A stretch of DNA of 32,643 nt. Origin: Mycoplasmataceae bacterium. Its GTDB lineage: Bacteria; Bacillota_I; Bacilli_A; Mycoplasmatales; Mycoplasmoidaceae. Shown here one piece after another: positions 1 to 32,643 of this stretch (position 1 is its first letter; each line of letters opens with the position of its first letter). The notes under the pieces were generated by a model, which had not been told where the DNA came from, made no database searches, and saw only the letters and a program-made list of their open reading frames with translations. Location: contig JAIRKL010000013.1 in assembly GCA_031260145.1 (NCBI GenBank), positions 1-32,643 on the forward strand. Reading direction: 5' to 3'. Position numbers and translations under genes: made by a program.

Positions 1-640
1 TTGTAAAGAAGAAGAAATAAAAAAATCTAAACAGACTTTTCCTTTTTTGGAATTTGAATTTAATAATCAAAAAATTAAAATAAAAAATATGAAAATCAGA
101 ACTAAAACAGATAAAGAAACATATTGTTTAGCATCTGGACAACATTCACAAAATGGAAATAATTATGCTGGTTATAAATCATTTCCATTTAAAAAACTTT
201 ATATTTTTGAAAATGAAGAAGGCAAAAAAACAAAAATAGATTATTTAAATTACTCAGTTTTATGTGAAAAATCTAAAGAAAATAAGAAAGGTGAGGAATT
301 CGAAGATAGTTTAAAAGAAAAATTTGAAAATATTAAAAATAAGGAACATATTTGTATTAGAAAAGGTGAAAAGATTAGGCTAAGAAATGAAATAAATGCA
401 GAAGTTAAAATCTCCGGAATCATCTTCAATAAGGATGAAATTTATGAAGTTAGTGGTTTTAATGGAAACTTTGAACTTAAAAGCCTTTATAAAGATTTTG
501 GTAAACGAGTTTTTGTTTCTATTTCTAAATTTTTACAAACCTTTGAAATTATAAACATTGATTTATTAGGAACGATTTATAAGGATAATAAAAAAGAAAC
601 AATTATTAAAAAATGAAAAGAAAAGGGATTAATAAAATAA
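1..640 (+). CDS. cas9: Cas9, C-terminal part (5' end outside window)
   Basis: The last 212 codons of a Cas9 nuclease, entering from the left edge in frame 2 and ending at TAA 638-640. TGA 614-616 is read as Trp. The tail (NIDLLGTIYKDN...ETIIKKW) resembles the end of small Cas9 proteins such as S. aureus Cas9 (DILGNLYEV...PQIIKK). The preceding basic, beta-rich stretch fits a PAM-interacting domain. The HNH and RuvC motifs would lie upstream, outside the window. Cas9 is the RNA-guided DNA nuclease of type II CRISPR systems. The call is supported by cas1, cas2 and a csn2-like gene next to it on the opposite strand, and by a tracrRNA-like gene 84 bases downstream on the same strand. Whether the protein is complete and active cannot be judged here. 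Confidence 0.82.
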
Positions 641-645
641 ATTAG

Positions 646-676
646 TGTAAATATTTTACATTTTAAATTTTTATTT
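646..676 (+). terminator. Probable terminator of cas9
   Basis: A perfect 6-bp stem (TGTAAA at 646-651, TTTACA at 655-660) with a 3-base loop, followed by a T-rich run. It lies 6 bases after the cas9 stop codon and would separate cas9 transcription from the RNA gene that starts near 725. Confidence 0.5.
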
Positions 677-712
677 GATTATTTTATCAATTAACCTTTT
701 TTTGATTTTTTT

Positions 713-718
713 TATAAT
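713..718 (+). promoter_or_regulatory. -10 box of the CRISPR RNA gene
   Basis: A perfect TATAAT preceded by a T-rich stretch (TTGATT at 702-707 is too close to be a good -35). The predicted start is near 725, just before the repeat-like block at 734. An independent promoter here shows that the RNA need not rely on read-through from cas9. Confidence 0.6.
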
Positions 719-733
719 ATATATGTATACCCG

Positions 734-769
734 ATTTTAGTCTGGTATATTTTCAGGACAGCCTAAAAC
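734..769 (+). repeat. Single CRISPR-repeat-like element
   Basis: 36 bases, the usual type II repeat length, opening ATTTTAG and closing CCTAAAAC, so the ends are complementary as in many type II repeats. Its first 15 bases match the repeat half of the downstream hairpin (800-814) at 12 positions; TTTTAG and TGGTA are shared. The distance to that hairpin is 30 bases, a standard spacer length. It can also fold on itself (GTC..TG against CA.GGAC). It may be the relic of a one-spacer array or simply a 5' hairpin of a long tracrRNA. Confidence 0.5.
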
Positions 770-922
770 ATTCCATTCTGGTGATTCCTTTATTTGTTGG
801 TTTTAGGATGGTACTAAATTATTAGTACAGATCCTAAGATTAGTCTTTATGGCAAACCCACAGGAGGAGCGAATGACCTGGTTACTAATATAGAAATATA
901 TTGATTAGCAAGTCCTTAATTA

Positions 923-956
923 AAAAAGCACAATCAAGAAATTGGTTGTGCTTTTT
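923..956. terminator. Strong bidirectional terminator
   Basis: A 13-bp stem (AAAAAGCACAATC at 923-935, pairing with 944-956) with an 8-base loop, A-rich before and T-rich after. It ends the CRISPR RNA on the plus strand. Ten bases beyond the csn2 stop, it can also end the cas1-cas2-csn2 transcript on the minus strand. Confidence 0.85.
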
Positions 957-966
957 GCATTTTTAA

Positions 967-1662
967 TTACATTTTTATAAAAACCTTTTCATCAAAAATC
1001 TTTTCCTTATCATCTGAAAGATTCACCAATTCCTTTTCATTATAAACAGAAACGGTATTTTTTCCAACTAATATTACATTTGCTAAATCTTCTAAAACAT
1101 ATTTTTTAATATTTGAATATTCATTAAAAATGATTATTGTTTTAATATTTCTTTCTTTTAATAATTCAATACATTCTTCATCTAATCAGGGAGGATTAAA
1201 TAATATTAAATTAGTTAAAAATGTTGTTGAAAATAAATTAATAAAGGTTATAAATTCTTTCTTGGTAATATTTTTCTCTAAATCAATTTCATAAATATAA
1301 CCAATAATTTTTGATAAATCAAAATCACATTTTTTATATATTTTATCAACATTCCCCTCTAAATTATTTAAAATTTCTTCAACAATTTCTCGATTGAAAA
1401 GCTTTGACATTTTTTCTAAATTGGTTCCAATAAAATGTTTTCAAAAAATATTTGATTTTGTTAAGGAAAAAATATCCCCGGTTTTTGTTAATGATGTTAT
1501 TATTACACTTCTATGTTGATTTAGTGCATTAATTTCGTCATAAATTTCTATTTTCTTTTCTTGTAAATTGTAATAAAAATCCATTAAATCATATGTTTTA
1601 ATAAATAAAATATTATCGATACTTACATTTATAGTTTTCTCAAAAGCTTTGATATATCCCAT
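967..1662 (-). CDS. csn2: Csn2-like CRISPR adaptation protein
   Basis: 231 residues when the TGA at 1441-1443 is read as Trp. The ATG (1662) directly follows the cas2 stop codon (1663-1665), so the two are translationally coupled. Length, last place in a cas1-cas2 operon and the C-terminal pattern (LKERNIKTIIIFNEYSNI, then KKYVLEDL) suit the Csn2 family. That family forms a ring-shaped tetramer that slides on DNA ends and helps Cas9-Cas1-Cas2 acquire spacers in subtype II-A. Csn2 proteins diverge strongly between lineages, and the N-terminal half here is hard to recognise. The call therefore rests partly on position. If correct, it places the locus in subtype II-A rather than II-C. Confidence 0.72.
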
Positions 1663-1971
1663 TTATAGTTTTATATATTTTTTCTCATTATTAATTTTTT
1701 CAATTAATGTTTTTTCTCCTTTTAATAATTTAATATCTTGATACTGATTTTCTGTAACACATAGCATTCTAACGTCTCCATATTTTGGTAAAATTTCAAT
1801 TAATTTCTTTTCTTCTCTATCCTTTTTTGTGTGCACATTAATGCATTTATGATAAACAGAATATTGCATCATCGTATATCCTAGTTTAAATAATTCTTTT
1901 CTAAATCTTGAATAATTCTTTTTATCTTCTGTTGTATCAGTAGGTAAATCAAAAAAGATAAAAATTCTCAT
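1663..1971 (-). CDS. cas2: CRISPR-associated endonuclease Cas2
   Basis: 102 residues starting MRIFIFFDLPT, the usual Cas2 beginning (first beta strand with the conserved Asp), followed by KKNYSRFRKELFKLGYTMMQ and SVYHKCIN, typical of type II Cas2. The open frame extends upstream to 2031, but those codons overlap the cas1 end and lack family similarity, so ATG 1971 is chosen; it begins 4 bases after the cas1 stop. Cas2 bridges two Cas1 dimers in the complex that integrates new spacers at the leader end of the array. The family Asp is present (FFDLP). Confidence 0.93.
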   Translation of the reverse strand: MRIFIFFDLPTDTTEDKKNYSRFRKELFKLGYTMMQYSVYHKCINVHTKKDREEKKLIEILPKYGDVRMLCVTENQYQDIKLLKGEKTLIEKINNEKKYIKL

Positions 1972-1975
1972 AAAA

Positions 1976-2869
1976 TTAGTAGATATCATATAAAAATTCA
2001 ATTTTAAATTCCTTATTATTGAACAAATCATAAATATACTTATCTATTGCTAGCGAAATTCTCATTCTTTCTTTATTGTAATACAATTCGCTTTCTAAAA
2101 TTTTGATTAAATCCCTTTTTATCACTGTTGATAATATAAATTCTTCAGACTTTATTTTTCTTATATTCTTATAAGTGAAAACATCAATTATTATTCGAAA
2201 AGGTTCCATTAAATCAGATGCTAATGCAAAATGATTAGTGAATGATTTATGAAATAATGAAATTCTTGTGTCCATTCCATTTTTGACAATACTTCGACAA
2301 AAAGCAGAAAGAATAATTGAGAATCCATAATTAAGAATTGAATTAATAAACTTATTTTCATCATCGGTTTCATCAAATCTAACAAACTTTTTTCCAAATA
2401 AACTATTAAAAAAATCTTTTGCTCCTTTTGCTTCAATACTTTGAACTTCTTCAAAATTTAATTCATCTGTAATTTTTTCTTGTGTGTTTTCTTTAAATTT
2501 TAAATGTTTTAATAAATCATTTTCATAATGAAGCTTAAGTTTAATAATTTGTTTTCAAATTTTTAGTTTATATTCATTATCTCATGAAATTTGATTTTGC
2601 AGAATTTTCAAACTATTGTAATGACCATCGAATGGAAGAATTAAAACATTCGGAATATGTTTTTCATCACAGATTATTGTTAATATGTTTCTATTAGCTA
2701 ACTCATTTAATAAATGGCAAGAAATATTTATTGTGATATTATTAATTAACAAAATATCGAGTTCATTTAGCAAAATTGGAATCTTTTTATCTTTAAAAAA
2801 AATAATAATATTATCAAGCTTGTACCCAATCTTTCAAGAATCTTCTAATTCTAATATTTTAAACCCCAC
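1976..2869 (-). CDS. cas1: CRISPR-associated integrase Cas1
   Basis: 297 residues, normal length, with in-frame TGA codons as Trp. The start is GTG 2869 (MGFKILELEDSWKIGYKLDN); an in-frame TAA stands just before it. The metal-binding residues are visible: the acidic stretch before NKFINSILNYG, His about 207 in SLFHKSF and Glu about 222 in DLMEPFR. Cas1 carries out the transesterification that inserts protospacers into the CRISPR array. It is first in the cas1-cas2-csn2 operon, which runs against cas9 instead of with it. A TATAAT (minus strand, 2882-2887) lies 13 bases before the start codon, giving a leader of only a few bases. Confidence 0.93.
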
Positions 2870-2916
2870 TTAATTATCACAATTATAAAAATGTAAGATA
2901 CTTTTTATAGGAAAAT

Positions 2917-3981
2917 TTAATATCTTGGACTAAAAATTTCACAAATAGCATTATTAAATTCATTTAAAGCAATGCAAAGGTTTTTTCATTTTTCCGTTGA
3001 AGTATTAAGTTTATGATTTAAAATACCTCCTGTTGAGAATAGTGTTGTAATATTATTAAAAAAATATGGTGTTGAAACAACAGTCTCATTTGTTATTTTG
3101 TAAATTGCATTTTCTAGATTTTTTCCAGCATTTTTATATGTTATAGTTGTGATTCTTTCATTTAAATTAATATTTCTTGAATATATAGAAGATTGTAGAG
3201 TATTTACAAGAGAATTTGATAATTCCATAAAATGCTGATTTTGTTTTAAAAGATAAATAAATTCTGAAAATTTAATAACAAATTTATATAAAACTTCCTT
3301 CTTAACATCAGATTTTAAGATCGTATTAGTGTAAAAAGAAGAAGATTTAATAACATTAAAAAGTTTATTCAAAGAATCGGAACCTTCAAGTTCGTCGAAT
3401 ATGGTTTCATGAACTAAATCATTATAGGAATTCCCAATATTAACACCAATATCTTTTTTAATAAAATCAAAATAATTAGTCATCAAACGCATTTCTCCAA
3501 AACCAAAAACATTATTACACCTAGCAAAGAAATTATTCATAATTTCACTAGAAGTAGGTTTTTGTGAATTTGAAATATCAGAAGTCACTTTATCAACTTT
3601 TTCCTTTAATTCTTTTCAATTTTCCTCTGATGTATTTAAAAGATCAAGAATTTCTAAATCTTCAGTTAAAATAAAAAAATCTAAAATTGTTTTTTCTCAA
3701 GAAACTTCTATAAGAAATTTGCTAGCTAAAAGATCAACTAAATCTTTTACACTTCCTTCTGTTTTCTCTTTGTGAAGAACATTCATATTTAGAACGTTTA
3801 AAGTTTGTAGACTATAAATTTTAAAAGCATCGGTATTCATTAATTTTTTCAAAGAAGCAAATGTTTTCGTTCTTTCGCTAATTTTAGCACAAGAAGTTAA
3901 AGAAGTAAAACAAAAGCTAAAAACACAAGGAAAAAACAATAGTGAACTTAAAAAAGCTATTTTTTTTTTTTGAATACTCAT
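2917..3981 (-). CDS. Surface lipoprotein of unknown function
   Basis: 354 residues with TGA read as Trp. The N-terminus is a basic start (MSIQKKK), a hydrophobic stretch and the lipobox LTSC with Cys at about residue 31, so the product should be lipid-anchored on the outer face of the membrane. The rest is predicted largely helical, with many Asn, Ser, Lys and Phe residues and no recognised domain. It resembles the lipoprotein at 23934-25022 in size, lipobox, a WEK motif about a quarter to a third of the way along, and a similar C-terminal ending. The two may be distant paralogues of a lineage-specific surface family. It lies 48 bases upstream of cas1 on the same strand, but there is no reason to tie it to CRISPR. 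Confidence 0.8.
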
Positions 3982-4188
3982 ACATTTAAATTACAGTAGA
4001 ATAAAGTGTCCTAAACCTAAATAGGATACAACTTATGAATAAATTATAAATATTCTTTCAAATACAGAATCTAATTCATCTTTTGCAAAAAACAAAATGT
4101 GAGAACATAATTCAGGCAGGAGACTTTATATATGTAAGAAAGGTTCTAATAGAAGAAACTAAATCTGATATTTTTAATTCTATTTTCT

Positions 4189-4222
4189 TAATTAGTAATG
4201 TCATATAATTAGTAATGTCATA
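4189..4222 (+). repeat. 17-base perfect tandem duplication
   Basis: TAATTAGTAATGTCATA occurs twice in a row (4189-4205 and 4206-4222). As 17 is not a multiple of three, it shifts the alanine racemase frame and looks like one of the inactivating mutations, probably by strand slippage. Confidence 0.95.
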
Positions 4223-4380
4223 CAAATTAACATCTTTAAGAAAGATAAGATAGTTGGATATCAAGAGGTCTATACCTCCGCTAAAGAAAAAGGAATACAT
4301 TGTAACTATTTCCTGCGGATATGCAGATGGTTTTTTGTAAATTTAAATCCAAATAGACTTAAAAGAGTTAATATTAATAA

Positions 4381-4386
4381 TATAAT
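4381..4386 (+). promoter_or_regulatory. -10 box of the tRNA pair
   Basis: A perfect TATAAT ending 8 bases before the first base of tRNA-Glu, so transcription would start at or within a base or two of the mature 5' end. Confidence 0.6.
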
Positions 4387-4394
4387 AAATATGC

Positions 4395-4471
4395 GGCCCG
4401 TTGGTGAAGCGACTTAACACACGCGCCTTTCACGTGCGCATTCATGGGTTTGAATCCCATACGGGTCACCA
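4395..4471 (+). tRNA. trnE: tRNA-Glu (UUC)
   Basis: Cloverleaf visible: acceptor GGCCCGT pairs with ACGGGTC (one G-U), anticodon stem CGCGC/GTGCG around loop CTTTCAC (anticodon TTC), and T-arm ATGGG-TTTGAAT-CCCAT. CCA is encoded. It is followed after two bases by tRNA-Val. Confidence 0.93.
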
Positions 4472-4473
4472 TA

Positions 4474-4550
4474 TGCAGTGTTAGCTCAGTTGGTAGAGCA
4501 ATTGCCTTACAAGCAATAGGTCACAGGTTCGAGCCCTGTACACTGCACCA
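4474..4550 (+). tRNA. trnV: tRNA-Val (UAC)
   Basis: Acceptor TGCAGTG pairs with CACTGCA, a D-arm with TAGCTCAGTTGGTAGAGCA, anticodon loop with TAC, T-arm ACAGG-TTCGAGC-CCTGT, and an encoded CCA. Presumably cotranscribed with tRNA-Glu. Confidence 0.96.
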
Positions 4551-4561
4551 TTTTATTTTTA

Positions 4562-4590
4562 ATATTTAATAAAAAATTATTAAATATAAT
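4562..4590 (+). promoter_or_regulatory. Hairpin and -10 box before the opp operon
   Basis: ATATTTAATA (4562-4571) and TATTAAATAT (4578-4587) form a 10-bp AT-only stem after the tRNAs, possibly helping 3'-end formation. It overlaps a perfect TATAAT at 4585-4590, which would start opp mRNA near 4597, about 16 bases before the oppB start codon. Confidence 0.45.
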
Positions 4591-4612
4591 TTAATTGAAA
4601 ACATAAAGAAAA

Positions 4613-5818
4613 ATGAAAAGAGGTAGAAAAAATGACCTTGCTCTTTCTAGTGTTCTTTTATCATTAAAAGAAAATTCAATTTCTAGAACAAATTTTATTC
4701 TTAAGAATTCTTTAAAACAGACTACTTCCTTTTTTTCTAATCATTCAACTCTTTCATATTGTTTAAAACGTATTTCAATTTCTCTTGCTTGTTTAGCAAT
4801 TGGTTTAACTCTTATTTTCATCTTAGTTAGGTGAAATTTGGAAAAAACTGGAATTGAAGCCTTTATGCCTGATTCTTTAGAAAAAAATAATTGAACCGAA
4901 GAACAAAAACATAGTTATTACAATAAACTTTTACAACTTAATAATTTAGACGGAAATTTATGAAATCAAATTCTTCATTTTTGATACAACATTATTCCTT
5001 TTTTTCCAAAACACATTCTAACCTCTAATTCTGTTGTAAATTTTGAAACTGGACAATTGGAACCAATATATGAAACTCGTTTTATTTATTTTGGTGTAAC
5101 CATGACAAATGTATTAGGTTCTCAGAATTTAGATGTTTCTTCAGAATTTGAGACAGCAATGCCATATTCTTTTACTTATGGTTTGATTACTATTACTATT
5201 TCTTATCTTTTAGGAGTTCCATTGGGAATATTAGCTGCTATTAAAAATAAAAAAATTTCTGGAAAATTAATGAATTCGGTATCGTTATTTATTTATTCAT
5301 TACCTTCAGTAATAATAATTATGTTCTTCTTTTTATTACCAGTTGGATTTTTTTCTCAAAGTAGTTTATTTTTTTCTGAATCATTTTGACCTAAATTTTG
5401 ACCCGCATTAACTATGTGTTTTTTATTTGTGCCATTCAACATTATTATGACAAGAAAATACTTCGTTGAAGAGATTCAAAAAGATTATGTTTTATTTGCA
5501 TATAGTAAAGGTTTGACTACTAATATGGTATTTTTTAAACATATTTTTAGAAATACATGTGTTGTTATTCTTCGTTCTTTACCGCTTGATTTAGGAATGG
5601 CAATATTTGGATTTAGTATTATAACTGAAACTCAATGAAATATTCCTGGTTTGGGTAAAATGCTTACAACATGTTTAACACCTGCTTCCAATGAACCGAT
5701 GGTAATAATGATGTATATCACTATCTCTTCTGTTCTTATTACTTTTACCTCATTGCTAGCTGATTTAATAATGATTTGATTAGATCCAAGAGTTAAAATT
5801 CAAGGAGGTAAAAAATAA
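4613..5818 (+). CDS. oppB: Oligopeptide ABC transporter permease OppB
   Basis: 401 residues with several TGA-Trp codons. A basic N-terminus and a first membrane helix (ISLACLAIGLTLIFILVR) lead to an extracellular segment of about 80 residues. The permease core then follows: TYGLITITISYLLGVPLGILAAI, a helix FIYSLPSVIIIMFFFLLPVGF, and the coupling-loop region RKYFVEEIQKDYVLFAYSKGLT, the family EAA-type loop that contacts the ATPases. The protein forms half of the membrane channel of an Opp/Dpp peptide importer. It is first in a tight oppB-C-D-F operon. No substrate-binding protein gene (oppA) precedes or follows, unlike many mollicute operons. Confidence 0.92.
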
Positions 5819-5819
5819 A

Positions 5820-6869
5820 ATGTTGAATAAAACTAAAAATAAGGAATATCAAATTTGTGATAGAAAAAAATACGCTGAACAATTTTATCAAAAGTATCAT
5901 ATTCAATATGAAAAAATTAATAAAAAATTATTTGTTAAGGTTAATAATTTAAATGCAGATAAAACTCTCTTTACCCAAAAAAAACAATCATTTTGATGTA
6001 ATGTTTTTAAAATTCTTCTTACTAGTCCTATGTTTATTATTTCTACAGTCATTCTTTTAAGTATTTTCATTCTAACATTTGTTTTTTCAAATGGAAAAGT
6101 AGCACAACCAAGGCTTAATAATCCTGGTACTGCTCCTGCAAATTGTTCATTAAACCATTTATTTGGCCTTGGATTTGTTGGAGAAGAATATTGAAATGAA
6201 GTATGAATTGGAACAAAGTGAACCATTTTTTTAACAATTTGCATCGTTTCTATTCAATTATTTGTTGGTTTATTAATTGGTTCTATTTGAGGTTATTTTA
6301 AGAAAACTGATATTGTCTTTATTAATCTAATCAATATTATTAATCTTATTCCTTCTTTAATTTTTATTTTATTAATTATTACACTAGCTGGTATTGGTTT
6401 TTGACCTATCATAATTGCAGTTTCCATTCAATCGTGAATAAGTTTTGCAGTAGCAACAAGAGTTCAAGTAATGTTAGTTAGAAACTATGATTATAATGTT
6501 ATGTCTAAAATTTTAGGAACAAATTCATTTAAAATAATACTAAGAAACATCTTGCCTAGAATCGCTCCTGTAATAACTTCCATTGGCGCTTTTGCAATTC
6601 CGGATGCTATTTCTTGAGATCTTTCTCTTTCATATTTAAATTTTGGTTTTGTAGATGGAGAAACTACAACTTCTTTGGGTTATTTAATTCAATATACTTT
6701 AAACTCTAACAAATGATTTCAATTTCCAAATTTAATAATTTTTCCAATTGCAATGGTTGTAATAATTTCATTCTTTTTCTTTTCATTATGTCATAAAATT
6801 TCTGATTCATTAAATCCTAAAAATCATAATAAAATTAGTTTTTCACAATTGAAAGGAGGAAGAAAATAA
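5820..6869 (+). CDS. oppC: Oligopeptide ABC transporter permease OppC
   Basis: 349 residues with many TGA-Trp codons. It begins one base after oppB; AAGGAGG (5802-5808) inside the oppB end is a strong ribosome-binding site. After a cytoplasmic N-terminus comes a membrane helix (FIISTVILLSIFILTFVFS) and a short external segment. The core has WTIFLTICIVSIQLFVGLLI, LIPSLIFILLIITLAGIGF, a coupling loop RNYDYNVMSKILGTNSFKII, and the family ending SWDLSLSYLNFGF...TSLGYLI. It pairs with OppB to form the peptide channel. Confidence 0.93.
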
Positions 6870-6871
6870 AA

Positions 6872-8146
6872 ATGAATAAGAAAAGAAAATCAGAAATCAT
6901 TCTTTCAGCAAAAAATATTAATACTGGTTTTATTTCTGGGAATTCTTTTGTTTCAATAAATAAAGATATTTCATTTGATTTATATTCTGGACAAATTTTA
7001 GTAATTATTGGAGAATCTGGAAGTGGAAAATCAGTTCTCTCCAAATCTTTTGGTGGTATGAATGATGAATCTTTCTTCTTTTCATCTGGCTCATTAAAAT
7101 ATTTTAAAGACAAAAAGCCAATCGAACTAGTTGATATTTTTAACTCCTCAAACTCAGGCTATTATTCTAAAAAAATGAAAAAAATTTATAAAAATAAATT
7201 AAATAAATTATCAGAAGAAATAAATGTTAAAAACCAAGATAAAAACCAAAATATAGTGGAATTAAATTTTTTAAAAAATGATTATCTTCAACTTAATAAT
7301 GAATATATTAATTTTGGCAAAACAACAAAAAAATATTCAAAACACGATGCTAGTAAACTGATTAGAAAAATTAGAGGAAAAGAAATCTCATATGTTTTTC
7401 AAGATCCAGCACTTGCTTTAAATCCACTTTTAACAGTTGGTCAACAAATTACTGAAGTTTTGAAAATACATAGAAATTTAAAAGGAAAAGAAGCTTATAA
7501 TGAAGCAATAAATTTGTTACAAAAAGTTGGAATAATAAATCCAGAAAAAGCTATAAAAATGCTTCCTAGTGAATATTCTGGCGGTATGAGGCAACGAATT
7601 GTTATTGCTATTGCATTAGCATCTAATCCTAAAATTCTTATTGCTGATGAACCAACAACTGCTTTAGATGTTACAATACAAAAACAAATAATTCAACTTT
7701 TATTAAATTTAAAGAGAGAATTAAATATTGCTATTATTTTCATTACCCATGATTTGGGTGTTGTAGCAGAAATTGCTAATAGTATATGTGTCATGTATAA
7801 TGGAACATTTATTGAAAAAGGAACTAAAAAAGATATTTTCTTGAATCCAAAACATCCATATACATGAGCTTTAATTTCTTCTATTCCTCAATTTTCAAAA
7901 AAAACTGATAATCTTTTTTATTTAAAAGGTTCCCCATTACCTTCTAATTTTTCAATTGATTATGACCCTTTTGCTCCAAGAAATGAAAATGCTTTAAAAA
8001 TTGATTTTCAATACTTTCCGCCAACATTTAAAATTTCATCAACTCATTTTGTAAAGTCATGACTTTATTCAAAATATTCTCCCGCTTTTGAAATACCAAA
8101 AACCGTTTCTGATGCTATTTCATATTTAAAAGGAGTAATAAAATAA
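6872..8146 (+). CDS. oppD: Oligopeptide ABC transporter ATPase OppD
   Basis: 424 residues, with a good Shine-Dalgarno (AAAGGAGG, 6852-6859). All ATPase motifs are present: Walker A GESGSGKS near residue 50, Q-loop FQDPALALNPLLTVGQQ near 176, signature SGGMRQR near 236, Walker B ILIADEPTTALD near 255 and switch His ITHDLG near 291. The C-terminal peptide-transporter extension is AT-rich and lacks an obvious Cys cluster. The spacing between Walker A and the Q-loop is about 120 residues, some 80 more than usual, owing to a lysine-rich, coiled-coil-like insertion. It would hydrolyse ATP together with OppF to drive peptide uptake, a main amino-acid source for mollicutes. Confidence 0.93.
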
Positions 8147-8147
8147 T

Positions 8148-9659
8148 ATGAAAAAAGTAATCACTTTGCCAAATACTTTAGCTAACACTTTAATGAATAA
8201 AAATAAAGATGTTAGCAAAATGAAAAAAATACTTCTTAAAGTAATTAATTTATCTGTTAGTTTTAAAAAAGGTTTAACTTCTAAAAAAGCATTAAATGAA
8301 GTTTCTTTTGATATTTTTGAAAATGAAATTCTTGGTGTAATTGGTGAAAGTGGTAGTGGAAAAACAACAATTGCAAAAGCGATTATGGGTTTAAATAATT
8401 CATGCGGACAAGTTGTTTTTGAAAATAAACAAATTAATGACTACAAAATTAATTTGAAAAAGATAGCTAATTCAATCTTTTTTTCAATTGAAGAAACTAA
8501 AATTTTATTAATTAAACTAGTAAAAAGATTAATGAAAAATTTAATAAATTTTAATAAATATCATTCTTTAGTTAAACAAATTTGCAAACTTTTAAATAAT
8601 TCATTAATACAATTAAATATTTTATCAACACTTTTAAAAGATGTTGGTATTGTCACAAATGCTGTTGAAAATGAAAAAGATAAAAACAAGAATAGCGATA
8701 GTTTATCAACTATTAAACTTATTATTGCAAAAGTAAGAAACTCTTTATCAACTCTTTATGATTTGAAAAAATTCTTTTCAAGAAAGGAAAAAGAGTTTGC
8801 CTTTGCTAATAAAGAAAATACACCTTTTGTTTTCGAAACTGAAAATGACACAGTTTTATTAAATAAAGTAAATTCACTTTCCAGATTAATTCTAAGTATT
8901 GAAAAAATTGTTTTTGATAAAAAAACAATTGAGATTACAGAACACAAATATGAAAAAAATAAAAATCAAAAATTATTAAGAAAAGACATTCAAATGATTA
9001 TGCAAGATCCTTCAATTAGTTTAAATGAAAGAATGAAAATACAAGAAATTATTTTAGAAGGTTTTTTAAACTTTAAAAAAGTTCTTATTGCAAATGGTGA
9101 AACTCAAAACTCTATTCTTGAAAAAACTTTAAGTTCTATTGGACTACCAAAGGATATTTTAAACAAATATTCTTTTGAACTTTCAGGTGGACAAAAACAA
9201 AGAGTAAGTATTGCAAGAAGTATTATTATGAAACCAAAAATAATTGTTGCTGATGAACCAATTTCTTCATTAGACGTTACAATTCGAGCACAAATTTTAA
9301 ATCTTCTAAAAAAAATTAAGAATGAGATGAAACTTTCAATCCTTTTTATTTCACATGATTTATCAACAATTCATTATTTTTGTGATCGAATTATTGTTGT
9401 TTATAAAGGTAATATTGTTGAAATCGTAGATAGTGATGAATTACATAGAAATCCAATCCATCCATATACTAAAAAACTTTTATCTAGTTCTTTTATTCCT
9501 GAAATAGGTAGCAAAATTTATCCCGAAAAAGAATGTGAATATAACAATGAAGATGAAAAGTATTTATTCTTTCCTCGTAAATTTGTTGAAATTCTTCCCA
9601 ACCACTTTGTTTTTTGCAATGATTATGAAAAAGAAAGTTGATTAAAAAATTTAAAGTAA
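8148..9659 (+). CDS. oppF: Oligopeptide ABC transporter ATPase OppF
   Basis: 503 residues, starting one base after oppD with AAAGGAG upstream; the final TGA 9639-9641 is Trp and TAA 9657-9659 ends the gene. Walker A GESGSGKTT is near residue 67, Q-loop IMQDPSISLNERM near 286, signature LSGGQKQRVSIARS near 345, Walker B IIVADEPISSLDVT near 366 and switch His FISHDLS near 403. Between Walker A and the Q-loop lie about 180 extra residues (roughly 100-280), helical and rich in Lys, Leu and Asn. Enlarged OppF proteins occur in mycoplasmas and the role of the insert is not known. It is the partner ATPase of OppD and the last gene of the operon. Confidence 0.93.
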
Positions 9660-9699
9660 TTTTCTTTTATTCATAAATAAAATTTTTCATCAATAAAAA

Positions 9700-9705
9700 T
9701 ATAAT
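9700..9705 (+). promoter_or_regulatory. -10 box of der, predicting a leaderless mRNA
   Basis: TATAAT ends 7 bases before the der ATG (9713), so transcription at the usual distance would begin at or next to the A of the start codon. There is no Shine-Dalgarno sequence. Confidence 0.55.
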
Positions 9706-9712
9706 TGCTTAT

Positions 9713-11032
9713 ATGTATAAAATAGCCTTAGTTGGTAAACCAAATGTTGGCAAATCAACTTTATTTAATCGATTAACAAATTCTAAAAAAGCTATTTCTT
9801 TAGATATTCCGGGAACTACAAGAGATCGTATAAATGGAAAAGTTGAATGACTTAATAAAATTTTCTTTATTACTGACACTGGCGGTATCACAAATCAAAA
9901 TCTTAAATTCCAAAAAGAAATCTCTCAACAAGTTAATTATGCAATTGAAGAATCAAACCTCATTCTTTTTATCGTTTCCGCAAAAGATGGTATCGATAAT
10001 GATGATAAGTATATAGCAAAAATATTAAAAAAAAGTAAACTTAAAAATATCATACTTGTTATTAACAAAGCAGAAAAACAAGACATCAATTTGAATCAAT
10101 TTCAAAATCTAGGCTTTAAAGATATATTTTTAATTAGCGCAGAACATGGAATTGGAGTTGGTGATTTACTTGATAAAATTTCCACATATACTTCTGGTGT
10201 TGAACTCGAAGAAAAAACACATACAAGTTTTTGTATAATTGGTAAAACTAATGTTGGTAAATCCACATTAATGAATACAATTTTGCATGAAGAACGTGTT
10301 CTTGTCTCGCCAATTGAACACACAACAAGAGATGCAATTGATCAAGATTTTTTTTACAACAAAGAACTTTTCACATTAATTGACACTGCAGGTATTAGAA
10401 GAAAAGGACATATCTCTGATCCTGCTGAAAAATTCTCTGTTATGCGAACTGAAAAAGCTATTGAAAGAAGCGATATTATCTTATTTGTGATTGATGGTTC
10501 AATACCATTTACTGAACAAGATGAAGTCATTGGTGGATTAGCATTTAAAGCAAATATTCCAACCATCATTGTTGTAAATAAATGAGATGATGTAAAAAAA
10601 GATACTTCAACTATGAATAAAATGACAAAAACTATAAGACAAAAATTTGTATATCTTTCTTGAGCTCCTTTAGTCTTCATAAGTGCTAAGAATAATTCTC
10701 GTATTGAAACAATTTTTACTACCTTAAATGAAATTCGAAGGCAATTAGAAATAAAAGTTTCAACAGGTTTATTAAATGATTTAATTAACAAAGCGCAAAT
10801 TAATAATCCGGCACCTTTTTTTAAAGGTGGAAGAATAAGAATTTCATATGCTACCCAAACACAAAGTCAAATACCAACATTTGTTTTGTTTTGCAATGAT
10901 CCTTCTTGACTTCATTTTACATATGCAAGATATATTGAAAATCAAATTAGGGAAAGTTTCGGAATCAAATATGTTCCTATAACAGTTTATTATAAAGATA
11001 AAAATGCCAGAATAAGAACTGATAATAAATAA
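9713..11032 (+). CDS. der: Ribosome-assembly GTPase Der (EngA)
   Basis: 439 residues, the normal Der length. It has the tandem GTPase domains unique to this family: domain 1 with GKPNVGKST (8-16), DIPGTTRDR and DTGG; domain 2 with [29 protein letters not shown] and NKWDD. The C-terminal KH-like domain follows ([23 protein letters not shown]...[22 protein letters not shown]). Der is essential for 50S ribosomal subunit maturation. The gene probably has its own promoter (TATAAT 9700-9705) and appears leaderless. Confidence 0.97.
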
Positions 11033-11053
11033 ATATAAATATTTAAAATAACA

Positions 11054-11674
11054 ATGATAAAATTTGAAAATTTGGAGAAAAAAAGACAATTTATTGCTCT
11101 ATTAATTTCTTTGATATTAAATACAATTGTATTTGCTTGTGAAGTTATCATAGGATATTTAATTAAGTCAGTCAACATAGTCGCTGATGGAGTTGATAGT
11201 TTTGGTGATTCTTTAAGTTATAGCATAGCGATATATGGTTTTTTCTCAGTTAATAAAAAAAACAAAGATGATAGTGGGATGTTGATGGGAATTGTTCAAA
11301 TTTTTTCTGCTGCTTTTATTTTAGAAGAGATTTTACGTCAGATTTTTTTACATAATCAAGCTGATTTTTCTAAAAGTCTTATTGTTGCTTTAATTTCTAT
11401 GTGCATTAATATTATTTGTGCATTTTTATTATGAAAAGCTAAACATATTGAATTAAATATGAAAGCAGCGTTAATCTTTAGCTTTATGGATGTTTTCATG
11501 AATTTGTATACAATACTTTCTTGTTTAATTGCTATTTTCATTTGGCCAAATGAAATATTAGATATTATTGGTGGTTCATTATTTTTCATAATTATTTCTT
11601 ATGCTGCAATAAAAATTTTTATTGAAAGAAGTAAAAGAGTTAATGAATTAAAGAACACTATTGTTGTTCAATAA
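11054..11674 (+). CDS. CDF-like cation efflux membrane protein
   Basis: 206 residues with several membrane helices and no soluble C-terminal domain. The segment SVNIVADGVDSFGDSLSY matches the second helix of cation diffusion facilitators, including the metal-site pair in the D48xxxD52 spacing. The matching site in the fifth helix should read HxxxD; here it is F142...D146 in MKAALIFSFMDVFMN, so the His is lost. The cytoplasmic domain that follows helix six in most CDFs is also missing; after ISYAAIKIFIERSKRVNELK the protein ends. It may be a degenerate or repurposed transporter. It follows der by 21 bases on the same strand and may be cotranscribed with it. Confidence 0.68.
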
Positions 11675-11693
11675 AGTTAAAACACACTTTATT
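11670..11693. terminator. Probable bidirectional terminator
   Basis: AATAAAGT and ACTTTATT form an 8-bp stem with an 8-base loop, overlapping the stop codon of the CDF-like gene and lying just beyond the convergent YwaF-type gene. It is AT-rich and weak. Confidence 0.4.
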
Positions 11694-11702
11694 TATCTTA
11701 AA

Positions 11703-12437
11703 TTATTTTTTAATTCTTATTTTTGAAATTCATTTGAAACTAAAAAAAGTTAATGGAAAAATTCCATAAGTCAACAACATAATTGTGTTATATAAATATG
11801 TATTTTGTCCAGTTCAAATATAAAATGGTTTCATTTGTTTATTAAAAGCGATAAATTGAAAATATAAATCATTATAACCAATCGAATGAAAAATTTGGCT
11901 TAGAACATATAAGAAGTAAATATAAAAACCACAGAAAATAAGAAAATGTTTTGAATCACTAAAATTAAAATATCGTTTAAAGTAAAATATTATAAAAACA
12001 AAAAATGGAACTAATAAAAGATGAAAACAAAAATTATGTCATGTTGAAAATCAATTTCATCATTGTAGACTTTCAATATTACTTTTTTCTTTTAAAATTC
12101 ATGGTTGTCAATTATAAATATCTATTGGTAAAAACAAAATTGCGATAAAAGTAAAAATTGTTAAAATATTAAAAAAAAACGATTTATTATTTTCCTTGCA
12201 TAAAATAAAAAAAATAAATGGTAAGATTACAGCACTTGAAATATTAAATGGCAAAACAGTTTGAAATTTAAATATTTCTTCATTTCCATTTTTACGAGAA
12301 AGAATAAAAAAGATAATGTATAAAATTATTTTTACTAATTCCAATATGTTAAAAAAACAACAAGCAAAAAAAAGAATAAAAGTTATTTTTTTATTTTTTT
12401 GTAAATCAAATATTAAACACTTGTTTAAATGATTCAT
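11703..12437 (-). CDS. YwaF/TMEM164-type integral membrane protein
   Basis: 244 residues with TGA-Trp codons. About six hydrophobic helices can be seen: ITFILFFACCFFNILELVK, IILYIIFFILS, ISSAVILPFIFFILC, FFFNILTIFTFIAILFLPI, HNFCFHLLLVPFFVFIIFYF and HFLIFCGFYIYFLYVLSQIF. Conserved-looking polar pieces are FKFQTVLPFNISS near helix three and WWNWFSTWHNFCFHLL. This matches what I recall of the YwaF family (TIGR02206), whose function is unknown, with a polar/LPF segment in helix three and a conserved His before helix five. The gene is alone on the minus strand between convergent neighbours. Confidence 0.55.
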
Positions 12438-12489
12438 ACAATACCCTTATATTATAAAAACAATAAAATTTAAATAATTAAAAACTAAT

Positions 12490-13452
12490 TTAGTTTTCTT
12501 TAATCACCTTCTTTATTAAATCTTTATATTTTTCTTCATTTTCATCAAAATATTTCTTAATACTTTCTTTTCCTTGTCCAATTCTTTCATTTTCAATATA
12601 CATTCAACTTCCTCTTTTTTCTATTATTCCCTTTTCCAATGCGTATTCGAAAACTTCATTTTGATAATCGAATCCTTTATCATAAAAAATATCAATTGTT
12701 GTTTCTCTTAAAGCGGGAGCAAGTTTATTTTTTACAATTTTAGCATTCGTCTTTATCCCAACAATTGAATTTCCATTCTTTAATATTTCTTTTCTTCGCA
12801 ATTCAATTCTTATTGAAGAATAGAATTTTAGTGCTTTTCCACCAGTTGTTGTTTCAGGATTCCCATACATTACTCCAACTTTTTCTCGAAGTTGATTAAT
12901 AAAAATTATGCAAGGTGAATCATCATTCATTAATGTTTGCATAATTCTTAAACCTTTTGACATATTTCTTGCGTGTAATCCAATAGTTTGATCACCAAAA
13001 TCACCTTCCATTTCAGCTTTTGGAACCATTGCAGCAACACTATCAATAACAATCATATCAACAGCATTAGCTTTAATTAAAGCATTAATAATATCAAAAC
13101 CTTGTTCTTCATTTAAAGGGTGGATAACCAACATTCGCTTAATATCGACGTTTAATTTTTGGCAATAACTAGCATCTAATGCGTGTTCAAAATCAATATA
13201 TGCTATTTTTCCTTCATTTTTTTGTTGACATTGTGCAATTGTTTGTAAGGCAATAGTTGTTTTTCCACAACTTTCATTCCCATAAATTTCTATTATTCTT
13301 CCTTTTGGAAAACCACCAATTCCTAATATATCATCTAACATTAAACTTCCGGAAGGAATAATGTTTTCCTTTTTAATTTTTTCTTGACTGAAAAAAACTT
13401 CCTTTCCAAATTTGTTCTCGATGTTTTTCAATGTTTCTTTTAAAAGCTCCAT
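12490..13452 (-). CDS. recA: Recombinase RecA
   Basis: 320 residues with the TGA at 12604-12606 read as Trp (RGSWMYIENERIGQG). It has MAW/GFPKGRIIEIYG, Walker A GNESCGKTT (58-66; most RecA have GPESSGKTT), Walker B MIVIDSVAAMVPK, loop L1 AEMEGDFGDQ and L2 region INQLREKVGVMYGNPETTTGG, then GKALKFYSSIRIELRR. RecA forms filaments on single-stranded DNA for strand exchange and repair. The acidic tail of many RecA proteins is absent, as is common in mollicutes. A likely -10 (TACAAT, minus, 13464-13469) gives a leader of about 5 bases. The gene is divergent from tuf across 187 bases. Confidence 0.97.
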
Positions 13453-13639
13453 ACATCCTTTATATTGTAAAAAAAAATGAAAAAGTAAACTTTTTTAAAA
13501 ATTCTTCATTTTTTCATTGATGTTGTACTAAAAGTACTATTTATTAATATTTAATTTATTTAATACATTGATATTAAATTTTTTAGTATTTTTACTTCTT
13601 AGTCAATTTTTTTTTTTTATATATAATATTTGTGTAATT
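13453..13639. promoter_or_regulatory. Divergent recA/tuf promoter region
   Basis: 187 bases without a gene. On the plus strand TATAAT at 13622-13627 should start tuf mRNA about 5 bases before its ATG (13640). On the minus strand TACAAT at 13464-13469 serves recA. A small GTACT-AAA-AGTAC hairpin lies near 13523. No other RNA gene or motif is recognised. Confidence 0.55.
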
Positions 13640-14824
13640 ATGGCAAAACAAAAATTTGATAGAAGTAAACCACATGTTAATATAGGTACTATTGGACACA
13701 TTGACCATGGTAAAACAACATTAACTGCTGCACTTTGTACTTATTTAGCAAAGCAAGGATTAGCAGAAGCTCGTAGATATGATCAAATTGATGCTGCTCC
13801 CGAAGAAAAAGCTCGTGGTATTACTATTAATACTGCTCATGTTGAATACGAGACAAAAAATCGTCACTATGCTCACATTGACTGCCCAGGACACGCTGAT
13901 TATGTAAAGAATATGATTACTGGAGCTGCACAAATGGATGGAGCCATTCTTGTTGTTGCTGCTACTGATGGTGCTATGCCACAAACTAGAGAACATATTT
14001 TACTTGCTGGTCAAGTTGGTGTTCCCCGTATAGTTGTATTTGTTAATAAGTGCGATATTGCAACTGATACTGAAGTTCAAGATTTAGTTGAAATGGAAAT
14101 CCGTGAATTATTATCTAAATATGGTTTTGATGGCGATAATGCGCCTTTTGTGTGTGGTTCTGCACTTGGAGCTTTAAAAGGTGAAGCACAATGAGAAGCA
14201 AAATTAGGAGAATTAATGGAACAGGTTGATTCATATATTCCTACTCCAACTCGTGATGTTGATAAACCATTCTTATTAGCAATTGAGGAAGTATTTACAA
14301 TTTCTGGACGTGGAACTGTTGTTACTGGTCGTGTTGAACGTGGTGAAGTTAAGATTAATGAAGAAGTTGAAATTGTTGGATTAAATCCTACAAAGAAGTC
14401 AGTTGTAACTGGAATTGAAATGTTTAAAAAACAACTTGATTCCGCTATGGCTGGTGATAATGCTGGTGTTTTATTACGTGGTATTGTTAGAACAGAAGTT
14501 GAAAGAGGACAAGTTCTAGCTAAACCCGGTTCAATTAAACCTTACAAAAAATTCCTTGCTCAAGTTTATGCACTTAAAAAAGATGAAGGTGGAAGACATA
14601 CTCCATTCTTTAGTGGATATAGACCTCAATTCTATTTTAGAACCACTGATGTTACAGGAACTATTACATTAAAACAAGGTGTTGAAATGGTTATTCCTGG
14701 TGATAATCAAGAATTAACAATCGAATTATTAACTCCAGTTGCTATTGAAAAAGATACTAAGTTTTCAATTCGTGAAGGTGGAAGAACAATCGGTGCTGGT
14801 ACAATTGTTGAAATTATTGAATAA
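13640..14824 (+). CDS. tuf: Translation elongation factor EF-Tu
   Basis: 394 residues, standard length. The start ATG 13640 gives [20 protein letters not shown]; the open frame reaches back to 13568 but the extra codons encode a non-conserved hydrophobic stretch. GTPase motifs: [48 protein letters not shown] and NKCD. Domains 2 and 3 are complete ([44 protein letters not shown]). TGA 14192-14194 is Trp. EF-Tu carries aminoacyl-tRNA to the ribosome. Codon choice is visibly less extreme than in its neighbours, with more GGT, CGT and GCT, as usual for a highly expressed gene. Confidence 0.99.
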
Positions 14825-14825
14825 T

Positions 14826-14868
14826 TTTTTTAATAAAATATTTTATTCATATTTTTTTTATTAAAAAA
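14826..14868. terminator. Bidirectional terminator between tuf and glyS
   Basis: A 13-bp all-AT inverted repeat (TTTTTTAATAAAA at 14826-14838 and TTTTATTAAAAAA at 14856-14868) in the short gap between the convergent tuf and glyS genes. There is no GC in the stem, but the symmetry is perfect. Confidence 0.55.
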
Positions 14869-14889
14869 TTTCAAAATAATAAAATAAAA

Positions 14890-16275
14890 TTAATTTAAAT
14901 AACTATTTCTTTTTTTAGTAAGAAAACTTTCAATTTCATCAATAAAAATAATGACTTGTTTCATGGAATCTCTTTCTCTTATAGTTACAGTATTTTTTTC
15001 TTCACTTTCAAAATCATAAGTTATACAATAAAAAGTGCCAATTGCATCTTGTCTTCTATATCGTTTTCCTATTGAACCGCTTTGATCATATATGCAAGAA
15101 AATAAACCAGAATCTAAAATCCTTTTGTATAATTCAAACGCTTTTTCATTTAATTTGCTGCTCAAAGGTAAAAAAGCACATTGATATGGAGAAAGAGAAA
15201 AAGGTAATCTTAAAACTTCTCTTTCATCATTAAAATCGACTTTTTCAATTTCATATTTTTCGCAAATTAAGGCATAAAATAATCTATCTAAACCAACAGA
15301 AGGTTCAATAACTTCGGGAATTATTTTTGTGCCATCTGGTTCTAAATAATAAAGTTCTTTTCCACTTGTCTTAATATGAGAAGTTAAATCATGTTGCCCG
15401 CGATGAGCAAGTCCCCAAAGTTCACTCATACCATGTGGAAAAAGATATTGTATATCAATTGTTTTTTTGGAATAAAAAGCTCTTTCTTCATCGGGAACAT
15501 TAAGGAAATTAAAATTCTGTTTATTAAATTTTAAAATATCAAAAAGAAAACTTTTAATTTTTGTAAATCAAACTTCAAAATCATTCATTGAATCTTTCGG
15601 ATAAGTGAAAAATTCAATTTCCATTTGTTCGAATTCACGAGTTCTGAAAATAAAATTACCAGGAGTTATTTCATTTCGGAAACTTTTTCCAATTTGACAG
15701 ACTGAAAAGGGTAACTTTGTTCTTGTAGTTCGAATAATATTCATGAAATTTGTGAATATTGGTTGACATGTTTCAGGACGTAGATACACTGTGTTTAAAG
15801 CATCTTCAGTAACACCAATAAATGTTTTAAACATGAGATTAAATTTTCGTATGTCTGTTCAATTACTTTTTCCACAATTTGGACAAACAACATTATTTTC
15901 TTTCATTAAATTCAATAATTGTTCATTAGAAAAAGTTTCACTTGCACTAATACCTTTTTCTTCCAATAATTTATCTGCTCTAAATCTATGTTTGCATTCC
16001 TTGCAATCAATTAATGGATCGGAAAAATTAGCTAGATGTCCACTTGCAACATATGTTTTTGGATTATTAATAATTGTTGAGTCTAAACCATAAGAATTTG
16101 GTAACTTAGTAACAAATTCTTTTCATCATAGATTCTTTAAATTATTTTTAAGCAATACGCCTAAAGGGCCGTAGTCTCATGTGTTGCTCAAACCACCATA
16201 AATTTCACTATCTGGAAACAAAAAACCGTAATTTTTGAGAAAATTTACTATTTTATCTTGCTTCTCATTTGCCAT
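14890..16275 (-). CDS. glyS: Glycyl-tRNA synthetase (alpha2 type)
   Basis: 461 residues with TGA-Trp codons. This is the single-chain dimeric class II enzyme: N-terminus [22 protein letters not shown] and [17 protein letters not shown], a zinc-type C-x2-C pair (DCKECKHRF and VCPNCGK), motif 2 [30 protein letters not shown], motif 3 [13 protein letters not shown], and the C-terminal anticodon-binding domain with [14 protein letters not shown]. It charges tRNA-Gly. ATG 16275 is preceded by a minus-strand TATAAT within the palindromic promoter shared with pgsA, giving a leader of about 8 bases. Confidence 0.97.
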
Positions 16276-16277
16276 CG

Positions 16278-16300
16278 CCTTTATAATTATATTATAAAGG
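16278..16300. promoter_or_regulatory. Palindromic divergent promoter, glyS/pgsA
   Basis: CCTTTATAAT-TAT-ATTATAAAGG is a perfect 10-bp inverted repeat with a 3-base centre. It holds a TATAAT on each strand: 16282-16287 (plus, for pgsA at 16307) and 16291-16296 (minus, for glyS at 16275). The two -10 boxes are only nine bases apart, so polymerases for the two directions must compete. It could also be an operator. Confidence 0.65.
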
Positions 16301-16306
16301 TGCTAT

Positions 16307-16966
16307 ATGGAAAATAAGAAAAATATATGAAATATTCCAAATATTTTATCTCTTTCTAGGATATTTTTTTCCTTTTTATTGATTCTAATTTTTTTATTAG
16401 GCTCAGATCTTTTCAATGTAATCAAAACTGATTTTAAAATATCTGATAATTTTCATCTTCCTCTTACATACCTACTTTGTTTTTTGATTTTTTTAATTGC
16501 GAGTTTAACTGATTGATTCGATGGATACATAGCACGTAAATACAATATGGTTACAGTATTTGGAAAATTTATTGATAGCATTGCTGATAAAATACTTACA
16601 AACTCAGCACTCTTTCTGCTAGCGTTTTCAAAAATAATACCAATTTGAATAGCTTTAATTTTATTAATTAGAGATTTGATTATTGATACTATGAAAGGTA
16701 TTTTAGGAAGCAAAGGAATAATTGTCGGTGCTAATTACTTAGGGAAAATTCGTGCTTTTGCACTAATGGGAATTTTGACAATTTATTTTATTTTCAATAT
16801 CAATACACTTTCGCATAATGGATGTTTATTAAATACAATCCCTTATTCTCTATTTTCTCAATTACTTCTTGTTCCAATATATTTAGTAACGATACTTTCA
16901 ATAATCAGTGCAATTGTATATTTAAAGCATTATTGAAAAGATTTAGTGAACAATGATAATAAATAA
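16307..16966 (+). CDS. pgsA: CDP-alcohol phosphatidyltransferase (PgsA)
   Basis: 219 residues with multiple membrane helices. The family signature D-x2-D-G-x2-A-R-x8-G-x3-D-x3-D is complete: D69, D72 G73, A76 R77, G86, D90 and D94 in [14 protein letters not shown] and [15 protein letters not shown]. The N-terminus [16 protein letters not shown] is typical of phosphatidylglycerophosphate synthase, which joins CDP-diacylglycerol and glycerol-3-phosphate in the membrane as the first step to phosphatidylglycerol and cardiolipin. The SDR gene begins inside its last codons (14-base overlap), so the two are cotranscribed. Confidence 0.92.
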
Positions 16967-17720
16967 GAATAAACAATGAATTTTAGTAACCGGTGCAAGT
17001 AAGGGAATTGGTTTTTCAATTTGTCAATTAATGCTTGAATTAAATTACAATGTTATTGCAGTTAGTCGTGATACAACAACATTGGAAGAATTAAATGTTG
17101 ATAGCGAAAAATTATTAATAATTCCTTGTGATTTATCAAAAAATGAAAATGTCTTTTATCTATTTGATGAAATTGAAGATTTTAATATTACTCATATTTT
17201 TAACAATGCTGGTTTAGGACTAATTGGTTCTTTTGCTGAAACTGATATTTCAAAAGAAATTGCAATCATTAATACTAATATTTCTGCATTAGTAATATTA
17301 ACTAAACTTTTCCTGCAAAAATTTAATAATGAAAAAACTAATGGAAAAATTATTAATATTGGTAGTCTAGCTGGCAATGTTTCAGGTCCCTTACAATCAG
17401 TCTATTATGCTTCAAAAGCTTTTGTTAACAATTTCACTGAATCAGTTCAATATGAAATGAAACAAGAAAATAACTATGGTAAATTAATATTGGTTTTGCC
17501 AGGCCAAGTGAAAACGAATTTTAGAAAAAGTGCTGGAGGCAAGGTTCAAGAAGGATACAATGTATATTGATATGTTAAGAAATTAATTTATTTAGTTTTC
17601 CATAGTAATAAAGAAAAGATTGTAATTGGTGTAAATCATAAAATAACTGATTTCTTTTCGAGACTCTTTTCTTCAAGAATTTCTAAAAAATTTCTTTATA
17701 AATTTGCAAAAGAAAAATAA
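16953..17720 (+). CDS. Short-chain dehydrogenase/reductase
   Basis: 255 residues starting ATG 16953, overlapping pgsA by 14 bases; two TGA-Trp codons. Classical SDR motifs: cofactor loop TGASKGIG (13-20), NNAGLG, catalytic Ser in NIGSLAG, and YYASK giving Tyr and Lys at about 151 and 155. It is of the YqjQ/DltE-like type with a C-terminal extension (WYVKKLIYLVFHSNKEKIVIG...FFSRLFSSRISKKFLYKFAK), basic and amphipathic, perhaps membrane-associated. The substrate is unknown; lying between pgsA and uvrC does not settle it. uvrC follows with no gap. Confidence 0.88.
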
Positions 17721-19313
17721 ATGAATGAAGAATTATTGTTCAAACTAACAAAAATTCCTCATTCCACTGGAATTTATAAATGATTAGGGAAAGATAAACA
17801 AATTCTTTATATTGGAAAAGCTAAGGATTTATTTGTTAGGGTTCATCAATATTTTGATTCTAATGTTTCAATCAAAACAAAAGAATTAATTAATAATGTT
17901 TATGATATCGATTTTATTGTAACAAAAAATGAAAATGATGCCTTAATTCTTGAAAATAGTCTAATTATTCAATATAAACCTAAGTTCAATATTCTTCTTA
18001 AAGAAAATAATAATTATCCTTTTATTATTCTCACTGATGAAAAAAATCCTAGATTAATTTATACTCGAAATTTCAATAAATATTCTGGAATATATTATGG
18101 TCCTTTAGCATCAAGTATTTTTAAAAAATACGATTTATACAAATTATTACAAGAAATTTTCCCATTACGAAAATGTGAAAAAATACCAAATAAAAAGTGT
18201 TTGTATTATGATATGAAATTATGTGTTGGTCCTTGTATCAATGATATTGAAAATTCATTTTATGAAAATATTAAGAAGCAAGTACAACAATTTTTTGATG
18301 GAAAAAAGCAAATTATTAAAAATCTTGTTTTAAAAGAAAAAAAAGAAGTTAAGTTATTAAATTTTGAACAAGCACAAAAATATAAAGTATTGATTGAATC
18401 AATTAAACATATTAAAAATTTTGAAAGTATAATAATGCTTTCACAAAATGAGGAAAATATTGATGTTATTGGAATTTATGAAAAAAATAGTATTTTTTCT
18501 TTAATTATTCATAGATATCGAAAAAATGTTTTATTTGAATGTTCTAAATATATTGAAGAATATTATGATAATTTATTAGAAGATTCAATTTCCTCTCTAT
18601 TAAACCTTTACTATTTAGAAAATAAAAATAAACCAAAAAAAATTTATTCTTCTTTCATCTTTTTTTCTTTGATACCATTATTTTTACCTAAAAAAAGTAA
18701 ATATTCAAAAATAGTTGAAAACGCAAATGAAAATGCAAAATCTCATTTTCAATCAAATTATTTAGTTTTTCAAAAATTAAAAGAAAGAACTAGGGATGCA
18801 TTAAAAGAATTAGAAGAAATTTTAAATATTTCCAATATTAACTTAATTCACAGCTTTGATATATCTAATTTTTTTGAAAATGATAAAGTAGGAGCAATGA
18901 TAGTGTTAGAAAATGGAGAATTTAATAAAAAACTTTATCGAAAATTTATTATAAAGAATGTTGAAATCAAAGGGGATTATTGATATTTGGAAGAAGTGGT
19001 TAGAAGACAATATAGAAATATGATTCAAAATGATCAACAGTTACCAAATTTAATAATTGTTGATGGAGGAATTATTCAAGTAAATTCGGTGAAAAAAGTC
19101 TTGGAAGAATTAAAATTAAATGAATTAATAATGGTCGTTGGATTAAGTAAAGATGACAAACATAAAACAAATGCATTAGTTTTAGAAAAAGAAACAATAA
19201 TTTTAAATAAAAAAAGTGGTTTATATTTCTTTCTTTACAATATTCAAGAAGAAGTTCACCGTTTTGCTATTAGCTTTTTTACGAAAAAACATTCCGAAAA
19301 ATTTATTAAATAA
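17721..19313 (+). CDS. uvrC: Excinuclease subunit UvrC, lacking the C-terminal HhH domain
   Basis: 530 residues; ATG 17721 touches the preceding stop codon. The N-terminal GIY-YIG nuclease domain is clear (TGIYKWLGKDKQILYIGKAK, then LFVRVHQYF), followed by the Cys-rich region (FPLRKCEK, CLYYDMKLCVGPC), the UVR motif (NFEQAQKYKVLIESI) and the RNase H-like domain that makes the 5' cut (HSFDISNFFENDKVGAMIVLENG, IIVDGGIIQVNSVKK). UvrC usually continues past EVHRFAI...H with a tandem helix-hairpin-helix DNA-binding domain containing IPGIG. Here the gene stops 13 residues after HRFAI, so that domain is absent. UvrC incises on both sides of DNA lesions after UvrAB. Confidence 0.93.
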
Positions 19314-19322
19314 AAAAAATAT

Positions 19323-20150
19323 TTATTTTTGGCAATGTGAGCAATATCAAGAAGTTCTTCCATTAATTTTAATTCTTCGGATTTTATGCTTACAAATTTT
19401 ACACATTTTTTGGTGATACACCATTAATTTATCTTGATATTTTCCAAATTTATTTTGTGAACTTTTAAAAGAATTAACAGTTGTTCCACCTTCTTTTATT
19501 GATTCTACAATAATTTTTTTACAACTTTTTATTATTTTTTCACAATCGTTTAAAGAAATATCTTTTGTATTCCTTGTTGGTAAAATTCTTGAATCAAAAA
19601 GAATTTCATCAGCATAAATATTTCCAATCCCAGCTTGAAAAGTTTGATTCAATAAAAACGTTTTAATTTTAATCTTTCTGTTTTTTAAATTATTGAAAAG
19701 ATATTTATTATTAAATTTTTTATCTAAAACATCAATTCCAACTTTTTTAAGTTCATTGGACTTTAATAAGTCCTTATTTAAATAAAAATGAAATGTTCCA
19801 AACATTCTAGTATCAAAAAAATTAAGAAACATTCCATTTGAAAGCGTGAATTGAACTCTCACTTTTTTAATATTGGTTTCCTCCTTCGTTTGTAAAAAAA
19901 GTTTTCCTTCCATCCTAAGATGAATGAGAATATTTTTTTTATTTGAAAGTTTTAAAATAATATATTTTCCATTCCTTTCAAAATTCAAAATTTGTTCACC
20001 AATAATTTTTTTCTTAAACTCATTAATAGAAAGATTTTTAATTATTTTAGAAATGAAAACATTAACATCAATTATTTTTAATTTAGTTTTTGAAGAAATT
20101 TCGTTATTTAAATTTCTTACAACAGTTTCAACTTCCGGAAGTTCTGGCAT
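19323..20150 (-). CDS. mutM: Formamidopyrimidine-DNA glycosylase (Fpg/MutM)
   Basis: 275 residues. The start is set by chemistry: after removal of Met the catalytic N-terminal Pro and Glu come first (MPELPEVETVVRNL), so ATG 20150 is used although the frame reaches back to 20174. Other family features: LIHLRMEGKL with its Lys, QAGIGNIYADEILF, GGTTVNSFKS, and the C-terminal zinc finger (CKICKHKI...TSWYCSHCQK, with TGA 19347-19349 as Trp). It removes oxidised purines such as 8-oxoguanine and nicks the strand. The start lies one base from the pepT stop, so the two form an operon. It converges on uvrC with 9 bases between stop codons. Confidence 0.96.
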
Positions 20151-20151
20151 T

Positions 20152-21369
20152 TTATTTACTGAAAAGTTTAACAATTTCTTTCACAAGTTCTAGTGATTTA
20201 TTCATTTGTTGAATTGAACAAAATTCATATCTTCCATGAAAATTAAAACCACCTGCTCCAATATTTGGACAATAAATACCCATATATGTAAGATTCGAAC
20301 CATCAGTACCCCCTCGTATCGGTTTATTTAAAGGTTTTAATCCAATGTTTTTCATCGCTTCTTTAACTACATCAACAATTTCCATTCTATTTTTAATTAA
20401 TTCACCCATGTTATAATATTGATCCTTTAGAATAAGTTTTACAATTTCATAACCATATTTCTCATTCATTTTGTCTTTTATGTTTACAAACATATTTTTT
20501 TGTTCCTCGAATTCTTTTTTACTATGATTCCTAATTATGTAACTTGATTTTGCGTATTCGCAAGAACCTTCGATGGAAGTTAAATGATTAAAACCTTCAT
20601 AATCCTGTGTAAATTGAGGTTGCATTTTCTGAGGTAATTGAGAATAGAATTCAAAAGCAATTAAAGAAGCATTAATCATTTTATTTTTTGCACTGCCGGG
20701 GTGAACTGATTTACCATAAAATTCTAATTTAGCACTTGCAGCATTAAAAGTCTCATATTCAATACAAGAAACATCATCACCATCAACTGTGTATGCAAAA
20801 TCTGGCTTAAAAATATTAATATCTATATGAGAAGTTCCTCTTCCTATTTCTTCATCAGGAGTAAAACAAATATAAATGTTTTGGTGTTTGAAATCGGAAT
20901 TATTCACAATAAAAGAACAAAGTTCCATAATTACACTAACTCCTGCTTTATCATCAGCACCTAAAAGTGTGTTTCCATCTGTTACAATGATATCATCACC
21001 AATGACCTTTTTAAGATCCTCAAATTCGGAAGGATTCATACTTCATTTTTCATTGAGCTTAATTTCTTTTCCATCATATTTTTCAATAATCCTTGGATTT
21101 ACATTTTCACCAGAAGCATCAGGAGCGGTGTCAACGTGAGCTAAAAAACCAATTGATTTTGTTGTTTCATAATTAGCTGGGATAAAACCATAAACATATC
21201 CGTATTCGCTTACTAAAACTTGTATTTTCATTTGTTCAAGTTCATTTTTTAAAAGATTGATTAGATTTCATTGTTTTTCACTACTTGGTGTAGTAGAAGA
21301 ATTTTCATCAGATTGAGTATCAATTTTTACATACTTTAAAAATCGTTCAATTATTTTTTTATTTTCCAT
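20152..21369 (-). CDS. pepT: Peptidase T (tripeptidase)
   Basis: 405 residues, family length, with TGA-Trp codons. M20 metallopeptidase residues are in order: GFLAHVDTAPDA (His and Asp), NTLLGADDKAGVSVIMEL (bridging Asp), FTPDEEIGRG (catalytic and ligand Glu), TVDGDDV (Asp) and GFNFHGRYEF (His). The tripeptidase-type dimerisation domain lies between them. It is a cytoplasmic zinc enzyme removing the N-terminal residue from tripeptides, matching the peptide import by Opp. ATG 21369 has a Shine-Dalgarno AAGGA and a minus-strand TATAAT at 21411-21416. It is first in a pepT-mutM operon. Confidence 0.96.
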
Positions 21370-21410
21370 ATTATCCTTCTTATTATCTATTCCTTTTTTA
21401 TATATTAACT

Positions 21411-21429
21411 ATTATAATTACATTATAAT
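21411..21429. promoter_or_regulatory. Symmetrical double -10 element between pepT and leuS
   Basis: ATTATAAT occurs twice (21411-21418 and 21422-21429), three bases apart. Each copy is its own reverse complement and offers a TATAAT on both strands. Plus-strand starts near 21436 would give leuS a leader of about 45 bases; minus-strand starts would serve pepT. Confidence 0.55.
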
Positions 21430-21481
21430 AACCCTCTACAAAAACTAAAAAGGAATAATAAAAAAATCAAAATTTATAAGA

Positions 21482-23926
21482 ATGTATAATCATAATTTAA
21501 TCGAAAAAAAATGACAAAAAAAATGAGCAGAATCTAAGATTTTTTCTTTTGATGTAAACAGCTCAAAACCAAAATATTTTGCTTTAAACGAATTTCCTTA
21601 TCCAAGTGGTGCTGCACTACATACTGGGCATGCATTAGGCTGAAGTTTTATTGACATTCATGCTCGATTTAAGCGCTCTCTTGGCTTTAATGTTTTCTGC
21701 CCTTGCGGATGAGATTCTTTTGGTTTACCTGCTGAACAATTTGCAATTAAAAACAATAAAGATCCAAATATTTTTACTCAGCATAACATTGATACAATGA
21801 GAGAACAAATAAAACAATTCGGCGGCATTATTGATTGAACAAAGGAAATAGATGCTACTAATCCAAAATATTATGCTGGAACCCAATGAATATTTGCTCA
21901 ATTAATGAAACATAATCTTGCTCAACTTAAAGAAGTAGAAGTTAATTGATGTGAACAATTGCAAACAGTTCTTGCTAATGATGAAATTATTATTAAAGAT
22001 AATAAAATGTATAGTGAAAGAGGAGAATATCCTGTTATTAAAAAACCTTTAAAGCAATGAATATTAAAAATTACAGATTATGCAAAAAAACTTAGTGAAA
22101 GTTTGGATGAAAAAACTTGACCAAGTGCAATAATTCAAAAACAATGAATAGGTGTAAATGAAGGAACATTAGTAACTTTTAAGACTGATAAAAAAAATTT
22201 AAAATTGACAGTATTCACAACAAGAATTGATACTATTTTTGGTGTTACCTTCTTATCAATTGCTCCTGAAAATAAGCTAGTTTTAAAATTAATTAATAAA
22301 AAAACAGAAAAAGAAGTAAAAAAATATATTGAAATCACTAATTCTAAAACTGAATTGGAAAGAAAAGAAAACAAAACAAAAACTGGTGTTTTTACAGGTT
22401 CTTATGCAATTAATCCTTTCAGTAATAAAAAAATTCCAATTTATGTAGCTGATTATGTTTTAAATAATTATGCTACTGGAATTGTAATGGGTGTTCCTTC
22501 ATGTGATCAAAGAGATTATGAATTTGCGCAAAAGTTTAATTTACCAATAATCAATATTATTGAATCTTCTAAAAAAGAAAATCTAGTGAATATTGAGGAT
22601 GGTAAACATATAAATTCGAAATTTTTAAACAGTCTGAATATTAAAGAAGCTAAGAAAAAAGCTATTGAATTCGGTGTTTCGAAAAAAATTGTAAAAATTT
22701 ACACAACAACTAAACTTCATGATTGAACTTTTAGTCGCCAAAGATATTGAGGAGAACCTTTCCCAATAATTTATGATTCAAAAAAGAAACCTCAAATTGT
22801 TAATTTAGATTCTTTGCCAATTGAACTTCCAAAATTTCAAGACTACAATTTTGAAAAGAAAGGTTTTTATTCTAATCCTTTAGATAATGCAGAAGATTGA
22901 AAAAAAGTTGTTATTAAAAATAAAAAATATATTAGAGAAACAAACACAATGCCAGGTTCTGCAGCAAGTTCTTGATATTTTTTAGCATATATATTAAAAA
23001 ATTCCGATGGTACATATGAAAAAATAGATTCTAAAGAAGGAAGAAAAAGATTGGAAAAATGATTACCAGTTGATATATATTTCGGTGGAAAAGAACATAC
23101 AACTGGACATGTTTTATATGCGCGATTTTGATTTAAATTTTTGCAAGAGGCAGGATTTATAAGCAAAAAATTCAAAGATTTCTTTTCTTTAAGAGCAGAC
23201 CATGGAACAATTTTGGCTCATGATGGAAGAAAAATGAGTAAAAGATGAGGAAATGTTGTTAATCCTTCTGAAATCATTAATACTCATGGTGCTGATGCAT
23301 TAAGAACTGGAATCGCTTTTATGGGTCCTTATAATAATACTTTTCCTTGATCTTCTAATACAATTGATGGCGTAAGAAAATGACTAGACAGAATATATTT
23401 ATTATTTACAAATAATGGTGCTATAAAAATTAGGATAATTAAAGATATCAATGAAATCAACAAGGATTTTATTGAAACATACAATGTTTTCATTAGTAAT
23501 GCTAAAATACACTTAGAAGAAAAAAAACATAATATTGTAGTTTCTGATATGATGATTTTTATTAATGAATGTTATAAAAATACCTTAATATGCAAAGAAC
23601 ATGTTAAAGGTTTTTTAACTATTCTAAGTTTTTTTGCTCCTCATGTTGCTGAAGAAATAAATGAAATTGTTTTTAAAGACAATACTTTTCTTTACAATTC
23701 TGATTTCCCAAAAATTAATGAGGTAAAAAATGAAAATAAAATAATCAATTTACCAATTCAAATTAATGGAAAACTACGAATTGTTATTGAAATTAATAAA
23801 AATATGACTAAGCAAGAAATAATTGATTTTCTTATGAAAGATTCTTTGTTTACAAAATACCTTATAAATAATTCTTATAAAAATGTAATATATGTTCCAA
23901 ATAAAATAATGAATTTTATTATTTAA
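21482..23926 (+). CDS. leuS: Leucyl-tRNA synthetase
   Basis: 814 residues with over a dozen TGA-Trp codons, so it looks fragmented under the standard code. Class I motifs: [16 protein letters not shown] (HIGH equivalent HTGH) and [11 protein letters not shown] (KMSKS equivalent). LeuRS traits: [24 protein letters not shown] and [22 protein letters not shown]. The CP1 editing domain is retained ([15 protein letters not shown] with the editing Thr, and [13 protein letters not shown] with the essential Asp), but the usual His before that Asp is Cys here. It attaches Leu to tRNA-Leu and edits mischarged products. It converges on the lipoprotein gene with 7 bases between stops. Confidence 0.97.
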
Positions 23927-23933
23927 TAAATAA

Positions 23934-25022
23934 TTAAGCGCTTAAAATTGCTTTAAAATTTCTAGTTTTTTGTTCTAAAACACTTCATAGGTTTCTATTA
24001 CAATCATTTTCTTGAAGTTCATTAGATAAGTTTAGAAAATCACTTAGTTTTAAATCATAAATAGAAACTGAAACATTAGAAATATTTGAAATTACTTGTG
24101 CTAGTTCATTTATCGTTTCTATACTATTAGAAAACATTTCACTAATTTGGAAAAGGGTTAAATCTTTCAATGTTTCATAATTAGGTAATAAGGAAACAGA
24201 AGAAAAAGTTTCTAAACATTCCTTTTTTATTTCTTCAACCTCATTAACTTTTTCAAAAATGTCATACAAAGTATAACAAAAATATGATCAATAAGAATTT
24301 GGAATATCTTTTTTATTCTTAATATTATCAGAATTTAAAAAGTAATTAATATTAGTTAATGTTGAATTAACATCGATTGTTTCAATGATTTTTCCAATAA
24401 TATTTTTCGAATTTTCAATAAATTGATTAACTAAATAATTATCTTCAATGATACTAGCGATTTTTTGAAATTTTAAATTAGCATATTTAGGAAATTTATT
24501 TATTATAGAATTTAAAAGTGAAAGAGAAATGTTTTTAAATCTGCTCTCTTTATTTCTTAATTTTTCTTTAAAAAGTTTTAGAGTTTGATTAAATTTTTCT
24601 CACAATACAACATCAATTGCAGATATTTTTTTTAAATCACCATTTCTTGAAGAATTTATTAGTATTTCAAAAGTATCAAATTTGTTAAAAGTTTCCATAT
24701 GATTTTTATAAAGAATTTCATTCGCAACAAAGAAAAGTTTAAAAGTTAGGTTATCTTCTGATGAATTATCAAATTTTTCTTCTAAAACACCAACTGCGAC
24801 TTCTTCAAATGTTAAATAAGAGATATGAAATAAAGAATCATTTGCGATATTTCCTAAAATATTCAATGTTTCTTGTTTTAATGCTGTTGTATCAGTTTTT
24901 TTAGAACAACTTGCAAGGTTTGAAGTTAAAGGAATAATGGAACTTGCTAAAATAATTGAACAAAAAAATATTTTTAACATATTTTTTTTGCAATGGAATA
25001 ATTTCATAAAGTTTGGTTTCAT
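23934..25022 (-). CDS. Surface lipoprotein of unknown function
   Basis: 362 residues from ATG 25022 with TGA-Trp codons. The signal peptide ends in lipobox LASC (SIILASSIIPLTSNLASCSKK), so it is a membrane-anchored surface lipoprotein. The rest is predicted helical with many Glu, Asn, Lys and Ser residues; no domain is recognised. A minus-strand TATAAT (25027-25032) lies so close to ATG 25022 that the mRNA would start inside it, so ATG 25007 (MKLFHCKKN) or 24980 may be the true start. It resembles the lipoprotein at 2917-3981 in size, lipobox, a WEK motif (residue about 141) and C-terminal pattern. It is divergent from the LRR surface protein gene. Confidence 0.82.
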
Positions 25023-25075
25023 TTTTATTATATTTTATGGTTCTAAATTTTCAACTTATAATATATAAATATATT
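25023..25075. promoter_or_regulatory. Divergent promoters of lipoprotein and LRR protein
   Basis: 53 bases. TATAAT at 25057-25062 (plus) predicts a start near 25069, about 7 bases before the LRR protein ATG. TATAAT on the minus strand (25027-25032) serves the lipoprotein. Two surface-protein genes thus share one short control region. Confidence 0.5.
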
Positions 25076-27373
25076 ATGAAAAAGTCTATTTTTAAAAAAA
25101 TTCATTTATTTTTTTTATTTTCTTCTACATTACTTATTTTTTCTACTTTTGGCATTTCAATAAATAAGGTTATTGACTCTAAAAAAACTTCTAATTTTAA
25201 TTCAAGTCATTTAAATTGTTTTCCTGAAAAAGAAATATGTGGCAATGAAAATGGAACAAATTGAAGTGGTTATATTTCAGGCAAAATAATTTGTTCAAAA
25301 GAAACTGATATTTTTGGAAATAAATATGCAATTGTCCACAAAGTTAAAGAAATTTTTTCAGATGAAGATATAATAAATTTTATTTTTAATCCTTCTTTTA
25401 AAAGAAATTCTTTTCCATATTCTGCTCATAACTTAATAATCCCTGATTCTATTATTTTTTCTGATGGTGAAAAATTACCATTGCGTATTATTGATGAAAA
25501 AGCATTTGCATTTTGCGATATTTCTGGAAAATTAACAATTGGGAAAAACATTGAAATTATTGCTAAATGTGCTTTTTACGGAAATAATCAAATAGACTCT
25601 GAATTGATCTTAAGTGATAAAATAATCTTTGTTGGTGAATATGCATTTATGTACTGTGTAAAAATTTCCCATCTTTCATTAGGAAAAAATATTAAATATA
25701 TTGGCGCTTATGCATTTTCAAATTGTTCAAATATTAGTGGTGAATTAAAATTACCAACTTTTTTAAATGAAATAAATGAATATACTTTTGCAAATACAAG
25801 TATTGATAAAATTATCTTTAATAAAAAAATAAAAAAAATTGGCGCTGGTGCTTTTGATGAATGCGGTAGTTTGAGAGGCGAATTAATAATCCCTGATTCT
25901 GTTGAAGAAATTGATGCTGATGCTTTTTATTTAACTAATTTTACTTCTTTAAAACTAGGAAAAAATATTAAAAAAATCGGTATGTGTGCTTTTGAAGGAT
26001 TAGATTTAAAGGAAGTTATTATTCCTAAATCTATGACATCAATTGGTGAATGTGCATTTGCTAAATGCAAATTAATTAATATTATTAATTATTCACCTTA
26101 TTTTAAGTTTGCTAGTGAAAAATCGGTTGGCAAAGCAAAAGTTTTATTATCTTCTTCTCATATTTCAGATGATATTGATTATGAAACTGATGATAGCCTT
26201 TCTTTCATAGATAGAGAAGGTAAAAAATGAGGTGGTCATGAAATTGTTGGTTGCTTAGCAATAGGAAAAGTTAATATTCCTGAAAATGTTAGAAAAATAG
26301 GTATTGAAAAATTTTCAAATTGTGCAGGAATTACATCAATAAACTTTTCCAAAAGTATAGAAGAAATAAAATCCTCTGCTTTTAATTATTGTTCAGGTTT
26401 AGCTGAAATAAATATTCCTAATAGAGTTGAAAACATAGAAGATTATAGTTTTGCAAATTTAGAAAAGGTTGATAAATTAATTATCGGAAAAAATGTTAAA
26501 AATATAGACAAAAGTGCATTTAAAGATTCCAAAATAAATAATATTATTAATCATTCGCCTTATTTTAAGTTCGCTAGCGAAAAATCGGTTGGCAAAGCAA
26601 AAATATTATTATCTTCTTCTCATCTTTCTAATGACTTTGATTATGAAAAAGATAGTCCAATTGCTTCTCTTGCTTGTGGAGAAATAGCCATTCCTTATGA
26701 TGTTAAAAGAATAGGTGATTTTGCTTTTTATGATTGTGTAAATTTAAAAGGAAAATTAACCCTGCCTCAAAATTTAAAATATATTGGTCTTTATTCTTTT
26801 TCCTTTTGTTCTTTTGAAGGGAATTTAAACATTCCTGATTCTGTTGAATTTATTGGCGAAGGTGCTTTTCAAAATACAAAATTTGAAGGATTTTTACATA
26901 TTTCTGAATCCATTTCTTATTTGCCTAATTGTGTTTTTTCAGATTGCAATTTTCATGGAAAATTAATCTTACCAGAAAAAATAGATTCAATTGGGAATTT
27001 TTGTTTCGCAAATTGTGAAGGATTCACTGGTGATTTAATAATTCCAAAAAATATTACTGAAATTGGTATTAATGCTTTCTTTAATAATAGTTTAAATGGT
27101 AATGTATACTTATATTGAAATAATATAGAAATTCTTTGTAGTAATTTATTTGCTTGTAAAAGAAATAAAATTTCTCAAATTAAAAATATTGTATTTCTTG
27201 TTAAAGAATTCCCAATACTAAATAATGATGAAGATGAAGAGAAAATATTTTATGAAGATTGAAATTTGAGATATTTAATTTGTTCTTCAAATACTAATCC
27301 GAGTTGTTTTAGTGCTTTAGAAGTTAGAAAATTAAAATCAGAATATATAAATATTATATTTCAATATGTCTAA
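25076..27373 (+). CDS. BspA-like leucine-rich-repeat surface protein
   Basis: 765 residues with four TGA-Trp codons. The N-terminus (MKKSIFKKIHLFFLFSSTLLIFSTFGI) is a signal peptide or membrane anchor without a lipobox Cys. The body is a run of LRR_5-type repeats of about 23 residues with the pattern 'i.IG..AF..C..l.g.l.iP..v..I', for example IGAYAFSNCSNISGELKLP and IGECAFAKC, as in Bacteroides and Trichomonas BspA proteins. Such proteins are usually surface adhesins. A segment including SPYFKFASEKSVGKAK occurs twice (DNA 26081-26187 and 26543-26649), interrupting the repeats and pointing to a recent internal duplication of a block of about 154 codons. The C-terminus (from about residue 680) is not repetitive. 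Confidence 0.88.
26081..26649 (+). repeat. Direct repeat within the LRR gene
   Basis: Two copies of about 107 bases (26081-26187 and 26543-26649), 462 bases apart, with few differences, mostly silent. Both encode SPYFKFASEKSVGKAK followed by (V/I)LLSSSH(I/L)S and an acidic stretch. 462 is a multiple of three, so recombination between copies would delete or duplicate 154 codons in frame. Confidence 0.93.
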
Positions 27374-27452
27374 TATTCTAATATTTTAGAAGAAATTTTA
27401 AGTATAAAAATTTACAACTTCATAAAAATTTATTTTAAATGAATATTATTTA

Positions 27453-29405
27453 TTAAAGTTCAAAACTAATAGATTTTTTATTCACCTTATCAATAACTTT
27501 CTTAATAAATTCATCAACTTTCATAGAAATAAGTTTTGAATTTTCAGAAGAACTAAAAATTCTTATTGAAATACTCTTACTTTCCTTTTCTTTATCTCCG
27601 ATTATTAAAAGGTAAGGAATTTTTTCAGTTGAATGAATAGCAATCTTTTGTTGTAAAGTTCTATTTTCTAAATCTAATTTAACTCTCAATCCTGCATCTT
27701 TTAATTTTTGATATACTTCTTCACAATAATTACTAACCTTAGTATTAATATTTAAAATGCATGCTTGAATTGGATTAAATCATAAAGGAAATTTTCCTTC
27801 AATAGTTTCAATATACATTCCTAAGAAACGATCGATTGAACCAAAACAAGCGGCATGAAGCATACAAGGAATATGTTTTTTTCCATCTGCTCCAACATAA
27901 GACATATTAAATCTTTCAGGTAGGTTCATATCAAGTTGGATTGTTCCAATTTGTCATCATCTTCCTAATGCATCTTTAAAAGAATACTCTAATTTTGGAC
28001 CATAAAAAGCACCTTCTCCGGGAGCTAGAGTGTATTTTAATTGTTTCTTTTGTAGAACATTTTCAAGATACTTTTCACTTGCATCTCATATATGTTCACG
28101 ATTAGGAATACGATTTTCTGGACGAAGACTAAGAACAATTCGAATTTCATCGCCATGAAAACCAAGAACTTCATAAACTTGTTGATAAAACATATCGTGC
28201 ATATTTAAAATTTCTTTTTCTAATTGTTCTTCAGTACATCAAACGTGTGCATCATCTTGAGTGAATTCTCGACATCTTAAAAGTCCATTTAAAGATCCAC
28301 TTGCTTCAAACCTATTAACTTCTCCAAATTCCGCTAAACGTATTGGTAAGTCACGGTACGATTTTGGACTATTGTTAAAAATCAATATTCCTCCTGGGCA
28401 ATTCATTGGTTTAACAGCAAATTGCATTTCATCTTGTGTTTTTCCCCCATAGTTGTGTTCCCCATAATGTGCTCAATGTCCACTTTTTTCTCATAAAATT
28501 CTATTCATAACACGTGGAGTGTGTCCTTCAACATATCCATTTCTATATTTAACTTCTCTTAATCAATTAATAATAGTTTGTCACATAAATCAACCATTTG
28601 GATGCCAAAAAGCGGATCCTGGTGCATATTCTGGTTCTCAATGACATAAGTCCATAGCTTTACAAATTTTTTTATGATCTCTTCTTTCACATTCTTGTAA
28701 AAAGACAAATCAATTATCAAGTGCAATTTTAGAATCTCATGCAGTTCCATATATTCTTTGTAACTGTTTATTTTTTTGATCACCTTTTCAATATGCGCCA
28801 GATATTTTTGTTAATTTAAAGTATTTTAAATAACGAGAACTTGGCACATGAGGACCTACACATAAATCAACATAATCACCAATTTCATAAATAGAAATAA
28901 TAGATGAAGAGTCTAAACTATTAATTAATTCAATTTTGTAAGGATTATCTTTGAAAATAGAAAGAGCTTGTTTTTTGGAAACTTCTTTTCTAATGAATTT
29001 TAAATCAGTATCAACAATCTTCTTCATCTCATTTTCAATTTTTGGAAAATCAGCTTCCGAAATCTTTTCTTGTGAATCAATATCATAATAAAAACCTTTT
29101 TCTATTGCTGGACCAATAGTAAATTTTACATTTTTATAAAGATTTTTTAAAGCAGCAGTTAATAAGTGCGCAGTGGAATGACGAATAATATCTAAACCTT
29201 CATCTGAAGATTTGGAAATAAATTTAACAGATTCGTCAGAAATATTGGAAGGTATATCAAAAGATAAATCTTTAATTTCGCCATTTATTTCTATTGCAAC
29301 TATATCTTTTGCATTGGATTGTTTAACTAATTCGAATCCCTTAATATAAGTGATTTTTTCTTGTTGTTTTTTGTTTTGGTTTTTTGCATTTTTTTGTTGT
29401 TTCAT
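27453..29405 (-). CDS. thrS: Threonyl-tRNA synthetase
   Basis: 650 residues with many TGA-Trp codons. The N-terminal TGS-like region is followed by the editing domain with RHSTAHLL (HxxxH) and [11 protein letters not shown], then the class II core: motif 1 near NGWFMWQTIINWLR, zinc ligands in [17 protein letters not shown] and [14 protein letters not shown], motif 2 [26 protein letters not shown], and the C-terminal anticodon domain. It charges tRNA-Thr and hydrolyses Ser-tRNA-Thr. A minus-strand TATAAT at 29460-29465 predicts a leader of roughly 47 bases holding a small hairpin (TCAGG-TTTTGT-CCTGA). No T-box motif was seen. Confidence 0.97.
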
Positions 29406-29482
29406 TTTCGTAGTTTATTTTTTTGTTTTTTATTCAGGACAAAACCTGATTTTGTTTAAATTATAGTTTTTTAGTAAAAATA

Positions 29483-29875
29483 CTAAATTGTCGCCGTCGT
29501 TGCTTTTGTTGATTCAACATAAGCTTGTGTTAAACTATGTTTTGAAACTTTTAAAACATGTCTTTTTACAAAATAATAAGCAAAAATAATAACCATAGAA
29601 ATTAAAGAGGTTATAAAACTAAAAACACCTAATAATAATACACTTAAACCTATAGCATGTTCAATTTGTAATTGTTCTGCTGCAACAGATGCATTATCAT
29701 GAGTTAAAAGCATAATGCCAACAGAAATAAGAACAATATCAATTAAAACTATTTTAAAAAGTAGTAAATACATACGTTTACGATATTTAAGATATAAAGA
29801 CATATTTACAGGATGAAATTCATCTTTGTAATTTTCTTCAGCTTTATTTTTTAATCACTCATTAAACTTTGCCAT
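29483..29875 (-). CDS. Small two-helix membrane protein, unknown function
   Basis: 130 residues from ATG 29875 (MAKFNEWLKNKAEENYKDEF); the TGA for Trp-7 hides this start under the standard code. A charged N-terminus of about 37 residues, a helix LLLFKIVLIDIVLISVGIMLL, a polar loop (THDNASVAAEQLQIEH), a helix GLSVLLLGVFSFITSLISMVIIFAYYF, then a basic, Ser/Thr-rich tail. No family recognised. A minus-strand TATAAT (29884-29889) ends 9 bases before the ATG, so the mRNA has almost no leader. thrS follows 77 bases downstream with its own -10. Confidence 0.75.
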
Positions 29876-29945
29876 ACATGTATATTATAACATTTTTGAT
29901 TTTTTAGAGAAAATTAATGAAAAATTAAAGTTTTTCCCTGTGAGA

Positions 29946-30977
29946 TTATGAATATTTTTGTTCTATTTTAACACAACAACCAATACCCTTTAAAGAAAAA
30001 TTTGCAAAATTATTATCATAAATATTAAGCATTTGCATTTGAATTTCTTCAAAAGATGAGAAAACTTGTTTATTAGTGAAACTTCTTGAAATTATGGTTT
30101 TAAAATCTTTTTTTCCAGTTAGTGTTATCGTTCTAGCATTGATTTTTTTTGTTTGTAAAAAATCTCAAATCTTTAAAATATGTTTTTTAATTATTCAAAA
30201 AATATCATCATAATTATTAATTGGTTTATTAAAAGTTTGAAAAATTGAGAATGATTTTTGAATATTTTTTGATTTATTTACTTTATCATCTCCACCCCCA
30301 TTAGCATTCAAGTGAAGATTAAAAGCATTAATTCCAATAACTTTTATAAGTTCATTAATATTAAAAAAAGCTAAATCTTTGATTGTATCGATTCCACTTT
30401 TTTTTAATAAAGAAGAAGTGCTTTTTCCTATCATATGCATTTTTTCTATTGGCAAAGTTCAAAGTTTTAAGATTTTATCTCTTTCAAACATTTCAGTGAT
30501 ACCCATTGGTTTTTTAGAATTGCTTCCCATTTTAGCCATGAACTTATTATTTCCTATCCCAATAGAACATGGTAAACTGAGTTTTGAAAAAATCAAGTTT
30601 TGAATTTGAATTGCAATTTGCATTGGTGTTTTATTTTTCGAAAGTCTAGTGATATCCATGTAACATTCATCAATACTTGCAATTTCAATTTCATTAGTAA
30701 AATTTTCTTTTAATAATAAAATGAATTTTTCTTGATATTCTTGGTAAAGTTCATGATTCGGTTCAATTAATACTGCATTTTGACATTTTTTTATCGCTTC
30801 AAACATTGGCATCGATGCTTTTACTCCGTATTTCCTTGCTTCATAATTTGCAGAACAAACGACTCCTTTATTATTTTTCCCTCCAACAATTACTGGGAGT
30901 TTTTTTAATTTTGGATTAATAATTGTTTCTACCGATGGAAAAAAACAATTCATATCAATATGTAAAATAATTTTCAT
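29946..30977 (-). CDS. dinB: Y-family DNA polymerase IV (DinB)
   Basis: 343 residues with TGA-Trp codons. Palm-domain catalytic acids: D8 in LHIDMNCFFPSVE and D103-E104 in IASIDECYMDITR. The fingers region has YEARKYGVKASMP, followed by SIGIGNNKFMAKMGSNSKKPMG and a helix-hairpin-helix thumb (KMHMIGKSTSSLLKKSGIDTIKDLA). The C-terminal little-finger domain is short but present, and no beta-clamp motif is obvious at the end (CCVKIEQKYS). It copies past damaged bases with low fidelity. ATG 30977 comes two bases after the stop of the adenylate-forming enzyme, so translation is probably coupled. Confidence 0.94.
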
Positions 30978-30979
30978 AT

Positions 30980-32209
30980 TTAATTTTCATTAACCCTTTT
31001 AAGAGAAAAATTATTTTCCATGATTGGTTTTTTTCTTCCTAAATATTTAAAATTTCCATTAGAAAGTTCTTTGAAAAAATCTACTTCAGTATCATTATTA
31101 TCAGGATTATAATAGGTTCATTGAAAAGTTCCTTCCTTTGAAAGTTTTGGTTTGCCATAAGGGAAATAATTAAATTCTCCCAAATGTTCAAAATTGTTTC
31201 TTTCAACAATGTTAAAAAAGAAATAAGTACATTCTGTGGATGCAAAATATTCTACAAAAGTATTTTTTCTATCATTGAAAATGATTTTTTTCATATATTC
31301 TTTAAATTCTTGGTTCACTCCTCTATAACTGAAAAAAGTAGTGTTTTTAAAATTTGTAATATCTAAATTTTGAGTTATAAATGGAGTTGAACTAATTGAA
31401 TTTATTTTATATTTATTAATATATGTTTCTAAGAATTCCTTATCTTTTATGGTTTCATCAATATTAGTAAAAAAATGAAAGCTACATTTATTTTTAAAAA
31501 TAAAAAATTCTGCTTGAAAAAAGTCTCTTAAGCATAAACAATATTTCTTTTCTAAAAAGCACCTATTTTCTTTTTTTTGTTTTAAAAGTGGTTGAATTAC
31601 TTTTATATACAATTCTTGTAAGTTATGGTAGGTTATATGGAAACTTCCAGTAGTTCCTCCTGAGCGAAGTCCTCATAAAGCAAAATTATTGCTAAACTGC
31701 TTTAAAAACTTAAAAATTTCATTTATTTTTTTTAATGGCTGTAGAGTTTTGAAGAAAAATTCCGGAATATAGTCATATTTAAATTTATTAGAATAACTAT
31801 TTCTATCTAAAAGAATTTCAATCCCTTTTTTTTTGATTTCTTCAATATATTCTTGAATAACTTTTTCCTCTTTTGAATTAGGAAAATGAATATCAACAAA
31901 TTTTTTACAAACTATTGAAAAAATGAAAAAATAAATCATATTTTGATATCCTAGATTGTAGGCAGTTGGGATACCAATAAGTTTATTTTGAAGGTTATTT
32001 TTTTCAATATAAACTATTCCATTGTACACATCATTTAAAAATTCTTTAAAACTTATTGGTTTACCATCGATAAATGCAATTGGTTTTTTTTGAAAACGAT
32101 GCTTATATAATCACTTCAAAACTTCAGATTCAATTTTCATTGATTCAATTATATTTTTGAAAATTTCAAAATATAGATTAGACCTAAAATATAGGAATGA
32201 ACACATCAT
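30980..32209 (-). CDS. Divergent adenylate-forming (AMP-binding) enzyme
   Basis: 409 residues if it starts at ATG 32209; ATG 32140 (MKIESEVLKW) is possible. Two TGA-Trp codons, one just before the key motif. LRSGGTTGSFHITYHN (181-196) matches the ATP-binding loop of the ANL superfamily (SGTTGxPK...HxN), and YFASTE (321-326) matches the later adenylate motif (YGxTE). GKPKLSKEGTFQW and FKYLGRKKPIMENN fit the core end and hinge. The mobile C-terminal domain needed by most ANL enzymes for the second half-reaction is missing. Possible relatives are acyl-protein synthetases (LuxE-like) or phenylacetate-CoA-ligase-like proteins. It would activate a carboxylic acid as an acyl-AMP; the substrate is unknown. 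It is upstream of dinB in an operon. Confidence 0.6.
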
Positions 32210-32254
32210 TTTTATGAATTATCTATATTTAATACACTAGAAAATTTGATAAAT

Positions 32255-32617
32255 TTATTCTGTTTTTAAGTTATTTAAAATAATAACAGTATCGAGTTTA
32301 TTTTCTAATCTATCTAATTTTTCCCCTTGGGATTTTTGGTTTTCTTTTATTTCCTTAATTTCTTCCCCTTGGGCCTTTTGAACTAATTCAATATTAGCGA
32401 TTCTTTTATCCATATCATCAATCTTCATATTTATTTTTCCTAATTCCACATTTATTAATTTAATTGATTTTAATATTTCCTCAATAATAGTAGGTTCTGA
32501 TGGTGGCAGAGGCGGTGTTGACTCGGAATAAATAAATTGTGTTGTATAAAAATCCAAACCAACATTAGTTTTTCCATCTGAACATCCATCAACATGGAAA
32601 TTAATTTTCTTACCCAT
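32255..32617 (-). CDS. Coiled-coil protein, unknown function
   Basis: 120 residues. A short N-terminal part (MGKKINFHVDGCSDGKTNVG) with a proline-rich linker (STPPLPPSEPT) leads to a coiled coil from about residue 45 to 118 with heptads such as IDDMDKRIANIELVQKAQ and an internal repeat (AQGEEIKEIKENQK / SQGEKLDRLENK). It recalls the UPF0134/DUF16 coiled-coil proteins of Mycoplasma pneumoniae, but only in style. There is no signal peptide or membrane helix. The gene precedes the AMP-binding enzyme by 45 bases on the same strand; its promoter lies at or beyond the right edge. Confidence 0.7.
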   Translation of the reverse strand: MGKKINFHVDGCSDGKTNVGLDFYTTQFIYSESTPPLPPSEPTIIEEILKSIKLINVELGKINMKIDDMDKRIANIELVQKAQGEEIKEIKENQKSQGEKLDRLENKLDTVIILNNLKTE

Positions 32618-32643
32618 CTTTTTAATTATAGACTCGAGTTTTT

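What the first reader, a model, noticed from the sequence alone, without database searches (positions are those of the whole stretch)
770..956. Candidate natural single-guide RNA: repeat and anti-repeat fused in one hairpin
Seen: behind cas9, on its strand and with its own TATAAT and terminator, GTTTTAGGAT...GTACTAA is joined by ATTA to TTAGTAC...ATCCTAAGAT. This gives a 10-bp lower stem, a small internal loop and a 7-bp upper stem, followed by a nexus-like AAGATTAGTC and two more stems. That is the layout of an engineered Cas9 sgRNA, in which crRNA repeat and tracrRNA anti-repeat are one molecule. Known: S. pyogenes makes a long tracrRNA (tracr-L) that folds as a natural single guide and makes Cas9 repress its own promoter. 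Inferred: this mollicute encodes a similar or more complete fused guide with its own 30-nt guide-like segment (770-799), used for gene regulation or fixed targeting. Such a fusion would remove the need for crRNA processing.
Basis: partly seen in the sequence, partly recalled or inferred. Interest (0 to 1): 0.9.

Follow-up and report, generated by a model that had tools for sequence, protein, structure and literature searches.

The report
Natural single-guide RNA genes for Cas9
In a small group of uncultured mycoplasma-like bacteria, the two-part guide RNA of CRISPR-Cas9 appears to have been fused by evolution into one molecule, the same layout that engineers built in 2012, and one genome carries several scattered copies, of which the two readable ones hold different 30-base guides.

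Summary
Window 800-840 folds as a 10+7-bp repeat:anti-repeat hairpin (no shuffle of 200 as good). The 30 nt at 770-799 are not merely guide-like: they lie between an overlooked CRISPR repeat (734-769) and the fused hairpin, in the exact 36+30 = 66-nt register of ordinary arrays in sister species. A second copy of the unit (promoter, repeat, spacer, hairpin, scaffold) lies on another contig of the same genome with a different spacer; two more contigs end inside further copies. A covariance search of 320 Mycoplasmatales genomes found the fused hairpin in only 4 species, whose Cas9s form one clade. All stem pairs are kept in all four, five with changes on both sides. In these species the array-type repeat no longer pairs convincingly with the anti-repeat, whereas in array-bearing sisters it pairs over 26-32 bp. 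I conclude that these are natural single-guide RNA genes that replaced the crRNA/tracrRNA pair for a type II-A Cas9. Transcription, Cas9 binding and targets are untested; no target was found. New variant of a known kind; interest 0.87.

The parts
2..640 (+). C-terminal part of cas9 (212 aa; code 4); the N-terminal part is on contig G000:C9:6342-8984, with an assembly gap between
   Evidence: no HMM hit on this fragment alone; assigned by position, length and the G035 gene order
691..718 (+). Promoter-like TTAACC-16-TATAAT of the guide unit; from about 706 on shared with the second copy on contig C4
734..769 (+). R1: 36-nt CRISPR repeat (5' G changed to A; 3' CTAAAAC kept)
   Evidence: sequence; in register with arrays of relatives; second copy
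770..799 (+). 30-nt spacer (guide); wholly different in the C4 copy
800..817 (+). R2 arm: first half of a CRISPR repeat (11 of the first 14 nt identical to R1), 5' arm of the fused hairpin
818..821 (+). ATTA loop joining repeat and anti-repeat
822..840 (+). Anti-repeat, 3' arm of the fused hairpin
843..853 (+). Nexus stem-loop GTC-TTTAT-GGC (GCC-TTTAT-GGC or GGC-TTTAT-GCC in relatives)
854..922 (+). 3' scaffold with hairpin CTAATATA-GAAA-TATATTGATTAG (885-908)
   Evidence: sequence differs in G004
923..956 (+). Intrinsic terminator
   Evidence: present in the C10 and C6 copies
967..1662 (-). csn2-like gene (231 aa), convergent with the guide unit
   Evidence: PADLOC Csn2 E 2e-7; homologues at the same place in G004 and G035
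1663..2031 (-). cas2
   Evidence: TIGR01573, PF09827
1976..2869 (-). cas1, type II
   Evidence: TIGR03639 E 2.5e-74

Best explanation
The unit at about 707-956 is a self-contained gene for a natural single-guide RNA: promoter, one CRISPR repeat (R1), one 30-nt spacer, then half a repeat joined by a short loop to the tracrRNA anti-repeat, nexus, scaffold and terminator. It probably arose when a short array was fused by deletion to a neighbouring tracrRNA gene. One transcript would fold by itself, load the neighbouring type II-A Cas9 and direct it to DNA matching the spacer, with no separate tracrRNA, no pairing in trans and no need for RNase III to cut a repeat duplex. In this genome the unit has been copied to at least two further chromosomal sites; the readable copy there carries a different spacer, so the genome would hold scattered guide genes in place of one array. 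Shown: the fold, its covariation, the 66-nt register, copies with different spacers, the single-origin Cas9 clade, and little or no pairing of R1 with the anti-repeat. Inferred: transcription, Cas9 loading, and defence against mobile DNA as the purpose (likely, because the spacers are unrelated and have no self-match).
For: Hairpin z -5.3. Same hairpin in 4 species; 4 of 320 Mycoplasmatales genomes at E<=0.001. 100% of 67 pair cells kept, 5 pairs changed on both sides, slid controls at 27-47% and 0. R1 + exactly 30 nt + R2 in the window, C4, G014 and G035, the 66-nt period of arrays in G031, G034 and G006. Different spacers in otherwise near-identical copies. R2 arm:anti-repeat z -3.2 to -5.4; R1:anti-repeat z -0.2, 0.3 and 0.9 (-2.8 in G014) against -10.4 to -11.4 in array-bearing sisters. 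Fused-guide Cas9s form one clade, 100/99. RuvC-I, HNH and RuvC-III motifs present in G000, G035 and G004. No further R1 copies in the genome at up to 3 mismatches.
Against: No RNA data. No target or PAM found for any spacer. All four genomes are draft genomes (79% complete for this one), so an ordinary array or tracrRNA elsewhere cannot be excluded. cas1-cas2-csn2 are retained although no unit holds more than one spacer. The G004 copy whose 5' side can be read has no R1, and G014's spacer is a palindrome resembling a terminator in a genome whose cas9 has an in-frame stop. The covariation count rests on only four sequences. R1 in G014 still pairs somewhat with the anti-repeat.
Confidence: 0.72

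Rival explanations
1. A tracr-L-like regulator: the long transcript is a natural single guide that makes Cas9 repress its own cas genes or another host gene without cutting, as in Streptococcus pyogenes.
For: [quoted passage not shown] The C4 spacer has a 9-nt 3' match 116-124 nt upstream of cas9 (0.005 of shuffles, one of seven tests).
Against: The 9-nt match appears to lie in the coding region of the neighbouring trpS-like gene, not at the cas9 promoter. The spacer next to cas9 in the window has none (3 nt in the cas9 region, 5 nt at cas1), and G035 and G014 have none above chance. Spacers differ between copies and species, and each is a full 30-nt spacer in array register.
Confidence: 0.12
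2. A decaying CRISPR locus: the array shrank to one spacer, the last repeat was fused to the tracrRNA by deletion, and the result is a relic without use.
For: One spacer per unit, R1 degenerate at its 5' end, G014 cas9 with an in-frame TAA and no cas2/csn2 beside its cas1, no targets found.
Against: Compensatory changes keep the fused stem across Cas9s that are only 37-44% identical in the three full-length cases. Cas9 motifs and cas1-cas2-csn2 are present in G000, G004 and G035. The unit was multiplied with a different spacer in G000.
Confidence: 0.13
3. An ordinary short tracrRNA whose upstream sequence happens to be half a repeat; an array elsewhere supplies crRNAs.
For: Draft genome with gaps; Cas1, Cas2 and Csn2 are present.
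Against: R1-type repeats pair with this anti-repeat no better than shuffles do, unlike 26-32 bp in array-bearing sisters. A short form would need its promoter in the spacer, which differs between copies. The hairpin arm is kept by covariation.
Confidence: 0.03
4. Assembly artefact: a collapsed array or mis-joined contigs.
For: The copies in C4, C6, C10 and G004 lie at contig ends.
Against: The window copy and the G035 and G014 copies lie inside contigs, in different genomes with diverged sequence; ordinary arrays in sister genomes assembled with many spacers.
Confidence: 0.02

Closest known systems
tracr-L of Streptococcus pyogenes type II-A (natural single guide; Workman et al. 2021, cited in PMC8224270; PMC11417352)
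   Same: One RNA in which a repeat-like sequence is joined to the tracrRNA anti-repeat; single-guide mode with a type II-A Cas9.
   Different: tracr-L coexists with a short tracrRNA and an ordinary array and (own knowledge) uses a short seed against the cas promoter. Here there is a full 30-nt spacer behind a CRISPR repeat in 66-nt register, several genomic copies with different spacers, no array found, and no convincing self-target.
Type II CRISPR-Cas9 of mollicutes with separate array and tracrRNA (PMC6882279; here G031, G034, G006)
   Same: Cas9, Cas1, Cas2, 36-nt GTTTTAG-type repeats, 30-nt spacers, tracrRNA with nexus and terminator.
   Different: Repeat and anti-repeat are one hairpin; no separate tracrRNA found; one spacer per unit.
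Engineered single-guide RNA of Cas9
   Same: Same order: spacer, half repeat, short loop, anti-repeat, nexus, terminator.
   Different: Natural, preceded by a CRISPR repeat, in several copies.
Omega RNA of IscB/TnpB (from own knowledge)
   Same: A single natural RNA guides an ancestor-like nuclease.
   Different: Different scaffold and nuclease; the omega RNA guide comes from the transposon flank, not from a CRISPR spacer.

Membership tests
Type II-A CRISPR-Cas | cas9 with RuvC and HNH motifs | tested here: met
   TIGR01865 E 7.8e-107; motifs; split over two contigs
Type II-A CRISPR-Cas | cas1 and cas2 | tested here: met
Type II-A CRISPR-Cas | csn2 | tested here: met
   PADLOC Csn2 E 2e-7, weak but repeated in two homologues; no NCBIfam or Pfam hit
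Type II-A CRISPR-Cas | CRISPR array of several identical repeats and spacers | tested here: not met
   only R1 + one spacer + half repeat; R1 occurs twice in the genome, once per unit; genome 79% complete. It is therefore filed as a variant, not as an ordinary member
Type II-A CRISPR-Cas | separate tracrRNA pairing with the array repeat in trans | tested here: not met
   anti-repeat fused in cis; R1 pairing at chance level; genome incomplete
tracr-L natural single guide | repeat-like arm joined to the anti-repeat in one RNA | tested here: met
tracr-L natural single guide | short seed match to the cas promoter | tested here: inconclusive
   none for the window spacer; 9 nt for the C4 spacer, apparently inside trpS
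tracr-L natural single guide | coexists with a short tracrRNA and array | tested here: not met
   genome incomplete
Single-guide RNA (function) | transcribed as one RNA and loaded into Cas9 | not testable with these tools
   needs RNA-seq and co-purification

The most novel reading that the evidence does not exclude
A type II-A CRISPR lineage that abandoned the array and the dual guide: immunity is encoded by several scattered, self-contained single-guide RNA genes, each with its own promoter, spacer and terminator, copied around the genome and re-targeted one spacer at a time.
Probability: 0.5. Interest if true: 0.93.

Novelty: new variant of a known kind. Interest (0 to 1): 0.87.

Why it matters
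The fused guide RNA that made Cas9 a tool is usually presented as an invention; tracr-L is the only natural Cas9 parallel I know, and it is a regulator beside a normal system. Here a Cas9 clade seems to rely on it with full spacers. That offers naturally evolved sgRNA scaffolds with a small Cas9 (about 1,100 aa), shows how a dual guide can collapse into a single one, and makes testable whether such a system can still learn new spacers.

Tried and rejected
Self-targets: all four spacers searched at up to 3 mismatches in their own genome (three of them, not the window spacer, also in all 36 genomes of the genus): only the units themselves. Viral targets: exact 19-23-nt cores gave one 19-nt match each for the two spacers of this genome, whose flanks do not match, so chance; codon-degenerate patterns for three spacers gave nothing; phage BLAST gave only chance E-values, the nearest of note being an Anaeroplasmataceae phage with 24 of 30 identities to the C4 spacer, E 0.6. 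Fused-hairpin pattern in IMG/VR: none. Rfam: no CRISPR or tracrRNA family hit. A promoter inside R1 (TGGTATATT, TGGTATAAT, TGGTATAAA) was considered, but positions 12-18 of mycoplasma repeats are conserved anyway for pairing (PMC6882279), so it is not decisive. Papers: five searches of the library for natural, fused or single-guide variants showed no report of a fused natural Cas9 guide other than tracr-L.

Full report
1. What is in the window. The hairpin is there as described: GTTTTAGGAT-G-GTACTAA-ATTA-TTAGTAC-AG-ATCCTAAGAT, 800-840, -16.7 kcal/mol, z -5.3, none of 200 shuffles as good. A TTAACC-16-TATAAT lies at 691-718 and a 15-bp intrinsic terminator at 923-956; the scan finds 0.1 such terminators by chance, but as many promoter-like matches in shuffles as in the real sequence. 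The nexus is GTC-TTTAT-GGC, 843-853.

2. Upstream of the 30-nt segment lies ATTTTAGTCTGGTATATTTTCAGGACAGCCTAAAAC (734-769), a 36-nt CRISPR repeat with the first G changed. Ordinary arrays in sister species (G031, G034, G006) have 36-nt repeats of the same type and 30-nt spacers, period 66. The distance from R1 to the fused half-repeat is exactly 66, so 770-799 is a true spacer and 800-817 is the first half of the next repeat (11 of 14 nt like R1).

3. Several copies in one genome. Searching the window's own genome (G000, 79% complete, 658 kb) gave a second unit at the end of contig C4, behind a tRNA: identical from the T-run before TATAAT through R1 apart from one base, a different 30-nt spacer (11 of 30 positions alike, not above chance), then the identical hairpin and scaffold apart from one base up to the contig end. 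Contigs C10 and C6 end inside the scaffold and carry the terminator in two further contexts. C4 overlaps both by 82 nt, so at least three sites exist (the window, and two for C4/C10/C6), unless the C10 and C6 contexts are variants of one site in different strains. R1 occurs twice in the genome, both times in a unit.

4. Same architecture in other species. A covariance model built from the window, the C4 copy and a sister genome (G004) was run over the 36 genomes of the genus, and a second model over 320 genomes of the order. Hits at E<=0.001 in the order-wide search are in four genomes only: G000, G004, G014 and G035. G035 has the complete arrangement cas9 > unit > < csn2 < cas2 < cas1 on one contig, as in the window. 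G014 has the unit between cas9 and cas1. In G035 and G014 the unit is again R1 (36), spacer (30), fused hairpin. In G004, one of its two Cas9 systems has the fused hairpin on two contig ends; the copy whose 5' side can be read has no R1. G004 is JAIRTE01, Mycoplasmataceae bacterium Ct408_bin7, probably a termite-gut draft genome (from the sample name, not verified).

5. Selection on the fused stem. Across the four species all 67 pair cells form standard pairs; five pairs changed on both sides, against 2.2 in shuffles and 0 when the partner is slid. The three Cas9s that could be compared at full length are only 37-44% identical, so the stem has been kept over a long time. The fused-guide Cas9s form one clade with support 100/99, next to Cas9s with ordinary arrays. 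One origin is the simplest reading.

6. Loss of the dual mode. In G031, G034 and G006 the array repeat pairs with the separate tracrRNA over 26-32 bp (-37 to -40 kcal/mol, z -10.4 to -11.4). In the fused clade R1 pairs with the anti-repeat no better than shuffles do (z -0.2, 0.3 and 0.9; G014 -2.8), while the fused arm does (z -3.2 to -5.4). So the anti-repeat appears to be dedicated to its own arm.

7. Proteins. Cas1 and Cas2 are clear. The gene at 967-1662 is Csn2-like by PADLOC only. The Cas9 N-terminal part is on contig C9, and the catalytic motifs searched for are present. The window ORF 2-640 has no HMM hit; it is read as the C-terminal part of Cas9 from position, size and the G035 gene order. 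Aligned with G035, a stretch of cas9 is missing between the two contigs.

8. Mechanism. The best reading is a one-piece guide transcribed from each unit, folding in cis, loading Cas9 and targeting DNA that matches the spacer. Spacers of the four readable units are unrelated; three of the four can be read through as coding segments (own reading of the sequence); none has a match in its own genome. That fits defence better than regulation of one fixed gene. No phage target was found, but phages of this host group are hardly represented. How the C4 copy came to hold a different spacer is unexplained: Cas1-Cas2 insertion should add a repeat-spacer pair, not replace a spacer.

9. Limits. No RNA or protein data; draft genomes; four species. 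The number of copies is uncertain. Some units might be relics (G014: cas9 with an in-frame TAA, palindromic spacer).

10. Novelty. [quoted passage not shown] A survey of mollicute Cas9 systems describes separate tracrRNA and array, and a text search of it finds no mention of fusion (PMC6882279). The library searches showed no report of a Cas9 system that relies on a fused natural guide with full spacers, or of scattered guide genes; the library lacks most subscription journals. I file it as a new variant of type II-A CRISPR-Cas.

Noticed in passing
L047 (G014:C6) 2119-2148 and 2313-2342: The G014 unit is flanked by an exact 30-bp direct repeat, the first copy overlapping the end of cas9; it may mark how the unit was inserted or duplicated.
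   Followed up: partly
L047 (G014:C6) 3-2135: cas9 of G014 has a single in-frame TAA in its C-terminal third, and only cas1 of the adaptation genes follows.
   Followed up: partly
L018 (G004:C12) 85-130: The G004 fused hairpin sits directly beside the promoter region of a small-ORF gene present in at least two tandem copies; no R1 upstream, so this copy may lack a spacer.
   Followed up: partly
L049 (G004:C42) 4989-5354: G004 holds a second type II system with a large Cas9 and an ordinary array (GTTTGAGACGGGTGCAAAATTACAACCGTCTCAAAC).
   Followed up: no
L047 2202-2231: The G014 spacer is nearly a perfect palindrome like an intrinsic terminator (AAAAGATGGTT-GCT-AACCATCTTTT); its origin is unknown.
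   Followed up: partly
window 2917-3981: A 354-aa ORF with a signal-like N-terminus next to cas1 has no Pfam or NCBIfam match.
   Followed up: no
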